Source: Pedobacter sp. JY14-1 | GTDB lineage: Bacteria; Bacteroidota; Bacteroidia; Sphingobacteriales; Sphingobacteriaceae | Length of the DNA: 64,000 bases | Assembly: GCF_029269825.1 (NCBI RefSeq) | Contig: NZ_JARJHU010000001.1 | Location: forward strand, 434,001 to 498,000 | Reading direction: 5' to 3' | In this document: piece by piece, positions 1 through 64,000 of the stretch | How positions within the stretch are numbered: the first letter of the stretch is position 1 | Layout of the letters: every line of letters starts with the position of its first letter | Translations under genes and position numbers: made by a program | Notes under the pieces: model-generated | The model's database searches: none | Told to the model about the DNA's origin: nothing | The model's input: the letters and a program-made list of their open reading frames with translations, nothing else

Positions 1-126
1 TTCACCTCCTTTTTTTCCGTTCATATCTCCAAATTTAATCCGTTCTATAAACAGGCATTTACCTCAAATGGTTCATTTTATTTGACTGCGGCTATCAAAA
101 ACCTTACTTTGGAACCTTTTCAGCTT

Positions 127-987
127 ATGCACATTTCAGTCACCAATTCCTGCGAGGTACAGCCCCACGAAAAAACGGTCAGTATACTTGGCTGCGGATG
201 GTTCGGTTTTGCACTTGCCAAAGCCTTGATCAAGGATGGCTTCCAGGTCTATGGATCCACTACAACGCCAGAGAAGGCAGAAAGACTCGAAACAGAAGGC
301 ATAAAGCCGTTCGTGATCCTGTCGACTCGGGAAGGAATTTCAGAAAGCGGGGATTTTTTTGACGCTAGTGTACTCATCATTGCTATTCCACCTGGAAGAA
401 AGCCGGAAAGCACTGCGCAATATCCGGAAAAGATCAGCAGTATACGGGATGCCGCACTCAACGGCCTTGTAAGGAAGCTTATTTTTATCAGCTCAACTTC
501 AGTATACGGCGACCTCAATGTTGAGTTTTCTGAAAAAGACCCGCCCAGTCCTGAAACGGCGTCCGGGCAATCCATGGTGAAAGCCGAAAATATATTGCAG
601 CAATCCCCACTGCAGACGACGGTGATCCGTTTTGCGGGGCTCGTAGGCCCCGGACGTGACCCGGGAAGATTTTTTGCAGGCAAAACCAACATACCCAATG
701 GCCGCGCACCGGTAAACCTGATTCATCTTGACGATTGCGTAGGTCTTACTCAGGCTGTCATCAGCAACCAGCTCTTCGGACATACATTCAATGCCGTTGC
801 CCCTCATCATCCTTCTAAACAAGAATTTTACACTCAGGCAACCAACAATTCACGACTTAGTCCGGCCCATTTTATCGATGAGCTTTCTGTCTGGAAGAAG
901 GTCGCTACCAACAGGATACCAGACCCCTTACCGTACAATTTCAAAGTGGCTGACTGGAACGACTGGCTATCAGCCGGAAAATTGTAG
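127..987 (+). CDS. NAD(P)-dependent epimerase/dehydratase-like protein
   Basis: An extended SDR-type Rossmann protein of about 286 residues. Near the N-terminus the dinucleotide-binding loop reads ILGCGWFG (GxGxxG type), and the later SSTSVYGD stretch resembles the Ser/Tyr active-site region of NAD-dependent epimerases; a GRDPGRFFAGK segment follows. The substrate cannot be read from the sequence; the closest general description is the YeeZ-like group of sugar-nucleotide epimerase relatives. The frame extends up to a TTG at 82, but the ATG at 127 is the more likely start because the residues before it carry no recognisable fold element. It lies 64 bp upstream of the beta-CASP nuclease on the same strand. 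Confidence 0.75.
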   Translation: MHISVTNSCEVQPHEKTVSILGCGWFGFALAKALIKDGFQVYGSTTTPEKAERLETEGIKPFVILSTREGISESGDFFDASVLIIAIPPGRKPESTAQYPEKISSIRDAALNGLVRKLIFISSTSVYGDLNVEFSEKDPPSPETASGQSMVKAENILQQSPLQTTVIRFAGLVGPGRDPGRFFAGKTNIPNGRAPVNLIHLDDCVGLTQAVISNQLFGHTFNAVAPHHPSKQEFYTQATNNSRLSPAHFIDELSVWKKVATNRIPDPLPYNFKVADWNDWLSAGKL

Positions 988-1051
988 CACGCCGCTGACG
1001 GTACAAGCGGTAAAAAATAATAACTTCGCCAGCTATTTTGACTGATCAAAT

Positions 1052-2440
1052 ATGAAGTTGACCATTTGGGGAGCTGCGCAGCAGGTAACAGGCAGCATGC
1101 ATTTGTTGCAGCTGGACAACTACAATATCCTCATCGATTGCGGGTTGGATTATGAAAAAGGAACCTTCCAGGAGGAAAATCAATATTTTCCCTTTGACCC
1201 TGAAAGTATTGACGTCGTCATTCTTACTCATGCACATATTGACCATACCGGCAATCTGCCTACGCTGGTCAGGATGGGTTTTGAGGGACAGGTGCTTTGC
1301 ACTCCGCCTACAGCTGATCTCACTGAACTTCTGCTTCATGACTCCGTAAACGTCTTCCTGGGGAAACAACAGGCCAAAGGGCCCAGAGGCAGGAGACACC
1401 GCAAAGGACCAGAGCCGCTTTACCTTCAGAAACATGTCAATGATACCGTGGATCGTTTTGTGACCATCAGTTTTCATAAGCCTTTCCAGTTAAATGAAAA
1501 TATCAGTGTCACATTTATTCCTATGGGTCATTTGCTTGGCGCAGCGGCCGTGGTGCTGGAGGTCACAGAAGAAGGCAAGACTAAAAAGATTGCCTTTACG
1601 GGGGATATCGGAAGAAAGAACTATCCGGTACTTTCCGATCCTGAAATAATCCCTCCTGTTGACTACCTCGTTTGCGAATCTACCTACGGCGGAAAATTTC
1701 ACGCTGATCAGGGAAATATAGCGGAAAAGCTAAGTGCCATCATTGACGAAACCTGCATACGTTTTCCCGGCAGGCTCATCATTCCCGCATTCAGTATCGG
1801 CAGGACCCAGGCATTGGTATACACCCTGAATAAAATTTTCAGTTCCGGCATGCTCCCGCCCGTTAAGGTCTTTGTCGATAGCCCGCTTGCCAGTTTTGCT
1901 ACTGACGTCTACCGCCGTCACCAACACCTGCTGAGCGAAGAATCCAGAGCGTTTTACCAGAGAAACGGTGATGAATTTGAGTTCAACGGACTTGATTACG
2001 TTCAGGACAAGAAGGAAAGCGCAACCATATCCAATTATCACGAGCCCTGCATCATTATTTCATCGGCGGGCATGCTGGAAGGTGGCCGCATCCAGGACCA
2101 TCTTTACTACAACATCCAGAATTATTATTGCACGATCCTGTTCATCGGCTACTGTGCAAAAGGTACCCTGGGCGACCGGCTGCTTCGGGGTGATCCCATT
2201 GTCAGACTAAGGAACCGTGACCTCATGGTCTATGCGACCATAAGAAAAACCGATCTGCTGAGTGGTCATGGCGACCATGAAGACCTGATGTCCGTTGTTC
2301 GCCAGCAAGATGCAGCTACTTTGAAGCGGGTTGTACTTGTGCATGGCGAGACCAGCAGGATGACTGCCTTCAAAGCTGCGCTGGAAGCTGAAAATTACAC
2401 GGTAACCATACCTGAAAAAGGTGAGACCTACGAACTTTAG
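1052..2440 (+). CDS. beta-CASP metallo-beta-lactamase-fold RNA nuclease
   Basis: A 462-residue zinc-dependent RNA nuclease of the CPSF/YSH1 (MBL-fold exoribonuclease) family. The signature H60-x-H62-x-D64-H65 (THAHIDHTG) is intact. Later metal-ligand regions are visible (PMGHLLGAA, FTGDIG), as is the beta-CASP insert (PAFSIGRTQ, VDSPLA) and a C-terminal RMMBL-type segment (LSGHGDHEDL, LVHGE). Family members cleave or trim RNA in the cytoplasm; which substrate is used here is not evident. Length is typical for bacterial members. The assignment to the family is firm, the exact role is inference. Confidence 0.9.
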   Translation: MKLTIWGAAQQVTGSMHLLQLDNYNILIDCGLDYEKGTFQEENQYFPFDPESIDVVILTHAHIDHTGNLPTLVRMGFEGQVLCTPPTADLTELLLHDSVNVFLGKQQAKGPRGRRHRKGPEPLYLQKHVNDTVDRFVTISFHKPFQLNENISVTFIPMGHLLGAAAVVLEVTEEGKTKKIAFTGDIGRKNYPVLSDPEIIPPVDYLVCESTYGGKFHADQGNIAEKLSAIIDETCIRFPGRLIIPAFSIGRTQALVYTLNKIFSSGMLPPVKVFVDSPLASFATDVYRRHQHLLSEESRAFYQRNGDEFEFNGLDYVQDKKESATISNYHEPCIIISSAGMLEGGRIQDHLYYNIQNYYCTILFIGYCAKGTLGDRLLRGDPIVRLRNRDLMVYATIRKTDLLSGHGDHEDLMSVVRQQDAATLKRVVLVHGETSRMTAFKAALEAENYTVTIPEKGETYEL

Positions 2441-2666
2441 TGCCGCGATTTACAGCCAAATTGTAGCAAATACCATACACTTTTTAAACCTCAGAAAGGC
2501 CGGGCCATTTCATAAACCGATTTGTGCAAAAACCATCTTTAAGCCCTGACTAACAAACACTTTGTGGTCAGAAAAAAAATTGGCACGTCCGGTTTGGCAG
2601 GATTATTTCGTGGTTAGATGTATCTGGCAAATTAAACCCAGAGCTAAAACATCTAACTCAGAAAAA

Positions 2667-3977
2667 ATGAAATCGAAAATTACAAAGGCACTGATGCTGA
2701 CTGCCCTGACGGGATTAACCGCACAGTCATTTGCCCAGGAGGCAGATTCTCAAACCGGTGACAAGTTCGCAAAGAAATACTTCCGCACCTGGTCTATCGG
2801 ACTCAATGGTGGTATGCTTACCCACTATACGCCATTCAACGGCAGAAATAATGGTGATTTCAGCACACCTTACGAAGACTGGGGTTACGGCGGCTACATC
2901 AAAAAGCAAATCGTTCCAGGCTTTGGTATCCAGGCAGACTTTCTTGCCGGTAAGGTAAGAGGCGGAAGGCCTAATGCCGTACCAGGAAGCGCAGCCACCT
3001 TTACGTCGAGGATTGACTGGTCTGCAGCCATTAGCGGTAACTTCACACTGGCTAACATGAGTCTCAACCAGAAACGAAACATCCTGTCGCCTTATCTGAC
3101 TGCGGGTGCCGGTTATATGTCTTCATCGGCCAATACCGACGCACCTAACGGAGCCAACACCCGGTACAAGGAAAACTGGTTCATTCCGATCGGCGCTGGT
3201 TTCAAGTTCGGTATATCCAAAGGTGTGAACATCGACCTCGGCTACCAGGTTAACTTTGTTAAAGCAAACGACTTTGACGGTGTAGCCAGCGCAGCCAACG
3301 ACCGTTTCTCTTACGCTCATGCAGGTGTAGAGATCGCTTTAGGCAGAAAAGGAACCTCGCAATTGCAAAACTATAGCGCCGTAGCGGCCATCCGTGAAGA
3401 GGCCGCAGAAGAAAGCGCTGAACTGCGCAGGGCACTTTCATCAGCAGAAGAAAATGCAAGACGTGATAAGGAAGAACTGATGAAGCAACTTGCTGATGAC
3501 GACGGAGATGGCGTGGCCAATAAATATGACAAATGTCCGGGAACTGCTCCGAACACCGTTGTTGATGGTTCAGGATGTCCTTTGAAAACACCTTCGCCAG
3601 TGATCCAGGAAAAAGTGATCATTACCGAAGCTGACCGTAAAGTGGTTGACGAGGCCATCAAAAACCTGGAATTCGACCTTGGAAAAGCAACCATCAGATC
3701 AACTTCATACCCAACACTCGACAAGGTAGCTGAACTGCTGGTACAGAAAAACTTCAGCCTGAAACTCGCCGGCCACACCGATAATACGGGTTCTATGGCA
3801 CTCAACCTGAGGTTGTCAAAAGACAGGGCAGAATCAGTGAAAGCCTACCTGGTATCTCAGGGTGCTAACCCCTCACGTATCGAAGCAACAGGTTACGGAC
3901 CGAACCAGCCTATTGCATCTAATAAAACTGCAGAGGGCCGTCAGAAAAACAGGCGTGTAGAGTTTACCTTATTCTAA
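2667..3977 (+). CDS. OmpA-family outer membrane protein with thrombospondin type-3 calcium motif
   Basis: A 436-residue envelope protein. The start at the ATG of MKSKITKAL is preferred over an upstream TTG at 2562 because a clear signal peptide (cleavage after QSFAQ) begins there. An N-terminal outer-membrane beta-barrel of about 200 residues is followed by an Ala/Glu-rich helical linker, one Asp-rich thrombospondin type-3 calcium-binding motif (DDDGDGVANKYDKCP) and a C-terminal OmpA domain that binds peptidoglycan (LAGHTDNTGS, NRRVEF). It probably anchors the outer membrane to the cell wall. A strong hairpin terminator follows at 3999. Confidence 0.92.
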   Translation: MKSKITKALMLTALTGLTAQSFAQEADSQTGDKFAKKYFRTWSIGLNGGMLTHYTPFNGRNNGDFSTPYEDWGYGGYIKKQIVPGFGIQADFLAGKVRGGRPNAVPGSAATFTSRIDWSAAISGNFTLANMSLNQKRNILSPYLTAGAGYMSSSANTDAPNGANTRYKENWFIPIGAGFKFGISKGVNIDLGYQVNFVKANDFDGVASAANDRFSYAHAGVEIALGRKGTSQLQNYSAVAAIREEAAEESAELRRALSSAEENARRDKEELMKQLADDDGDGVANKYDKCPGTAPNTVVDGSGCPLKTPSPVIQEKVIITEADRKVVDEAIKNLEFDLGKATIRSTSYPTLDKVAELLVQKNFSLKLAGHTDNTGSMALNLRLSKDRAESVKAYLVSQGANPSRIEATGYGPNQPIASNKTAEGRQKNRRVEFTLF

Positions 3978-3998
3978 ACCGGCGCACGATGAAACCTG

Positions 3999-4029
3999 AA
4001 AAGGCCGCCTCTTATGAGGTGGCCTTTTT
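3999..4029 (+). terminator. Rho-independent terminator shared by convergent ompA-like and terC genes
   Basis: A 13-bp stem (3999-4011 with 4016-4028, one G-T pair) closes a TTAT loop, followed by a T run. It lies just after the OmpA-family gene. Read on the other strand it also ends the terC gene, whose TAA stop codon (4012-4014) lies inside the loop. The minus-strand U tract is only four bases long, so termination in that direction may be weaker. Confidence 0.9.
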
Positions 4030-4998
4030 CTTTGCTACCACTAGTGAAGCAACTACCGAGACAAGCAGTACCCCACCTACAATGGAAAGCGATATGGGTG
4101 AAGAAACATGATAGAACGGGGAAATGACCATCTTCAGTCCGATAAAGGACAGTATGACCGCCAGCCCGTACTTCAGCAAGCTGAACATATGGATAAAATT
4201 GGCCAGCAGAAAATACAGTGCCCTTAACCCAAGGATCGCAAAAATATTTGAAGTGTACAGGATAAAGGGATCATCGGGCGCTATGGCAAAAATAGCGGGA
4301 ATGGAATCTACCGCGAATAGGACATCGGTAAATTCGATCACCCCGACCACGACCAGCAACGGTGTAGCCATTTTAACCCCATTTTCCACCGTAAAGAATT
4401 TTCCGCCGTCAAAATTCCTGCTTACCTTGAAGAAACGGTAAATGATCCTCGCACCGGCGCTTTTAGTGAAATCCTTTTCTCCCTCCTGTGATTCATCGTC
4501 GAATGCAGACCTGATTCCTGCATAGACCAGGAACAACCCGAAAAGCAGCAATACCAGGTTGATGCGTATGTGGTGTCCCCACAGCTCAGTTTCCGGCAGG
4601 TAAGTCAGGTTGATCAGCTCCACCCCTGCAAAGATGAATATGGCCCTGAAGATCAAAGCTCCGATGATGCCCCAGAACAATACCTTATGATGAAGTTCCA
4701 GTGGTACATTGAAAAAGCCGAATACCAGTATGAATACGAAGAGGTTGTCTACTGAAAGCGCCTTTTCAATCCAGTAGGCAGACTGGAACTGGGTAAACTT
4801 ATCGAACCCGGAAACATGCCAGACGACCAGGCTGAATCCCATAGATAAGGTAATCCATACGACAGACCAGATTGCAGCTTCCCTGCTGCTTACCACATGT
4901 GCCTTTTTATTAAATACACCCAAGTCCAGCAGCAGCATGACCACCACCAAAACCGCAAACCCGGTAAGCACACCGGGATGGTTAATCAGTTTATCCAT
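4012..4998 (-). CDS. TerC/Alx-family integral membrane protein
   Basis: A 328-residue polytopic inner-membrane protein of the TerC family. The hallmark motif EKALSVDNLFVF and a second acidic membrane segment (FTDVLFAVDSIPAIFAI) are both present. About eight or nine hydrophobic segments can be counted. Relatives such as Alx and MeeF have been tied to manganese export; the older tellurium-resistance name does not establish function. No yybP-ykoY manganese riboswitch is evident in the 114-bp upstream gap. The stop codon is embedded in the terminator hairpin shared with the OmpA-family gene. Confidence 0.9.
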   Translation of the reverse strand: MDKLINHPGVLTGFAVLVVVMLLLDLGVFNKKAHVVSSREAAIWSVVWITLSMGFSLVVWHVSGFDKFTQFQSAYWIEKALSVDNLFVFILVFGFFNVPLELHHKVLFWGIIGALIFRAIFIFAGVELINLTYLPETELWGHHIRINLVLLLFGLFLVYAGIRSAFDDESQEGEKDFTKSAGARIIYRFFKVSRNFDGGKFFTVENGVKMATPLLVVVGVIEFTDVLFAVDSIPAIFAIAPDDPFILYTSNIFAILGLRALYFLLANFIHMFSLLKYGLAVILSFIGLKMVISPFYHVSSPISLSIVGGVLLVSVVASLVVAKKKATS

Positions 4999-5071
4999 TT
5001 ATTCTGTCAAGTCGTAAACAGAGCGCGCATAAAAATGCTAAAAAAGATCAGTTCCGCAAAACTATGACCGC

Positions 5072-5079
5072 TATATTTG
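5072..5079 (+). promoter_or_regulatory. Bacteroidota -7 box for the Bcr/CflA exporter gene
   Basis: TATATTTG matches the phylum's TAnnTTTG -7 consensus exactly, 33 bp before the ATG. A good -33 TTTG is not seen. Confidence 0.5.
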
Positions 5080-5112
5080 CGGGCGTAAACATACACTACC
5101 GCAACACACCGC

Positions 5113-6342
5113 ATGACCCGTCAACGTTATATTTTCCTGATCCTTATCCTGGGTTCCTTAACGGCACTAAGTCCGTTCTCCATCGACATGTACCTGCCAG
5201 GCTTTAAAGCCATAGCCAGCGACCTGGGTACTACCGAAAACCATATTGCCCTTTCGCTGTCCAGTTTCTTCATTGGCATTTCTGGTGGTCAGCTACTTTA
5301 TGGCCCGCTCCTGGACCGTTTCGGCCGCAAGAAACCACTGTATCTCGGCTTGCTCGTCTATATCCTCGCCTCCTTATTTTGTGCATTCGTTACAGATGCG
5401 GATACCTTCATCTGGCTCAGACTGGTGCAGGCCATAGGCAGTTGTGCCGCAGGTGTAGCTTCCATCACCATGGTACGCGACCTGTTTCCCGTAGCGGAGA
5501 ACGCAAAGGTCTTTGCCCTGCTCATGCTCGTACTCGGTGCTTCTCCCATGGTAGCGCCTACACTCGGGGGCTATATCACTGTAGCCTTCGGCTGGCATAC
5601 TATCTTTCTCGTATTGGCAGGACTGGGCCTTTTCAATCTGCTGTCCAGTTGGTTATGGTTGCCGAAGGGTGCCGAACCCGACACCAGCCTTTCCTTAAAG
5701 CCTAAACCCATTATCAGCAATTTCTGGAATGTACTGCGTGAGCCCCAGTTCTATACCTATGCGTTTACCGGTGCCCTTGCCTTTGCCGGTCTGTTTGTCT
5801 ATGTGAGTGGTTCCCCCATCCTGTTCCTTTCCATTTTTAAGGTCAGGGAAGAGACTTACGGGTGGATATTTGCAGGCCTGTCTGTGGGTTTCATCGGGGC
5901 CAGTAACCTCAATACATTACTGCTCAGGAGATACACCAGCGAACAGCTGATCTACGCAGCGCTAACGGGCCAGGTGCTATCCGCGGTGATATTCCTTATT
6001 GGCAGTTATAATGGCTGGTTCGGACTTGCAGGCGCACTGGTCATGCTCTTTCTTTTTCTCAGTTGCCTCGGACTGGCCAATCCCAATGCCGCAGCGCTTT
6101 CCCTGGCCCCCTTTACCCGCAATGCCGGCAGCGCCTCATCACTTATGGGTGCATTTCAGATGGCGACAGGGGCAGTAGCTTCTTCATTCATTGGCTTTTT
6201 CAAACAGACCTCGGCAGTCCCGATGGTAGCCATCATGACCATTACCGCCACACTTGCACTCCTCGTGCTCCATTTTGGCCGTAAGACTATTCGCCACAAG
6301 GTAGATGTGCCTGCCGGCCAAGGTGCAGCGGCAATACACTGA
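5113..6342 (+). CDS. Bcr/CflA-type MFS drug exporter
   Basis: A 409-residue, 12-TM major facilitator of the Bcr/CflA subfamily (drug:proton antiport across the inner membrane). The N-terminal segment with SPFSIDMYLPGF is characteristic of this group. The loop 2-3 signature is GPLLDRFGRKKPL. Substrates of relatives include bicyclomycin and other small drugs, but the natural substrate here is unknown. It diverges from terC across a 114-bp gap that holds a good -7 box. The next gene, a penicillin-recognising serine hydrolase, begins 122 bp downstream behind its own palindromic site. Confidence 0.9.
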   Translation: MTRQRYIFLILILGSLTALSPFSIDMYLPGFKAIASDLGTTENHIALSLSSFFIGISGGQLLYGPLLDRFGRKKPLYLGLLVYILASLFCAFVTDADTFIWLRLVQAIGSCAAGVASITMVRDLFPVAENAKVFALLMLVLGASPMVAPTLGGYITVAFGWHTIFLVLAGLGLFNLLSSWLWLPKGAEPDTSLSLKPKPIISNFWNVLREPQFYTYAFTGALAFAGLFVYVSGSPILFLSIFKVREETYGWIFAGLSVGFIGASNLNTLLLRRYTSEQLIYAALTGQVLSAVIFLIGSYNGWFGLAGALVMLFLFLSCLGLANPNAAALSLAPFTRNAGSASSLMGAFQMATGAVASSFIGFFKQTSAVPMVAIMTITATLALLVLHFGRKTIRHKVDVPAGQGAAAIH

Positions 6343-6395
6343 AAAACAATGACTAAGCTGTATTATTTTAGCTCACCTGCACATGCATGAAATGG

Positions 6396-6417
6396 ATATA
6401 CGAATAAATTCGTATAT
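6396..6417. promoter_or_regulatory. 22-bp perfect inverted repeat overlapping a promoter-like element
   Basis: ATATACGAA and TTCGTATAT face each other across a 4-bp TAAA spacer, 47 bp before the serine hydrolase ATG. The right arm overlaps TATATTTA (6413-6420), a seven-of-eight match to the TAnnTTTG -7 box. The position suits a repressor operator. No T run follows, so a terminator is unlikely. Confidence 0.5.
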
Positions 6418-6464
6418 TTATGTAACTGACGATTGTCGCGGGTCTATCATTAAAAAGTACAATA

Positions 6465-7967
6465 ATGAAATATTATGCCCGCCTTTCGGTCTTGTTATTA
6501 CTAATGTGCCCAGTCGTCATACTGACACCTGCCAGTGGACAACCTACCGTTGCCCGGATAGATACCTTTTTGAATAATCTTAATGCTGACCACAACATCA
6601 ATGGCAATGTGCTGGTTGCGCAGGAAGGCAGGATTCTGTATGAAAAGGCATTTGGATTTGCGGATGCTGCATCAGGCAAGACGAATAACCCGGATACCCG
6701 TTTTGTGATGGCCTCAGTATCTAAGCCTGTGACTGCCGTGGCTGTCTTTCAACTCATTGAAAGAGGTAAGTTATCGCTTGATGCCAGGGTGGCGCGCTAC
6801 CTGAGCGATTTTCCGTATCCGGATATCACTGTGCGGCATTTACTGGCCCACACGTCCGGCTTACCAAATACCGAAGAACTGTTCAGTATACTTCTGGCAG
6901 CACATCCGGAAAGGCTTTTTGTAAATAAAGACATCATTCCGGCATTGAGGGCATATGGTAAACCCGCTCATTTTAAGGCCGGGGATCAGTTTGAATACAG
7001 CAATACCAATTATAGTCTATTGGCACTGCTTATCGAGAAGCAGAGCGGGCGTACCTTCAGAGACTATATGAGCCGATTTGTGTTCAAGCCCGCAGGGATG
7101 AACAGCACGGAAATTCTCGAACCGGATTTTAAATACAGACCCGGCTTCGCTCATAAGTACGACCGCCCGGTACATTACCTGGATACGCTCCGGCCGATTG
7201 AATCAGTGAAGGAGTTGCATAAGTTCACATACAATTGGGTAGGTTTCCAGGGGCCAGGCAATATGGCCAGTACGATCCACGATATGCTGGCATTTGACCA
7301 GGGGCTGTATGCAGGCAAGCTGGTGTCCGGGCAAAGCATGAAGCAGATGTTTACCCCGAACCGCTTGAATGACGGGAGTATCCCCTACCGGCGTTCAGGT
7401 ATTGATGAGGCGGCATACGGCCTGGGCTGGTATATTTTCAAAGATACCGCCGGTGGCAAAGTCGTCTGGCACAGCGGCGGTATTCCAGGTATGAATACCT
7501 TCATACTGCGCAACCTTGACAAAAAGCAGTTCATTACAGTAACCGACAATGCGCAAAATGGCCCGGTTGCTCCGGAATTGTATATTCTGCTCAGCAGTAA
7601 ACCGTTTGGCAGGCCCCGGTCATTGGCAAAACTGTATGTAAATGCTTTGGTATACCAGGGCGCGAACTACGCGGCAGCAGTGTTGGGCGAGCACCGTTTG
7701 GATCCGGGATTTGGCCTGAGTGAGGGTGAACTGAATTTTTTTGGACTGGAACTCATGGAGAACGGCAAGCTGCCTTTGGCGCTGGAAGTGTTTAAGACCA
7801 GCACCATGCTTTTTCCAAAAAGCTTCAATGTCTTTGACAGCTACGGAGAAGCCTTGATGAAGGCAGGAAAAAAAGCGGAGGCGATCTTGATGTACCGAAG
7901 ATCGCTGGAGTTAAACCCGGCTAACGAAGGCGGCAAAAAAGCCCTGCGCCAATTGGTATCGGAGTGA
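6465..7967 (+). CDS. secreted class-C-beta-lactamase-like serine hydrolase with C-terminal TPR
   Basis: A 500-residue exported protein with a signal peptide ending near TPASGQ. The penicillin-binding/beta-lactamase fold is shown by S84-V-S-K87 (SxxK), Y178-S-N180 (YxN) and a HSGG motif near residue 340 in place of KTG. The last ~80 residues form tetratricopeptide-like helices (FNVFDSYGEALMKAGK, AILMYRRSLELNP). Members act as D-amino-acid peptidases or esterases in the periplasm; true beta-lactamase activity cannot be assumed. Expression is probably controlled through the palindrome just upstream. Confidence 0.88.
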   Translation: MKYYARLSVLLLLMCPVVILTPASGQPTVARIDTFLNNLNADHNINGNVLVAQEGRILYEKAFGFADAASGKTNNPDTRFVMASVSKPVTAVAVFQLIERGKLSLDARVARYLSDFPYPDITVRHLLAHTSGLPNTEELFSILLAAHPERLFVNKDIIPALRAYGKPAHFKAGDQFEYSNTNYSLLALLIEKQSGRTFRDYMSRFVFKPAGMNSTEILEPDFKYRPGFAHKYDRPVHYLDTLRPIESVKELHKFTYNWVGFQGPGNMASTIHDMLAFDQGLYAGKLVSGQSMKQMFTPNRLNDGSIPYRRSGIDEAAYGLGWYIFKDTAGGKVVWHSGGIPGMNTFILRNLDKKQFITVTDNAQNGPVAPELYILLSSKPFGRPRSLAKLYVNALVYQGANYAAAVLGEHRLDPGFGLSEGELNFFGLELMENGKLPLALEVFKTSTMLFPKSFNVFDSYGEALMKAGKKAEAILMYRRSLELNPANEGGKKALRQLVSE

Positions 7968-8084
7968 TCTCTTTCCTTAACCCATGGCTGCCGTACCGAC
8001 ACCGCTACTTCAGTCTTTTCGGGCTCGTCGCAATACAAAAGCTAGAAAACACTAACTTAGGATAACAAACTAAATTAAGCCGAT

Positions 8085-9311
8085 ATGATCAAGGTCTTCA
8101 GGCATATTACTATCTTTTTACTACTGTTCCCGGTAATCGCCTGCGGACAGGATTTTGACAGCAGCGGAATTTCCAGGGAAAGCCTGAAATATTATCTCAG
8201 ACGTGCAGTAACCATGGCGGAGTTTCTCGCCACAGACCCCTACGCTAACGACGGGCCATATCCGTACAAAGATGACGATATCAGGCTCATACATAATACT
8301 GGCGCTAAATTCATCGGCCGCGCCATATACCGCTGGGGAAAGGAAGCGACTCTGGCCAATCCTGATTTTCTTGACAAAGCAAGGGCGCTGATCAGGAAGG
8401 TGCACGATAAAGACCCGGAAGTTATCTTTCAGGCGGCGGTATTCGAATGCATTACGCCCCAGGTTAACCAGTTGTCGGTACCGGGCTGGGCATTCCGGGC
8501 TATGGATAGGCCCGTGGAGCAACGGAACTTCAACTACGATGACATGCTTAATCTCAATGGTAAAATGGTAGGCCACTGGGGCCGGGGCGCCAGTGTACCG
8601 GACATTACCCGACCGGAAGCACAGCTCTGGTTGATGTATCTCTGCGGGCTGTACATGGACCTTGGCTGTGAGGCGCTGCATCTGGGACAGGTGGAACTAA
8701 TGGGAATGAACGATCCGGGACTCAGGACATGGAATTTGTTTATCGGAAAGGTAAGGTCACTGGCAAAGATGCATGCGGCACGTCATTGGGTGTTACTGGA
8801 CGCACATACCCCGAAGGGAGGAATGGTCATTGATGGTAAAAGTATGCTTGACTTTAATTCATTTCCGCTCCGGATCAGGGAAGTGCCTGATAAACAGATG
8901 GATGGTATTCTGGAAGTTGGTTACCTGGATGCTATCTTCAAACGCAGTATGCCTGGTGTCACTCCCAGCGGCTGGAGCTGTGATGAACTCCCTTATCTGG
9001 TAGAACTGGACAATTTTGGTATTAGTGATAAACCTGGCATTGCCAACATCAGTTCCCATTTTATCTGGGGTTACGATGAGATCAGCTGGTTCTACCTGCT
9101 GCCGGAAAAGAAAAAAAAGAGCTGGCTGCGCTATGCCCATCAATGGGTGGCGGCACACGACAATACTGGCTGGCTGCAAATGCCCGTATCCAGGATCATC
9201 ACTGTTCCGGGTGTAGCACCCGGGACACGTTACCGCGGCAATACCAGGTCCGGATCATGTCCTGAAGGAGCCAACGTAGAAAAGACCATAAAAGAGCTTT
9301 GGGCCAATTAA
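8085..9311 (+). CDS. exported lipoprotein of unknown function, possibly a TIM-barrel hydrolase
   Basis: A 408-residue protein I cannot place in a named family. It opens with a signal peptide whose VIAC20 fits a lipobox, so it may be anchored to a membrane. Acidic residues occur in segments like those at barrel strand ends: GQVE204LMG and LVE307LDNFG, as in retaining glycoside hydrolases. Many Trp/His/Asp residues are present (GHWGRGASVPD, LLDAHTPKG). A glycosidase-like role is an inference from this pattern only. The gene stands alone between the serine hydrolase and the SDR. Confidence 0.6.
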   Translation: MIKVFRHITIFLLLFPVIACGQDFDSSGISRESLKYYLRRAVTMAEFLATDPYANDGPYPYKDDDIRLIHNTGAKFIGRAIYRWGKEATLANPDFLDKARALIRKVHDKDPEVIFQAAVFECITPQVNQLSVPGWAFRAMDRPVEQRNFNYDDMLNLNGKMVGHWGRGASVPDITRPEAQLWLMYLCGLYMDLGCEALHLGQVELMGMNDPGLRTWNLFIGKVRSLAKMHAARHWVLLDAHTPKGGMVIDGKSMLDFNSFPLRIREVPDKQMDGILEVGYLDAIFKRSMPGVTPSGWSCDELPYLVELDNFGISDKPGIANISSHFIWGYDEISWFYLLPEKKKKSWLRYAHQWVAAHDNTGWLQMPVSRIITVPGVAPGTRYRGNTRSGSCPEGANVEKTIKELWAN

Positions 9312-9431
9312 TTACGGAAACAAGTATTCTCCTCCAAAACCGCTTTGGCCTTTCATTGTTCTCTTGTTACCAAGGGCGTACCGATGTCCTTAAATAACGG
9401 TGAACATCTTGAACCTATAAAAACAATACCT

Positions 9432-10325
9432 ATGGAAACCCAAAGCACAACGCAAAACCCCGAAACGAAGTATCCTCAGCCACCGTTTCCGAAACAGGAC
9501 CAGCCTACACCTGGAACCGAAGAAAAACTGGTGCCTCAGGCTGACCACGGTGAGTTATCTTACAAAGGCAGTGGCAAGCTGGAAGGTAAAAAAGCCATCA
9601 TTACCGGAGGCGATTCAGGAATAGGCCGAGCGGTAGCCATCGCATTTGCCCGGGAAGGTGCCGACGTACTCATCAGTTATCTGGACGACAGCGAAGATGA
9701 AGATGCCAATACAACGGCAAGCTATATAAAGGAAGCCGGTAGAAAGGCAGTATTGGTGAAAGGCGATATCCAGAGCGAAGCACATTGCCGTGAAATTATC
9801 AATACGGCTGTCAGAGAATTTGGCCAGCTGGATATCCTGGTAAACAACGCGGCCTTCCAGATGGCCCGGCAATCTGTGGATGAGATCAGCGCAGAAGAAT
9901 GGGACCGCACGTTCCGCACCAATATTACTGCCATGTTTTACCTGTGCAAGGCGGCAGAACCGCACCTGAAACCCGGTAGCAGTATCATTAACACCACATC
10001 TGTCAATGCTTATTCGCCAAGTGAGCAGTTGCTCCCTTATGCGGCGACCAAAGGTGCCATCCAGAATTTCACCGCCAATCTGAGCCAGATCCTGCTGATG
10101 GATGGAAAGGGCATCCGTGTAAACGCCGTGGCACCGGGACCGATCTGGACCCCGCTCATCCCGTCTACCATTCCAAAGCATGAAGAATTCGGAAAAGATA
10201 CGCCGATGGGACGCGCCGGGCAACCGGTTGAGGTCGCTCCTGCCTATGTATTCCTCGCTTCCGATGAAGCCAGCTATATCGCCGGAGCCACCATACCGGT
10301 TACCGGGGGCAGGATCACGATTTAG
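9432..10325 (+). CDS. SDR-family oxidoreductase, general-stress-protein type
   Basis: A 297-residue classical short-chain dehydrogenase of the YhxC/YghA/GSP39 group. A Pro/Gln-rich N-terminal extension of about 45 residues (PQPPFPKQDQPTPG) is typical of this group. It precedes the Rossmann motif TGGDSGIGRA, the NNAA motif and the catalytic S...Y-x3-K (NTTSVNAYSP, YAATKGA). Metabolic substrate unknown; relatives are stress-induced. The start at METQST was chosen because the upstream in-frame Met codons precede no conserved sequence. Confidence 0.9.
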   Translation: METQSTTQNPETKYPQPPFPKQDQPTPGTEEKLVPQADHGELSYKGSGKLEGKKAIITGGDSGIGRAVAIAFAREGADVLISYLDDSEDEDANTTASYIKEAGRKAVLVKGDIQSEAHCREIINTAVREFGQLDILVNNAAFQMARQSVDEISAEEWDRTFRTNITAMFYLCKAAEPHLKPGSSIINTTSVNAYSPSEQLLPYAATKGAIQNFTANLSQILLMDGKGIRVNAVAPGPIWTPLIPSTIPKHEEFGKDTPMGRAGQPVEVAPAYVFLASDEASYIAGATIPVTGGRITI

Positions 10326-10446
10326 CCAGGTGTAGTATAAGCCTGGCTGCATCACATGAAGTGACAAAATAACCCGAAAAAAAATTTTAAGACCTGCGTA
10401 GGGGTAAACTCATTTACAGTTGTCTCACTCCCAAACAAGACAACTA

Positions 10447-11499
10447 ATGAAATACTTCAACACTTTAATTCTACGCTGCTCACTATTCATGGCTGGCCTG
10501 CTGGCTACGTTAAATGTTACAGCCCAGAATCAGATGCCGGGACGGATACACGCAGGCCTGATCTATCCTGTGAGTACAAACGGTACTCACGCTCCGGCAG
10601 ATACCAATTATTTTTCGCTGCACCTGGTCGCAGGGGTATCTGCAGCTGAACGCGGCCCATCGTTTGCCGGCATCAGCAATATCGTACGCAATGACGTAAA
10701 AGGCCCCATGTTCGCAGGCTTTTCCAACCATTCAGGCAAGGACGTCGACGGTGCCTTGTTTGCCGGGTTCCTCAATACCTACGGCGGTGGCACGGGCCCG
10801 GCCTTTGGTGGTTTTGCCAATATCGCTACGGGAGACGTTACAGGGGCACAGTTCGCAGGTTTCAGTAATTTTTCCAGGTCTGTCAAAGGCGCACAGTTTG
10901 CAGGCTTCATCAACACGGCAAAGGATGTAAACGGCTCACAGTTTGCCGGTTTCATCAACATTGCCCGCAAGGTAAAGGGTGCGCAGATCGCCGGCTTCAT
11001 CAATATTGCCGATAGCAGCGACTGTCCTGTCGGTATCATCAATATTATTGGAAACGGCGAAAAAAGCATCAGTGCCAGTATAGATGAAACCCTGACCAGC
11101 ATGCTTTCCTTCAGGTCCGGCGGCAAGGTCATGTACGGCATTATCGGCCTGGGCTACAACTTTAAGAATAAAGATGCAGTCTACGCTGCCGAAGCAGGCC
11201 TTGGGGCACACTTCTTTGAATCGAGCTACTTCCGGTTGAATACGGAAATACTCAGTACGACGCTGACCGACTTTAAGAGAGGAAGCTATTTTAAGGGCAG
11301 CCTCAGGATGCTGCCTGCACTTAAGATCGGAGACCACCTGGAGCTCTTTGCCGGACCTTCGCTGCACTTCATCACTACAAATACTGCCGAGGGGGAAAAA
11401 CTCCGGGACAAATACCTCAAAAAATGGCCTGGTGACTGGGATGAGGATTTCCGGGGGCTTTACATCGGCTATACCGGCGGTATCGCACTGCGTTTTTAA
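10447..11499 (+). CDS. exported 15/16-residue-repeat protein (AGF-N repeats), repeat protein A
   Basis: A 350-residue exported protein with a signal peptide ending near VTAQ. Residues about 69-202 consist of seven or eight copies of a 15-16-residue unit, roughly V-x-G-x-Q-F-A-G-F-x-N, as found in LA_2272-type surface repeat proteins. The rest is beta-rich (GIIGLGYNFKN, GLYIGYTGGIALRF) and ends in an aromatic residue, like outer-membrane barrels. It is the first gene of a tight six-gene run. The last gene of that run carries a related repeat array. The ATG at 10447 is preferred over a TTG at 10420. Function unknown; surface or outer-membrane location is inferred. Confidence 0.75.
   Translation: MKYFNTLILRCSLFMAGLLATLNVTAQNQMPGRIHAGLIYPVSTNGTHAPADTNYFSLHLVAGVSAAERGPSFAGISNIVRNDVKGPMFAGFSNHSGKDVDGALFAGFLNTYGGGTGPAFGGFANIATGDVTGAQFAGFSNFSRSVKGAQFAGFINTAKDVNGSQFAGFINIARKVKGAQIAGFINIADSSDCPVGIINIIGNGEKSISASIDETLTSMLSFRSGGKVMYGIIGLGYNFKNKDAVYAAEAGLGAHFFESSYFRLNTEILSTTLTDFKRGSYFKGSLRMLPALKIGDHLELFAGPSLHFITTNTAEGEKLRDKYLKKWPGDWDEDFRGLYIGYTGGIALRF
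10651..11052 (+). repeat. coding tandem repeats, 15-16 residues, in repeat protein A
   Basis: Successive units begin V-K/D/T/N-G and contain FAGF-x-N, for example VTGAQFAGFSNFSRS, VKGAQFAGFINTAKD and VNGSQFAGFINIARK. The regular Gly/Asn spacing suggests stacked beta strands or hairpins. Confidence 0.85.
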
Positions 11500-11537
11500 A
11501 ATCACACAAAAAATCACTATAAAACAAACCATCAATC

Positions 11538-12218
11538 ATGAATACATTTAATTTTTTATCATTGCCTGTTAAAGCTTCTTTCTTTCTGCTTACCGTCGCT
11601 GCAGCGTTTAGTTCGTGCAGCAAGGACAGGCTGACTGCCAGCGGCGACAAGAAGACCGAAGAACGTGAACTGCGTAACTTCAGCGGTGTTGAGTCTGACG
11701 GCAGTACCGACGTCCACCTGAGCTACGGAACATCCTACAAAGTAACGGTTAAGGGTTCTGACAACCTCCTGCCCTATTTTAAAACGGAAGTAAGGGGCGG
11801 TGTGCTCAAAATGGGTTACGAACGCGTCAATGTAAAGCATGACGATATACAGGTATATGTAACACTTCCTGCAGTAAATTATATCGCCATTAGCGGGTCG
11901 GGAGATGTTGACCTGAGCGGCACATTCGATCCCTCTGACGACCTCGAGGTCAGAATCAGCGGATCGGGCGAAATAGAAGCCGAAAATGCCTTTAATGTCA
12001 GGCGTACGAAGATCAGGATCTCTGGATCGGGAGAAGCTGACCTTAAAAGGCTGGCCACAGAACAGGCTGACATCGATATTTCAGGTAGCGGAGACGCAAG
12101 GATTGGTGTTTCCGGCCTGCTGAAAGCCCGGATTAGCGGCAGTGGAAAAGTGTATTACTCGGGTTCGCCGCAGGTAGATGCGCAGGTCAGCGGATCGGGC
12201 AAGGTGATCAAAATCTAA
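11538..12218 (+). CDS. DUF2807 (GIN-domain) lipoprotein
   Basis: A 226-residue lipoprotein with a signal peptide and a FSSCSKD lipid-attachment site. The mature part is a putative auto-transporter adhesin head GIN domain. It has repeated SGSG turns (SGSGDVDLSG, SGSGEIEAEN, SGSGEADLKR, SGSGDARIG, SGSGKVYYSG), the pattern of a right-handed beta-helix. It starts 38 bp after repeat protein A and 25 bp before the desaturase fusion, so cotranscription is likely. The biochemical role of this domain is not established. Confidence 0.88.
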   Translation: MNTFNFLSLPVKASFFLLTVAAAFSSCSKDRLTASGDKKTEERELRNFSGVESDGSTDVHLSYGTSYKVTVKGSDNLLPYFKTEVRGGVLKMGYERVNVKHDDIQVYVTLPAVNYIAISGSGDVDLSGTFDPSDDLEVRISGSGEIEAENAFNVRRTKIRISGSGEADLKRLATEQADIDISGSGDARIGVSGLLKARISGSGKVYYSGSPQVDAQVSGSGKVIKI

Positions 12219-12243
12219 TCAACCTTTCAAAATCTGAAAAGCC

Positions 12244-13755
12244 ATGTCAACATTCCAACTCCACCTTTCAGCAATCCATTCCCTTTTCGGTGCGGCAAAA
12301 ATACCGGCCAGTGAATTTTACGACCTGGAAAAAAGCATGCCTGACCTGATGGTCTACGCGTTGCCCGCCGTGCTTGCATTTACCCTGATCGAGGGGCTGC
12401 TGTCGCATTACAGCGAACATAAGACCCATGAGGGCAGGGAGACGCTGGGTTCCGTGCTCATCGGCGCAGGCAACCTGGCTGTGAACCTGCTCATGAAGGT
12501 TGTATTGTTATATGCAGCGGTCTGGCTGTACAATGCCCTGCCCTGGCGGATGGAATTGAACTGGTGGACCTTACCCTTCTGCTTTTTGATCTACGATTGC
12601 TGTTCCTACTGGTCACACCGCATCTCACATTTCAACCGTTTTTTCTGGGCAACACATGTGGTACACCATTCAGCAGCGCATTATAACCTGACGGTTGCCT
12701 TTCGTCAGAGCTGGGTGCAGCATTTCAAAACGATATTCTTCATCCCTGTTGCCCTGATGGGGTTCCATCCGGTGGTTTTCTTCGTGGTCAGCCAACTCAG
12801 TACGCTTTACCAGTTCTGGGTGCATACTGAGCGGATCGGCAGGTTGCACCCTTTTATTGAAAAGTATTTCGGTACGCCTTCCAACCACAGGGTACACCAC
12901 GGCAGTCAGGAAAAATACCTGGACAAAAATTTCGGGGCTACTTTTATGGTCTGGGACCATTTATTCGGAACTTTCCAGTATGAAGAGGAAAAGCCGGTAT
13001 ATGGGCTGACAACTCCGCTGAAGCACAAGACGAATCCTTTTGTCTTAAATTTTCATGAATACCGGGACATGCTGCATGACATCAGGCGCAGTGACGGTAT
13101 CAGAGAACTGCTGTTCTTTATATTTGCCAGCCCGGCTAAGATCTACCGTCATAAGGCAGAGCGCCAGGTAAAGCAAATAAATAAGGCACTGGAAAGGCAC
13201 AACAAGACAAAATACCTGGTGGCGGGATTCCTGCTGTTCATGGCGCTGATGCTAGTGCAGATGAGTCCTGCGCAGAGCTTGGACAACAGGCCCGCATTAC
13301 CAACACCAAGAAGTGAGCACATGTTGTTTTTTCTGCAGCGCGATCCTGATGCGAACACGGTAATCTATGAACTGAATTACGGTGCAGACGGAAAGCTTGA
13401 TGACAGAAGACCGGTAAAGGGCTCGTGGATTAGATACGCTGAAGATGGCAGGTGCAAGGAACTGACCGCGATTGAGAACAAGTTTGCCTACGGGCTCAGG
13501 TGCAAGGCGCTTGGACATGATGTCTACGAGATCAGATTGATGGCCTATAAAAAGATTCCATTGTACCTAAAACGTGCGGAAGAAGACAATAAGTATAAGA
13601 TATATATACGCGACGAGGGCCAGGACAAATTGCTGAAACGCATCTTTGTACGGGTAAATGGCGGTTCCTTCTGGTTTCCACGGGTAGAATATATAGACCT
13701 GATCACGGTGAGCAGTGCATCGGGAATGGAAATGCTGAAGCGGATCAGCATCTGA
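12244..13755 (+). CDS. sterol desaturase/fatty-acid hydroxylase fused to a DUF4833-like domain
   Basis: A 503-residue membrane protein. Residues 1-290 are a di-iron fatty-acid hydroxylase/sterol desaturase with the three histidine boxes HRISH (125-129), HVVHH (138-142) and HRVHH (215-219). Such enzymes oxidise lipid C-H bonds at the inner membrane. Residues 324-341 form an extra hydrophobic segment followed by SPAQS, like a second signal peptide. Residues 350-503 form a soluble domain resembling DUF4833 (FLQRDPDANTVIYELNYG). This looks like a fusion of a desaturase with an exported protein. The sigma factor gene begins 20 bp downstream. Confidence 0.85.
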   Translation: MSTFQLHLSAIHSLFGAAKIPASEFYDLEKSMPDLMVYALPAVLAFTLIEGLLSHYSEHKTHEGRETLGSVLIGAGNLAVNLLMKVVLLYAAVWLYNALPWRMELNWWTLPFCFLIYDCCSYWSHRISHFNRFFWATHVVHHSAAHYNLTVAFRQSWVQHFKTIFFIPVALMGFHPVVFFVVSQLSTLYQFWVHTERIGRLHPFIEKYFGTPSNHRVHHGSQEKYLDKNFGATFMVWDHLFGTFQYEEEKPVYGLTTPLKHKTNPFVLNFHEYRDMLHDIRRSDGIRELLFFIFASPAKIYRHKAERQVKQINKALERHNKTKYLVAGFLLFMALMLVQMSPAQSLDNRPALPTPRSEHMLFFLQRDPDANTVIYELNYGADGKLDDRRPVKGSWIRYAEDGRCKELTAIENKFAYGLRCKALGHDVYEIRLMAYKKIPLYLKRAEEDNKYKIYIRDEGQDKLLKRIFVRVNGGSFWFPRVEYIDLITVSSASGMEMLKRISI

Positions 13756-13775
13756 AAAAAGAATATATTTACGGC

Positions 13776-14336
13776 ATGGAGCAACGCTTTGACGATCTGG
13801 CCTTTGAAAGGCTCTTTAAGGACCACTACAGGGAGCTTCACGCCTATGCCCAGGTGATACTGAGAGATACCATTACGGCGGAGGAGATCGTGCAGGGCAT
13901 GTTCCTGAAATTCTGGGAAAAAAGAGCATTGCTGGACATTCAGACCTCTGTAAAGGCCTATCTATACCGGTGTGTTTACAACGACAGTATGAATTACCTG
14001 AAACATGAGAAGATCAAGCTGAAATATACGGATTTTGTGGTGCATTCGATGAACGGGACGCATGAACCTGCCTCTGCAAAGACCGAACTCGGCGAACTGG
14101 AACTTCAGTTGCACCATGCGCTCAATGAATTGCCGGAACAATGTCGCACGATTTTTCAAATGAGCCGTTTTGAGGAACTGAAGTACAGGGAAATTGCTGA
14201 AGAACTGGGGCTTTCGGTAAAAACGGTAGAGAACCAGATGAGTAAGGCATTGATGCTGCTGCGCCTGAAACTGGCAGACTTTATTACGTTGATGGTTATC
14301 GCATTGTGGGTTTATTACAGGGATTTTTTTAATTAA
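13776..14336 (+). CDS. ECF RNA polymerase sigma factor, FecI-like Bacteroidota type
   Basis: A 186-residue sigma-70 factor of the extracytoplasmic-function class. Region 2 (FERLFKDHYRELHAYAQ, AEEIVQGMFLKFWEK) and region 4 (LPEQCRTIFQMSRFEELKYREIAEELGLSVKTVENQMSKAL) are both complete. The C-terminus is a hydrophobic tail common in Bacteroidota members. It directs RNA polymerase to a small regulon when released by its anti-sigma factor, encoded 6 bp downstream. The targets probably include its own operon, but no recognisable ECF promoter pair was identified. Confidence 0.93.
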   Translation: MEQRFDDLAFERLFKDHYRELHAYAQVILRDTITAEEIVQGMFLKFWEKRALLDIQTSVKAYLYRCVYNDSMNYLKHEKIKLKYTDFVVHSMNGTHEPASAKTELGELELQLHHALNELPEQCRTIFQMSRFEELKYREIAEELGLSVKTVENQMSKALMLLRLKLADFITLMVIALWVYYRDFFN

Positions 14337-14342
14337 GCGGAG

Positions 14343-15335
14343 ATGGAAGAAGAAATATTGATCAGGTATATGCTTGACGAGGTCACTGAGGGGGAGCGTA
14401 TGGAAGTCATGGACTGGTTATCGGAAAGCGAGTCCAATGCCCGGTATTATGCGCAGCTGGAAAAAATATGGACAGCAGGGAAAAAGCTTGCTGCAGCCAG
14501 CCCGGCAGACCCTGAAGCGGCCTGGATACGTTTCAGAGAGAAAGTGGCGGGGAACGTGGAGAAGGAAAGTCCCGGACTGCCCGTTTCGGAAGCATTTGTA
14601 CGGCCAATGCACCGTAGTTTCAGATGGATGCAGGTCGCGGCAGCAGTGCTGCTGGTGGGTATGGCCTGGATGGCTTATCAATGGTTTGGACCGGGCAGGT
14701 ATGAGGAACTGGTGAGCCGCGATATAGTGCGCAGGGAAAAGCTCCCTGACGGTTCTGAACTGACACTGAACAAAAACACCGTGATCAGCTACGTGGCACG
14801 CTTTGAAAATAACAGGCGACTGAAATTAAAGGAAGGGGAAGCTTTCTTTGATGTGGCGCATGATAAAAGCCATCCTTTTGTGATCGATATCGAAGAAGTA
14901 TCGGTAACCGTTGTAGGTACTTCGTTCAACATCAGGCATCATCAGGACAGCACAGAAGTCATTGTAGAGACGGGAATCGTCAGGGTTTCTCTGAACGGAA
15001 AGGCAATTGAACTGCATAAAGGAGAAAAAGTACTGATATCTTCTGCCTATGACAGGCTGGACAAAGAACAGAATACCGATGAGCTCTATAATTATTACCG
15101 CAGCAATTTATTTGTAGCCAGTAATCTGCCGCTGCAGCGGCTGGTGGATGTAATGAACGAGGCTTACGGAAAACCAAGGATCATCATCAAAGATCCGTCT
15201 GTGGCCTCAGAAATTATCAATACGACATTCCGGGTAGACAGTGGCCTGGATTATGGCGTACAATTGATTTGCGAAATGTCAAATTTAAAGGCCGAACGTA
15301 ACGAAAACGAAATTTTGTTGTCCAGGATCAAATGA
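14343..15335 (+). CDS. FecR-family anti-sigma factor
   Basis: A 330-residue inner-membrane anti-sigma factor. An N-terminal cytoplasmic segment is followed by one transmembrane helix (MQVAAAVLLVGMAWMAYQWF, about residues 96-115). A periplasmic FecR domain comes next (LPDGSELTLNKNTVISY, GEAFFDVAHDKSHPFVI, VTVVGTSFNIR), with a C-terminal DUF4974-like part. It should hold the ECF sigma factor until a signal arrives through an STN-domain partner. Its stop codon overlaps the start of the STN/repeat gene, implying coupled translation. Confidence 0.93.
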   Translation: MEEEILIRYMLDEVTEGERMEVMDWLSESESNARYYAQLEKIWTAGKKLAAASPADPEAAWIRFREKVAGNVEKESPGLPVSEAFVRPMHRSFRWMQVAAAVLLVGMAWMAYQWFGPGRYEELVSRDIVRREKLPDGSELTLNKNTVISYVARFENNRRLKLKEGEAFFDVAHDKSHPFVIDIEEVSVTVVGTSFNIRHHQDSTEVIVETGIVRVSLNGKAIELHKGEKVLISSAYDRLDKEQNTDELYNYYRSNLFVASNLPLQRLVDVMNEAYGKPRIIIKDPSVASEIINTTFRVDSGLDYGVQLICEMSNLKAERNENEILLSRIK

Positions 15336-17074
15336 TGAAACTGAATTTTACGCTCCTCTTCCTGTTTTATGTGTGCTTTGGCTTTGCCCAGAATGCGGCA
15401 CCCGATTACCGTCATAACCTGGACAAGCGCATCACGGTCAGTATACAGCGGCAACCACTCGGAAGTGTGCTCGAACAGATTGGTAAAGCTGGTGATTTTT
15501 ATTTTTCCTATATCGGAAAACTGATCCGGCAGGACAGTATAGTGAGTCTGAACGTGCAGTCAAAACCGGTACGTGACATTCTGGACCAGCTTTTCGACGG
15601 AAAGGTGGATTACAGGGAGTTCCGTGAGCATATCGTGCTGCGCTATGCAGCTAACCGTTTCACGATTGAGCCTGAAAACATCATCAGCGCGGAGGATCTG
15701 TATACGATCAGTGGTTTTGTCGTAGACCTGAGAACGGGAAAGCGGGTAAAGCAGGCCAGCGTTTATGAAAAGCGGTTGCTGCAATCGGGCCTGACCGATG
15801 AGAATGGCTATTTCAGGCTGCGTTTTAAGGGCAATTACAATGAGGTGATCTTAACGGCCAGCAAGGAAAACTACCGGGATACATCGCTGATCTTTCTTGC
15901 AGACCTGAAGATAAGGCCTGAAGGTTACAGCGACAACGACGACGAATTCATGAAGCGGGTCGGCAATGCCATTGAAAGTTCCGGTATCAGCAGGTTCTTT
16001 ATTTCTTCCCGGCAACGGGTGCAGAGCCTGAACATCCCGGATTTCTTTGCCAATACACCATTCCAGGCTTCACTCACTCCGGGACTGAGTTCTCATGGCA
16101 TGATGAGTTCGCAGGTAATCAATAAATTCTCACTGAACGTCATCGGCGGGTACACCGCGGGGGTGAACGGGTTTGAAATGGGCGGTATGTTCAATATCAG
16201 TAAAGGGGATGTAAACAAGGCACAGATCGCCGGAGGGTTCAATGCCATTGGCGGTTCGGTAAACGGCGTACAGATCGGCGGGCTGCTCAATGATGTCCGT
16301 TCCGGAATGAACGGCGTACAGGTTGCAGGGGCGGTCAACCGGGTACAAAGAAGTATGACCGGTGTACAGATCGGCGGCGTGCTGAACCTGGTTGCCGATT
16401 CTGTAAGAGGTACCCAGATTGCGGGGGCCGTAAATATAGGCACAAAGAAGACCGACGGACTTCAGGTCGCGGGAGCGGTCAATATTGCCGCGAAAGGCTT
16501 CCGGGGTACGCAGATCGGACTGCTCAATTATGCACGCGATATGGACGGCCTGCAGATCGGGCTTTTCAATGTCTCTTCGCGGAACGACGGAGTAAGTATC
16601 GGACTGATCAACCTGGTACAACATGGCTATCATAAGATCAGCTTGTCTTCTAATGAACTGATCAATACAAATGCCGCATTTAAGATGGGCAATGCAAATC
16701 TGTACAATATCCTTTTTGCCGGAAAAAACTTTTCGGATACAGCCAGAATGGAAACCGCGGGGCTGGGCTTTGGGCATGACTTTATTTTCAGTAACCGGTT
16801 CTCCATAGCGACGGAGGCCACCTCGCAATATATTTACCTGGGAAACTGGGATTACGCGAATTTTCTGAACAGGTTCCAGGCGAACGTGCAGGTGCAGCTT
16901 GTAAAAGGGCTTACCGTATTTGCAGGCCTGGTTTATTCCGTATACACCAGCGAGGCACCAGTAGGGTCAAGTGCCGGGGGTTACAAACAACAGGTCTATC
17001 CCGACAGGAGACACGATTTTACTGGTGATGTCAAGGGATGGTGGGGCTTTAACTTCGGTATTACCTTGTTTTAG
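15332..17074 (+). CDS. STN-domain protein with carboxypeptidase-regulatory-like domain and surface repeats, repeat protein B
   Basis: A 580-residue exported protein with a signal peptide ending near GFAQ. Domains in order: a secretin/TonB N-terminal (STN) domain at about 32-108; a CarboxypepD_reg-like domain at about 126-190 (ISGFVVDLRTGKRVKQASV, GLTDENGYFRLRF); ten repeats of 14-16 residues at 278-431; and a beta-rich C-terminus. The position after sigma/FecR and the STN domain match FecA- or SusC-type signal receptors, but the plug and 22-strand barrel are absent. Instead it has repeats like those of the first gene of the run. A receptor or surface role is inferred. Confidence 0.8.
   Translation: MMKLNFTLLFLFYVCFGFAQNAAPDYRHNLDKRITVSIQRQPLGSVLEQIGKAGDFYFSYIGKLIRQDSIVSLNVQSKPVRDILDQLFDGKVDYREFREHIVLRYAANRFTIEPENIISAEDLYTISGFVVDLRTGKRVKQASVYEKRLLQSGLTDENGYFRLRFKGNYNEVILTASKENYRDTSLIFLADLKIRPEGYSDNDDEFMKRVGNAIESSGISRFFISSRQRVQSLNIPDFFANTPFQASLTPGLSSHGMMSSQVINKFSLNVIGGYTAGVNGFEMGGMFNISKGDVNKAQIAGGFNAIGGSVNGVQIGGLLNDVRSGMNGVQVAGAVNRVQRSMTGVQIGGVLNLVADSVRGTQIAGAVNIGTKKTDGLQVAGAVNIAAKGFRGTQIGLLNYARDMDGLQIGLFNVSSRNDGVSIGLINLVQHGYHKISLSSNELINTNAAFKMGNANLYNILFAGKNFSDTARMETAGLGFGHDFIFSNRFSIATEATSQYIYLGNWDYANFLNRFQANVQVQLVKGLTVFAGLVYSVYTSEAPVGSSAGGYKQQVYPDRRHDFTGDVKGWWGFNFGITLF
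16163..16624 (+). repeat. coding tandem repeats, 14-16 residues, in repeat protein B
   Basis: Seven 16-residue units and then three of about 14 residues, consensus V/M-x-G-x-Q-I/V-A/G-G-x-x-N. Examples are VNGVQIGGLLNDVRSG, MNGVQVAGAVNRVQRS and VRGTQIAGAVNIGTKK. Confidence 0.88.
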
Positions 17075-17107
17075 AACATCAGAATTTCCTGCTCCGGATA
17101 ATTTGAA

Positions 17108-17115
17108 TACCTTTG
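17108..17115 (+). promoter_or_regulatory. -7 box of the cobalamin-riboswitch transcript
   Basis: TACCTTTG fits the TAnnTTTG consensus exactly and would start transcription a few bases before the riboswitch. Confidence 0.55.
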
Positions 17116-17121
17116 CAACGC

Positions 17122-17300
17122 TTTTGGTTCCTTTTTCCCGTAAAAGAAAGAGGATTAAAAGGGAATACGGTGCAAATCCGTAACTGTCCCGCAGCTGTAA
17201 GCTCCGCTAACGGTGCCCCATCTGAAGCCACTGTTCCAGGTCTGTAAAGAAAAGGAACGGGAAGGCCGGGTATCCGGGAGTAAGTCAGAAGACCTGCCAT
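17122..17300 (+). ncRNA. cobalamin (AdoCbl-type) riboswitch
   Basis: The conserved cobalamin aptamer is plain: GGAATACGGTGCAAATCCG, then ACTGTCCCGCAGCTGTAAGC, then GCCACTG and GGGAAGGC. The B12-box variant AAGTCAGAAGACCTGCC ends near 17298. It sits between the FecR-linked STN gene and the BtuG-like lipoprotein gene and should switch the latter off when cobalamin is abundant. Downstream, CACG...CGTG forms a small hairpin before the ATG (17359). Whether control acts at transcription or translation is not clear, since no strong T-run hairpin is seen. Confidence 0.95.
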
Positions 17301-17358
17301 CAGCATTACGATTTCACGGCTTTCGTGGACTGAAGCTTGGAGTACTAAATAAAAATTC

Positions 17359-18468
17359 ATGAATACAATTCTACACAATGGCAAACGCATTGCGCTTGCA
17401 CTTTTAGCGGTACTGACCGCATTCTCCAGTTGTAAAAAGGACAAGAACAATAGTCCTGACCCCGGGACCCTGACCACTACCGGCGTTTATGTGCTTTGTG
17501 AAGGCAGCTTTGGAGAGCTCAACAACAGTTCGATCAGTTATTACGACATCGCCAGAAACACCGTGGACAAAAATTACTTCAGGACGCAGAACGGTACGGA
17601 CCTGGGCACAGATGCCAATGACCTGAAGGTGTACGGCAGCAAGCTTTATTGTGTGGTTACCGGAAGTGCGGCTGCGGCAAAAGATTCCTACCTGCAGGTA
17701 ATCAATGTGGCTACCGGTAAATTGATCAAAAAGATCGCTTTTTCTGATGCCACGAAGGGTTTTATGCCCCGTTCTATTGTCTTCTATCAGAATAAGGCTT
17801 ACGTGTCGGGTTATGACGGGTACATCAGCAAATTAGACACAGCCAGCCTGACCATTGAGAGTCGCCTGCTGGTAGGCGGCGCCCTTGAGGGACTGGCTAC
17901 TGCGAACGGTAAGCTATACGCCGCGAATTCTTCACATCCATTCTATCCAAGTGAGAACAATTCATCTGTATCTGTAGTGAATATTTCCACCTTTACCAAG
18001 GTTAAGGATATTGAGGTGAGCTTCAACCCCACAAAGGTTGCCGCATCTGCTGCAGGAGATGTCTTCGTGATCACCAGCGGGCAGTGGGCACCTTATATTG
18101 CCCCTGCATTTGAAAAACTGAGCAGTCAGGCAGATACAAAAACGCAGACATATGATGATAACCTGGCCGCGCTGACCATTTCAGGAAGCAATGGTTACGC
18201 CATTACCGGAGATTATCCTGCAAAACTAAAGACCTTCAATACGGCGACGGCAACGACCGGCCCGGATTTCATAACTGACGATACCGTGGTTGCGTCTCTT
18301 TACGGCGTAAATGTAAATACGCTGGACGGCAATGTATTTGTAGCCGATGCCACTGATTATAAAGGCGACGGAAAGATGTTCTGCTTTGACAGTTCCGGTA
18401 AATGGAAGTTTGATTTCGCTACGGGTACCTCTCCTAAGATAGCCGTGTTTAACTATGGTTATAAGTAG
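17359..18468 (+). CDS. BtuG-like surface lipoprotein (DUF5074/YVTN beta-propeller)
   Basis: A 369-residue lipoprotein: the signal peptide ends FSSC25KKDKN. The mature part has the repeating 40-50-residue blades of a YVTN/DUF5074-type beta-propeller (GVYVLCEGSFGELNNSSISYYD, VINVATGKLIKKI, YVSGYDGYISKLDTASL, VSVVNISTFTKVKDI). In Bacteroides the propeller lipoprotein BtuG captures cobalamin on the cell surface for BtuB. The cobalamin riboswitch directly upstream strongly supports the same job. No btuB lies next to it in this window, so the partner receptor must be elsewhere. Functional assignment is inferred from fold and riboswitch. Confidence 0.82.
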   Translation: MNTILHNGKRIALALLAVLTAFSSCKKDKNNSPDPGTLTTTGVYVLCEGSFGELNNSSISYYDIARNTVDKNYFRTQNGTDLGTDANDLKVYGSKLYCVVTGSAAAAKDSYLQVINVATGKLIKKIAFSDATKGFMPRSIVFYQNKAYVSGYDGYISKLDTASLTIESRLLVGGALEGLATANGKLYAANSSHPFYPSENNSSVSVVNISTFTKVKDIEVSFNPTKVAASAAGDVFVITSGQWAPYIAPAFEKLSSQADTKTQTYDDNLAALTISGSNGYAITGDYPAKLKTFNTATATTGPDFITDDTVVASLYGVNVNTLDGNVFVADATDYKGDGKMFCFDSSGKWKFDFATGTSPKIAVFNYGYK

Positions 18469-18471
18469 GCT

Positions 18472-18492
18472 ATTATTTACGTTGTAAATAAT
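18472..18492. promoter_or_regulatory. 21-bp inverted repeat next to a -7 box, before the DUF6580 gene
   Basis: ATTATTTAC and GTAAATAAT face each other across GTT, a perfect 9-3-9 repeat. It ends one base before TAACTTTG (18494-18501), an exact TAnnTTTG match. The layout suggests a repressor operator and an internal promoter for the downstream gene. Confidence 0.5.
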
Positions 18493-18493
18493 C

Positions 18494-18501
18494 TAACTTT
18501 G
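18494..18501 (+). promoter_or_regulatory. -7 box of the DUF6580 gene
   Basis: TAACTTTG matches the TAnnTTTG consensus and lies 18 bp before the ATG. Confidence 0.5.
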
Positions 18502-18519
18502 CTGTCCTAAATTATAATT

Positions 18520-19086
18520 ATGTCAGAACCGAAATTTAATCCCCGTACGCTGGTGTTGCTGGCCATTATTCTATTCATCAGTCTGATCAGGGTAACCGCA
18601 GCGGTATCGCCGGACTTTGGTGCCATTGCCAATTTTTCTGCAGTAGGTGCCATCGCTCTGTTCGGGGGAGCTTATTTCAGGGAATACCGGAAGGCATTCA
18701 GCCTTCCGCTGCTGGTGCTGCTGGTGAGTGATCTTTTCATCGCGAAAATCTCGGGCTACGGCTTCTTTTACGGTGGCTGGTACTGGACTTATATCGCCTT
18801 TGTGTTGATGGTACTGGTTTCCAGGCTGGTGATCAGACGAGTAAGTGTGCTTGCGGTCATTTCCGGAATATTAACAGCGGTTCTGGTCCACTGGATCGTC
18901 AGCGACATCAGCGCCATGTATGTACCGGGTCTTTATCCGCCGACATTTGCGGGTTACCTGCAGTGCCTGACAGCAGCTATACCCTTCGAACTTAGGTTCT
19001 TATATGGAACAGCAATCTATGGATCGGTGATGTTCGGAACATTCGAAATACTCAGGAAACGATACCCCGATTTCGCCTTAGCCTGA
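18520..19086 (+). CDS. DUF6580-type small integral membrane protein, possible corrinoid or cobalt transport component
   Basis: A 188-residue inner-membrane protein with about five hydrophobic segments. The motif PDFGAIANFSAVGAIALFGG and the aromatic loop GYGFFYGGWYWTY resemble the DUF6580 family, whose overall shape recalls ECF transporter S components. No ATPase or T-component genes adjoin it. It lies 51 bp after the BtuG-like gene and behind the cobalamin riboswitch, but a promoter and a palindrome lie in that gap. A role in uptake of cobalamin or a precursor is inference from context. A strong terminator follows. Confidence 0.7.
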   Translation: MSEPKFNPRTLVLLAIILFISLIRVTAAVSPDFGAIANFSAVGAIALFGGAYFREYRKAFSLPLLVLLVSDLFIAKISGYGFFYGGWYWTYIAFVLMVLVSRLVIRRVSVLAVISGILTAVLVHWIVSDISAMYVPGLYPPTFAGYLQCLTAAIPFELRFLYGTAIYGSVMFGTFEILRKRYPDFALA

Positions 19087-19094
19087 TAAATGTT

Positions 19095-19120
19095 AAAAAC
19101 CGCCTGGAGGCGGTTTTTTT
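19095..19120 (+). terminator. Rho-independent terminator after the cobalamin unit
   Basis: AAAAACCGCC and GGCGGTTTTT pair across a TGGA loop, followed by more T residues. It separates the DUF6580 gene from the PBP1A gene. Confidence 0.93.
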
Positions 19121-19156
19121 TTGATTGATTCTAGTTTTTTTTTTGATATTTATCCC

Positions 19157-21619
19157 ATGTTTAAAGAAATTGGCAACAGGTACATCCGGTATTTCAGTAT
19201 AGTCATTTATAGTATTGTTCTCTTCTTTTGTGCCTTACAACTCAATTTCTTATGGCTGTTTGGCTATTCTCCCTCCTACAATGATATCAAGGTTCCGACA
19301 CTGCGGGTCGGATCGGAACTGTATACCGCCGACGGGGTACTGATCGGGCGTTATTTTAAGGAAAACCGTACCCCGGTAAATTTTAACGAAATCTCTCCAA
19401 GTGTGATCAAGGCGCTGGTGGCCACTGAAGATGCCCGTTTTTACCAGCATATGGGTATAGATTTCCGCTCTTTACTGTCAAGCGGGATCTCAACGGCCAC
19501 GGGCGACCGCCGTGGTGCCAGTACGATCACACAGCAGCTGGCGAAGAACCTGTACCGTACACGGTATAATAAATCGCAGGGCTTACTGAGTAAAATTCCA
19601 TTGCTACGCACGTTGGTCCCCAAACTTAAGGAATGGCTCACGGCGGTGAAACTGGAATCGAACTACTCAAAAAATGACATCCTGACCATGTACCTGAACA
19701 CAGTATCGTTCGGGAATAATGCCTACGGTATTAAAACTGCGTCCAGGATCTATTTTGATAAGGAAGCGAGCGAACTGAATGTACCGGAAGCTGCATTGCT
19801 GGTCGGTATGCTGAAGGGCACGTCTCTATATAACCCGGTAAAGAACCCGGACAGGGCGCTGGAAAGAAGGAATGTGGCCCTGACGCAGATGAATAAGTAT
19901 AGCTATATAACTGCTGCACAGCTGGACAGCTTCAAACGGGTACCCCTGCAGATCAAGGAGGGAAGAGTGGACGAAGGCAGTGATGGGGACTCTTACCTCA
20001 GGGCTGCTGTAGATCGTTACCTGGATAAATGGTGTAAGGAAAACAATTACGACCTTTACGAGGACGGCCTGAAGATTTACACAACGATAGATTCCAAACT
20101 GCAGAAATATGCTGAAGAAGCGGTTGCCGAGCAAATGAAAGTGCTGCAGCGCCGCTTTTATAGTGTATGGGGCAACGAAGACCCCTGGCAGGACTCGGAA
20201 AAGCACAAAGTGGACTATCCTGACCGCGCCATGAAAAACCTCCCGGTATATGCGCTGCTGAAAAAGAAGTATGCCGCTACGCCGGATTCGATAACCGCTT
20301 ATTTCAACAGGAAGAAAAAGATGCGGATCTTTACCTGGAAGGGTGACCGGGACACATTGTTCTCCACCATGGATTCCATCCGTTATTATGGTAAGATACT
20401 GAATACCGGGATGATGACTCTCGATCCTTTCAGCGGCAAGATCAAAGTTTGGGTAGGTGGTATCGACCACAAGTTTTTCAAATATGACCATGTAAAACAG
20501 GCAAAACGGCAGGCAGGCTCTACCTTCAAGCCTTTCGCCTACCTGGCTGCTCTGGAACAGGGAATGAGCCCATGTGACAAGTTCACCGACAAGCCGGTAC
20601 GTATCTCCTACCAGGAAAATGGTAAGACGGAATACTGGGAACCAAAAAATGCGGACTGGAGCATCAGCTACAGGGAAATGTCGCTGCGCTGGGCCATGGC
20701 CAAATCGGTAAACACCATTACTGCCCAGGTAACTGAAGCGGTAGGTGCCGACAATGTAGTAAAATGGGCGCACGAATGCGGTATTGAAAGCGAACTGGCT
20801 TCGGTACCTTCCGTGAGCCTCGGACCTAACGATGTTTCGGTATATGAAATGGTCAGGGCTTACGGTACTTTTCTGAACGATGGCGTGAGGAGCGATCCGA
20901 TCCTGGTGGAAAAGATCACGGACCTGGACGATAATGTTATAGAAACTTTTACCGCGAAGATGAAGCGTGTGCTTTCGGAGGAGATCTCCTGGCTGATGCT
21001 GTATATGTTCAGGGGTGGTATGGAGGAACCGGGAGGTACTTCACAGGCGTTATGGGAATGGGACCTGTGGAAAAAGAACAACCAGATCGGTGGAAAGACC
21101 GGTACTTCTTCCGATTATGTGGATGCCTGGTATATGGGTATTACAAAGGATCTTGTTACTGGTGTATGGGTTGGCTGTGATGAACGCACGGCTCATTTTC
21201 AGAACGGGGAAACGGGTGAAGGCTCGAGAACGGCCTTGCCGATATTTGCGAAGTTCATGGAGAAAGTCTATAAGGATCCTTCGACCGGCTATACGATGGG
21301 GCCTTTTCCAAAGGCCAAGGTAAAGATCACCCGGGAGATCAATTGCCCTTCGCCCAGGTTTGAGGTGGACACTGCGGAAACGGACAGTATACTGGTGGAT
21401 TCGACAGGACTAGAAATACCTCTGGAGGATGAGCAGCCGAACCCGCCACCGCCTGCTGTACAGAATGATCAGGTTGGGACAACCAAACCCGAAGCGCAAA
21501 AAGGTACAGAGCCTCAGACCGCAACTGCTCCGCCGCTGACAAAGAAAGAAGAACGGCAGCTCCGGAGAAAACAGCGCCAGGAGGAAAAGGAGCGGGAAAG
21601 AGAAGCCAACAAAAATTAA
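19157..21619 (+). CDS. mrcA: penicillin-binding protein 1A, bifunctional peptidoglycan synthase
   Basis: An 820-residue class A PBP with one N-terminal membrane helix. The GT51 glycosyltransferase domain has TEDARFYQHMGID and GASTITQQLAKNLYRT. The transpeptidase domain has the three active-site motifs SxxK (GSTFKPF), SxN (AKSVNTI) and KTG (GGKTGTSSDYVDAW). It polymerises and cross-links peptidoglycan in the periplasm. The tail is rich in Pro, Gln, Lys and Arg. The ATG at 19157 is used; a TTG start at 19121 would fall in the terminator T run. The next gene follows after 24 bp. Confidence 0.95.
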   Translation: MFKEIGNRYIRYFSIVIYSIVLFFCALQLNFLWLFGYSPSYNDIKVPTLRVGSELYTADGVLIGRYFKENRTPVNFNEISPSVIKALVATEDARFYQHMGIDFRSLLSSGISTATGDRRGASTITQQLAKNLYRTRYNKSQGLLSKIPLLRTLVPKLKEWLTAVKLESNYSKNDILTMYLNTVSFGNNAYGIKTASRIYFDKEASELNVPEAALLVGMLKGTSLYNPVKNPDRALERRNVALTQMNKYSYITAAQLDSFKRVPLQIKEGRVDEGSDGDSYLRAAVDRYLDKWCKENNYDLYEDGLKIYTTIDSKLQKYAEEAVAEQMKVLQRRFYSVWGNEDPWQDSEKHKVDYPDRAMKNLPVYALLKKKYAATPDSITAYFNRKKKMRIFTWKGDRDTLFSTMDSIRYYGKILNTGMMTLDPFSGKIKVWVGGIDHKFFKYDHVKQAKRQAGSTFKPFAYLAALEQGMSPCDKFTDKPVRISYQENGKTEYWEPKNADWSISYREMSLRWAMAKSVNTITAQVTEAVGADNVVKWAHECGIESELASVPSVSLGPNDVSVYEMVRAYGTFLNDGVRSDPILVEKITDLDDNVIETFTAKMKRVLSEEISWLMLYMFRGGMEEPGGTSQALWEWDLWKKNNQIGGKTGTSSDYVDAWYMGITKDLVTGVWVGCDERTAHFQNGETGEGSRTALPIFAKFMEKVYKDPSTGYTMGPFPKAKVKITREINCPSPRFEVDTAETDSILVDSTGLEIPLEDEQPNPPPPAVQNDQVGTTKPEAQKGTEPQTATAPPLTKKEERQLRRKQRQEEKEREREANKN

Positions 21620-21643
21620 CAACTGAAGTATTAACTAACGATT

Positions 21644-24600
21644 ATGATAAGGAACTTTACTTTTTTCAGGAAACAGGTACTTTTGCTGACCGCTCTGGTA
21701 TCGCTTGCATTTTCTGTTCAGGCCCAGTACTTCGGGCAAAATAAGGTAAGGTATAAGAACGAAAAGTTCAAGGTACTCCAAACCCCGCATTTTGAACTGT
21801 ATTATTATCTGAAAAACGAGAAGATGATCCAGCGGATCGTACAGGAGGCAGAGACCTGGTATAAGATGCACCAGGAAGTTTTCCGCGATACCTTTTTAAA
21901 AAGAAATCCGATCATATTGTATAATAACCATCCGGATTTTCAACAGACTACTGCACTTCAGGGCGAGATCGGTATCGGTACAGGGGGTGTTACTGAAGCC
22001 CTGAAAAACAGGGTGATCATGCCGGTGATGGAACTGAATAACCAGACACGGCACGTACTGGGACATGAGCTTGTTCATGCTTTTCAATACCACATCCTGC
22101 TGGAAAAGGACTCGGTGGGCCTTGAGAATATCGGCGAGATCCCACTCTGGATGATTGAAGGTATGGCGGAGTATTTATCTGTCGGAAAAGTAGACGCTTT
22201 TACTTCTATGTGGATGCGTGATGCCTTGCTGAACCGGGATATCCCTTCCCTTAAAGACCTTACCAATTCCAATAAATATTTCCCGTATCGTTATGGACAG
22301 GCTTTCTGGACGTTCATCGGGTCGACTTACGGAGACACGACGATTGTGCCTCTGTTTAAGGCTACTGCACGCTTTGGCTATGAAAATGGCTTGAAATATA
22401 CCTTTGGGTATGACGACAATACATTGTCAGGCCTCTGGAAAAATGCGATTGAATCACATTACCGCCCGCTGCTGAAAGCCGACAGTTCGCAGGTAAAGAT
22501 CAGTGGCACAAAGATCGTGGACAACAGAAATGCGGGGAATATGAATGTGGCCCCATCGCTGAGCCCGGACGGAAAATATCTTGCCTTCCTTTCGGAAAAG
22601 GACCTGTTTGGTATTGACCTTTTCCTTGCCGATGCAAAAACAGGCAAGATCATCCGGAAACTGAGTAGCCAGATCAGCAACTCGCATATTGATGACTTTA
22701 ACTTCATTGAATCGGCAGGTACCTGGTCACCTGACGGTAGACAGTTTGCCTTCAGTATTTTCAGCAAAGGAAGGAACCAGCTGATGATCATTAATGTAGA
22801 GAATGGCAAGACTGTCCTGCGCAAGGATATGGGTAAGGTGGAACAATTCGGAAACCTGACCTGGTCTTCCAATGGGGAAGACATTGCGTTTTCAGGTATG
22901 GTAGAAGGCCAGAGTGATCTTTTTTCCTATAACCTGAAGACCAGGGAAGTTACACAGATCACCAATGATATTTATTCAGATTATGCGCCCAGCTACTCAC
23001 CTGACGGCAAAAAAATCGTGTTTTCTTCTGACCGGGTGTCGATTCAGAAAAACGGCATCAATGCCATACAGCCGATGAACCTGAGTGTATACGACATTGC
23101 TTCCAGGACCATCACGGATATTCCCGTTTTCCCGGGGGCAAACAATCTGAATGCTCAGTTTTCGGGTGACAGCAAACGCCTGTTCTTCCTGTCGAACAGG
23201 GACGGTTTCCGTAACCTCTATGAATATCATCTGGACGGTGGCCTGGTAAAGCAACTGACAGATTATTTTACCGGGATTAGTGGCATTACGGAGTTTTCTC
23301 CGGCGATATCGGTTTCCAGGAATGATGATATCGTTTACAGCTATTACCGCGCACAACGTTATACTTTGTACAATTCTCCGCTGGCCAATTTCAGGGCTAA
23401 AGCTGTCGATCCGAATGAGGTTAACTTTGACGCTGCTGTGCTGCCGCCAAAGGAGAGCCTGGGCGTAGACATTGTCAATTCAAACCTGGCGAATTTTGAG
23501 CGTTTTGAGAAAACCGTTCCGGATTCCATGAGACTGGTGCCCTATCGTCCGAAATTCAGATTGGACTATCTGGCCAACAGTGGTGTAGGCGTATCTGCCA
23601 GTCGTTTTGGGACTGGGGTACAGGGAGGTATTGTAGGTATGTTCAGCGATATTCTGGGCAAGAACCAGATTGTTGCAAATCTTTCGGTGAACGGAGAGAT
23701 CTATGATTTTGGGGGGCTGGTCGGGTATATTAACCAGCAGAGCCGGATCAACTGGGGCTTTGCCCTTTCCCATATTCCCTATCTTACCGGCTACCGCGAA
23801 CTGGCGAAAAGCCAGATTCCACTAAACAACGGGCAGATGATGGACGTAATTGACGACAGGACCAATATCATCAGGACTTTTGAAGATCAGTTGCAGGTTT
23901 TTGGTTCCTATCCTTTTGACAAGATACACCGGTTTGAAGCAGGTGGCGCTTTTTCCAACTACAGTTACCGGGTTGACAGGTACAGCAATTACTATAACCT
24001 TGCCGGTAGCTATGTCGGTTCGGAAAGAAAACGGGTACCTGTCAATCAGGCTACATCGGAGTTTGGCTTTCCGCTGAACTCTTTCAATATCTTCCAGGCA
24101 AATGCATCATTTGTAGGGGATAATTCAATCAACGGACTGACAGGACCACTAGATGGTTTCAGGTACCGTGTGGGTGCAGAAAAATATTTCGGGGACTATG
24201 AATTCTCTGCGGTGACCGTTGATCTGAGAAAATATGTCCGCCTGAAGCCGGTTACCATTGCGGCCAGGACCTATAATTACCTGAGGATAGGAAAAGACGG
24301 CGAAAATCTGTACCCGCTGTATGTGGGTTATCCTTATTTTATCCGTGGCTACGAAGCCAATTCTATGTACAAAAACCAGAGCCAGGACGAAGGCTTTGAC
24401 ATTAACCAGTTGTCCGGAAGCAAAATGGCCGTGTTCAATTTTGAAGTAAGGTTGCCGTTCACCGGTCCCAAAAAACTGACGCAGATCCCGTCAAAATTTC
24501 TATTCTCTGATCTTAACCTGTTCTTTGATGCAGGTCTGGCCTGGAACCAGGGCAACAAGGTAGTCTTTAAAAGCCAGCCAACCTATGAAACGGTGAAGGA

Positions 24601-24781
24601 CAGCAACGGTAGTGAGATTGGCAGGACAACTAATGAACGCGTTCCCGCACTCAGTGCGGGTATATCCCTGCGGGTAAATGTATTCGGTTATTTCGTACTG
24701 GAGCCTTACTATGCATTCCCTTTCCAGCGTAAGGACAAATCATCGGGCGTGTTCGGGCTGACTTTTGCACCCGGCTGGTAA
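21644..24781 (+). CDS. exported zinc metallopeptidase with TolB-like propeller and outer-membrane barrel
   Basis: A 1045-residue exported protein with a signal peptide ending SVQAQ. Residues about 40-290 form a peptidase-MA-like gluzincin domain with H141-E-L-V-H145 and a downstream acidic ligand in MIEGMAEY. Residues about 300-570 hold PD40/TolB-type propeller repeats (LSPDGKYLAFLSEKD, WSPDGRQFAFSI, YSPDGKKIVFSSDR). The C-terminal ~400 residues look like a beta-barrel ending in an aromatic tryptophan (FAPGW). Probably an outer-membrane-anchored peptidase. It ends one base before the convergent GIY-YIG-like gene. Confidence 0.85.
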   Translation: MIRNFTFFRKQVLLLTALVSLAFSVQAQYFGQNKVRYKNEKFKVLQTPHFELYYYLKNEKMIQRIVQEAETWYKMHQEVFRDTFLKRNPIILYNNHPDFQQTTALQGEIGIGTGGVTEALKNRVIMPVMELNNQTRHVLGHELVHAFQYHILLEKDSVGLENIGEIPLWMIEGMAEYLSVGKVDAFTSMWMRDALLNRDIPSLKDLTNSNKYFPYRYGQAFWTFIGSTYGDTTIVPLFKATARFGYENGLKYTFGYDDNTLSGLWKNAIESHYRPLLKADSSQVKISGTKIVDNRNAGNMNVAPSLSPDGKYLAFLSEKDLFGIDLFLADAKTGKIIRKLSSQISNSHIDDFNFIESAGTWSPDGRQFAFSIFSKGRNQLMIINVENGKTVLRKDMGKVEQFGNLTWSSNGEDIAFSGMVEGQSDLFSYNLKTREVTQITNDIYSDYAPSYSPDGKKIVFSSDRVSIQKNGINAIQPMNLSVYDIASRTITDIPVFPGANNLNAQFSGDSKRLFFLSNRDGFRNLYEYHLDGGLVKQLTDYFTGISGITEFSPAISVSRNDDIVYSYYRAQRYTLYNSPLANFRAKAVDPNEVNFDAAVLPPKESLGVDIVNSNLANFERFEKTVPDSMRLVPYRPKFRLDYLANSGVGVSASRFGTGVQGGIVGMFSDILGKNQIVANLSVNGEIYDFGGLVGYINQQSRINWGFALSHIPYLTGYRELAKSQIPLNNGQMMDVIDDRTNIIRTFEDQLQVFGSYPFDKIHRFEAGGAFSNYSYRVDRYSNYYNLAGSYVGSERKRVPVNQATSEFGFPLNSFNIFQANASFVGDNSINGLTGPLDGFRYRVGAEKYFGDYEFSAVTVDLRKYVRLKPVTIAARTYNYLRIGKDGENLYPLYVGYPYFIRGYEANSMYKNQSQDEGFDINQLSGSKMAVFNFEVRLPFTGPKKLTQIPSKFLFSDLNLFFDAGLAWNQGNKVVFKSQPTYETVKDSNGSEIGRTTNERVPALSAGISLRVNVFGYFVLEPYYAFPFQRKDKSSGVFGLTFAPGW

Positions 24782-25132
24782 TCAGGACCAGGCCGCAAAA
24801 GGCAGCTTGACCTGATTGGCAATTTTTTTGCCGGAGATCAGGTGTTCGAAATCGAGGCCAATGGTGAGGTCGATCCAATCGGGATTACACGACCTGACCA
24901 CTCGTTCCTTTTGCATCCTGGTAAACCTGCTCATCTGCTTAAACCTGCCGAGTGCCTGTGCCTCTGTTTTAAATTCTTCAAAATAGACCAGGCGGGTAAG
25001 CTGCTGTCCGTTATCAAAGAAAAGACTCGGCATCTGCTTGTAAAAGTCCAGTGTTTTAAGAAGATCGGCACTCATGCCCACGTGTAAGCTGGTACGGTTC
25101 CTGTCGGTGACGATATAAACGAACTTTTTCAT
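24782..25132 (-). CDS. GIY-YIG nuclease-like protein with altered catalytic motif
   Basis: A 116-residue single-domain protein of the GIY-YIG superfamily. The two signature strands read VYIV and LHVG, so the Tyr of the canonical YIG is His. The ARG-like helix (LGRFKQMSRFTRMQKERVVR) and the terminal NPDW motif are kept. Family members cut DNA, but the changed motif makes activity uncertain. The gene abuts the 3' end of the metallopeptidase gene and diverges from the S24 repressor across 137 bp containing several palindromes. Confidence 0.82.
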   Translation of the reverse strand: MKKFVYIVTDRNRTSLHVGMSADLLKTLDFYKQMPSLFFDNGQQLTRLVYFEEFKTEAQALGRFKQMSRFTRMQKERVVRSCNPDWIDLTIGLDFEHLISGKKIANQVKLPFAAWS

Positions 25133-25158
25133 ATTCTAGGTCTTAAAAAAATAATCAA

Positions 25159-25240
25159 CTAATTTTATTAGCAGTGGTATTGGTTATCTGCTGAAATATT
25201 ACTAACTTTATTGGCAACAATAATACTAACTATTTTAGTA
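25159..25240. promoter_or_regulatory. cluster of ACTAA-type palindromes, probable operators of the S24 repressor
   Basis: Three related sites lie upstream of the repressor ATG (25270). They are CTAAT-TTT-ATTAG at 25159-25171, a degenerate TACTAACTTTATTGGCA at 25200-25216, and TACTAA-CTATT-TTAGTA at 25224-25240. TAACTTTA within the middle site is a seven-of-eight -7 box. This is typical of autoregulation by a phage-type repressor. Confidence 0.55.
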
Positions 25241-25269
25241 AAACAAAATATATTTTTAAATTTTATTTT

Positions 25270-26046
25270 ATGGCGAATATTTCATCTAACCTGAAATACT
25301 TAAGAAAGAAAAAAGGCCTTACACAGCAGCAGTTTGCTGATGTCATGGAAATTAAGCGTTCACTTATCGGTGCTTACGAAGAAGACCGCGCTGAGCCGAA
25401 ATACGATTTACTAAGAAAAATAGCAGAGTATTTTGAACTGACGATAGATGAGTTTGTCAGCGAAAACATCAATGATAACTGGAAACCGAAGCCGAAAAGC
25501 CAGGGTTCCAATCTCCGCATTTTGAGTATCTCCGTGGATAAGGATGATCATGAAAATATTGAGATGGTACCTGTGAAGGCCAGTGCTGGCTATCTGAACG
25601 GCTTTTCTGATCCGCAGTACATTAAGCAGCTACCTAAGTTCCAGCTGCCCCTTCCCTTCCTGAAGCACGGCACTTTCAGGGCTTTTGAAATTATCGGCGA
25701 TTCGATGTTGCCGATACAGTCCGGAAGCGTGATCCTGGCGGAATACCTGGACAACTGGAATGATGTAAAGGCAGGCGAGACCTATGTGATCATCAGCAGG
25801 AACGAAGGTGTAGTCTATAAAAGGGCCGGTAACCGTTTCAGGGAAAATAAGGAACTGAAACTCATTTCTGACAATAAGGTATATGACCCATATACCGTTG
25901 CGGCAGACGACATCCTGGAAATATGGAAAGCTAAGGCTTATATATCATCGGCACTGCCTGATCCGACACCGGAACCGACCATTGAAACGCTGACGCATAT
26001 GATGTCTCAGATGCAAAAGTCTATCTCTCAGCTCAACAAAAACTAA
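25270..26046 (+). CDS. XRE-family repressor with S24 (LexA-like) peptidase domain
   Basis: A 258-residue regulator. Residues 7-62 are a Cro/CI-type helix-turn-helix (LRKKKGLTQQQFADVMEIKR). Residues about 98-215 are an S24 domain with the catalytic pair S145 (GDSMLP) and K184 (VYKR). An Ala106-Gly107 bond (KASAGYL) lies where self-cleavage occurs in LexA and CI. It should repress its targets until damage or another signal triggers cleavage. bioF begins 18 bp downstream, so it may share a transcript with the biotin genes. No prophage genes adjoin it. Confidence 0.9.
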   Translation: MANISSNLKYLRKKKGLTQQQFADVMEIKRSLIGAYEEDRAEPKYDLLRKIAEYFELTIDEFVSENINDNWKPKPKSQGSNLRILSISVDKDDHENIEMVPVKASAGYLNGFSDPQYIKQLPKFQLPLPFLKHGTFRAFEIIGDSMLPIQSGSVILAEYLDNWNDVKAGETYVIISRNEGVVYKRAGNRFRENKELKLISDNKVYDPYTVAADDILEIWKAKAYISSALPDPTPEPTIETLTHMMSQMQKSISQLNKN

Positions 26047-26064
26047 GTCGTATATTGCGTGTTG

Positions 26065-27198
26065 ATGAGCACCGCGGAAGAATTCATTAAGGAGAGATTG
26101 CAGCAACGGGAACAGGAAGGCTTATTGAGAAAACTCTCGGCCGACCGGTTCCCTATCGACTTTTGTTCTAACGACTACCTGGGTTTTGCCAGGTCTGAAA
26201 AGATCAGCCAGGCTGTGGCGACAATGTTGGAGGAACAGGATTACCGGAATGGCTCGGGAGGATCTAGGCTCATCAGTGGCAATTCCGTGTTTACCGAAAC
26301 AACAGAAGCCGACATCGCCACTTTTCATAATGTAGAGACTGCCTTACTCTTCAACTCGGGCTATGATGCCAATACGGGCCTGTTGTCTTGCCTGGCACAA
26401 AGGGGCGATACCATCGTTATGGATGAACTGAGCCATGCCAGTCTGATTGATGGGGCGAGGTTAAGTTATGCCAGCAGATATACCTTCAGGCATAATGACT
26501 GTGACGATCTGGAGGCAAGGTTAAGGAATGCTAGGGGAAGGATCTATGTGGTCACAGAAAGTGTATTCTCTATGGATGGCGACCTTGCACCTCTTTTGCA
26601 GATGGCTGTGCTTTGCAGGCAATATGGTGCAAATCTGGTAGTAGATGAAGCCCATGCGATTGGTATAACTGGCCCGAACGGGCGGGGGCTGGTACAGCAG
26701 TTAAGGCTGGAAAAGGAGGTTTTTGCGCGGATAGTAACTTTTGGTAAGGCTTTAGGTTGTCATGGGGCCGCGGTTTTGGGTAGTGTAAACCTGAGAAATT
26801 ACCTCATTAATTTTGCAAGGTCGTTTATTTATACGACTGCTGCCCCTGTTCACAGTGTAGCTGCAATTGCCTGTGCTTACCGGGAACTGGAAAGGCTGGA
26901 TTACCAGGCAATGATCCAGGAAAGGATTGGCTTTTTCAGCGAACTTTACCAGGCGGAATTGCCGGAACACAACATAGTACATACACCAAGTGCAATACAA
27001 ACCGTCCAGTTTAATCATCGTGTACAGGCAAAGGCGGCAGCAATGGCTTTGCAACAAAAGGGCATAGACGTAAGGGCAATCCTTAGCCCTACGGTACCCG
27101 CCGGAAAAGAAAGGCTGAGGATCTGTCTGCATACCTTCAATACGGACCAGGAAATTGAAATGCTGATTACTGAATTATCAAAACTTAAAACAACATGA
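26065..27198 (+). CDS. bioF: 8-amino-7-oxononanoate synthase (or related alpha-oxoamine synthase)
   Basis: A 377-residue PLP enzyme of the alpha-oxoamine synthase family. Landmarks are FCSNDYLGFA, GSGGSRLISGN, VVDEAHAIGI and the PLP lysine K228 in TFGKALGCHGA. It joins pimeloyl-ACP/CoA to L-alanine, the first ring-building step of biotin synthesis. The ATG at 26065 is chosen over in-frame GTG/TTG codons at 26059/26062. Its stop overlaps the start of bioD by 4 bp, which supports the biotin assignment over related KBL or serine palmitoyltransferase. Confidence 0.92.
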   Translation: MSTAEEFIKERLQQREQEGLLRKLSADRFPIDFCSNDYLGFARSEKISQAVATMLEEQDYRNGSGGSRLISGNSVFTETTEADIATFHNVETALLFNSGYDANTGLLSCLAQRGDTIVMDELSHASLIDGARLSYASRYTFRHNDCDDLEARLRNARGRIYVVTESVFSMDGDLAPLLQMAVLCRQYGANLVVDEAHAIGITGPNGRGLVQQLRLEKEVFARIVTFGKALGCHGAAVLGSVNLRNYLINFARSFIYTTAAPVHSVAAIACAYRELERLDYQAMIQERIGFFSELYQAELPEHNIVHTPSAIQTVQFNHRVQAKAAAMALQQKGIDVRAILSPTVPAGKERLRICLHTFNTDQEIEMLITELSKLKTT

Positions 27199-27803
27199 GT
27201 ACTTACTTCATTACCGGTATAGGGACAGGCATAGGAAAAACGGTAACCAGTGCCGTATTGACCGAGAAGCTTCAGGCAGATTATTGGAAGCCGGTACAAT
27301 CCGGAGACCTGGAGATTAGCGACAGTTTGTTTGTCAGGAACCTGATCAGTAATGACAAAACGGTTGTGCACCCGGAACACTATCGGCTGAGCCAGCCGCT
27401 GTCCCCTCATCTTTCTGCCAGGCTGGATGGCGTAGAGATTGTACTCGATGAGATCCGTGTACCGGAGACGGATAATCAACTGGTCATTGAAGGTGCCGGA
27501 GGGTTAATGGTGCCACTCAATGAAAAGGAGCTGATCCTTGATCTCATCAGGCGCCTCAACGCAAAAACCATTGTCGTTTCTCAGAACTATCTGGGCAGCA
27601 TTAACCATACCTTGTTGACAATAGAGGTACTTAAGGCCAATGCGATAGCCATTGAAGGCATTGTCTTCAACGGCAAGCCAAATGAAGAAAGTGAAAGATA
27701 TATCCAGGCATACAGCGGCCTTAAAGTGATCGGCAGGATACCTTCGTTTGCAACAGTAGACAAGGAGTGCGTCCGCAATGCGGGTCAGTTCCTGGACATC
27801 TAG
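27195..27803 (+). CDS. bioD: dethiobiotin synthetase
   Basis: A 202-residue ATP-dependent carboxylase-type enzyme that closes the ureido ring of dethiobiotin in the cytoplasm. The P-loop GIGTGIGKTV, the KPVQSGD substrate loop and VIEGAGGLMVPL are clear. It overlaps bioF by 4 bp. bioA and bioB are not in the window. The gene ends 11 bp before the convergent amidohydrolase gene, with no visible terminator between. Confidence 0.95.
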   Translation: MSTYFITGIGTGIGKTVTSAVLTEKLQADYWKPVQSGDLEISDSLFVRNLISNDKTVVHPEHYRLSQPLSPHLSARLDGVEIVLDEIRVPETDNQLVIEGAGGLMVPLNEKELILDLIRRLNAKTIVVSQNYLGSINHTLLTIEVLKANAIAIEGIVFNGKPNEESERYIQAYSGLKVIGRIPSFATVDKECVRNAGQFLDI

Positions 27804-27814
27804 ACCTTTATTCC

Positions 27815-30800
27815 TTAATCGCAGTGGGGTGCGGTGTACGTCCAGGTTTCCGAATCTTCTGTGGTTTCACCGGAAGGAAAGCTATACAACATGCCTTTTC
27901 CGGTCTCGAACCAGAGTTTGCCACGTAGCTTTTCACGTCCTCCGATCTCATTCATGGACAGGCTGTCGTAAAGCCGGCCATTGACCATCACATATTTGAT
28001 TTTTTCTGAGTTACGGATATCATCGAGGGGATTGGCATCCATAATCACGAGGTCTGCAAGCTTTCCTGGTTCCAGGGAGCCGATCTCATGGTTCATACCC
28101 AGATAGGAAGCCCCGTTAACTGTTGCACTACGTATAGCCTGTAATGGGGTCATCCCACCCTGAACAAGCATCCATAGCTCCCAGTGCGCACCAAGTCCCT
28201 GTATCTGTCCGTGTGCGCCAAGATTGACTTTAGTGCCTCCATCGGCAATTTGCTTTACGGCTTTAGAAACATCGATATGACCGTAATCGCCATACTCTGA
28301 TGTAGTCCTTCTCCTTGCACGGGCATCGATGATCGGCCTTGGGGTAAAGGCCAGGAGACGTTCGTTTTCCCATACGTTGGTACGGTCATACCAATAGTTC
28401 TCTCCCCATTGGGCACCATAGCTTACGATCAGCGTAGGCGTATAACCTACATTGGTATTGTTCCAGAACGAGACGACATCTTTATAGATCGGCGTGACCG
28501 GAATGCTGTGTTCTATACCCGTATGGCCGTCAGCGATCATATTCATATTGGTAAAAAAGGTAGATCCGCCTTCCGGAACAACCTCCATTTTCAGTCTTCT
28601 GGCTGCTTCAAGTATTTGCTGGCGCTGGTCCCGGCGGGGCTGGTTATAGGATTTGACGGAAAAGGCGCCTACTGCCTTTAATCTGCGCAAATGTGACATC
28701 GCATCATCCAGACTATTAATGACCACCTTGAAATCCCCATCAGCACCATAAAGTATAGAACCGGTTGAATAGAGCCTTGGGCCTACCATCCGGCCGGCCC
28801 TGATCATTTCGGACTGGCTGAATACCATTTCTGTATTACTGGACGGATCGTGTGCAGTAGTGACCCCGAAAGCAAGGTTGGCCAGGTATGACCAGTCATT
28901 CTGCGGACTGATACCATCAGGACTGGTACGCAGGTGGGCATGGACGTCAACTATACCCGGCATAATGGTTTTACCAGTGACGTCGATGACACGTGCCTGC
29001 TGTGGAATTGCCGCTTCCGATGACTTACTTATAGAGATGATCTTATTGTTCTCAATAAGGATTGTACCTTCCTCTATGATTTCGTCGCCTTTCATGGTGA
29101 TGATACGGGCGCCTTTGAGCGCCGTGAGGCCGGTAGGCACATCAGTTTTCAGCCTGAGGTTCATCCGTATCCCTGTTGAGTCGGCGACCGGGAGTTCCGC
29201 CGGCGCCCCGTCGACAAAGCTGAACGCATCCTTGACCTCCCGGCTGAAATATTGTTCGCCAAGTGTCCACAGGAGGCGCTTGCTGTCTGCGCTCCAGTGA
29301 ATATAGGTACCCGCATCCCTGGTCACACGTTTAAGTGGCAGGGTGCTATTGGATGATGACAGGTCAAGTGGCGCTCCAATGGTGACCATAGGAGTAATAT
29401 AGACGTTAAACAGTTCGGTAAAAGCCATCCACTTACCATCGGGACTGGGGCAGAATTGAGTGGCATAAGTTGAAGTATAATGGGTACGCTCGTCACTTCC
29501 ACTTGTACTGATGCTCTTTAGTGCTTTTTTTCCATCCTGATTGCCCTGGAAGAAAATGCGGCTGTCGTCTGCATTGAACTGTGGCCGAATACCGCTTTCG
29601 GAAACCAGTGTCCTGGCACCGCCACCTGCGCTCATGATGAAAATACCTGTATTACGGCCATAATTGTAACCCAGCACATCGTTACCGGAACCTTTACGAA
29701 AAACGATCCGGTCTCCCTTACGTGAAAATTTAGGTGAATAATAGAAACCCTTTTCATCTGTAAGTGTCACTGTCTTTCCCTTGATTTCCGTTTTTTTAAT
29801 GGCTCCCTTAAACTCATCGCTCCAGGTAGCGTAAACCACAGATTTGCCGTCGGGACTGATGTCAGGCTCAAATTCAAAATCCAGTCCATTGGTCAGGCGC
29901 TCGGGCTTACCGTCGGGCAGGTCCTTTTTATAAAGATAACCCGCGGCATTAAAGACAACGAACTTCCCATCTGGAGAAGTAGTAAGCTGTCGGATCATTT
30001 TTGAGGTAAATTCTTCTATGTATACCTGTTGTGGAAAATGAAGGGATTCCTGCACGATCTGCTTACTGGTCACGGAAAAAGGAATGTCGCTGATGACCAG
30101 GGATGCGGTCTCTATCTTGCTGATCTTTCCCTTTGCATAATAAACGATACTTTTCGAATCAGGTGTCCAGGCAAAATTAGGATAAACACCAAAAATAGCC
30201 CAGGTTTCCTGCTGATCATGCGAAAGTTCTTCTGTAAGGGGCCATTCCTCGCCGGTCTGGATATTCTGTACATAAAGCACAGACTTAAGACGGACTCTTT
30301 TGACATAGGCCATCATTTTACCGTCAGGTGAGATCTGTGGCCTGGCCGCACCGCCCTGCTGAGCGATGAAACTGGTTAGCCGGCCATTGCTGAGGTCCAG
30401 CTTCCGGATAGCGTAGATCATGCCATTGGGGTCTTTGCTGTATTCGAAATTTGGACCCGGAGATACGTCTTCACTGAAATAAAGCGATCTCCCGTCGGGT
30501 GAGACATTGGGTTCACCTGCATCCTGCTGGTCGTTCTTGCGTCTGGTAAGTTGTATCCCTTCTCCCCCATTGATGTTATACATCCACATTTCCCCTGCGC
30601 CAAGTGACCTGCTTCCGGTAAAGTGTTTACGGGCGATAACATATTCGCTGTTGGGCATCCAGGTAGCATTATTGAGCAGACGAAAAGTTTCTCTGGTAAC
30701 CTGCCTTTTGCCAGAACCGTCGCGGTTCATGATCCAGATATTGTCGGCGCCGCTTTTATCACTGGTATAGGAGATGTATTTACCATTGGGGCTGAACCTG

Positions 30801-31063
30801 GGCTGTACATCCCAGGCAATGCCTTCGGTGAGTGCTTTGGCTGCACCACCGGTAATCGGCATAATGTAAATATCGCCGAGCAGATCGAACACGATCTCTT
30901 TACCATCTGAACTGACATCCAGGTTCATCCAGGTGCCTTCATCGGTAGTAATGCTGAAGGTTTTGGATGTACCACGGTATTTTTCAATGTCCCATTTCTT
31001 GTCCTGCGAAAATGAAGTTTGGAAGAGCGCCAGCAAACATAATGACAGTAAAGCTTTTCTCAT
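27815..31063 (-). CDS. exported PD40 propeller-amidohydrolase fusion
   Basis: A 1082-residue exported protein (signal peptide ending QTSFSQ). The N-terminal ~650 residues contain many WD40-like PD40 (TolB) repeats such as FSPNGKYISYTSDKSG and VSPDGRSLYFSE. The C-terminal ~400 residues are an amidohydrolase of the imidazolonepropionase-like group, with the metal motif VDVHAHLRT, later His residues (GHTGIEHSI, NLGAHGQ) and the closing GSLEPGKLADLVIMDANP. The probable role is hydrolysis of a cyclic amide or dipeptide-like substrate in the periplasm. The ATG at 31063 heads the signal peptide; an upstream TTG at 31105 is less likely. Confidence 0.88.
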   Translation of the reverse strand: MRKALLSLCLLALFQTSFSQDKKWDIEKYRGTSKTFSITTDEGTWMNLDVSSDGKEIVFDLLGDIYIMPITGGAAKALTEGIAWDVQPRFSPNGKYISYTSDKSGADNIWIMNRDGSGKRQVTRETFRLLNNATWMPNSEYVIARKHFTGSRSLGAGEMWMYNINGGEGIQLTRRKNDQQDAGEPNVSPDGRSLYFSEDVSPGPNFEYSKDPNGMIYAIRKLDLSNGRLTSFIAQQGGAARPQISPDGKMMAYVKRVRLKSVLYVQNIQTGEEWPLTEELSHDQQETWAIFGVYPNFAWTPDSKSIVYYAKGKISKIETASLVISDIPFSVTSKQIVQESLHFPQQVYIEEFTSKMIRQLTTSPDGKFVVFNAAGYLYKKDLPDGKPERLTNGLDFEFEPDISPDGKSVVYATWSDEFKGAIKKTEIKGKTVTLTDEKGFYYSPKFSRKGDRIVFRKGSGNDVLGYNYGRNTGIFIMSAGGGARTLVSESGIRPQFNADDSRIFFQGNQDGKKALKSISTSGSDERTHYTSTYATQFCPSPDGKWMAFTELFNVYITPMVTIGAPLDLSSSNSTLPLKRVTRDAGTYIHWSADSKRLLWTLGEQYFSREVKDAFSFVDGAPAELPVADSTGIRMNLRLKTDVPTGLTALKGARIITMKGDEIIEEGTILIENNKIISISKSSEAAIPQQARVIDVTGKTIMPGIVDVHAHLRTSPDGISPQNDWSYLANLAFGVTTAHDPSSNTEMVFSQSEMIRAGRMVGPRLYSTGSILYGADGDFKVVINSLDDAMSHLRRLKAVGAFSVKSYNQPRRDQRQQILEAARRLKMEVVPEGGSTFFTNMNMIADGHTGIEHSIPVTPIYKDVVSFWNNTNVGYTPTLIVSYGAQWGENYWYDRTNVWENERLLAFTPRPIIDARARRRTTSEYGDYGHIDVSKAVKQIADGGTKVNLGAHGQIQGLGAHWELWMLVQGGMTPLQAIRSATVNGASYLGMNHEIGSLEPGKLADLVIMDANPLDDIRNSEKIKYVMVNGRLYDSLSMNEIGGREKLRGKLWFETGKGMLYSFPSGETTEDSETWTYTAPHCD

Positions 31064-31115
31064 AGGTAAAGGGATTGGTTTATGGCTGCAATTTACTAAT
31101 ATCACTTCATTTTTA

Positions 31116-31123
31116 TAGTTTTG
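31116..31123 (+). promoter_or_regulatory. -7 box of recQ, very close to the start codon
   Basis: TAGTTTTG fits TAnnTTTG and ends 12 bp before the ATG at 31136, which gives a leader of only a few nucleotides. It also overlaps the alternative TTG start at 31121, arguing against that start. Confidence 0.5.
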
Positions 31124-31135
31124 GCCATCACCTTT

Positions 31136-33028
31136 ATGAATGAAACTGCAATTTTAAAGCAATATTGGGGATACGACAGTTTCAGACCTTTGCAGGACGA
31201 GATCATCGGATCGGTACTGAAAGGCAGGGACACATTGGCACTGCTGCCTACGGGCGGGGGTAAGTCTCTGTGTTTCCAGGTACCGGCAATGGCGATGGAA
31301 GGCATCTGCATTGTTGTTTCCCCACTGGTAGCACTGATGAAGGACCAGGTGGAAAACCTGAAAAAACGGGGCATTCCTGCCATTGCAATATATGCGGGCA
31401 TGGGAAAGCGGGAGATTGACATTTTACTGGATAATTGTATCTATGGCCCGGTAAAGTTCCTGTACTTATCTCCAGAACGCCTGCTTTCCGAACTGGTAAG
31501 GGTGCGAATTGCCCACATGAACGTGAACTTGATCGCCGTGGACGAAGCACATTGCGTATCGCAATGGGGCTACGATTTCCGGCCACCTTATTTACTGATA
31601 GGTACCTTGCGGGAACTGCTTCCCGGAGTTCCCCTGATTGCCCTTACGGCTACGGCGACCTCAAAAGTCCGGAAAGATATCGCTGATAAGTTACTGATGC
31701 ATGAGGTGAATGTGTTTGTAAAAAGCTTTGCACGTGAGAATTTAAGTTATGTTGTTGCACATGATGAGGACAAGCATGGAAAACTACTAAAAGTGATCAA
31801 CAATGTAACGGGTAGCGGGCTTGTGTATGTCCGAAATCGAAGAGAAACAGCGGATATTGCCGCTTTTTTGGGGAGAAACGGGATCGCGGCCAGCTTTTAT
31901 CACGCAGGCATTGAAAGGGAGGAACGTTTTCGCAGGCAGCAATTGTGGAAAGAGGGAAAGATCAGGGTAATGGTAGCGACAAATGCGTTTGGAATGGGCA
32001 TTGACAAAGCAGACGTACGTTTTGTAGTACATTTGGACTTGCCAGAGAGCCTAGAGGCTTATTACCAGGAAGCCGGACGTGCGGGACGGGACGGTAAACG
32101 GGCTTATGGTGTATTGCTGGCCAACCATGCTGATCAGCTGGGCCTGAAAGAGCGTTATGCAAACGGTTTTCCTTCAATTGAAGAGATCAGAAAGACGTAT
32201 CATAATCTGGGTAATTATTTTCAGCTGGCCTATGGAGCTGGTGAAGGGCTTAGCTTTGACTTTGACCTTGCCGATTATTGTAAGAGATTTAACATGGGGG
32301 TGGTTAAGGTCATTTCCGCCCTTAAATTCCTGGAACGGCAAGGGTATCTGACCTTATCTGAAAATGTGTTCCTGCCTTCAAGGCTGATGTTTACGATTGC
32401 ACACGAGGATGTTTACCGTTTTCAGATCGAGAATCCTGGCTATGACCGGCTGCTGAAAGTATTGTTGCGTAGCTACGGCGGCTTGTTCGAATATTATGTA
32501 AAGATCAGGGAAAGTGACGTTGCAGCCAAATTGGGAACTTCCTTTAATGATGTGGCCAGGCAGTTGCTTGTTTTGCAGGACCAGGGGATATTATCCTATC
32601 TTCAGCAAACTGATCGCCCGCAGCTTCAGTTGATCAGGGGACGCGTCGACCTGGCACATCTTGATATCGATGTGAAATATGTGGAAATGCGAAAACAGGT
32701 ACTCATGGAGCAGATCAATTCAGTGATGGATTATGCGGGCGGAAGGGAGTGCCGGAGCAAGATGCTGCTGGCTTACTTCAATGAACCTGATGCCCGGGAA
32801 TGTGGAATTTGCGACGTTTGCCTGTCGCATAAACGTATGGACGAAAGGGAATTGCTGACGGACAGGATTGATTTTGAACTGATCACATTGCTGCAGGGTG
32901 GTGCATATGCACTGGAAGATCTCATAGCTGCTGTTAAAGGCGGCACCGAACAGGAAAGACTGAGCAGGGTCAGCGAACTACTGGACGGGGGGCGGATCAA
33001 AACAGACGGCAAAAATTATTATCTTTAA
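31136..33028 (+). CDS. recQ: RecQ-family ATP-dependent DNA helicase
   Basis: A 630-residue superfamily 2 helicase that unwinds DNA during recombination and repair. Motif I is LLPTGGGKSLCFQ, motif II DEAHCVSQWGYDFRPPY, and motif VI QEAGRAGRDG. The RecQ zinc-binding region has C...CGICDVC and is followed by a winged-helix-like C-terminus. No HRDC domain is recognisable. The downstream UMF1 gene starts on the last base of the stop codon, so recQ, the transporter and the lutA-like gene form an overlapping run. Confidence 0.93.
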   Translation: MNETAILKQYWGYDSFRPLQDEIIGSVLKGRDTLALLPTGGGKSLCFQVPAMAMEGICIVVSPLVALMKDQVENLKKRGIPAIAIYAGMGKREIDILLDNCIYGPVKFLYLSPERLLSELVRVRIAHMNVNLIAVDEAHCVSQWGYDFRPPYLLIGTLRELLPGVPLIALTATATSKVRKDIADKLLMHEVNVFVKSFARENLSYVVAHDEDKHGKLLKVINNVTGSGLVYVRNRRETADIAAFLGRNGIAASFYHAGIEREERFRRQQLWKEGKIRVMVATNAFGMGIDKADVRFVVHLDLPESLEAYYQEAGRAGRDGKRAYGVLLANHADQLGLKERYANGFPSIEEIRKTYHNLGNYFQLAYGAGEGLSFDFDLADYCKRFNMGVVKVISALKFLERQGYLTLSENVFLPSRLMFTIAHEDVYRFQIENPGYDRLLKVLLRSYGGLFEYYVKIRESDVAAKLGTSFNDVARQLLVLQDQGILSYLQQTDRPQLQLIRGRVDLAHLDIDVKYVEMRKQVLMEQINSVMDYAGGRECRSKMLLAYFNEPDARECGICDVCLSHKRMDERELLTDRIDFELITLLQGGAYALEDLIAAVKGGTEQERLSRVSELLDGGRIKTDGKNYYL

Positions 33029-34350
33029 TGCCATATTCACATATGGAAAAAAACGATAAACGTGTGATCAGATCATGGGCTTTTTTTGACTGGGCCAATT
33101 CTGCTTACAACCTGGTAATTACCTCAACGATATTCCCCGCCTACTACACCATCATTACGACGACAAAGGAAAATGGTGACCAGGTGATGTTTTTCGGACA
33201 CAGATTTACGAACACGGCCTTATCTAATTACGCGCTTTCTGTAGCGTACCTGGTCATGGTGCTGTTGATGCCACTTTTGTCTTCTGTCGCTGACTATCGC
33301 GGCAATAAGAAGGCATTCATGAAATTCTTCACTTATCTAGGCGGACTTGCCTGTATCGGGCTTTATTTCTTCAAGCTGGAGACGCTGGAATTTGGGATCA
33401 TCTGTTTTGTCGTCGCTGCGATGGGATATATAGGAGGGATCGTTTTTAATAATTCCTATCTCCCTGAGATCGCAACCCCAGAGGAACAGGACCGTGTGAG
33501 CGCAAAGGGTTATGCCTACGGATATATCGGCTCAGTGATTCTGCAGATCATTTGCTTTATCTTTGTGCTTAAGCCGGAACTATTTGGCATTACAGATGCC
33601 TCTTTTCCGGCCAGGCTGTCTTTTCTGCTGGTAGGCATCTGGTGGATCGTCTTTGCGCAAATCCCGTTCCGGGCTTTGCCTTCAGGTGGCCGGAATCATA
33701 ACGCGATCAGCCGCAGCAAAGTAACGAGTGGCTTTCAGGAGCTGAAAAAGGTCTGGAAACAGTTACAGAAGATTAATTTTCTGAAACGCTACCTGCTGGC
33801 CTTTTTCTTTTATTCAATGGGCGTGCAGACGATTATGCTTGCGGCAGCTGGGTTCGGGGAAAAAACCTTGCACCTGGGTACCTCAAAGCTCATTGCAGTG
33901 ATCCTGATCATCCAGCTGGTAGCCATTGCAGGTGCTATGCTGATGTCTTATTTTGCGCGCCGTATCGGTAACATACATGTGCTGATATGGGTCGTGCTCA
34001 TCTGGATCGTGGCCTGTTTTTGCGCCTACTTCATCAGCAATGAGTTTCAGTTTTACAGTCTTGCCATAGTGGTCGGACTGATCATGGGTGGCATACAGTC
34101 GCTCTCGCGTTCTACTTATTCTAAATATCTGCCGGCAGAGACGCCGGACACCGCTTCCTTCTTCAGTTTTTATGATGTAACGGAAAAACTGGCAATTGTA
34201 ATTGGCCTCTTCAGCTTTGCGTTTATCGAAGAAGTGACCGGGAGTATGCGGAATTCAATCATTGCTCTGGCATCATTTTTTGTAATAGGTTTGATATTTT
34301 TGCTGTTCCTTAGAAGAACCGAACCTGAAGTAAATGAAAATTGCCAATGA
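33028..34350 (+). CDS. UMF1/Atg22-type MFS transporter
   Basis: A 440-residue polytopic membrane protein. The N-terminal motif SWAFFDWANSAYNLVITSTIFPAYY is diagnostic of the UMF1 family, relatives of the yeast vacuolar effluxer Atg22. About twelve membrane segments are present and GIQSLSRSTYSKYLP is a further family motif. The substrate is unknown; amino-acid export is a guess from Atg22. Translation could begin at 33028, overlapping the recQ stop, or at the ATG at 33043. It overlaps the next gene by 4 bp. Confidence 0.9.
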   Translation: MPYSHMEKNDKRVIRSWAFFDWANSAYNLVITSTIFPAYYTIITTTKENGDQVMFFGHRFTNTALSNYALSVAYLVMVLLMPLLSSVADYRGNKKAFMKFFTYLGGLACIGLYFFKLETLEFGIICFVVAAMGYIGGIVFNNSYLPEIATPEEQDRVSAKGYAYGYIGSVILQIICFIFVLKPELFGITDASFPARLSFLLVGIWWIVFAQIPFRALPSGGRNHNAISRSKVTSGFQELKKVWKQLQKINFLKRYLLAFFFYSMGVQTIMLAAAGFGEKTLHLGTSKLIAVILIIQLVAIAGAMLMSYFARRIGNIHVLIWVVLIWIVACFCAYFISNEFQFYSLAIVVGLIMGGIQSLSRSTYSKYLPAETPDTASFFSFYDVTEKLAIVIGLFSFAFIEEVTGSMRNSIIALASFFVIGLIFLLFLRRTEPEVNENCQ

Positions 34351-35084
34351 GAGTTGAATTATTTGTCCCTTGTTTTGTTGACCAGCTGTATCCGGATACC
34401 GCGTTCAATACCATAAAACTGCTGGAAAAATCAGGTTGCGAAGTTTATTTTAATGCGGCGCAGACTTGTTGCGGTCAGCCCGCCTATAATGCGGGTTATT
34501 GGGAACAGGCTAAGGAGATGGGTAACAAGTTCCTGTCGGACTTCTCTGACACAAGTTATATCGTTGCCCCGTCTGCTTCCTGTGTAGGTATGGTAAAAAA
34601 TGGCTTTAATGATCTGTTTACCAATACAACCGTCCATAATAAGTGCCGCAGCTTACAGGGTAATATTTTTGAACTGTCGGATTTTCTGGTGAATGTCCTG
34701 AAGAGGGATTACTTCGGTGCTGAACTGGAAGGCCGTGCAGTGTATCATGACTCGTGCAGCGCATTGAGGGAGTGTAAGATCAAGGAAGAACCAAGGCTTC
34801 TGCTATCCAAGGTGCATGGACTGGAAATGATCGAGATGAAAGACACGGACATGTGTTGCGGGTTCGGAGGCACGTTCGCGGTTAAGTTTGATGCGATCTC
34901 TTCCGCGATGGCTGAACAAAAGGTTAACCATGCGCTCGAGCAGGAAGCAGACTTCATCATTTCAACAGACGCATCCTGCCTCATGCATTTACAGGGTTAT
35001 ATTGACAAAAACAAGATCTCGCTTAAGACCATGCACCTGGCCGATGTTTTGGCAAACGGATGGCTGGAAAGTACGGAATATTAA
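34347..35084 (+). CDS. LutA/YkgE-like (Fe-S)-binding CCG-domain protein
   Basis: A 245-residue soluble protein with two cysteine-rich CCG domains. The motifs are AQTCCGQPAYNAG in the first half and DMCCGFGGTFAVK in the second, with additional cysteines in DSCSALREC. Relatives (LutA, YkgE, GlpC, HdrB) take part in electron transfer during lactate or glycolate oxidation. The partners LutB and LutC are not in the window, so a full lactate-utilisation complex is not shown. It overlaps the UMF1 gene by 4 bp. Confidence 0.85.
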   Translation: MRVELFVPCFVDQLYPDTAFNTIKLLEKSGCEVYFNAAQTCCGQPAYNAGYWEQAKEMGNKFLSDFSDTSYIVAPSASCVGMVKNGFNDLFTNTTVHNKCRSLQGNIFELSDFLVNVLKRDYFGAELEGRAVYHDSCSALRECKIKEEPRLLLSKVHGLEMIEMKDTDMCCGFGGTFAVKFDAISSAMAEQKVNHALEQEADFIISTDASCLMHLQGYIDKNKISLKTMHLADVLANGWLESTEY

Positions 35085-35085
35085 C

Positions 35086-35093
35086 TATTTTTG
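35086..35093 (+). promoter_or_regulatory. -7 box of the thrS operon
   Basis: TATTTTTG fits TAnnTTTG, 69 bp before the thrS start. The leader contains a small hairpin (AATCAC at 35102-35107 with GTGATT at 35116-35121) but no T-box motif. Confidence 0.5.
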
Positions 35094-35161
35094 CAGAAAA
35101 TAATCACATTAGTAGGTGATTGGCTGATTCTATTTTTTTAAATTTTAAATCATAGTTGTAG

Positions 35162-37087
35162 ATGATTAACATTACACTTCCTGACGGTTCGGTCCGTCAG
35201 TATGAGAAGGGCACTACTGCCCATCAAATCGCATTATCCATTTCTGAAGGGCTTGCCCGAAATGTGCTGGCAGCCGAAGTCAACGGAGAAATCCGCGACG
35301 CTTCTAGGCCAATTGAAAATGATGCAACTGTCAAACTGCTGACCTGGAACGATGCTGACGGAAAATCAACTTTCTGGCATTCTTCAGCGCACCTGATGGC
35401 AGAGGCTCTGGAGGCACTTTATCCGGGCACTAAATTTGGCATAGGTCCTGCGATAGAGACCGGCTTTTATTATGATGTAGATTTCGGGGACCGGGAATTT
35501 TCTTCGGATGATTTTAAAGCCATTGAAAACAAAATGCTTGAACTGGCTAAACAAAAGGAAACTTTTGAACGCAAAGCAGTTTCCAAGCAGGATGCGATCA
35601 GTTATTTTAAAGAAAAGGGCGACGAATATAAGCTAGACCTGCTTGAAGGACTTGAGGATGGAAAGATCACTTTTTATACTCAGGGTTCCTTTACTGACCT
35701 GTGCCGGGGACCACATATCCCGAATACAGGTTTTATAAAGGCCGTAAAACTAATGAATGTCGCCGGAGCATACTGGAGAGGTGATGAAAGCCGTAAACAG
35801 CTGACCAGAATTTATGGGGTGACTTTCCCTAAGGCCAGCGAACTGACCGAGTACCTTCACATGATTGAAGAGGCCAAGAAACGCGACCACAGGAAATTGG
35901 GCAAAGAGCTGGAACTGTTTGCCTTTTCTGAAAAGGTAGGCATGGGATTACCCCTGTGGCTACCTAAGGGCGCTGCTTTGCGCGAACGCCTGGTACAGTT
36001 TCTGACAAGAGCCCAGGTAAAGATGGGTTATGAACAGGTGGTAACGCCCCATATCGGTCATAAGAACCTGTATGTAACTTCGGGACACTACGAAAAATAT
36101 GGCAAAGATGCCTTCCAGCCGATCAGGACGCCGCAGGAAGGCGAGGAATTTTTCCTGAAGCCGATGAACTGCCCGCATCACTGTGAGATCTATAAGACTA
36201 AACCGCGTTCTTATAAAGACCTGCCCCTGCGTTTCGCTGAATTTGGCACGGTTTATAGATATGAACAAAGCGGTGAACTGCATGGCTTAACCAGGGTAAG
36301 AGGCTTTACACAGGATGATGCCCACTTGTTCTGCAGGCCGGACCAGGTAAAAGAGGAGTTTAAAAAGGTAATAGACCTGGTACTCTATGTATTCAGGTCA
36401 CTGGGCTTTGACAGCTACATTGCTCAGGTCTCATTGCGTGACCCTGACAATAAGGCAAAATATATCGGTAGTGAGGAAAACTGGCTGCTTGCAGAAGCTG
36501 CGATCATCGAAGCTGCCGATGAGAAAGGCCTGCCTACTGTTGTTGAGTATGGTGAAGCTGCCTTCTATGGCCCTAAACTGGACTTCATGGTAAGGGATGC
36601 CCTGGGACGGAAATGGCAGTTGGGAACAATCCAGGTTGACTATAACCTGCCGGAGAGATTTGAACTGGAATATACTGGCAGCGATAATCTGAAACACCGT
36701 CCGGTGATGATCCACAGGGCACCCTTCGGGTCATTGGAACGCTTCATCGCCGTGCTTATCGAACATTGCGCGGGTAAGTTCCCGTTATGGCTTTCGCCTG
36801 AGCAATTCATCATTCTTCCTATCTCTGAAAAGTATGAAGATTATGCAAAAAAAGTTTCAGATGATTTAAATAATTCCGATATTCGCGGGCTGATTGACTT
36901 CCGAGACGAAAAGATAGGAAGGAAGATCAGAGACGCAGAGGTAAAAAAGATCCCTTACATGCTGATCATTGGAGAAAAGGAAAGTGCTGAAGGTAAAGTG
37001 TCTGTACGTAAGCATGGTGAAGGTGATCTGGGAGAAATGACGCTGCAGGAGTTTAGTGAATTAATAATTAAAGAAGTAACAGTTTAA
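35162..37087 (+). CDS. thrS: threonyl-tRNA synthetase
   Basis: A 641-residue class II aminoacyl-tRNA synthetase. In order it has a TGS domain ([17 protein letters not shown]), the editing/SAD domain with [11 protein letters not shown] and [12 protein letters not shown], the catalytic core (motif 2 [22 protein letters not shown]), zinc ligands ([18 protein letters not shown]) and a C-terminal anticodon-binding domain. It charges tRNA-Thr in the cytoplasm. It heads the conserved thrS-infC-rpmI-rplT block; infC starts 11 bp after its stop. Confidence 0.98.
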
Positions 37088-37098
37088 CAGCAACAAAT

Positions 37099-37668
37099 TT
37101 GGCATTAGGCAGACCAGGATTAAACAGGGGACCGCGTCCTCCATTTAAGAAAAAAGAAGCAGAACATAATATTAATCAGTTCATCAAGGCTCAAGAGGTA
37201 AGATTAGCTGGGGATAATGTGGAGCAGGGGATTTATCCGCTGTCTAAGGCTTTGGCTATTGCTGATGAGCTGGAATTGGACCTTGTGGAGATATCTCCCA
37301 ATGCTAATCCTCCGGTTTGCCGGATCATGGACTACAGCAAGTTTGTCTATGAGCAGAAGAAAAAGCAAAAGGAGATCAAGGCGAACGCAAAACAAACCGT
37401 GATCAAAGAAATCAGGTTTGGGCCTAATACCAGTGACCATGACTTCCAGTTTAAGCTGAAACATGCGATCAGTTTCCTTGAGAATGGTGAAAAAGTGAGG
37501 GCTTACGTCCACTTTAAAGGCAGGGCCATTGTATATAAGGAGCAGGGAGAAATTCTGTTGCTTAAATTTGCCCAGGCCCTTGAAGAATATGGCAAGGTAG
37601 AATTATTGCCGAAACTGGAAGGAAAGCGTATGTTCCTGACGCTGGCGCCAAAGAATTCGAAAAAATAG
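37099..37668 (+). CDS. infC: translation initiation factor IF-3, TTG start
   Basis: A 189-residue IF-3 that proofreads the initiator tRNA and start codon on the 30S subunit. The N-domain ([28 protein letters not shown]), the lysine-rich linker ([13 protein letters not shown]) and the C-domain ([22 protein letters not shown]) are all complete. No ATG or GTG precedes the conserved N-terminus after the thrS stop codon; translation appears to start at TTG 37099. A rare start codon fits the known self-control of infC, in which IF-3 discriminates against its own start (AUU in E. coli). Confidence 0.95.
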
Positions 37669-37693
37669 ATAATTAAATAAATAAACACAGGTT

Positions 37694-37894
37694 ATGCCAA
37701 AAATGAAAACCAATTCCAGTGCCAAAAAGCGTTTTTCGCTTACTGGAACAGGTAAAATTGCAAGGAAGAACGCCTACAAAAGCCACATCCTGACTAAGAT
37801 GTCGACTAAACGTAAGCGTAACTTAGGTCACACCTCTATGGTGTCAGAAGCTGATATGGGCAACGTTAAGCGTATGCTCGCTATTGGTAAGTAA
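37694..37894 (+). CDS. rpmI: ribosomal protein bL35
   Basis: A 66-residue basic protein of the large ribosomal subunit ([22 protein letters not shown], typical length). It lies between infC and rplT, as in most bacteria. The Lys/Arg-rich [21 protein letters not shown] stretch binds 23S rRNA. Confidence 0.97.
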
Positions 37895-37968
37895 TTAATT
37901 TTTTAACCAGGTAACCGGTAGTAAGCTTGCTGAAATACGCAGCGCCGCTTATCAAAAACAACAACAAA

Positions 37969-38313
37969 ATGCCACGTTCGGTAAACGCAGTAGCTTCGAG
38001 AAGAAGACGGAAAAAGATCTTAAATTTAGCCAAAGGCTATTGGGGATCGAGAAGCAAGGTATACACCATTGCTAAAAACACGGTAGAAAAAGGTTTGCAA
38101 TATGCTTATCGCGACCGTAAAGTTAAGAAGAGAGAGTTTCGTGCACTTTGGATCCAGCGTATTAACGCCGGCGCACGGCAGCATGGTATCTCTTACTCTC
38201 AGCTGATCGGTAAACTGGCTGCCAAGAACATCGGTCTGAACCGTAAAGTTCTTGCTGACCTTGCGATGAATCACCCTGAAGCTTTTAAAGCTGTGGTTGA
38301 CGCAGTAAAATAG
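37969..38313 (+). CDS. rplT: ribosomal protein bL20
   Basis: A 114-residue large-subunit protein that binds 23S rRNA early in assembly and represses this operon in several bacteria. The typical N-terminus [18 protein letters not shown] fixes the start at 37969; the frame is open 14 codons further up. [14 protein letters not shown] and NRKVLADLA are family motifs. It is the last gene before a strong terminator. Confidence 0.97.
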
Positions 38314-38333
38314 ACCTTTAGGTTGATATTATG

Positions 38334-38366
38334 AAAAGGGAACTCATTAATGGGTTCCCTTTTTTT
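38334..38366 (+). terminator. Rho-independent terminator of thrS-infC-rpmI-rplT
   Basis: A 13-bp stem (38334-38346 with 38351-38363, one G-T pair) around a TTAA loop, followed by a T run. Confidence 0.93.
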
Positions 38367-38409
38367 AATATCTGCCAGTCTTGATACATCATCAGCCAGG
38401 GTTTATGAT

Positions 38410-38865
38410 TTACTGGGCTTCGCTTACCTCTTTGATGATTTTAAGCGCTTCGTCCCATTGGTCTTTCATTTTATCTATATGTTCCTTATCTAAAGGCCCA
38501 GTTTCTATGGTAAAGGTTGTACAGCCCTGGTGTTCTGTAAGCAGGTAGTGTTCTTTAAATGCTCCTGTTTCTGCATCGTCAGGGGAATTTATATCATCAA
38601 AATAATTGATCTTCAGCATCTTTCCAGGATAAATGACTTCTATCCTGCCTTTTACACCGTTTTGACCATCTTTTTGCTTCCAGGTAATTATTGAATTCTC
38701 GCCCCAGTCCGTCTCTACTATTGTTCCTTCCTGAAAAGCTCCGGCCCATTGTTCGACATGTCCGGGATGGGTGAGTGTATTCCAGACTTTATCATCCGAG
38801 GCTTTGATCTCTATGGATTTTTTGATCCAGTCCTGCTGGTTATCTGCTGTTAGGTTATTTTCCAT
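38410..38865 (-). CDS. SRPBCC/AHSA1-type START-domain protein
   Basis: A 151-residue helix-grip-fold protein of the AHSA1/SRPBCC group. The N-terminal KSIEIKASDDKVWNTLTHPGHVEQW and the C-terminal DQWDEALKIIKE helix that closes the hydrophobic cavity are typical. No ligand or reaction can be read from the sequence. The start MENNL at 38865 is chosen because the upstream extension has no conserved features. It lies 59 bp downstream of the flavoprotein gene on the same strand. Confidence 0.82.
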   Translation of the reverse strand: MENNLTADNQQDWIKKSIEIKASDDKVWNTLTHPGHVEQWAGAFQEGTIVETDWGENSIITWKQKDGQNGVKGRIEVIYPGKMLKINYFDDINSPDDAETGAFKEHYLLTEHQGCTTFTIETGPLDKEHIDKMKDQWDEALKIIKEVSEAQ

Positions 38866-38924
38866 ATTTCCATATTTTTGAAGATGATGTATTAACATAT
38901 GGTAACGTCAATAAGTTTGCATTA

Positions 38925-40115
38925 TCAGAGGTTCTGGGCGATAACGAAGCCACTGGCCCAGGCCCACTGAAAGTTATAACCGCCTAACCAGCCTGTAACA
39001 TCTATGCATTCGCCACCAAAATACAGCCCCCTGATCTTCTTGCATTCGAGGGTTTTGGAGGACAACTCGCTGGTATCTATCCCTCCTCTCATTACCTCGG
39101 CCTTATCATACCCTTTATCGCCGGCTGGTTTGGCCTTAAAATGATGTATCGTGGTATGCAGTAATTGTAAATCGTCTTTAGTCAGTATAGCGATCTGCTT
39201 TTCTAATGGAAGAAATTTCCCAAGGGCGTCCGCGAACTTACGTGTAAAGAATCTGGTCAGCAATGTGGAAAGCAATATTTTTCCGTTTTCCTGCCTTTCC
39301 CGGGCGATCACCTTACTGATATCTTCAGCCGGCAGGAGATTGATGTTGATCTCCTCACCTCTTCTCCAATATGAAGAGATTTGCAGAATTGCCGGGCCGC
39401 TGAGTCCCCAGTGTGTAAATAGAATATTTTCTTCGAAAGAAGCCCTGCTGTTGCTAACCGCCGCAAATATGGTATTTCCCGAAAGTTGCATATACCATTC
39501 TTCGTCTTTACCAGTAATGGTAAGCGGTACCAGGGCGGGGGCTGTTTCAATGATGTTCAGGTAATGGCTTCGGGAGAAACGCAATGCAAAATCGCTTGCG
39601 CCCATTTTGGGTATGGGTAGCCCCCCGGTAGCGATAACCAGCGCGGGGGCTTGCAATGTCTTTTGCCGGCCACCCTGTTCATAACTTATCTTAAAATTTG
39701 CTGGCGGGGCATCAATATCGGTTATATGGGCGCTGCAAATGATTTCCTGGCCCATTTCATCGCAAAGGCTGGTGAATACCTGTACTATATCGCGCGCAGT
39801 CCCACCATCTGGGAAAAGCTGACCAAGTGTCTTTTCCTTGCCATAAATACCATAGGTTTCAAAAAAACTAATGGTATCGTCTACTGTCCATTGTGTAAAT
39901 GCAGATTTGCAGAAATGCGGGTTAGCGGAGATGAACTGGGCGTCTGTAGCATAAAGATTAGTATAATTGCATCTTCCCCCACCAGAGATAAGTATCTTGG
40001 CGCCGGGAGCAGGGTTCTTTTCCAGTAAAATGACTTTTTTTCCCAGGTAACCGGCTTGTACTGCACACATGAGCCCGCAGGCTCCGGCGCCTATAATTAT
40101 CGCATCTGCATCCAT
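38925..40115 (-). CDS. HI0933/YhiN-family flavoprotein oxidoreductase
   Basis: A 396-residue FAD-binding protein of the HI0933/BaiN-like family. The N-terminal dinucleotide fold is AIIIGAGACGLMCAVQAG. The family motif follows: NPAPGAKILISGGGRCNYTN. The C-terminal FAD loop is GLYFGGECIDVTGWLGGYNFQWAWASG. Substrate unknown; relatives reduce cofactor or bile-acid double bonds. ATG at 40115 is preferred to the adjacent TTG. It diverges from purK over a 76-bp gap. Confidence 0.9.
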   Translation of the reverse strand: MDADAIIIGAGACGLMCAVQAGYLGKKVILLEKNPAPGAKILISGGGRCNYTNLYATDAQFISANPHFCKSAFTQWTVDDTISFFETYGIYGKEKTLGQLFPDGGTARDIVQVFTSLCDEMGQEIICSAHITDIDAPPANFKISYEQGGRQKTLQAPALVIATGGLPIPKMGASDFALRFSRSHYLNIIETAPALVPLTITGKDEEWYMQLSGNTIFAAVSNSRASFEENILFTHWGLSGPAILQISSYWRRGEEININLLPAEDISKVIARERQENGKILLSTLLTRFFTRKFADALGKFLPLEKQIAILTKDDLQLLHTTIHHFKAKPAGDKGYDKAEVMRGGIDTSELSSKTLECKKIRGLYFGGECIDVTGWLGGYNFQWAWASGFVIAQNL

Positions 40116-40152
40116 CAATCCTGAAAGTATTACCTCAATCCGTTAATATTGT

Positions 40153-40160
40153 TATTTTTG
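40153..40160 (+). promoter_or_regulatory. -7 box of purK-purE
   Basis: TATTTTTG matches TAnnTTTG 31 bp before the purK ATG. Confidence 0.55.
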
Positions 40161-40191
40161 CACAAATTAAGCATAACTTTTTCATATCGAC

Positions 40192-41331
40192 ATGGCAAAA
40201 CAGATAAGTGAGTCCAGATTGGGCATACTGGGCGGTGGGCAGCTTGGCAGGATGCTGATTCAGGAAGCTATCAATTACAATTTGACTACTTTGGTTTTAG
40301 ACCCGGACACAGAAGCACCTTGTAAGCACATTGCCAATTACTTTGAATGCGGTTCTATCACCGATTTTGATACAGTATATAAATTTGGTAAAAAAGCTGA
40401 CATCATTACAATAGAAATTGAAAAAGTAAATATAGAAGCACTTGAGCAACTGGAGAGGGAAGGTAAACTGGTTTATCCGCAACCAAGGGTAATCCGGCTT
40501 ATCCAGGACAAAGGTGTACAAAAGCAGTTTTTTAAAGAGAACAATATCCCGACAGCGACATTTCAACTGGTCGGCAGCAGAGAGGACATCAGGAACACTC
40601 CATTTCATTTTCCTTACATCCTGAAACAACGACGTGACGGATATGATGGTAAAGGGGTCATGCGGATCAGCTCGCCGGCGGATATCGAGAATGCCTTTGA
40701 TGCGCCTTCCCTGATAGAAGAAATGGTAGATTTCGAAAAAGAAATTGCAGTAATTGTGGCCCGCAATTCAAATGGCGACGTGAAGACCTTTCCCCTGGTG
40801 GAGATGGAATTCAATGCGGAAGCGAACCTGGTCGAGTTTCTGATTTCTCCCTCGACCTATCCGGAATCATTGCAACAGAAGGCAGAATCGATAGCTAAAA
40901 ATATTGCCGCCTCGCTAAATGTTACTGGCCTGCTGGCGGTAGAAATGTTTGTGACCCGAGATGGTGATATCCTGGTCAATGAACTGGCACCAAGGCCGCA
41001 CAATAGTGGTCACCATACGATCGAGGGCAACTATGTATCGCAGTTTGAACAGCACCTGCGTGCGGTGTTTAACCTTCCTCTGGGCGACACACGGTCTGTG
41101 ACCAATGCCGTGATGATCAATCTGCTCGGTGAAAAGGGTCATGAAGGTATTGCAAAATACAGCAGCCTGGAAAAAATACTGGCACTGGATGGAGCATATG
41201 TACACTTGTATGGCAAGAAATATACAAAGCCGTTCCGTAAAATGGGGCACATTACGGTAGTTGACCAGAACCGGGAACAAGCGATAGAAAAAGCTAACTA
41301 TATTAAAAACACACTTAAAGTGATATCCTGA
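40192..41331 (+). CDS. purK: 5-(carboxyamino)imidazole ribonucleotide synthase
   Basis: A 379-residue ATP-grasp enzyme that carboxylates AIR to N5-CAIR in purine synthesis. Visible motifs are [17 protein letters not shown], the ATP-grasp lysine loop [15 protein letters not shown] and the metal/phosphate region [28 protein letters not shown]. The stop codon's last base is the first base of the purE start, so the two are translationally coupled and act in consecutive steps. Confidence 0.97.
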
Positions 41332-41825
41332 TGGGCGTAAAAGCTGGAATTATAATGGGCAGTAAGTCTGACCTTCCTGTAATGCAGGATGCCGCAGACA
41401 TTTTTAAGGAATTCGGCGTAGAATTCGAGATCACTGTGGTTTCTGCCCACCGTACACCGGAGCGTATGTTTGATTATGCACGCCGTGCTGCTGACCGTGG
41501 GCTGAAGGTGATCATTGCTGGTGCAGGAGGCGCGGCACATCTTCCGGGTATGGTCGCCTCAATCACGGTACTGCCGGTAATCGGTGTGCCCGTAAAATCT
41601 TCCAACTCTATAGACGGCTGGGATTCTATTCTTTCTATTTTACAAATGCCCAATGGCATCCCTGTCGCTACTGTTGCCTTAAATGCGGCAAAAAACGCAG
41701 GTCTGCTGGCTGTTCAGATCCTTTCCACTGCTGATCAGTCTCTGGCTGTAAAGATGCAGTCTTATAAAGACGGGCTCAGGAAAAAGGTAGAAGAGAGCGC
41801 TGCAGAACTTGAAGCCAACACCTAA
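41331..41825 (+). CDS. purE: N5-CAIR mutase
   Basis: A 164-residue class I PurE that moves the carboxylate from N5-CAIR to C4 of the imidazole ring. [19 protein letters not shown] and [11 protein letters not shown] are the active-site loops. Length is typical of bacterial class I enzymes. Its 3' end overlaps that of the convergent yqgE gene by 4 bp, with no room for a separate terminator. Confidence 0.97.
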
Positions 41826-42385
41826 TTGAGATTGGGGTTCTGCGGGAATCTGCTCACATGCGCATATTTTGGTCCGAGATTGACGATGACTTCACGCCAC
41901 ACTTCTTCTTCATTGTCTGAAAAAATGAGATCAAGATCGTATTTACCTGAAACGATCCAAGTATTTTCTTCAAGTTCATTTTGTAATTGTTGCTGGCCCC
42001 AACCAGAGTAGCCGATGAAGAATTTGATGTCGCTATGTGCTACTTGATGAGTGTCGATCAGTATCTTTAGCGTTTCGAAGTTTCCGCCCCAGTATATGCC
42101 TTTGGCAATTTCCTCCCCATCGTTCAGCTTGTCATAGCAACGGTGGATAAAATGTATAGTATCTGTTGCTACAGGCCCCCCGGCATAAACAGGAAAATCG
42201 GCCTGGTCCATTTCGGGAATCAGGTCTTTGAGCCTATATTGCGTATGATGGTTGAGAATAAAGCCGATTGTCCCCTCTTCATGATACTGGGTCAGTAATA
42301 CTACAGACCGCTGAAAGTTAGGATCCATAAGGAATGGTTCGGAGATGAGTAATTTACCTGATGATGGCAGTGTAGGACTTAACAT
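41822..42385 (-). CDS. YqgE/AlgH-family protein
   Basis: A 187-residue conserved protein of the YqgE/AlgH (UPF0301) family. The hallmark is [22 protein letters not shown], followed by [15 protein letters not shown] and [14 protein letters not shown]. The molecular function is not established. The start at MLSPTLP (42385) fits the family; the frame extends 23 codons further without conserved residues. It diverges from pdxH across 46 bp. Confidence 0.9.
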
Positions 42386-42420
42386 TTCTGGAATTCTGAT
42401 AATAATAAAATAACTAACCT

Positions 42421-42428
42421 TATTTTTG
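42421..42428 (+). promoter_or_regulatory. -7 box of pdxH abutting the start codon
   Basis: TATTTTTG fits TAnnTTTG and ends 3 bp before the ATG at 42432. The transcript would begin at or very near the start codon, that is, it may be leaderless. Confidence 0.5.
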
Positions 42429-42431
42429 TAT

Positions 42432-43082
42432 ATGGAGCTAACGAAAGAAAACATACAAAACTTACGCCAGGATTATCGTTCCGCGCAATTATCTGAACAT
42501 GAAGTGGACAACGACCCGATCAGACAGTTTCAAAAATGGTTTGCAGAGGCACTGAACGCTCAGCTTTACGAGCCAAATGTAATGACACTGGCTACTGCGG
42601 ACAGATTTGGCCGTCCTTCGGCACGCATTGTATTGTTAAAGGATATCGAAAACGATGGTTTTGTTTTCTTTACCAATTATAACAGCGACAAGGGGCAACA
42701 GCTACTGGAAAACCCGCAGGCGGCATTGGTTTTTTTCTGGGCCGATCTGGAAAGACAGGTCCGGATCGAAGGAGTAGTCAGTAAAGTTTCCCCAGAGGTT
42801 TCAGACGAATATTTCCACTCCCGTCCCGCAGGGAGCCAGATCGGCGCGGTCGCGTCTCCGCAAAGCAAGATAATTGAAAACCGCAAAATATTGGAAGATA
42901 AGGTCATTTCCCTGACTAGAGAATATGAGGGCTTAGAAATACCGAGACCGGAACACTGGGGCGGATACCTGGTTGAGCCTTCTAAGATCGAGTTCTGGCA
43001 GGGTCGTCAGAGCAGATTGCACGACAGAATTCTGTATGAACTTAAAGAAGGCTCATGGATTATCAATAGATTAGCACCCTAA
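42432..43082 (+). CDS. pdxH: pyridoxamine 5'-phosphate oxidase
   Basis: A 216-residue FMN enzyme that oxidises pyridoxamine or pyridoxine 5'-phosphate to PLP. Landmarks are ATADRFGRPSARIVLLKDI, FFTNYNSDKGQQL, the SRPAGSQIGA loop and the C-terminal EFWQGRQSRLHDRILY that binds substrate. The ATG at 42432 follows directly on a -7 box. hbd follows 18 bp downstream and may be cotranscribed. Confidence 0.97.
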   Translation: MELTKENIQNLRQDYRSAQLSEHEVDNDPIRQFQKWFAEALNAQLYEPNVMTLATADRFGRPSARIVLLKDIENDGFVFFTNYNSDKGQQLLENPQAALVFFWADLERQVRIEGVVSKVSPEVSDEYFHSRPAGSQIGAVASPQSKIIENRKILEDKVISLTREYEGLEIPRPEHWGGYLVEPSKIEFWQGRQSRLHDRILYELKEGSWIINRLAP

Positions 43083-43100
43083 ATCTAAACTGTTCACAAA

Positions 43101-43997
43101 ATGAAGAATATTTCGGTAGTCGGTTCAGGGACGATGGGCAATGGCATAGCCCATACATTTGCACAGTTTGGCTACCAGGTCAGTCTTGTAGATATCAGTG
43201 ATAACGTTTTATCTAAGGCTATTGAGACCATAGACAAGAATCTCGACAGACAAGTAACCAAAGGAGTTTTATCTAAAGCTGAAAAGGCAGCCACTTTAGC
43301 CAACATCACAGTATTTACCGACTTGGGGCAAGGTGTGGCAAATGCTGATCTTGTGGTTGAGGCCGCTTCGGAGAACCTGGACCTGAAGCTGAAATTATTC
43401 AAAGATCTGGATGCCCTTACCAGGCCGGGAACGATTCTGGCCAGCAATACCTCTTCCATTTCGATTACCCGTATAGCCGGAATTACGCAACGAGGTGACA
43501 AGGTGATCGGTATGCATTTCATGAACCCTGTGCCCGTAATGAAACTGGTTGAAGTAATCAGAGGCTACGATACCAGCGATGAAACTGCTGCTGCCATAAC
43601 GGATCTATCTGAAAAGCTGGGAAAATATCCGGTAGAAGTAAATGACTATCCTGGCTTTGTGGCCAATCGCATCTTAATGCCAATGATCAACGAGGCCATC
43701 TATACCCTTTATGAAGGGGTGGCTGGTGTAAGGGAAATTGACGGGGTTATGAAGTTGGGCATGGCACACCCGATGGGACCTTTACAACTGGCAGACTTCA
43801 TAGGCCTGGACGTATGTCTTGCCATTCTGAAAGTGCTCCATGAAGGTTTTGGCAACCCGAAATACGCCCCCTGCCCCTTGCTGGTCAACATGGTCTCAGC
43901 AGGTAATAAGGGTGTAAAATCCGGTGAGGGTTTTTACAGTTATACTGCAGGCTCCACAGAAGCTACCGTTTCCCGGAAGTTTACAGGCAAACTTTAA
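43101..43997 (+). CDS. 3-hydroxyacyl/3-hydroxybutyryl-CoA dehydrogenase
   Basis: A 298-residue NAD(P)-dependent dehydrogenase. The Rossmann loop SVVGSGTMGNGIAHTFAQ, the catalytic His in GMHFMNPVPVMKLVE and the C-terminal helical domain (PGFVANRILMPMINEA, AHPMGPLQLADFIGLD) define the family. It converts 3-hydroxyacyl-CoA to 3-oxoacyl-CoA in fatty-acid or aromatic degradation. No other beta-oxidation genes adjoin it, so chain-length preference is unknown. Confidence 0.93.
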   Translation: MKNISVVGSGTMGNGIAHTFAQFGYQVSLVDISDNVLSKAIETIDKNLDRQVTKGVLSKAEKAATLANITVFTDLGQGVANADLVVEAASENLDLKLKLFKDLDALTRPGTILASNTSSISITRIAGITQRGDKVIGMHFMNPVPVMKLVEVIRGYDTSDETAAAITDLSEKLGKYPVEVNDYPGFVANRILMPMINEAIYTLYEGVAGVREIDGVMKLGMAHPMGPLQLADFIGLDVCLAILKVLHEGFGNPKYAPCPLLVNMVSAGNKGVKSGEGFYSYTAGSTEATVSRKFTGKL

Positions 43998-44059
43998 TCT
44001 GTCGTTTATTTTGTAATTTTACCAACTGCATACGTAGTAAATACTGAACTTTCCCGTCA

Positions 44060-45082
44060 ATGAACCAGCACCTGAACCCTTCTTCGGATAATTTATCTTC
44101 TGCAGACCGCGATATAGAACGTGCCTTACGTCCCCAGGCCTTTGAAGATTTTACCGGACAGGAAAAGGTAATGGAAAATCTGAAGATCTTTGTAAAGGCA
44201 GCAAAACTTCGAGGAGAACCTCTTGATCATGTTTTGCTGCATGGCCCCCCGGGGCTCGGAAAAACTACCTTATCGCACATCATAGCGAATGAGATGGGCG
44301 TAGGCATCAAGATCACATCGGGACCTGTACTGGACAAGCCGGGAGACCTCGCCGGTTTATTGACGAATCTTGACTCGGGAGACATTCTGTTCATTGACGA
44401 GATCCATCGTCTGAGCCCGCTGGTCGAGGAATATCTTTACTCGGCTATGGAAGACTTCAAGATTGACATTATGCTGGAGAGCGGCCCCAATGCGCGCTCT
44501 GTACAAATCAATCTCAACCCATTTACACTGGTAGGGGCAACCACCCGTTCGGGTTTACTGACTGCTCCGCTCAGGGCCAGGTTTGGAATCAACTCCAGGC
44601 TGGCTTACTATGATGCTAAATTACTGACTACAATTGTACTCCGATCTTCTGATATCCTGAAGACACCAATTACCGACGAAGGCGCTTATGAAATTGCACG
44701 CCGGAGCCGGGGTACACCCCGGATTGCCAATGCATTGTTACGTAGGACAAGGGACTTTGCACAAATCAAGGGTAACGGGCGCATTGATCCGGAGATTGCC
44801 AGATATGCACTGAACGCGCTGAACGTAGATGAGCATGGCCTGGATGAAATGGACAATAAAATCCTGATGACCATTATCGAAAAATTCAAAGGTGGTCCCG
44901 TTGGCCTGAAAACAATTGCGACCGCAGTGGGTGATGATGAAGGTACGATTGAAGAGGTCTATGAACCTTTTCTGATCCAGGAAGGTTTCCTGATGCGGAC
45001 GTCAAGGGGACGGGAGGCCACCGAAGCTGCCTATCGTCACCTTAACAAGCAGGTTCCGGGGCAGTCGGGCAGACTTTTTTAA
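44060..45082 (+). CDS. ruvB: Holliday junction branch-migration ATPase RuvB
   Basis: A 340-residue AAA+ motor that drives branch migration with RuvA. Walker [14 protein letters not shown], Walker [11 protein letters not shown], sensor [18 protein letters not shown] and the C-terminal winged helix ([21 protein letters not shown]) are complete. Length is typical. ruvA and ruvC are not adjacent. It ends 5 bp before the convergent small membrane protein gene. Confidence 0.98.
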
Positions 45083-45086
45083 GCTG

Positions 45087-45311
45087 TTATTTGGTGGTAT
45101 TGTTCCTGAAGAAAATGAACCATAATATCAGCAGAACAATGACTACGATAGGGATGATCCACTTCATCGCCGGTCCGGCTCCTTTGTCATTATACTCTTT
45201 TACAGCCTGAGGAGATGGTCCCGGATCATCCTGATGATGGGCATAGTCGTGCTCTATCGGCTTATGAGGTTTGTTAGGGTCTTCTGTATGTCTTGATCCT
45301 TTATTTTCCAT
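45087..45311 (-). CDS. small single-TM protein of unknown function
   Basis: A 74-residue protein with a polar, His/Asp/Pro-rich N-terminal half (EDPNKPHKPIEHDYAHHQDD) and one C-terminal transmembrane helix (WIIPIVVIVLLILWFIFF) followed by a short basic tail. I do not recognise a family. The start MENKGS is chosen because the frame upstream runs into the divergent queG promoter region. Orientation suggests an N-in or N-out tail-anchored topology that cannot be settled from the sequence. Confidence 0.65.
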   Translation of the reverse strand: MENKGSRHTEDPNKPHKPIEHDYAHHQDDPGPSPQAVKEYNDKGAGPAMKWIIPIVVIVLLILWFIFFRNNTTK

Positions 45312-45391
45312 GATTTCAGAGTTTAAGATAAATGATTGTGGTTGATGTTTACAACAGATGCCCGCATAGAAATGTTTTTGGTACAAAGGCT

Positions 45392-45399
45392 TATCTTTG
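45392..45399 (+). promoter_or_regulatory. -7 box of queG, very close to the start codon
   Basis: TATCTTTG fits TAnnTTTG and ends 6 bp before the queG ATG at 45406. A TTTG lies 11 bp upstream of it, closer than usual. Confidence 0.5.
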
Positions 45400-45405
45400 C
45401 AACAG

Positions 45406-46347
45406 ATGTCCACAAACCCGGCCAGATACAGCAAAATGATTAAGGATGAAGCCCTCAGGCTAGGCTTCATGCAATGTGGTATTTCCAAGGCTGAATTTTT
45501 AGAGGATGAAGCTCCGAAACTGGAAAACTGGCTAAAACAAGGATATCAAGGTCAGATGACTTATATGGAAAACAATTTCGACAAACGACTGGACCCAAGA
45601 CTACTTGTAGACGGCGCGAAATCAGTTATTTCAGTTACGCTTAACTACTTTCCTGCTTCCGGACAAACCGACCCCGAAGCACCAAAGATATCTAAATACG
45701 CTTTTGGGACAGACTACCATACTGTAATAAAGGATAAACTTTTTGAGCTGCTCGCCTTTATTTCGGAGCATATCGGTGAGGTAGGCGGAAGAGCCTTTGT
45801 GGATTCTGCCCCGGTGTTGGACCGAGCCTGGGCAAAACGTTCAGGTATCGGCTGGATTGGCAAAAACAGTAACCTGATCAGTAAAAAAACCGGCTCTTTT
45901 TTCTTTCTGGCCGAGTTGATTATTGATCTTGAACTGGAATATGATCAACCTTTTACAGCGGATCACTGCGGTACCTGTACTAAATGCATAGATGCCTGTC
46001 CGACTGACGCTATCCTATCTCCTTTTATAATTGATTCAAAGAAATGTATTTCCTACCTCACTATAGAACTCAGAGATGAGATTCCGGCACAGTTCAGTAA
46101 ACAGATGGATAACTGGATGTTTGGCTGTGATGTCTGCCAGGATGTATGTCCGTGGAACAGGTTTTCGGTTCCGCATTCGGAACCCAGGCTTATGCCTTCA
46201 GATCAGCTGCTGAATATGAAACATGAGGAATGGCTTGACATAACAGAGGAGGTGTTCAAAGAGGTTTTTAAACATTCGGCAGTAAAACGCACCAAATTTG
46301 AAGGCTTGAGCCGTAATATCAATTTCCTTAAAAACAGAAAAATCTAA
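45406..46347 (+). CDS. queG: epoxyqueuosine reductase
   Basis: A 313-residue iron-sulfur enzyme that makes queuosine from epoxyqueuosine in tRNA, using cobalamin. Two [4Fe-4S] motifs are present: [15 protein letters not shown] and [11 protein letters not shown]. The [16 protein letters not shown] segment near the active site is typical. ATG at 45406 is preferred over TTG at 45397, which lies inside the -7 box. Its cobalamin need gives one possible use for the B12 taken up through the riboswitch-controlled genes at 17-19 kb. Confidence 0.95.
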
Positions 46348-46361
46348 GTACCGTCTGAAAG

Positions 46362-47357
46362 TTATTTACCAAATTTCAGTTTGAGTTGTTCCAGCATATC
46401 TGTGGTAACTTCCTTTGCAGGTGCATCCTTTTTCTGGTAATTCTGCTTATCCTGGTACTGGGGTCTTGGCGTATTTCCCTGTGGTCGTACATGTGCATGC
46501 TGTGCAGTAGATTGTCCGGTATTCTGGCTGCGCTCCTGCTTTACATATCCTTTTTTCCTATTCCAGCGGTTCCAGATGTCAGTCAGCTTCTTTTTGGTAT
46601 ATAATGGAAAATCGCCCTGCAGCATCCAGGCATAGTAACTTGGCTCTACCGTAAATACTTCTTCTACCTTTTTACCTTTATGCTTCCCGAAATTGAAGCA
46701 TTCTTCGTCTTGCTCATTATAGACCATACGGCCTGCAAAATCCACGACCTTATTGAGATTGGTAAAAGCATGGAGTGCCTCAATATTATTTTGCACCGGC
46801 TTGGTTACCTTTCCCTGCTTGTCTTCAAAATCAGCATCCTGATAACGTTCTATCTGCGCGAGCAATACCTGATAAGTTGCCAGTATATCTGCCTCAGCGG
46901 AATGCGCATTAAGCAAATCTTTGTCACAATAGAACTTATAGGCAGCACGTAAGGTACGCTGCTCCATCTGGTGGAAGATATTCTGTACATCTACAAACCT
47001 GCGGTCTGACATGTCAAAGTCCACGCCTGCACGCAGAAATTCTTCAAGAAGTACAGGAATATCGAAACGGTTAGAGTTATACCCCGCAAGATCGGCATCC
47101 CCAATGAAGGCAGCAAGTTCGGGGGCTGCCTGGCCAAACGTCGGCTGGTCAGCTACATCTTTATCGTAAATACCATGGATCAGGGAAGATTGAAGGGGGA
47201 TCGGCATTTCAGGATTGATGCGCATTGTCTTGATGATCTCTGTTCCGTCAGGCATAGCCTTCAGGATTGCAATTTCTACGATACGGTCTGCACCGACATT
47301 TACTCCCGTAGTCTCTAAATCGAAGAATGCAAGCGGACGGATCAGGTTCAATTTCAT
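46362..47357 (-). CDS. DnaQ-like 3'-5' exonuclease with ExoX-like C-terminal region
   Basis: A 331-residue DEDD-type exonuclease. The Exo I motif is FFDLETTG, Exo II GYNSNRFDIPVL, and Exo III HSAEADILATYQVL. A segment at about 215-260 (FNFGKHKGKKVEEV, YYAWMLQGDFPLYTK) matches the region found C-terminal to ExoX-type nucleases. A Gln/Lys-rich disordered tail follows. Acts on DNA ends in repair or proofreading; the precise substrate is not evident. Start at MKLNLIRP (47357). Confidence 0.88.
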   Translation of the reverse strand: MKLNLIRPLAFFDLETTGVNVGADRIVEIAILKAMPDGTEIIKTMRINPEMPIPLQSSLIHGIYDKDVADQPTFGQAAPELAAFIGDADLAGYNSNRFDIPVLLEEFLRAGVDFDMSDRRFVDVQNIFHQMEQRTLRAAYKFYCDKDLLNAHSAEADILATYQVLLAQIERYQDADFEDKQGKVTKPVQNNIEALHAFTNLNKVVDFAGRMVYNEQDEECFNFGKHKGKKVEEVFTVEPSYYAWMLQGDFPLYTKKKLTDIWNRWNRKKGYVKQERSQNTGQSTAQHAHVRPQGNTPRPQYQDKQNYQKKDAPAKEVTTDMLEQLKLKFGK

Positions 47358-47448
47358 CTTTATTCCTTTAATCTTTATCCCCAAAAGTCGTAAAAAAACA
47401 CGTTAAACCCTATTTTATTTTTTTAACCTGAAACCGTAATCCTTTAAG

Positions 47449-47568
47449 TCAACTAAGGATAATTATACCAAGTGCAATACCAATGACCATGATCAAATAC
47501 ATAAGTATCTCCGTAGTGGCAAATTGCTTATATTTTGTCCAAAATGGATCTTTTTTTGGTTTGTTCAT
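47449..47568 (-). CDS. 39-residue single-TM peptide gene in the NlpC-mutS run
   Basis: A short open frame of 39 codons. It begins MNKPKKDPFWTKYKQFATTE and ends with a membrane helix (LMYLIMVIGIALGIIILS). The basic-aromatic N-terminus followed by one hydrophobic helix is typical of real small inner-membrane proteins, with a positive-inside N-terminus. Its ATG lies 6 bp after the stop of the NlpC/P60 gene, the same tight spacing seen between nlpC and mutS. I do not recognise a family. Conservation in relatives would settle whether it is translated. Confidence 0.65.
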   Translation of the reverse strand: MNKPKKDPFWTKYKQFATTEILMYLIMVIGIALGIIILS

Positions 47569-47574
47569 ATTTCT

Positions 47575-48090
47575 TTAATTCTTAACGGAACCTGCTTTAA
47601 CCAATGTCTTTTGATAGGCGGCAATTCTCAAATCGTCTACGATAACGCCTTTGGTTGTTGAAGCATGAACAAAATAATTGTCATTCAGGTAAACACCTAC
47701 ATGATCGACTTCTCTGCCACCGAAAGAAAAGAAAACCAGATCGCCCTCCTTCAATTCAGCAAATTTCTTTTCTTTAATACTTTCTGCCTGGTCTTTTGAA
47801 CGCCTGGGAAGTGTGTTACCATAAATATCCCGTTGTAGCAGTAAGGCAAATCCCGAACAGTCGATACCGGATTTATCCAATCCACCGAGCCGGTACCGGA
47901 CACCGGTCCAATCTGTAATGAAGCTATAAAGTTTCTTACTTCTCAGGTGGGACATCGCATCGGCCACTCCGGCCGCGTGGGGATTAGGCCTGACGGCTAC
48001 ACGTCTGGAGCTACAAGAGCTTATAAAAATTGCCAGAACAATGAGCAGATAATAAGAAATTCTGAAATGCTTATGGATATTCTGGTTCAT
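47575..48090 (-). CDS. NlpC/P60-family lipoprotein, cell-wall endopeptidase
   Basis: A 171-residue lipoprotein with a signal peptide and SSC26S lipid site. The C40 peptidase domain has the catalytic Cys78 (GIDCSGF), His130 (VDHVGVY) and third polar His142 (FVHAST). It should cut peptide stems of peptidoglycan (gamma-D-Glu-diamino acid bonds) from a membrane anchor. It starts 5 bp after the stop of mutS, so the two are probably cotranscribed. Confidence 0.93.
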   Translation of the reverse strand: MNQNIHKHFRISYYLLIVLAIFISSCSSRRVAVRPNPHAAGVADAMSHLRSKKLYSFITDWTGVRYRLGGLDKSGIDCSGFALLLQRDIYGNTLPRRSKDQAESIKEKKFAELKEGDLVFFSFGGREVDHVGVYLNDNYFVHASTTKGVIVDDLRIAAYQKTLVKAGSVKN

Positions 48091-48095
48091 GGGCC

Positions 48096-50705
48096 TTATT
48101 GCTTAATGATCCTTTGTATCTCGTCCAGCTTAAGCAGAGCCTCTACAGGTGTAAGGATATTCACATCGAGATTATTCAATGTGTCCCTTACTTTTACCAG
48201 GATTGGATCTTCTACCGAAAACATTTGCAGTTGATAGGCCTGATTCTGTACTTTTTTGATACTGTCCTTAATACTTTGTCCCTCGGTTCGGTCGATTTCC
48301 AGTTTCTTCAGTATTTCATTAGCCCGGCTGATCAGCCTGGGCGGCATACCTGCCATTTTTGCTACATGGATACCAAAGCTGTGTTCACTTCCTCCCGGAA
48401 CAAGCTTACGAAGAAAGATGACTTTATTGGACACTTCCTTCACTGACACATTAAAATTTCTGATCCGGCTCATGGTATTGGCAAGTTCGTTCAGTTCATG
48501 ATAATGGGTAGCAAACAGAGTCTTCGGCCGGGCCGAGGGATGCGTATGCAGATATTCTGCTATGGCCCAGGCAATAGAAATCCCGTCATAAGTGCTGGTA
48601 CCGCGGCCTATCTCGTCCAGCAGGATCAGGCTGTTTTCAGAAATATTGTTCAGAATACTTGCCGTTTCGTTCATCTCTACCATGAAGGTACTTTCTCCTG
48701 AAGAAAGGTTGTCTGACGCACCAACACGTGTGAAAACCTTATCTACCAAACCAATAGTTGCCTCCTTGGCCGGCACAAAGCATCCCATCTGTGCCATCAG
48801 CACAATAAGCCCTGTCTGTCTCAAAATAGCTGACTTACCGGACATATTCGGCCCCGTAATGATGATGATCTGCTGGGTATCACTATCCAGAAACACGTCA
48901 TTGGTAATGTACTCCTCTCCGGCCGGCAGACGCTTCTCAATCACCGGGTGCCGTCCACCTTTGATATCCAGGGTTTTGTTCTTCTGGACTTCCGGTTTGA
49001 CGTAATGGTTATCTATCGCAAGCCTGGCGAAACAAAGCAGTACATCCAGTTTTGCAACCAGGTAAGCATTCAACTGGATCTGTCTGATGTAACCTGCAAC
49101 CTCCTGTACCAGTTCATTGTAAAGCCTGGTTTCAATCTGCTGGATCTTCTCTTCCGCACCCAATATCTGTTCCTCATATTCTTTCAGCTCGGGCGTGATG
49201 TAACGCTCGGCATTTACCAGTGTCTGTTTCCTGATCCAGTCTTCCGGTACTTTATCTTTATGGGTATGCGTTACCTCGAGATAATAGCCAAAGACATTAT
49301 TAAAGGCTACCTTTAGTGACGGTATTCCCGTGTTGGCCGCCTCGCGCTTCTGGATTTCAACCAGATAATCCTTGCCGCCAAAAGCAATTTTTCTCAACCG
49401 GTCGAGCTCCTCATCTATACCATCCGCAATTACGTTTCCTTTGATCAGTAATGCAGGTGGATCTTCCTGCAAATGATTTTCCAGCTTTTCCCTTACCGTA
49501 AGACAGATGTCCAGCTGGTCGGAAATCAGTGATAAATAAGGATCATTTGCATTAAGTGCTGATTTCTTGACTTCTTCGATATGATAAAGTGCCTTTTTGA
49601 GCTGACAAAGCTCACGTGGGCCTACCCGTAAAAGTCCTACTTTGGAGATGAGGCGCTCCAGGTCACCGATCTCGCGGATATGACCTGTAAATGTTTCCAG
49701 TAAGTCGGGTTGCTCTACAAAAAACGCTACCATGCCCAGCCTCTCCTCAATCGGTTTCAGTTCTTTCAAAGGCATGATGATCCAACGATGAAGTAACCTG
49801 GCACCCATAGGGGTCGATGTCTGGTCAAGCGTATCGAAAAGCGTAACCGCATTGTCGTTAACTGTAGCTACCAGTTCCAGGTTTCGGATAGTAAACCGGT
49901 CAAGCCATACATACTTATCCTGTTCCAGTCTGGAAATCGACGATATGTGTTTGAGATTACGGTGTTCAGTCTCATTGAGATAATGGAGTGCGACACCTGC
50001 CGCTACAATCCCTGAACTCAGCTTATCCACACCAAATCCCTTCAGAGAAGCTACTTCGAAATGCTTGGTGAGTATCTCCATTGCATAGTCTGAAGTAAAG
50101 GCCCAGTCGTCCAGGTGAAAAGTATAAAACCTGTCCCCAAATATCTCATGGAACTCTTTTCTCTTACTTTTCTGATAAACTATCTCATTGGGTCTAAAAC
50201 TCTGTAACAATTTATCAATATATTCCGCATCTCCCTGGGCAACCAGAAACTCTCCGGTAGAGATATCGGCAAAAGAGACACCGATAACACTTTTATCAAA
50301 ATAAACCGCCGCCAGATAATTATTGGATTTCTGGCTCACGATATTGTCGCTATAGGCTACACCCGGAGTCACTAATTCCGTCACTCCCCTCTTGACAATC
50401 GTCTTGGTCGCCTTTGGATCTTCAAGCTGATCGCAGATAGCTACCCGCTGACCTGCCCTTACCAGTTTGGACAGATAGTTGTCCAGCGAATGATGCGGGA
50501 AACCGGCAAGTTCCAGCGCACCATTAGGTCCTGTACCACGACGTGTCAGCACAATGCCCAATATCTGTGCTGTCTTAACAGCGTCTTCACCAAAGGTCTC
50601 GTAGAAATCACCTACCCTGAACAACAGCAATGCACCAGGATACTTCGCTTTTATAGCGTTGTATTGCTGCATCAGAGGGGTTTCTTTGGAATTGTTTTTC
50701 GCCAA
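48096..50705 (-). CDS. mutS: DNA mismatch repair protein MutS
   Basis: An 869-residue MutS. The mismatch-reading domain I has the Phe-x-Glu motif ([13 protein letters not shown]). Domains II-IV follow, then the ABC-type ATPase ([41 protein letters not shown]) and the C-terminal dimer region. It recognises mismatches and starts repair with MutL. It lies 83 bp downstream of mqnA on the same strand; TATCTTTA in that gap is a near-consensus -7 box. Confidence 0.98.
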
Positions 50706-50788
50706 AATGATTCAGTTTACAAAGCGGTAAAGATACTGTTTGGCAGACAGGCTTAACGATTTGTTGAAAATTCAAAAATTGTGAAAAT

Positions 50789-51514
50789 CTACAGTTTTTT
50801 AATATACCCCAGAAACAGCTCCAATGCCGTACGCTTATCTTCTGTAAGGGCAAAGTCCAGTTTATTCATAAGGTAATCTTCTAGGTCGACGGCCGGATTT
50901 ACGGGAAGTTCATTCAGTAACTGAGCACGGTGCGACACCCCAAAGGCAAGTGCTTCATTAAACTTTTGTACGAATGCTTCTGATATCGGTTTATTGGCTA
51001 CCCACGCAGCATAAACAAAAGGAAGGCCAGTAAAATTCATCCATTCCTGTCCCATGTCGTAAGCATAAGGGAATTTATCCTGCTTACCAAAAGTCCTGTC
51101 ACCGATCAGCACAATGGCGTCTGCGTCTTCGCTTTCATCAGTAAAAAAGCTGACCTCCTGCATCCAGTAAAACTTCAACAGTACCTTTGCAAGGTTATTT
51201 GACGTACGCGACTGCGCATCCAGACGGATTGTCCTGATCTGAGTAACAGGTACATTGCTGAAAATAAAAACAGAATTTACCGCACCGACAGAACCAATAC
51301 AATAATCTGCAACAATGCGTGCACCAGGTACATGTGGAATAGCGGCAACAGGAATCAAGCCGATATCTACCTTGCCCGCAATCAGTTTGGCAGCGCAATC
51401 TGAAGGAATATCCAGGCTCATTTCAATATCATTGACTACGGCAGAATGCCGGATGCCGTAAATAAATGGTTTTGTATTGGTATAGGAAACTGCAGATATC
51501 TTTATCTTGTCCAA
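50789..51514 (-). CDS. mqnA: chorismate dehydratase MqnA, futalosine menaquinone pathway
   Basis: A 241-residue periplasmic-binding-protein-like enzyme of the MqnA family, which dehydrates chorismate to 3-enolpyruvylbenzoate. Motifs are SAVSYTNTKPF, DIGLIPVAAIPHV and DYCIGSVGAVNSV. It lies 5 bp downstream of the histidine phosphatase, which itself overlaps mqnE, so the first two futalosine-pathway enzymes are encoded in one run. The later enzymes MqnB, MqnC and MqnD are not in the window. Confidence 0.93.
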   Translation of the reverse strand: MDKIKISAVSYTNTKPFIYGIRHSAVVNDIEMSLDIPSDCAAKLIAGKVDIGLIPVAAIPHVPGARIVADYCIGSVGAVNSVFIFSNVPVTQIRTIRLDAQSRTSNNLAKVLLKFYWMQEVSFFTDESEDADAIVLIGDRTFGKQDKFPYAYDMGQEWMNFTGLPFVYAAWVANKPISEAFVQKFNEALAFGVSHRAQLLNELPVNPAVDLEDYLMNKLDFALTEDKRTALELFLGYIKKL

Positions 51515-51519
51515 TTCAG

Positions 51520-52131
51520 TTACTTTAAGTGATCGGTATTGTTGAAATCAATGATAGAAAAAGTACCATCAGTACAGGCGATACGATATAAGGTAGTATT
51601 CTGATGAGGAAAATCTCCCATTTCCGAAAGCGGCTTATTCATGAGCAGACAAAGCAACAACCTCATAGCTCTTCCATGCATACAGATAAGGATCAGTTTT
51701 TCTTCCTTCCGGGACATGATCAGTTTCACGGCCTGTTTCTGACGGAATTGAACCATATTAGGGCTTTCTCCACCCTCAAACATAGCGTCATAATCACCAT
51801 TCTGCCACCTTTCCATAATATCCCTGAAAGCAGCGATCACCGTTTCATCATTTGGCTTTCCCTCCCAAAGTCCCCAGGCCAGTTCGTCGAGACCAGAAAG
51901 TGCTTCCGAGGGCACCCCAGCGTCAATAAATCTTTTAACGGTCTGATAGGTTCGTTTAAGCGTCGAAGTATATATCTTTTGAAAAGGTATGTTCTTGTAT
52001 TTCTCGTAGAAGGCCGCTGCCTGCATTCTTCCAGTCTCGTTAAGGTCGGTGTTTACACCTCTGCCCTGCACTATCCCCTGTCGGTTCAACTCCGTTTCAC
52101 CGTGCCTGATGATGTATATTTCTTTATCCAT
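51520..52131 (-). CDS. histidine phosphatase family protein within the mqn run
   Basis: A 203-residue phosphoglycerate-mutase-like phosphatase. The catalytic R9-H10-G11-E12 motif, the second histidine in CMHGRAMRLLL and the SGLDELAWGLWEG acid loop are intact. Substrate unknown. Its start codon overlaps the mqnE stop by one base and mqnA begins 5 bp after it, so it is translationally coupled to menaquinone genes. It has no known step in the futalosine route. Confidence 0.9.
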   Translation of the reverse strand: MDKEIYIIRHGETELNRQGIVQGRGVNTDLNETGRMQAAAFYEKYKNIPFQKIYTSTLKRTYQTVKRFIDAGVPSEALSGLDELAWGLWEGKPNDETVIAAFRDIMERWQNGDYDAMFEGGESPNMVQFRQKQAVKLIMSRKEEKLILICMHGRAMRLLLCLLMNKPLSEMGDFPHQNTTLYRIACTDGTFSIIDFNNTDHLK

Positions 52132-53324
52132 TAATTAATTACGGGCAGTTTATAAAATTGAGGTCTCTTTTCTTCTTCAAATATTACGTCTGTAAAATCT
52201 GTAACGACGTTGTAAAGTGTATCTCGCTCGATGGGCTTACGTCTAACTTGCCTGATCAATTCTACCAACTCACGTGTACTCATTGCCGGTCGTTGTTCTT
52301 CTGCGCCAGCCATAGCGTAAATCTTGGTCGTGTCATCAAGTGTACCGTCTATATCGTCTACGCCAAAATTCAGGGAAAGCTGAGCGGTTTGTCTGCTGAT
52401 CATTGCCCAATATGCTTTGATGTGATCAAAGTTATCCATATAAATGCGGGCTACTGCGTAATTTCTCAGGTCTTCAACTACAGAAACTTCACTTACATGG
52501 CTCATCTGATTGTGTTGATTCCTGAATTTTAAAGGGATAAAGGCTTGAAAACCACCTGTACTGTCCTGTAACTGCCTTAAGCGTTCCATGTGATCCACTC
52601 TGTGCCAGAACTGTTCAATGTGGCCATACAGCATAGTAGCATTGCTACGCATCCCCAATTTATGGGCTTGTTCATGGATATCCAGCCATTGCTCAGCAGT
52701 ACACTTATCATGGGCGATCTGTTGCCTGATCTCGGGATGAAAGATCTCCGCGCCACCTCCGGGCATACTGTCCAGACCTGCATCCTTAAGGTACCTCATA
52801 CCCTCATAATGACTAAGCTTCGCTTTCTTAAAAATGTAATAGTATTCGACAGGGGTCAGTGCCTTAATGTGCAATTCCGGTCTGTGCGCCTTTGCTCTCC
52901 TGAAAAATTCACTGTAAAACTCGAGATTCTGCTTTGGTACTACTCCCCCGGTAATGTGGACTTCTGTAACCGGCTCACCATCATACTTCTTCAGGATATC
53001 AATCATACCTTCTACGTCCATTTCCCAACCCTCGTCCCGGTTCTTGATCAGCCGGGAATAAGAGCAGAACTTGCAGTCGTAAACACAGACGTTTGTAGGC
53101 TCAATATGAAAATTTCGATTGAAGTAAGTTTTATCACCATGCTTCCTTTCCCTGATCAAGTTGGCCAAAACGCCGAGGTAGCCAAGCTCGGCATGCTCAT
53201 AAAGATAAACGCCATCATCAAAGGAGATGCGCTCACTTCGTTGTACCTTTTCCGCTATTGCCTTTGATCTTTCCGGCAGGCCGGCATCCCCTAACAGAAA
53301 TGCAAGCTGTAAAGATGTATCCAT
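52131..53324 (-). CDS. mqnE: aminofutalosine synthase MqnE, radical SAM
   Basis: A 397-residue radical SAM enzyme. The cluster-binding C80-x3-C84-x2-C87 (CVYDCKFC) and the SMPGGGAEIFHPEIR motif mark it as MqnE rather than MqnC. It joins 3-(1-carboxyvinyloxy)benzoate to SAM to give aminofutalosine. The ATG at 53324 is chosen over a start 10 codons upstream. A consensus -7 box lies at 53341-53348. It heads the run that also contains the phosphatase and mqnA. Confidence 0.93.
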   Translation of the reverse strand: MDTSLQLAFLLGDAGLPERSKAIAEKVQRSERISFDDGVYLYEHAELGYLGVLANLIRERKHGDKTYFNRNFHIEPTNVCVYDCKFCSYSRLIKNRDEGWEMDVEGMIDILKKYDGEPVTEVHITGGVVPKQNLEFYSEFFRRAKAHRPELHIKALTPVEYYYIFKKAKLSHYEGMRYLKDAGLDSMPGGGAEIFHPEIRQQIAHDKCTAEQWLDIHEQAHKLGMRSNATMLYGHIEQFWHRVDHMERLRQLQDSTGGFQAFIPLKFRNQHNQMSHVSEVSVVEDLRNYAVARIYMDNFDHIKAYWAMISRQTAQLSLNFGVDDIDGTLDDTTKIYAMAGAEEQRPAMSTRELVELIRQVRRKPIERDTLYNVVTDFTDVIFEEEKRPQFYKLPVIN

Positions 53325-53340
53325 TTGTTGATATAATGGA

Positions 53341-53348
53341 CAAAAGTA
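53341..53348 (-). promoter_or_regulatory. -7 box of the mqnE run
   Basis: On the minus strand TACTTTTG fits TAnnTTTG, 16 bp before the mqnE ATG. Confidence 0.5.
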
Positions 53349-53392
53349 CAACAAAAAGGGGATTTACTGGTGTCAGGTGTTTGTCAAAGCCC

Positions 53393-54148
53393 TTAAGACG
53401 CCTTCATGAGAAAAGAGGTCATTATATCCCGAGCCCGGACAACTGCACCAATCACAATAATAGCCGGATGAGACATCCCTCCACGTACAGCGGCAGATTC
53501 CAGATCTTTAACATCGCAAGTTACCAGCTTTTGTTGTGGAAGGCTAGCATGCTGGATCATAGCAGCCGGTAAATTTCCTAAATGAGCTTCGACATATACT
53601 TGAGCAATCTGAGCAAGCTTTTTCATACCCATATAAATGACAACGGTCGCCGCGCTTTTAATCGCATACCTGAGATCTTCCGAAAGGGAACCATCTTTTT
53701 TCGTACCAGTAATTGCCCAGACGCTTTCACTAAGGCCCCGGTGAGTAAGGGGAATACCACTAAACCCGCTGGCCTGCATGCTGCTTATTCCCGGAATGTA
53801 ATGAACTTGAATTCCATGCTGTTCTGCAAAACAAACCTCTTCGAATCCTCTGCCAAAGATAAACGGGTCTCCGCCCTTTAAGCGGACGACGACGTCAACA
53901 CGCCTCGAATAGTGCAATATTAAATCGTGAATTTTTTCTTGCGAAACGTATTCTCCATAGGGTTCCTTGCCGACATATATCAGTTTGCAATCCTTAGGGA
54001 CAAGCCCCAGCATCTTTTTATTAATCAGATGATCGTACAACACCACATTTGCGCGCAATAATACCTTATAAGCTTTCAATGTTAGCAAATCGGGATCTCC
54101 CGGACCACCGCCGACGATAAAAACACCAGAATCAGCTAAATTTTTCAT
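53393..54148 (-). CDS. cobA: uroporphyrinogen-III C-methyltransferase
   Basis: A 251-residue SUMT enzyme that makes precorrin-2 from uroporphyrinogen III. Motifs are VGGGPGDPDLLTLKA, VVRLKGGDPFIFGRG, PGISSMQASGFSGIPLTHRG and YMGMKK. Here it probably feeds siroheme synthesis, because it diverges from nirB, whose product needs siroheme. The dehydrogenase/ferrochelatase step is not encoded in the window. It shares the 271-bp divergent regulatory region with nirB. Confidence 0.93.
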   Translation of the reverse strand: MKNLADSGVFIVGGGPGDPDLLTLKAYKVLLRANVVLYDHLINKKMLGLVPKDCKLIYVGKEPYGEYVSQEKIHDLILHYSRRVDVVVRLKGGDPFIFGRGFEEVCFAEQHGIQVHYIPGISSMQASGFSGIPLTHRGLSESVWAITGTKKDGSLSEDLRYAIKSAATVVIYMGMKKLAQIAQVYVEAHLGNLPAAMIQHASLPQQKLVTCDVKDLESAAVRGGMSHPAIIVIGAVVRARDIMTSFLMKAS

Positions 54149-54419
54149 ACATCATACTTTAAAAACATCTCATTTAGAACAATTATGCTAAAAAAATAAT
54201 GTAAATCAAAAAAATTATGATAAAAATCATAAAAACTTGGAAATATTATCAATATATAAGTAGCTTTGAATATCAAAAATCATAATAAATCAAAATATCA
54301 ATACATAAACCAAAAAAAACAACAAAAATTATCAGCAAAAAATGAAATAAACAGAATAAAATCAACAAAAAGACAGACAAACAACCTGAAAATTGACAAA
54401 AACAAAAAAACAACATGAT
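54149..54419. promoter_or_regulatory. AT-rich divergent regulatory region cobA/nirB with FNR-like box and nirB promoter
   Basis: A strongly A/T-rich 271-bp gap. A perfect palindrome TTATGAT-AAAA-ATCATAA lies at 54215-54232; its TGAT-N4-ATCA core matches FNR/CRP-family sites. Downstream, TTG (54237-54239) and TAGCTTTG (54261-54268, exact TAnnTTTG) form a promoter reading into nirB with 21 bp between. The box is centred about 50 bp before the expected start, an activating position. Past 54300 the region is nearly all A/C on the + strand and holds nothing else recognised. Confidence 0.7.
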
Positions 54420-56927
54420 ATGAACCACAAAAACATCATAATTATCGGAAACGGAATGGTTTGCTATAAGTTTTGCGAAAAACTGCGATCGAACAGCAGC
54501 GATTTTAGCATTACCGTGTTTGGCGAAGAATCTGTAAGTGCTTATGACAGGGTTCACCTTAGCGATTACTTTAACGGAAAAACCCCAGAAGATCTTGCGT
54601 TAGCGCCCATGAACTGGTATCAACAACAAGACGTACGGCTTTATCTGGGTGATCCGGTGACATCAATAGACCGCGTCCGCAAAACCGTGACAGCTCTTTC
54701 AGGAAGAACCGCCAGCTATGATTACCTGATATTCGCTACTGGTTCGTCAGCATTCGTCCCAGCAATAAGTGGTTTGGAAAAACATGGCGTATTTGTTTAC
54801 AGAACTCTCGAAGATTTGAACATGATTCGGGACTACTCCCGAAAAGCCAAATCAGCGGCGGTACTTGGCGGCGGCCTACTGGGGCTTGAAGCTGCAAAAG
54901 CCCTGCTTGATCTCGGGATCTATAATCCTGCAGTCATAGAATTTGCACCGAGGCTGATGCCAAGACAAATCGATCCGGCGGCCAGTAGAGTACTTCAGAG
55001 CCAACTTGAGCTATTGGGATTGCGTATTCTGTTAAACAAAAATACTTCATCTATAGACGGCCAAGAAGCAATATCAGCGATCAGTTTCGATGACGGAACA
55101 AAAATGCCCGCAGACATGCTGGTAATATCAGCAGGCATTCGTCCACGCGATGAGCTTGCCAAGAGTTGTGGTTTGGAAACCGGCAGCAAGGGAGGCATCG
55201 TTGTGAACGAATACCTGCAAACCAGTGATCCGGACATATTTGCAATCGGTGAATGCGCCCTGGCCGGACAAACTATCTATGGTCTGGTCGCGCCCGGATA
55301 TGAAATGGCGAGTGTGGTAGCCGCAAACTTATCTGGTTCATCGAAACAATTCAACGGTTTCGACATGAGCACTAAACTCAAACTGGCAGGAGTCGACGTC
55401 GCCAGTTTTGGAAACTACTTCTTAGGTGAGCCACATTGCCGAACCATTACTTTCGAAGATACCCAAAAGGGCATATACAAACGCATTAACATTAGCAATG
55501 ACGGAAAGCATTTGCTTGGCGGTATTCTCATCGGAGACGCTGGCGATTACAACATGCTGATGCAAACAACCAATAACCAGATTGTTTTGCCGGCAGCTCC
55601 GGAGTCGCTGATCATCGGCACCAGGGACACAAATTCATCTGCGCAAGGCATTAACGCTCTCCCTCAGGAAGCGCTTATCTGCAGTTGTGAAGGCATTACC
55701 AAAGGAGCTATATGCAATGCAGTGAATGAACAGAATTGCGAAAACCTGGATGACATCAAGAAATGTACGAAAGCCGGAACCGGTTGCGGCGGCTGCGTGC
55801 CCATGATAAAGGACCTGATCAATTACGCATTAAAAGCAAAAGGCAGGCAAATTAGCAACACCGTATGCGAACACTTTGACTACAGCAGGCAGAACCTCTA
55901 TGACCTGATACGTATTCACAATATCAAAAGCTACAATGAAGCGTTGGATCAGTTAGGCAACGGGGATGGTTGCGAAACATGCAAGCCTCTGGTTTCGTCT
56001 CTTCTTGCCAGCATCTGGAATGAGATGATACTAAAACGCGGTAACGACACTGCACAGGACAGCAACGACAGGTTTCTTGCCAATATTCAAAAAGGTGGCA
56101 GCTATTCTGTCGTACCAAGGATCCCGGGAGGAGAAATTACTCCGGACCGCCTGATGACAATCGCGAGCGTTGCCAAAAAATATAACCTTTACACCAAGAT
56201 CACCGGTGGACAGCGTATTGACCTATTCGGAGCTTATCTCAGTGATTTACCACTCATATGGGAAGAATTGATCGCTGCAGGTTTCGAAAGCGGACACGCT
56301 TATGGGAAAGGTTTGAGAACAGTAAAAAGTTGTGTAGGCAGTACCTGGTGCAGGTTCGGCTTGCATGACAGTGTAAGCTTTGCCATCCGGATCGAGGAAC
56401 GCTACAAAGGATTACGAGCACCACATAAGTTTAAATCCGCTGTCAGTGGATGTATCCGTGAATGCGCTGAGGCCCAAAGCAAGGATTTCGGGATTATTGC
56501 AACGGAAAAAGGCTGGAATCTTTATGTATGTGGTAATGGGGGCAGCAAACCACAACATGCCCTGCTGCTTGCGGCAGACCTCGACAGTGAAACCTGTATC
56601 AGGTACATCGACAGATTTCTGATGTTCTATATTAAAACTGCCGATCCGCTAACGCGAACCGCAACCTGGCTGAACAAAATGGATGGCGGAATTGAACACC
56701 TGAAGGACGTAGTCGTGCGTGACAGTCTTGGAATGGCTGCACAATGGGAACTGGAGATTTCACAACTCGTTAGCAATTACCGTTGTGAGTGGAAGGAAGC
56801 AGTCGAAAATCCGGAAATCAGAAAACGCTTCAGGTACTTTGTTAATGCTCCGGAAGAAAAGGATCCGAGCATACAGTTTGAAAAGATGCGCGGTCAGAAA
56901 AAAGCCGCAGAATGGACCACAGCTTAA
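54420..56927 (+). CDS. nirB: NADH-dependent assimilatory nitrite reductase, large subunit
   Basis: An 835-residue siroheme flavoprotein that reduces nitrite to ammonia in the cytoplasm. In order it has an FAD/NAD(P)H domain (IIIIGNGMVCYKF, FATGSSAFVPA, VLGGGLLGLEAAKAL) and BFD-type [2Fe-2S] motifs (CSCEGITKGAI, GTGCGGCVPMI). Next come a ferredoxin-like nitrite/sulfite reductase half domain and the siroheme/[4Fe-4S] ligands in C-x5-C (CVGSTWC) and C-x3-C (CIREC). Start MNHKN at 54420. It heads the nirB-nirD-nirC-small protein operon. Confidence 0.97.
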   Translation: MNHKNIIIIGNGMVCYKFCEKLRSNSSDFSITVFGEESVSAYDRVHLSDYFNGKTPEDLALAPMNWYQQQDVRLYLGDPVTSIDRVRKTVTALSGRTASYDYLIFATGSSAFVPAISGLEKHGVFVYRTLEDLNMIRDYSRKAKSAAVLGGGLLGLEAAKALLDLGIYNPAVIEFAPRLMPRQIDPAASRVLQSQLELLGLRILLNKNTSSIDGQEAISAISFDDGTKMPADMLVISAGIRPRDELAKSCGLETGSKGGIVVNEYLQTSDPDIFAIGECALAGQTIYGLVAPGYEMASVVAANLSGSSKQFNGFDMSTKLKLAGVDVASFGNYFLGEPHCRTITFEDTQKGIYKRINISNDGKHLLGGILIGDAGDYNMLMQTTNNQIVLPAAPESLIIGTRDTNSSAQGINALPQEALICSCEGITKGAICNAVNEQNCENLDDIKKCTKAGTGCGGCVPMIKDLINYALKAKGRQISNTVCEHFDYSRQNLYDLIRIHNIKSYNEALDQLGNGDGCETCKPLVSSLLASIWNEMILKRGNDTAQDSNDRFLANIQKGGSYSVVPRIPGGEITPDRLMTIASVAKKYNLYTKITGGQRIDLFGAYLSDLPLIWEELIAAGFESGHAYGKGLRTVKSCVGSTWCRFGLHDSVSFAIRIEERYKGLRAPHKFKSAVSGCIRECAEAQSKDFGIIATEKGWNLYVCGNGGSKPQHALLLAADLDSETCIRYIDRFLMFYIKTADPLTRTATWLNKMDGGIEHLKDVVVRDSLGMAAQWELEISQLVSNYRCEWKEAVENPEIRKRFRYFVNAPEEKDPSIQFEKMRGQKKAAEWTTA

Positions 56928-56945
56928 CCTTAACCGCAACATAAC

Positions 56946-57296
56946 ATGGAAACAAACACAAATTGGCTGGCCGCATGTCGCATTGAGGACGCCGCCGAAG
57001 ATGGAGGTGTCTGCGTGAAACACGGAGACATCCAGATCGCCCTATTCTATTTTAAGAGAAGAAATGAATGGTACGCAACACAAAACGAGTGTCCGCATCG
57101 CAAGCAGATGGCTCTAAGCAGGGGGATGATCGGCGCAGCGACTGGCGAACCCAAGGTCGCCTGCCCTTTCCACAAGAAGACTTTCTCACTGAATACGGGC
57201 GCCTGTCTTAATGGCGACGACTGCGAAAACCTAAAGACCTATCCCGTTAAACTTGAGAACGGAACTGTTTACATCGGCATAAACCCTAAATCTTAA
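56946..57296 (+). CDS. nirD: nitrite reductase small subunit, Rieske-type
   Basis: A 116-residue Rieske-fold subunit. The cluster motifs CPHRKQ (C-x-H) and CPFHKK (C-x2-H) are both present, so a [2Fe-2S] centre is expected; some NirD proteins lack it. It starts 18 bp after nirB and ends 3 bp before the transporter gene. Confidence 0.95.
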   Translation: METNTNWLAACRIEDAAEDGGVCVKHGDIQIALFYFKRRNEWYATQNECPHRKQMALSRGMIGAATGEPKVACPFHKKTFSLNTGACLNGDDCENLKTYPVKLENGTVYIGINPKS

Positions 57297-57299
57297 CTA

Positions 57300-58115
57300 A
57301 TGGACTACGTATCACCAAAAGAAGTAGCTGGCGCCATGATGGGCGCAGCACTCAACAAATCGGCACTCAATGTGAAAGACCTGCTCATACGGGGAGCCCT
57401 TTCCGGTGCCCTCCTGGGTATTTCTGTAACACTTGCCTATCTCGCCGCATCACAGACGACGCTAAGTTTGGCAGGCGCATTCGTTTTCCCGGTTGGCTTT
57501 GTCATTATCGTAATTCTAGGTTTGGAGCTGGTGACCGGAAGCTTCTCTCTGGTTCCGCTCGCCTGGTTTGAGAAAAAAATTTCGGCCGCTAGGATGCTGA
57601 AAAACCTTTTCTGGGTCTTCACTGGCAACTTGCTTGGCAGCCTTTTATTTGCCCTATTGTTTTGGAGTGCTTCTTCCGAGATGGGAACCGCTGCCCTGCT
57701 TGGAAATATCGAAAAAATGCTGGTCACTGCTGCCGAGAAAAAAACCACAGGATATGCCCATCATGGAAGTGCAGGTCTTATAGCGGCTTTCGTGAAAGCC
57801 ATTCTTTGCAATTGGATGGTCTGTATGGGCGTGGTCATGGCGATGACATCTAAATCCACTGTCGGAAAGATATTTGCAGCAGGGATACCGATCTTTATAT
57901 TTTTCGCACTTGGGTATGAACACGCGGTAGTAAACATGTTTGTTATCCCTGCCGGTATGATGTTCGGTGCTAAAGTGACAATCGAAGACTGGTGGATCTA
58001 CAATCAGCTGATCGTTACTGCCGGCAATATCATCGGCGGACTGCTGTTTACGGGCGTCGCGATTTACTATACTTACGGAAAAAACAGCGAGACCATCCTA
58101 CCAAAAACAGTTTAA
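57300..58115 (+). CDS. nirC: formate/nitrite transporter family protein, probable nitrite channel
   Basis: A 271-residue FNT-family membrane channel with about six transmembrane helices. Motifs include FVFPVGFVIIVILGLELVTGSF and CNWMVCMGVVMAMTSKS, both typical of the family. Its place between nirD and the exported small protein indicates nitrite rather than formate import. Nitrate reductase genes are not in the window, so nitrite probably comes from outside or from genes elsewhere. Confidence 0.93.
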   Translation: MDYVSPKEVAGAMMGAALNKSALNVKDLLIRGALSGALLGISVTLAYLAASQTTLSLAGAFVFPVGFVIIVILGLELVTGSFSLVPLAWFEKKISAARMLKNLFWVFTGNLLGSLLFALLFWSASSEMGTAALLGNIEKMLVTAAEKKTTGYAHHGSAGLIAAFVKAILCNWMVCMGVVMAMTSKSTVGKIFAAGIPIFIFFALGYEHAVVNMFVIPAGMMFGAKVTIEDWWIYNQLIVTAGNIIGGLLFTGVAIYYTYGKNSETILPKTV

Positions 58116-58124
58116 AAAAGAAAC

Positions 58125-58529
58125 ATGAAATATTTATTAGTGACTGTCCTATTGGGCGGAATCAGCATTTCTATGCTCAATTTCCAGGCAAAATCACAGA
58201 CATTGCAGGTTAAACCAAGTCTTTTCGAAGGTGTAGTTGCCGCAGGATATATTGACCACGGTGCAACGCTAAACTTTACAGGTCCAGCGATTAAGTTCAG
58301 CAAAAAACCCTTTAGCTTACTTACAGGTATGCTTCCCAGCCTGAAATTCAAAAAAGACAATCCGGTTGGGAACGCAACAAAAAATGCCCTGATGATACCT
58401 TCCCTCGGCTTTGGCGCTACGCTGATCTATAAACATATCGCATTTCAGGTACCTTTCCTTTATAACGCGAAAACAGCTTCGACAAATGGCAAATGGAATG
58501 CTGGTGTTGGCCTTGGATATAAATTTTAA
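58125..58529 (+). CDS. small exported beta-rich protein in the nitrite operon
   Basis: A 134-residue protein with a signal peptide (cleavage near AKSQ). The mature part is short beta segments with alternating hydrophobic residues (VVAAGYIDHGATLNF, SLGFGATLIYKHIAFQVPFLY) ending in GVGLGYKF. This ending, and the terminal aromatic, resemble outer-membrane beta-barrels, but at about 110 residues it would be a very small one. No family recognised. It starts 9 bp after nirC and is probably coexpressed. Confidence 0.7.
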   Translation: MKYLLVTVLLGGISISMLNFQAKSQTLQVKPSLFEGVVAAGYIDHGATLNFTGPAIKFSKKPFSLLTGMLPSLKFKKDNPVGNATKNALMIPSLGFGATLIYKHIAFQVPFLYNAKTASTNGKWNAGVGLGYKF

Positions 58530-58547
58530 TTGAAGTCGAAGGCCTGG

Positions 58548-59231
58548 TTATTCTTTGGTAAGGTGAAGAAGGCGTTCTGTAGAAGCGATCCCGATTCGCT
58601 TACCTGAAAGAGTAACCAGGTTCTCATTGACCATTTCATTCATGGTCCTGAACACAGTCTCATAAGTCGCCCCCGCAAATGCAGCGAGGTCTTGACGGCT
58701 AAGGTCGATATCGATATAATCCTGCGTATCAGTACCAAATTGATCACGCAAATGAAATAGCGCAACCGCAAGCCGGTTCCTGACAGACATCAGCGCAAGA
58801 TTTCTCATTTTCTTTTCGGATTCCTGCAGCTCGTCAGCGTAAAACATCATGAGACTAAAAGCCAAGTCATGATTTACCTTGAGGGTAGTGATGAAAAAAT
58901 CAAGCGGTACGAAGCATAATTCAGTTTCCTCAAGGGCTGTAGCCGAAATGGGATAGACCACAGGCGCACTGCCAAGGCCCCGGTGTCCAAATATCTTTCC
59001 CGCATCTGCAAAACGAACGATTAATTCTTTGTCACCCCATCTTTTATGGACCTTGACTTTGCCACTATACACAAAATAGATACCCGTCACCAGACTACCT
59101 TCTTCAATGATCACTTCGTTTTTCCTGGCCACAAAGTTTTTACGGTAGGCATTGATCGCAGGCTTCCATTCGTCGAGTGCGAGTCTGCACATCATACACG
59201 AACGCATATCGCATCCAGGATGTCTTTTCAT
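58548..59231 (-). CDS. FNR-type Crp-family regulator with probable [4Fe-4S] sensor
   Basis: A 227-residue Crp/Fnr regulator. It has an N-terminal cysteine group C7-x4-C12-x2-C15 and a fourth Cys106. The 91-residue distance from C15 to C106 is close to the 93 between the corresponding FNR cysteines, which supports an oxygen- or NO-sensitive [4Fe-4S] cluster. The effector beta-roll (about 25-115), dimer helix and winged HTH (LSRQDLAAFAGATYETVFRTM) are complete. E191 and R195 match the DNA-reading Glu and Arg of FNR. It converges on the nir operon (18 bp gap) and is the likely regulator of the palindrome at 54215. Confidence 0.88.
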   Translation of the reverse strand: MKRHPGCDMRSCMMCRLALDEWKPAINAYRKNFVARKNEVIIEEGSLVTGIYFVYSGKVKVHKRWGDKELIVRFADAGKIFGHRGLGSAPVVYPISATALEETELCFVPLDFFITTLKVNHDLAFSLMMFYADELQESEKKMRNLALMSVRNRLAVALFHLRDQFGTDTQDYIDIDLSRQDLAAFAGATYETVFRTMNEMVNENLVTLSGKRIGIASTERLLHLTKE

Positions 59232-59258
59232 CTATTTATAGCAATTAAATGTAAAAGT

Positions 59259-59298
59259 AAAAAAAACCGGGAACAACCATATTGGCTATTCCCGGTTT
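59259..59298 (-). terminator. Rho-independent terminator of the lipocalin-like gene
   Basis: On the minus strand AAACCGGGAA and TTCCCGGTTT pair around a 15-nt loop that contains a CCA/TGG inner stem, followed by a run of T residues. It lies between the lipocalin-like gene and the FNR-type gene. Confidence 0.85.
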
Positions 59299-59336
59299 AA
59301 TCAATACTTGTTGCGCAGTATTGCGGTAATTAAAAC

Positions 59337-59825
59337 TTAATTAACTGCTTTCGTAAAATTCAATACAATGTAGGCTGGAGAGCTGCCATATTCAACAGGG
59401 GATTTAATCACCATAGAATTACCATCGGCAGAAGCAATGACCATACGGTAACCTGAGGTTACATTTTTAGCCTTTTCTCCTTCATAGATTTTTTTGAACT
59501 GGAAAGTCTGGTCACCAAGTGTGGCAGACCAGTAGATGGTCTGTGTTTTTGCCGCACATGTACCGCCACCTGGAAGCGTATAGCTACCATTACCGCTATT
59601 TGTCAGTCTCCACGTACTGCCTTTAAAGCAGGAAGCAGGCCCTTCGTCAAATAGCGATCTTACGTTTGCCTGTGGTATACCCTCATATGTAATGTCATTC
59701 AACACCCAGTTTCCGGTGATATCACCTCGCCTAACATTTGTACCTGCCGCTCCCTTTGGTGAGCAACTTTGCAAAACCATCAGTGAGCTGCACAGAATAG
59801 CTGCTATCAGGAATATTCTTTTCAT
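59337..59825 (-). CDS. lipocalin-like lipoprotein
   Basis: A 162-residue lipoprotein: the signal peptide ends LQSCSPKG. The mature domain opens ITGNWVLNDITYEG, the G-x-W signature of lipocalin-like folds, and continues with beta strands and two further cysteines (PASCFKGSTW, GGGTCAAK) that could form a disulfide. Ligand unknown. The start MKRIFLI at 59825 heads the signal peptide. It diverges from the cystathionine synthase-type gene over 43 bp. Confidence 0.82.
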   Translation of the reverse strand: MKRIFLIAAILCSSLMVLQSCSPKGAAGTNVRRGDITGNWVLNDITYEGIPQANVRSLFDEGPASCFKGSTWRLTNSGNGSYTLPGGGTCAAKTQTIYWSATLGDQTFQFKKIYEGEKAKNVTSGYRMVIASADGNSMVIKSPVEYGSSPAYIVLNFTKAVN

Positions 59826-59868
59826 ATCTTTACGTTTTGATTTTGCATTTACATAAATCTTGCCAAAA

Positions 59869-60990
59869 ATGGATAACCGTACCGAAACCATTGCTATTCA
59901 TGCGGGAAATTTATATCAGCCAAGTACGCATGACATCACACCGCCCATCAATCTATCCACTACATTTTTAAGAAATGAGGATGGTGGCTATTCAGGTGGA
60001 CATATGTACAGCCGCATCAGTAATCCAAACAGAAATGCCCTCGAACATACGCTTACTCTACTGGAGGGTGGACAGGAGGCCTGCGCATTTTCATCAGGAA
60101 ATACGGCTGGAATGAGCATTTTTCAGGCGCTCCCCCCAGGAAGTCATGTCATTGCGCCGGACGATATGTACTGGGGATTTAAAAAACAACTGCAAACTAT
60201 ATTTAACCATATCCTTGAATTTGATTTCATCGATATGACTGTTATCGAAAATATTAGCGGCTTTATTAAAAAGAATACTGCATTGATCTGGATAGAAACT
60301 CCCTCCAACCCGCTATTAAAGGTTACAGATATCGTTGCTGTATCTGAAATAGCCAGGCAATATCAGTTGATTCTGGCTTGTGACAGTACATTCGCTTCAC
60401 CCTGTCTTCAACAACCGATAACACTGGGTGCAGATATCGTTATGCACTCATCTACCAAGTACATAGGCGGCCACAGCGATGTATTGGGTGGTGTACTGAT
60501 TACTGCAAAAAAAAATGCTTGCTGGGAAAAGATCAGAAACATCCAGCAAACTGGAGGGGCAGTACCTTCTCCTTTCGATTGTTACCTGCTGTCAAGAAGT
60601 ATCAAAACACTCCCTTACAGGATGAAAGGCCATAACGAGAATGCCATTGCACTGGCAAACTATCTTGAAGATCATCCGGCAATAGAACGTGTTTATTATC
60701 CTGGTCTGGAGTCACATCCTCAGTATAAGATTGCCCGCAAGCAAATGAAAGGATTCGGAGGAATGTTATCGGTACTTGTAAAAGGTGGCGCGGATGAGGC
60801 CCATAAAGTAGTCAACAAAGTACATCTTTTTGCTCAGGCAACCAGTTTGGGCGGAGTGGAAAGCCTGATAGAGCATCGTTATTCAGTGGAAGGCCCGGAT
60901 AGTAAAACACCACAGAATTTAATTCGGATTTCTGCCGGACTTGAACACATTGACGACCTGATCGCTGATATTGATCAGGCTTTGAATTGA
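59869..60990 (+). CDS. trans-sulfuration PLP enzyme (cystathionine gamma-synthase/gamma-lyase type)
   Basis: A 373-residue Cys/Met-metabolism PLP enzyme. Motifs are YSRISNPNRNALE, WIETPSNPLLKV, DSTFASPCLQQP and the PLP lysine in HSSTKYIGGHSDVLGG, then SLGGVESLIEHR. These fit cystathionine gamma-synthase or gamma-lyase; the two cannot be separated from the sequence alone. It lies just upstream of the SAM riboswitch and metYX-hom. The ATG at 59869 is used; a TTG at 59860 is less likely. Confidence 0.9.
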   Translation: MDNRTETIAIHAGNLYQPSTHDITPPINLSTTFLRNEDGGYSGGHMYSRISNPNRNALEHTLTLLEGGQEACAFSSGNTAGMSIFQALPPGSHVIAPDDMYWGFKKQLQTIFNHILEFDFIDMTVIENISGFIKKNTALIWIETPSNPLLKVTDIVAVSEIARQYQLILACDSTFASPCLQQPITLGADIVMHSSTKYIGGHSDVLGGVLITAKKNACWEKIRNIQQTGGAVPSPFDCYLLSRSIKTLPYRMKGHNENAIALANYLEDHPAIERVYYPGLESHPQYKIARKQMKGFGGMLSVLVKGGADEAHKVVNKVHLFAQATSLGGVESLIEHRYSVEGPDSKTPQNLIRISAGLEHIDDLIADIDQALN

Positions 60991-61089
60991 ATTATGGGCA
61001 TTTACGCTAAAAAGCAATCATAACAAGCAACAAAACCAAAAACACAAAATACTGACATACATATATTTAAAATTAATTCAAAATAATAT

Positions 61090-61120
61090 TTTGGATATTT
61101 GACACTTACAGTTACATTTG
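61090..61120 (+). promoter_or_regulatory. consensus Bacteroidota promoter of the SAM-riboswitch operon
   Basis: TTTG (61090-61093), 19 bp, then TACATTTG (61113-61120) fits both elements of the -33/-7 promoter. A 6-bp hairpin TTTAGC-AAAA-GCTAAA (61129-61144) would lie at the 5' end of the transcript. Confidence 0.75.
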
Positions 61121-61164
61121 TGCCATCATTTAGCAAAAGCTAAAAAGTCAACCTCTGGAAAAGG

Positions 61165-61282
61165 TTTGATTTATAAAGAAGTGGTGAGAGACAGGCTCTA
61201 TGACCCACTGGCAACCCTCCCGAATAGGAGAAGGTGCCAATTCCTGACCGAAAGATATGGTGTCTTTTGGAAAGATAAATTG
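61165..61282 (+). ncRNA. SAM-I (S-box) riboswitch
   Basis: The conserved core reads AGTGGTGAGAGACAGGCTC, TATGACCCACTGGCAACC, then CTCCCGAATAGGAG and AAGGTGCCAATTCCTG. These match the S-box order of helices P2, P3 and P4 with their GGCAACC and AAGGTGC strands. GATTTAT (61168-61174) can pair with ATAAATT (61275-61281) as an outer helix. It should shut off metY-metX-hom when S-adenosylmethionine is plentiful. The first gene downstream is a short Cys/Met-rich leader ORF. Confidence 0.9.
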
Positions 61283-61289
61283 AAACAAA

Positions 61290-61373
61290 ATGAAAACAGT
61301 AAATATCACCAAAGTTCTATCAGATTATTGTATCCGGCAACATACGGCGTGTATGTGCTTCGGCATGCACTAA
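61290..61373 (+). CDS. 27-codon Cys/Met-rich leader peptide ORF
   Basis: A short frame begins ATGAAAACAGTAAATATC directly after the riboswitch and encodes MKTVNITKVLSDYCIRQHTA then CMCFGMH before TAA. Three Cys and two Met codons crowd the last half (CMC, then M one codon from the end). Such clustering is the mark of leader peptides that sense supply of the amino acid by ribosome stalling. The region after it can fold (ACTT-CTGT-AAGT within CTTCC/GGAAG). metY starts 105 bp downstream. Translation and function are inferred. Confidence 0.6.
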   Translation: MKTVNITKVLSDYCIRQHTACMCFGMH

Positions 61374-61472
61374 CCTGAAAATCTTCCGGTTTTACTTCTG
61401 TAAGTTGGAAGGCCCCTATATGGGTACGCTACGTCATTAAAAAAATCCAGTTTTCACTATTTAATATCTTAA

Positions 61473-62780
<1,308 letters not shown>

Positions 62781-62800
62781 TCTGATACAACATCAATAGA

Positions 62801-63859
62801 ATGAATCCCACCAATATATATAAGTACGAAAAAAAGTTTATCCTTGAGAATGGCTGTAAACTCGATAACCTGCAGATTGCTTACCATACTTATGGAAAAC
62901 TGAGTACAAAAAAAGACAATGTCATCTGGGTTTGCCACGCGCTGACAGCCAATGCAGATGTCATGGACTGGTGGAAGGGGTTGTTCGGGAGTAATGACCT
63001 GTTCAACCCCGAAGAACACTTTATTGTATGTGCGAATGTATTGGGTTCTCATTATGGCACTACTAATCCTCTAAGTATTAACCCGTCTACAGGTGTCCCC
63101 TATTATCTCGCCTTCCCGCAATTCACGATACGTGACTTTGTAGCTGCACACCGGATATTGGCGGAACATCTGGGTATTGATCAGATTAAGGTTCTCATTG
63201 GAGGGTCACTGGGAGGCCAGCAATCTCTTGAATGGGCAATTACCGAACCATCGAGGATTGATCATCTGATCCTTATGGCTACCAATGCCGTACATTCACC
63301 CTGGGGCATTGCATTTAATGAAAGTCAGCGACTTGCAATTTCCGCAGACCGCACCTTTTATGCGCAGCAACCTGACGGTGGAATAAAAGGGCTTAAAGCG
63401 GCCAGAAGTATCGCATTGCTTTCTTACAGAACTTACGACGCATATATTTCCACGCAGCTTGAGAGCGTGAATGATAAGATAGACCATTTTCGGGCCTCTT
63501 CCTATCAAAACTATCAGGGTGAAAAGCTTTGCAGAAGATTCAATGCCTTTAGTTACTGGTACCTTACCAAGGCTATGGACAGCCATAATGTGGGAAGGGG
63601 ACGCCACGGTATAGCGGAGGCTCTTGGTCTGGTAGAAGCCCAAACCCTGGTTATAGGCATCGAAAACGACGTACTTTTCCCGATATCGGAGCAGGAATTT
63701 CTAGCCCATCATATTCATGGTGCGCAGCTATGCCGTATCAATTCTGCATATGGACATGATGGTTTCCTAATAGAAACTGGAATCCTTACTAATGCCATTG
63801 GCAACTTCCTGAAGGAAAATGCAAACAAGAAGATTATTAAACTACATAAAACTGCTTAA
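62801..63859 (+). CDS. metX: homoserine O-acetyltransferase
   Basis: A 352-residue alpha/beta-hydrolase enzyme that acetylates homoserine with acetyl-CoA. Landmarks are WVCHALTANADVMDWW, the oxyanion/acid loop NVLGSHYGTTNPLSINP, the nucleophile serine in IGGSLGGQQSLEWA, and the C-terminal Asp/His (IENDVLFP, YGHDGFL). It supplies the substrate of metY encoded just upstream. hom begins 3 bp after its stop. Confidence 0.96.
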   Translation: MNPTNIYKYEKKFILENGCKLDNLQIAYHTYGKLSTKKDNVIWVCHALTANADVMDWWKGLFGSNDLFNPEEHFIVCANVLGSHYGTTNPLSINPSTGVPYYLAFPQFTIRDFVAAHRILAEHLGIDQIKVLIGGSLGGQQSLEWAITEPSRIDHLILMATNAVHSPWGIAFNESQRLAISADRTFYAQQPDGGIKGLKAARSIALLSYRTYDAYISTQLESVNDKIDHFRASSYQNYQGEKLCRRFNAFSYWYLTKAMDSHNVGRGRHGIAEALGLVEAQTLVIGIENDVLFPISEQEFLAHHIHGAQLCRINSAYGHDGFLIETGILTNAIGNFLKENANKKIIKLHKTA

Positions 63860-63862
63860 TTC

Positions 63863-64000
63863 ATGAGTAAGAAACTGAAGATCGGCCTGTTCGGATTTGG
63901 TGTTGTGGGCCAGGGCCTGCATGACATCATCCGGGGACAGGAACTGAACCTGGAAATTGTAAAAATCGCCATTAAGAATCCTGATAAGAAAAGAAGTCTC
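63863..64000 (+). CDS. hom: homoserine dehydrogenase, 5' part (cut by window end)
   Basis: The first 46 codons of a dehydrogenase whose remainder lies beyond the window. The NAD(P)-binding loop KIGLFGFGVVGQGLHDII is typical of homoserine dehydrogenase, which reduces aspartate semialdehyde to homoserine. It follows metX by 3 bp and supplies that enzyme's substrate, so the operon encodes consecutive steps. The C-terminal region, including any ACT domain, cannot be judged. Confidence 0.85.
   Translation, partial: MSKKLKIGLFGFGVVGQGLHDIIRGQELNLEIVKIAIKNPDKKRSL

Follow-up and report, generated by a model that had tools for sequence, protein, structure and literature searches.

FecI/FecR-type switches normally use a nutrient-import barrel, that of a TonB-dependent receptor, and the many FecI/FecR pairs of the Bacteroidota are usually filed under nutrient import. 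The genome analyzed here, that of the soil bacterium Pedobacter sp. JY14-1, holds 18 FecR genes. Contact between the STN domain and FecR is an established mechanism in other systems, as described for Fox and Pup in PMC11637429 and PMC7186176, and for the Bacteroidales PMC9308784 and PMC13114119 describe a sigma switch that is coupled both to envelope stress and to a barrel of the outer membrane. The window, by which we mean the whole 64,000-nucleotide stretch of DNA under analysis, contains six genes that an initial annotation had described as co-directional and separated by at most 38 bp; the gene coordinates on the + strand bear this out, with gaps from G1 to G6 of 38, 25, 20, 6 and -4 nt. 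The features are as follows.

10397-10427, + strand: ECF-type promoter motif CGTAGGGGTAAACTCATTTACAGTTGTCTCA, 22 nt before the G1 ATG (upstream alignment, matrix scan)
10447-11499, + strand: G1, repeat protein gene, the operon's first open reading frame, with a signal peptide
10552-11058, + strand: G1 LA_2272-like beta-solenoid, residues about 36-204 (model)
11059-11496, + strand: G1 8-stranded outer-membrane barrel, residues about 205-350 (model, OprF match)
11538-12218, + strand: G2, DUF2807 (head GIN) protein with a lipoprotein-like N-terminus, accessory (Pfam 120.8 bits)
12244-13755, + strand: G3, FA_hydroxylase domain fused to DUF4833, accessory (Pfam 94.3 and 147 bits)
13776-14336, + strand: G4, ECF sigma factor of TIGR02985 type (170.9 bits, cut-off 126.4)
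14343-15335, + strand: G5, FecR-type anti-sigma factor (FecR 70.5 bits, cut-off 24)
15332-17074, + strand: G6, STN - CarbopepD - linker - solenoid - barrel, proposed transducer (families and model)
15428-15646, + strand: G6 STN domain, residues 33-105 (model secondary structure, Foldseek, Pfam in members)
15653-15898, + strand: G6 carboxypeptidase-regulatory-like beta-sandwich, residues about 108-189 (Pfam in 70/70 members, VIA)
15899-16120, + strand: G6 low-confidence linker, residues about 190-263 (pLDDT <50 at 191-209 and 225-263)
16121-16624, + strand: G6 repeat array, a beta-solenoid of 16-residue coils, residues about 264-431 (NF047436, VIA)
16625-17071, + strand: G6 8-stranded outer-membrane barrel, residues 432-580 (VIA, AlphaFold model)

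The predicted coexpression of the six genes rests on their spacing and on the one promoter motif; a terminator scan 3' of G6 returned a single site, on the opposite strand. What had been called a desaturase fusion is, by Pfam, the FA_hydroxylase-DUF4833 protein G3, which scores only 49.5 bits against NCBIfam OlsE (cut-off 475). TIGR02985 was the best model for G4 among NCBIfam and Pfam, the collections that were run. The FecR_C domain of G5 reaches 16.9 bits, under the Pfam cut-off of 24.4, and is matched at E<=0.001 in 22 of the 23 aligned G5 members.

The fusion of an STN domain to a carboxypeptidase-regulatory domain and repeats, which had been read from the last gene, is supported by the AlphaFold model (pTM 0.53), whose fold is in line with both domain assignments, and by the members of the family. 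The window's own STN and CarbopepD_reg_2 matches are under their Pfam cut-offs (20.3 bits against 28.4 and 24.9 bits against 32.2); across the 70 aligned G6 members (69 of the 80 loci described below and the window's protein, near-duplicates being left out) STN is matched at E<=0.001 in 62 and CarbopepD_reg_2 in all 70. By Foldseek the STN domain matches DotD and PilQ N0 at E 0.01-0.07, and VIA rows for residues 107-193 reach up to Z 11.0 with an rmsd of 2.4 over 86 residues. The repeat array belongs to the LA_2272 repeat family NF047436, at 48.4 bits over a cut-off of 25; the solenoid aligns with tailspike 6f7d at Z 12.2 and rmsd 3.2 over 191 residues (VIA beta-helix rows), and its length varies among 54 proteins in 16-residue steps, within 2 residues. 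With regard to solenoid handedness, the GlmU/LpxD rows give Z 13-15 but an rmsd above 9, and the tailspike rows Z about 9-12 with an rmsd of 3-4. The terminal barrel aligns in VIA with the OprF N-domain (Z 13.9, rmsd 2.6, 121 residues) and with NspA (Z 13.1, rmsd 2.8, 131 residues), and a C-terminal Phe is present in 45/70 members.

G6 is thus an STN protein that is not a TonB-dependent receptor: a hidden receptor was rejected, as neither Plug nor TonB-receptor families were matched at E<=0.001 in any of the 70 members and the model ends in an 8-stranded barrel. A last gene that models as a TonB receptor had been set beforehand as a refuting outcome, and that check came out negative by Pfam, AlphaFold model and VIA. 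The remark that the receptor barrel is lacking stands for the TonB-receptor barrel and falls for barrels in general, since an 8-stranded barrel closes the models of both G1 and G6.

The model of G1 (pLDDT 88.8, pTM 0.64) comprises a solenoid followed by a barrel that aligns with the OprF N-domain at Z 15.4 and rmsd 2.5 over 122 residues, and a C-terminal Phe is found in 46/55 members (54 of the 68 loci with a G1 match and the window's protein, near-duplicates again left out). Against NF047436 it scores 15.3 bits, below the cut-off of 25, and the LA_2272 repeat model is matched at E<=0.001 in 14 of the 55 aligned members; one solved sequence match, at E 0.028, was set aside as unconvincing. G1 matches the second half of G6 end to end, and the proposal that the first and last genes carry related repeats is borne out by BLASTP (E 9e-26) and by profile-profile comparison (E 2e-55 over 348 columns). 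Each of the two barrel models has one long connection only (26 and 23 residues), the other differences being small; these lengths, together with standard barrel topology, suggest that the N-terminal solenoids of both proteins are periplasmic.

Two locus sets, which share some genomes, were used to follow the gene set across relatives. The order sigma-FecR-G6 is kept in 56/57 loci of the first, and sigma and FecR precede G6 in 78/80 loci of the second, drawn from named genomes, where one of the two misses is truncated by a contig end; the arrangement exceeds what chance would give. Exceptions include locus L171, where G6 has no adjoining FecR, and L083, where sigma and FecR are oriented the opposite way. 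G1 lies near G6 in 68/80 loci, with G2 found upstream in 37/80 and G3 in 35/80. The conserved unit is hence an ECF sigma factor, FecR and G6, usually with G1, and the six genes as a single conserved unit were rejected, G2 and G3 being optional. Further alignments covered 44, 14 and 22 of the 57 first-set loci, each with the window's protein, and a single-protein scan of the named genomes returned no match. Genomes and sites share kinship, so these and the following counts are not independent.

The motif has the consensus CGTAGGGGTAAA-N10-GTTGTCTCA, whose perfect match occurs once only in the Pedobacter genome; apart from the operon's motif, every match in that genome has 3 mismatches or more. 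TAGGGGT is present in 49/57 and GGGGT-N14-TTGTC in 39/57 G1 upstream sequences. The upstream alignment missed motifs where open frames extend upstream; the matrix scan covered whole loci and placed the motif before G1 or, where sigma leads the locus, before sigma, with no site at 14 bits in 11 of the 80 loci. The matrix was trained on 50 sites, many of them among those recovered, and a mononucleotide shuffle of 30 of the 80 loci gave 0 sites of at least 10 bits in 0.58 Mb. The shorter pattern TAGGGGT-N14-TTGTC has ten 1-mismatch matches in the genome and, at up to 2 mismatches, fewer matches (221) than its backward control (456). Within the genus, the exact motif occurs in 19/28 genomes with a G6 match (E<1e-30) against 0/24 without, and at one mismatch in 23/28 against 1/19.

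A genus-wide scan recovered 111 motif sites in 53/99 genomes, against 5 for the backward pattern. Of these, 58 were read, the remaining 53 including several that are operon sites or were read in another part of the analysis; among the 58, the G1 operon follows 8 sites and a different envelope gene follows 42. The first downstream genes were of OMP_b-brl_2 type (14), TonB-receptor-like (10), DUF6268 type (9; proteins we take to be outer-membrane barrels), lipid A acyltransferase (8), G1 (8), DUF6134 (6) and DUF2807 (1), with nothing recognized at 2. They were named by BLAST against one reference each, the TonB-receptor-like genes scoring 47-583 bits; Pfam was run on three OMP_b-brl_2-type genes (L261, L266, L269), 2/10 TonB-receptor-like genes (one with Plug below cut-off), 3/9 DUF6268-type genes and 4/8 acyltransferases, the others of all these types being assigned by N-terminal resemblance. 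In the Pedobacter genome itself, the OMP and acyltransferase homologues each show 35% identity, and a search for a DUF6268 match returned none, an empty answer that carries no weight. The stretch fetched for the OMP homologue contains no motif (best score negative), and no good motif other than the operon's occurs in this genome, whose regulon may therefore consist of nothing but the operon.

A cell-surface-signalling system whose transducer has a barrel other than that of a TonB receptor, and which probably monitors the outer membrane, is the reading we consider moderately probable; it would be the two-protein equivalent of the single-chain Dma/Reo anti-sigma factors. Computation directly supports the order of the genes, their domains, the homology of G1 and G6, and the motif with its positions and its co-occurrence with G6; the working proposed on this basis would run as follows. 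G6 would sit in the outer membrane through its 8-stranded barrel, with solenoid and linker in the periplasm, and its N-terminal STN would touch FecR (G5) at the latter's C-terminal periplasmic domain, in the manner of the TonB transducers of the FecIRA, Pup and Fox systems. That contact may be altered when the outer membrane changes, when barrel assembly does, or through a ligand that the barrel or the solenoid binds, upon which FecR would release G4, probably via regulated proteolysis. G4 would then read the motif and raise G1, accessory envelope proteins, G4 itself, FecR and more G6. Since the motif stands in relatives before genes for lipid A acyltransferases and for further barrels of the outer membrane, outer-membrane homeostasis is, judging from these sequences, the most likely job.

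The suggestion of envelope sensing instead of nutrient import is only partly upheld: the predicted regulon in relatives consists largely of envelope genes, but the TonB-receptor-like genes in some relatives' clusters and at 10/58 sites fit import as well. G6 might instead serve as signalling adaptor to a TonB-dependent receptor whose gene lies outside the operon, the system still reporting substrate import. Of the 18 FecR genes of the genome, 15 are followed by a gene that looks like a SusC/TonB-receptor head; in several relatives a TonB-receptor-like gene, sometimes accompanied by a DUF4249 gene, comes after G6 or bears the motif; and VreA of Pseudomonas aeruginosa, with STN and no barrel, is put forward in PMC2729926 as a partner of unknown outer-membrane receptors. 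We judge the adaptor role unlikely, given that G6 has its own barrel in the model, that the window's operon has no TonB-receptor gene, and that 8/58 sites precede lipid A acyltransferases and 23/58 OMP_b-brl_2- or DUF6268-type genes.

Ownership of the motif by another envelope sigma factor, with the sigma-FecR-G6 genes as one target, would accommodate the five G6-bearing genus genomes that have no motif within one mismatch and the one that carries it without G6. It is quite improbable, as the motif heads the system's own operon in most loci, before sigma where sigma comes first, tracks G6 presence in the genus, and, in eight genomes that have a second G6 homologue, recurs 4-5 kb ahead of it as a variant ending GTTGTA. 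Least credible of all is a version of the original proposal in which G1 and G6 form a shared surface structure or adhesin and the switch senses surface contact, even though the repeat family carries the name 'surface repeat-containing', the two proteins are homologous and usually linked, and their solenoid lengths correlate (Spearman 0.62, 54 pairs). Surface-exposed repeats are unsupported by the barrel connection lengths, which suggest the periplasm, and the correlation was not accepted as evidence of contact, being confounded by common descent; the solenoids of G6 keep cleanly to steps of 16 residues, those of G1 less strictly.

Within signalling by a barrel transducer, a further and decidedly tentative possibility is that G6 is a duplicate of the effector G1, made into a sensor by gaining a SusC-type STN-CarbopepD head, and that it competes with G1 as an outer-membrane integrity gauge of Sphingobacteriales and Chitinophagales. 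As the two share solenoid and barrel, they may be rivals for one assembly factor, one ligand or one state of the membrane: scarcity of G1-type barrel would leave G6 free to signal, and newly made G1 would silence it. If true, the system would match Dma/Reo and sigma-E in function with two proteins, and its regulon in relatives would include barrels and lipid A acylation; the kinship of sensor and effector suggests that the feedback is simply built.

Overall, we present a conserved FecI/FecR class in which a small outer-membrane barrel replaces the TonB receptor, with a sharp promoter motif; its apparent targets in relatives are barrels of the outer membrane and the acylation of lipid A. Should this hold, it would give a large group of environmental bacteria a way to watch the outer membrane, and the motif would make regulons testable over dozens of genomes. 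The STN-CarbopepD-solenoid-barrel architecture was not found described in the open-access literature searched, which is no claim that it is absent from print. The G6 array is like the LA_2272 / VC2662 repeat proteins (NF047436, NF047437) in scoring above the NF047436 cut-off, and unlike them in its STN-CarbopepD head; G1 alone stays under that cut-off. Like PUMA3 (VreA-VreI-VreR of Pseudomonas aeruginosa), the system has an STN cell-surface-signalling receptor that is not a TonB receptor, whereas VreA, according to PMC2729926, is a mostly soluble protein that lacks a barrel and ends in a TolA/TonB-like domain; for G6 a barrel is predicted. With FecIRA, as portrayed for Fox and Pup in PMC11637429 and PMC7186176, it shares a FecI-like ECF sigma factor adjoining a FecR-like anti-sigma factor (6 nt apart), an outer-membrane protein with N-terminal STN (62/70 members and model, the window's own match being under cut-off) and, judging from the motif at its head, a putatively autoregulated operon; it differs in having neither plug nor TonB-receptor barrel (70 members, model), with a solenoid and an 8-stranded barrel instead. 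Dma / EcfO-Reo likewise has an ECF sigma factor controlled by a chain that links the inner membrane with a barrel in the outer one, with envelope stress as the proposed signal. Dma is a single polypeptide whose tether is disordered and whose sigma factor is of the ECF21 type, unlike the present chain of two proteins, FecR and G6, which are encoded by separate genes (14343-15335 and 15332-17074), presumably touch via STN-like domains and include a solenoid. If our reading is right, cell-surface signalling would thereby be tied to the recently described Dma/Reo switches.

Six genes on the forward strand at 10447-17074, separated by gaps of 38, 25, 20, 6 and -4 nt, are confirmed as the initial annotation had described them. 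Family profile searches identified G2 as a DUF2807 protein, G3 as a fatty-acid hydroxylase joined to DUF4833, G4 as a sigma factor (TIGR02985) and G5 as FecR, while LA_2272-like repeats were matched below the cut-off in G1 and above it in G6, where the STN and CarbopepD matches were weak. G6 is also partially similar to the VC2662 repeat family (35.2 bits, below the cut-off of 140), and its nearest named relatives are Pedobacter proteins, the best being from P. psychroterrae at 67% identity, which places the window in Pedobacter or a near relation of it. The ATG at 10447, as originally chosen, is the likely start of G1, because the mechanical start at 10420 falls within the promoter motif.

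10397-10427 (+): ECF-type promoter motif ahead of G1
14250-14306 (+): hydrophobic stretch near the C-terminus of the sigma factor G4 (residues 159-177, mean hydropathy 1.97)
15332-17074 (+): G6, with STN followed by CarbopepD

Similar-looking tails end the sigma factors of relatives, and such hydrophobic C-termini might tether these proteins to the membrane.

The proposed search for an STN repeat protein beside FecR in other genomes was borne out. Among 57 neighbourhoods from same-family genomes, picked from the stronger G6 matches, the sigma-FecR-G6 order was kept on one strand in 56, the exception (L083) having sigma and FecR on the opposite strand. A second set, having genomes in common with the first, comprised 80 named loci from Pedobacter, Daejeonella, Hufsiella, Arcticibacter, Mucilaginibacter, Taibaiella, Terrimonas, Chitinophaga and others; a script tolerating gaps of up to 200 nt found FecR adjoining G6 in 78 and both sigma and FecR in 77. 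Hand checks showed that locus L150, missed by the latter count, keeps the order, that a contig end truncates L162 and that L171 has neither gene beside G6, bringing loci with both genes to 78 of 80. G1 lies upstream of G6 in 58 of the 80 and downstream in 10, and the script found G2 upstream in 37 and G3 in 35. As G1 is usually kept and G2 and G3 vary, the claim of one six-gene unit gives way to a switch of three genes accompanied by G1, its cargo differing between loci.

G6 matches at E<1e-30 occur in 39 of 69 genus genomes among those listed (hand count); the family tally at E<=0.001, 242 of 301 genomes, also counts ordinary STN receptors that match weakly. Of 296 genomes sampled across the phylum, at least 14, judged by eye from the matches listed, have an open frame that matches head and repeat/barrel part alike, and all such frames listed come from the window's class; from other classes the matches listed are to the repeat/barrel part with no head, apart from a few weak ones to the head only. 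Solenoid-barrel frames lacking the STN head outside the class run to about 390-530 residues (e.g. G470:C4:674228-675541). Judging from these sequences, the signalling fusion may be younger or less widespread than the barrel family.

G6 was modelled with AlphaFold2 from an alignment with 69 relatives (mean pLDDT 80.7, at least 90 across most of 320-580, pTM 0.53). By VIA, residues 432-580 resemble 8-stranded outer-membrane barrels, namely the OprF N-domain (Z 13.9, rmsd 2.6, 121 residues) and NspA (Z 13.1, rmsd 2.8, 131 residues), residues ~238-432 resemble beta-helices and residues ~107-193 beta-sandwiches (up to Z 11.0, rmsd 2.4, 86 residues). Foldseek matched the head to DotD and the PilQ N0 domain, and with the entire model returned no match reaching E 0.001. 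The G1 model (mean pLDDT 88.8, pTM 0.64) has the same solenoid and barrel, the latter matching OprF at Z 15.4 (rmsd 2.5, 122 residues), and G1 aligns with G6 241-580 over 348 columns (E 2e-55), which upholds the claim of related repeats in the first and last genes. The claim that G6 lacks a receptor barrel stands for the TonB-receptor barrel, but both models end in an 8-stranded barrel of their own. Solenoid lengths among 54 G6 proteins differ in 16-residue steps (within 2 residues), as expected of whole coils. A C-terminal Phe, present in 45 of 70 G6 and 46 of 55 G1 members, fits predicted insertion into the outer membrane. The one long barrel connection is the last, of 26 and 23 residues in the two models, and in G6 this loop lies near residues 541-566; among the remainder the odd-numbered ones are slightly longer on average (about 5.3 versus 3.3 and 3.7 residues); together with standard barrel topology, these modelled lengths would place the N-terminus and solenoid in the periplasm.

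Of the 18 FecR genes in this genome, 15 are followed by a gene resembling the head of a SusC/TonB receptor (BLAST on flanks, Pfam on three). The other three are the one in the sigma-FecR-G6 operon and these two:

G000:C8:274500-277042 (L297): FecR with a SusD-like gene directly after it; the stretch read holds no receptor-length frame after the latter
G000:C5:510527-511996 (L298:4528-5997), (-): 490-residue STN-CarbopepD protein without TonB-receptor domains, 6 nt after FecR and preceding a frame of at least 1490 residues

The G6 locus is therefore not the only one where FecR has a non-receptor STN partner. STN precedes CarbopepD in G6 and likewise in a SusC-like receptor that is linked to FecR in the same genome (L091:12857-16291), the reverse of the order given for SusC proteins in PMC7782687, where a CarbopepD-type extension lies ahead of STN.

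Of 57 sequences upstream of G1, 49 carry TAGGGGT and 39 carry GGGGT-N14-TTGTC; when 43 sites with this spacing are aligned, CGTAGGGGTA and GTTGTC hardly vary, and most sites lie 20-23 nt ahead of the start codon. In the roughly 1.5 Mb of the 80 named loci, a weight matrix built from 50 such sites found 74 sites scoring at least 14 bits, before G1 (57), sigma (7), a G6-like gene (1) and other genes (9), with 11 loci having no site at that threshold. Three of the nine are G1 (two) or sigma (one) sites behind small spurious frames, and the remaining six stand ahead of genes for long CarbopepD-type proteins of 776-807 residues (four) or for DUF6134-type proteins (two). Mononucleotide-shuffled sequence from 30 loci (0.58 Mb) gave no site at 10 bits or more. 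The extended pattern is perfect once in the window's own genome, at the operon; all other matches there have three mismatches and are meaningless, since the pattern read backwards, our control, matches 36 times at that level versus 19. Across the family, 31 of 251 genomes contain the exact pattern, and the control matches once. Within the genus, genomes with a G6 match (E<1e-30) were compared with genomes lacking one: the exact motif is present in 19 of 28 against 0 of 24, and with one mismatch allowed in 23 of 28 against 1 of 19. Kinship inflates the p-values of these co-occurrences.

Scanning 99 genus genomes at up to one mismatch yielded 111 sites (hand count) in 53 genomes, against five for the control. 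First genes were read at 58 sites, with Pfam run on representatives: 14 OMP_b-brl_2-type, 10 TonB-receptor-like, 9 DUF6268-type, 8 lipid A acyltransferases, 8 G1, 6 DUF6134, 1 DUF2807 and 2 with nothing recognised. Thus 8 sites head the sigma-FecR-G6 operon, 42 precede other envelope genes, counting DUF6268-type proteins, which we take to be barrels, and 6 precede DUF6134. At five of the eight acyltransferases (L305, L334, L345, L349, L356; motif near position 301) the gene lies about 305 nt downstream, and the short open frame in between looks like a small membrane protein. The DUF6134 sites (L311, L312, L314, L340, L343, L353) carry a variant motif ending GTTGTA. In eight genomes (G154, G161, G173, G197, G212, G224, G230, G266) a second G6 homologue is encoded 4-5 kb downstream of such a variant site, on the same strand, an arrangement suggestive of a paralogous switch that uses a promoter variant of its own. 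Another fourteen regions containing exact sites were read separately, and six sites precede OMP_b-brl_2-type genes. Individual regions were as follows:

L269: OMP_b-brl_2-type gene heading a sigma-FecR-G6-G1 operon
L270: two sites, one before sigma and one before G1
L271: site upstream of FecR-G6, the sigma frame being absent from the frame listing
L272: site 429 nt before an OMP_b-brl gene
L273: site before sigma
L274: site before a TonB-receptor-like and DUF4249 pair
L267, L268: sites before other genes

The envelope-sensing switch envisaged by the initial annotation is partly supported. By comparison, the predicted wiring of a non-TonB transducer, FecR, a sigma factor and one sharp promoter is well supported, and the regulon predicted in relatives is best read as serving the outer membrane; the proposed signal and mechanism are putative. 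According to PMC11637429 and PMC7186176, contact between an STN-type domain and a FecR-type anti-sigma factor is established in Pseudomonas, an STN-STN contact being reported for PupB/PupR, and VreA is described in PMC2729926 as a receptor with STN and without a barrel. Enrichment of VC2662 in a Vibrio cholerae ompU mutant (PMC10865864) is a weak hint. The Bacteroidales anti-sigma factors Dma and Reo carry their own outer-membrane barrel, and outer-membrane stress is their proposed signal (PMC9308784, PMC13114119, PMC13088901). By strict test a member of neither system, sigma-FecR-G6 resembles a two-protein Dma assembled from FecIRA parts.
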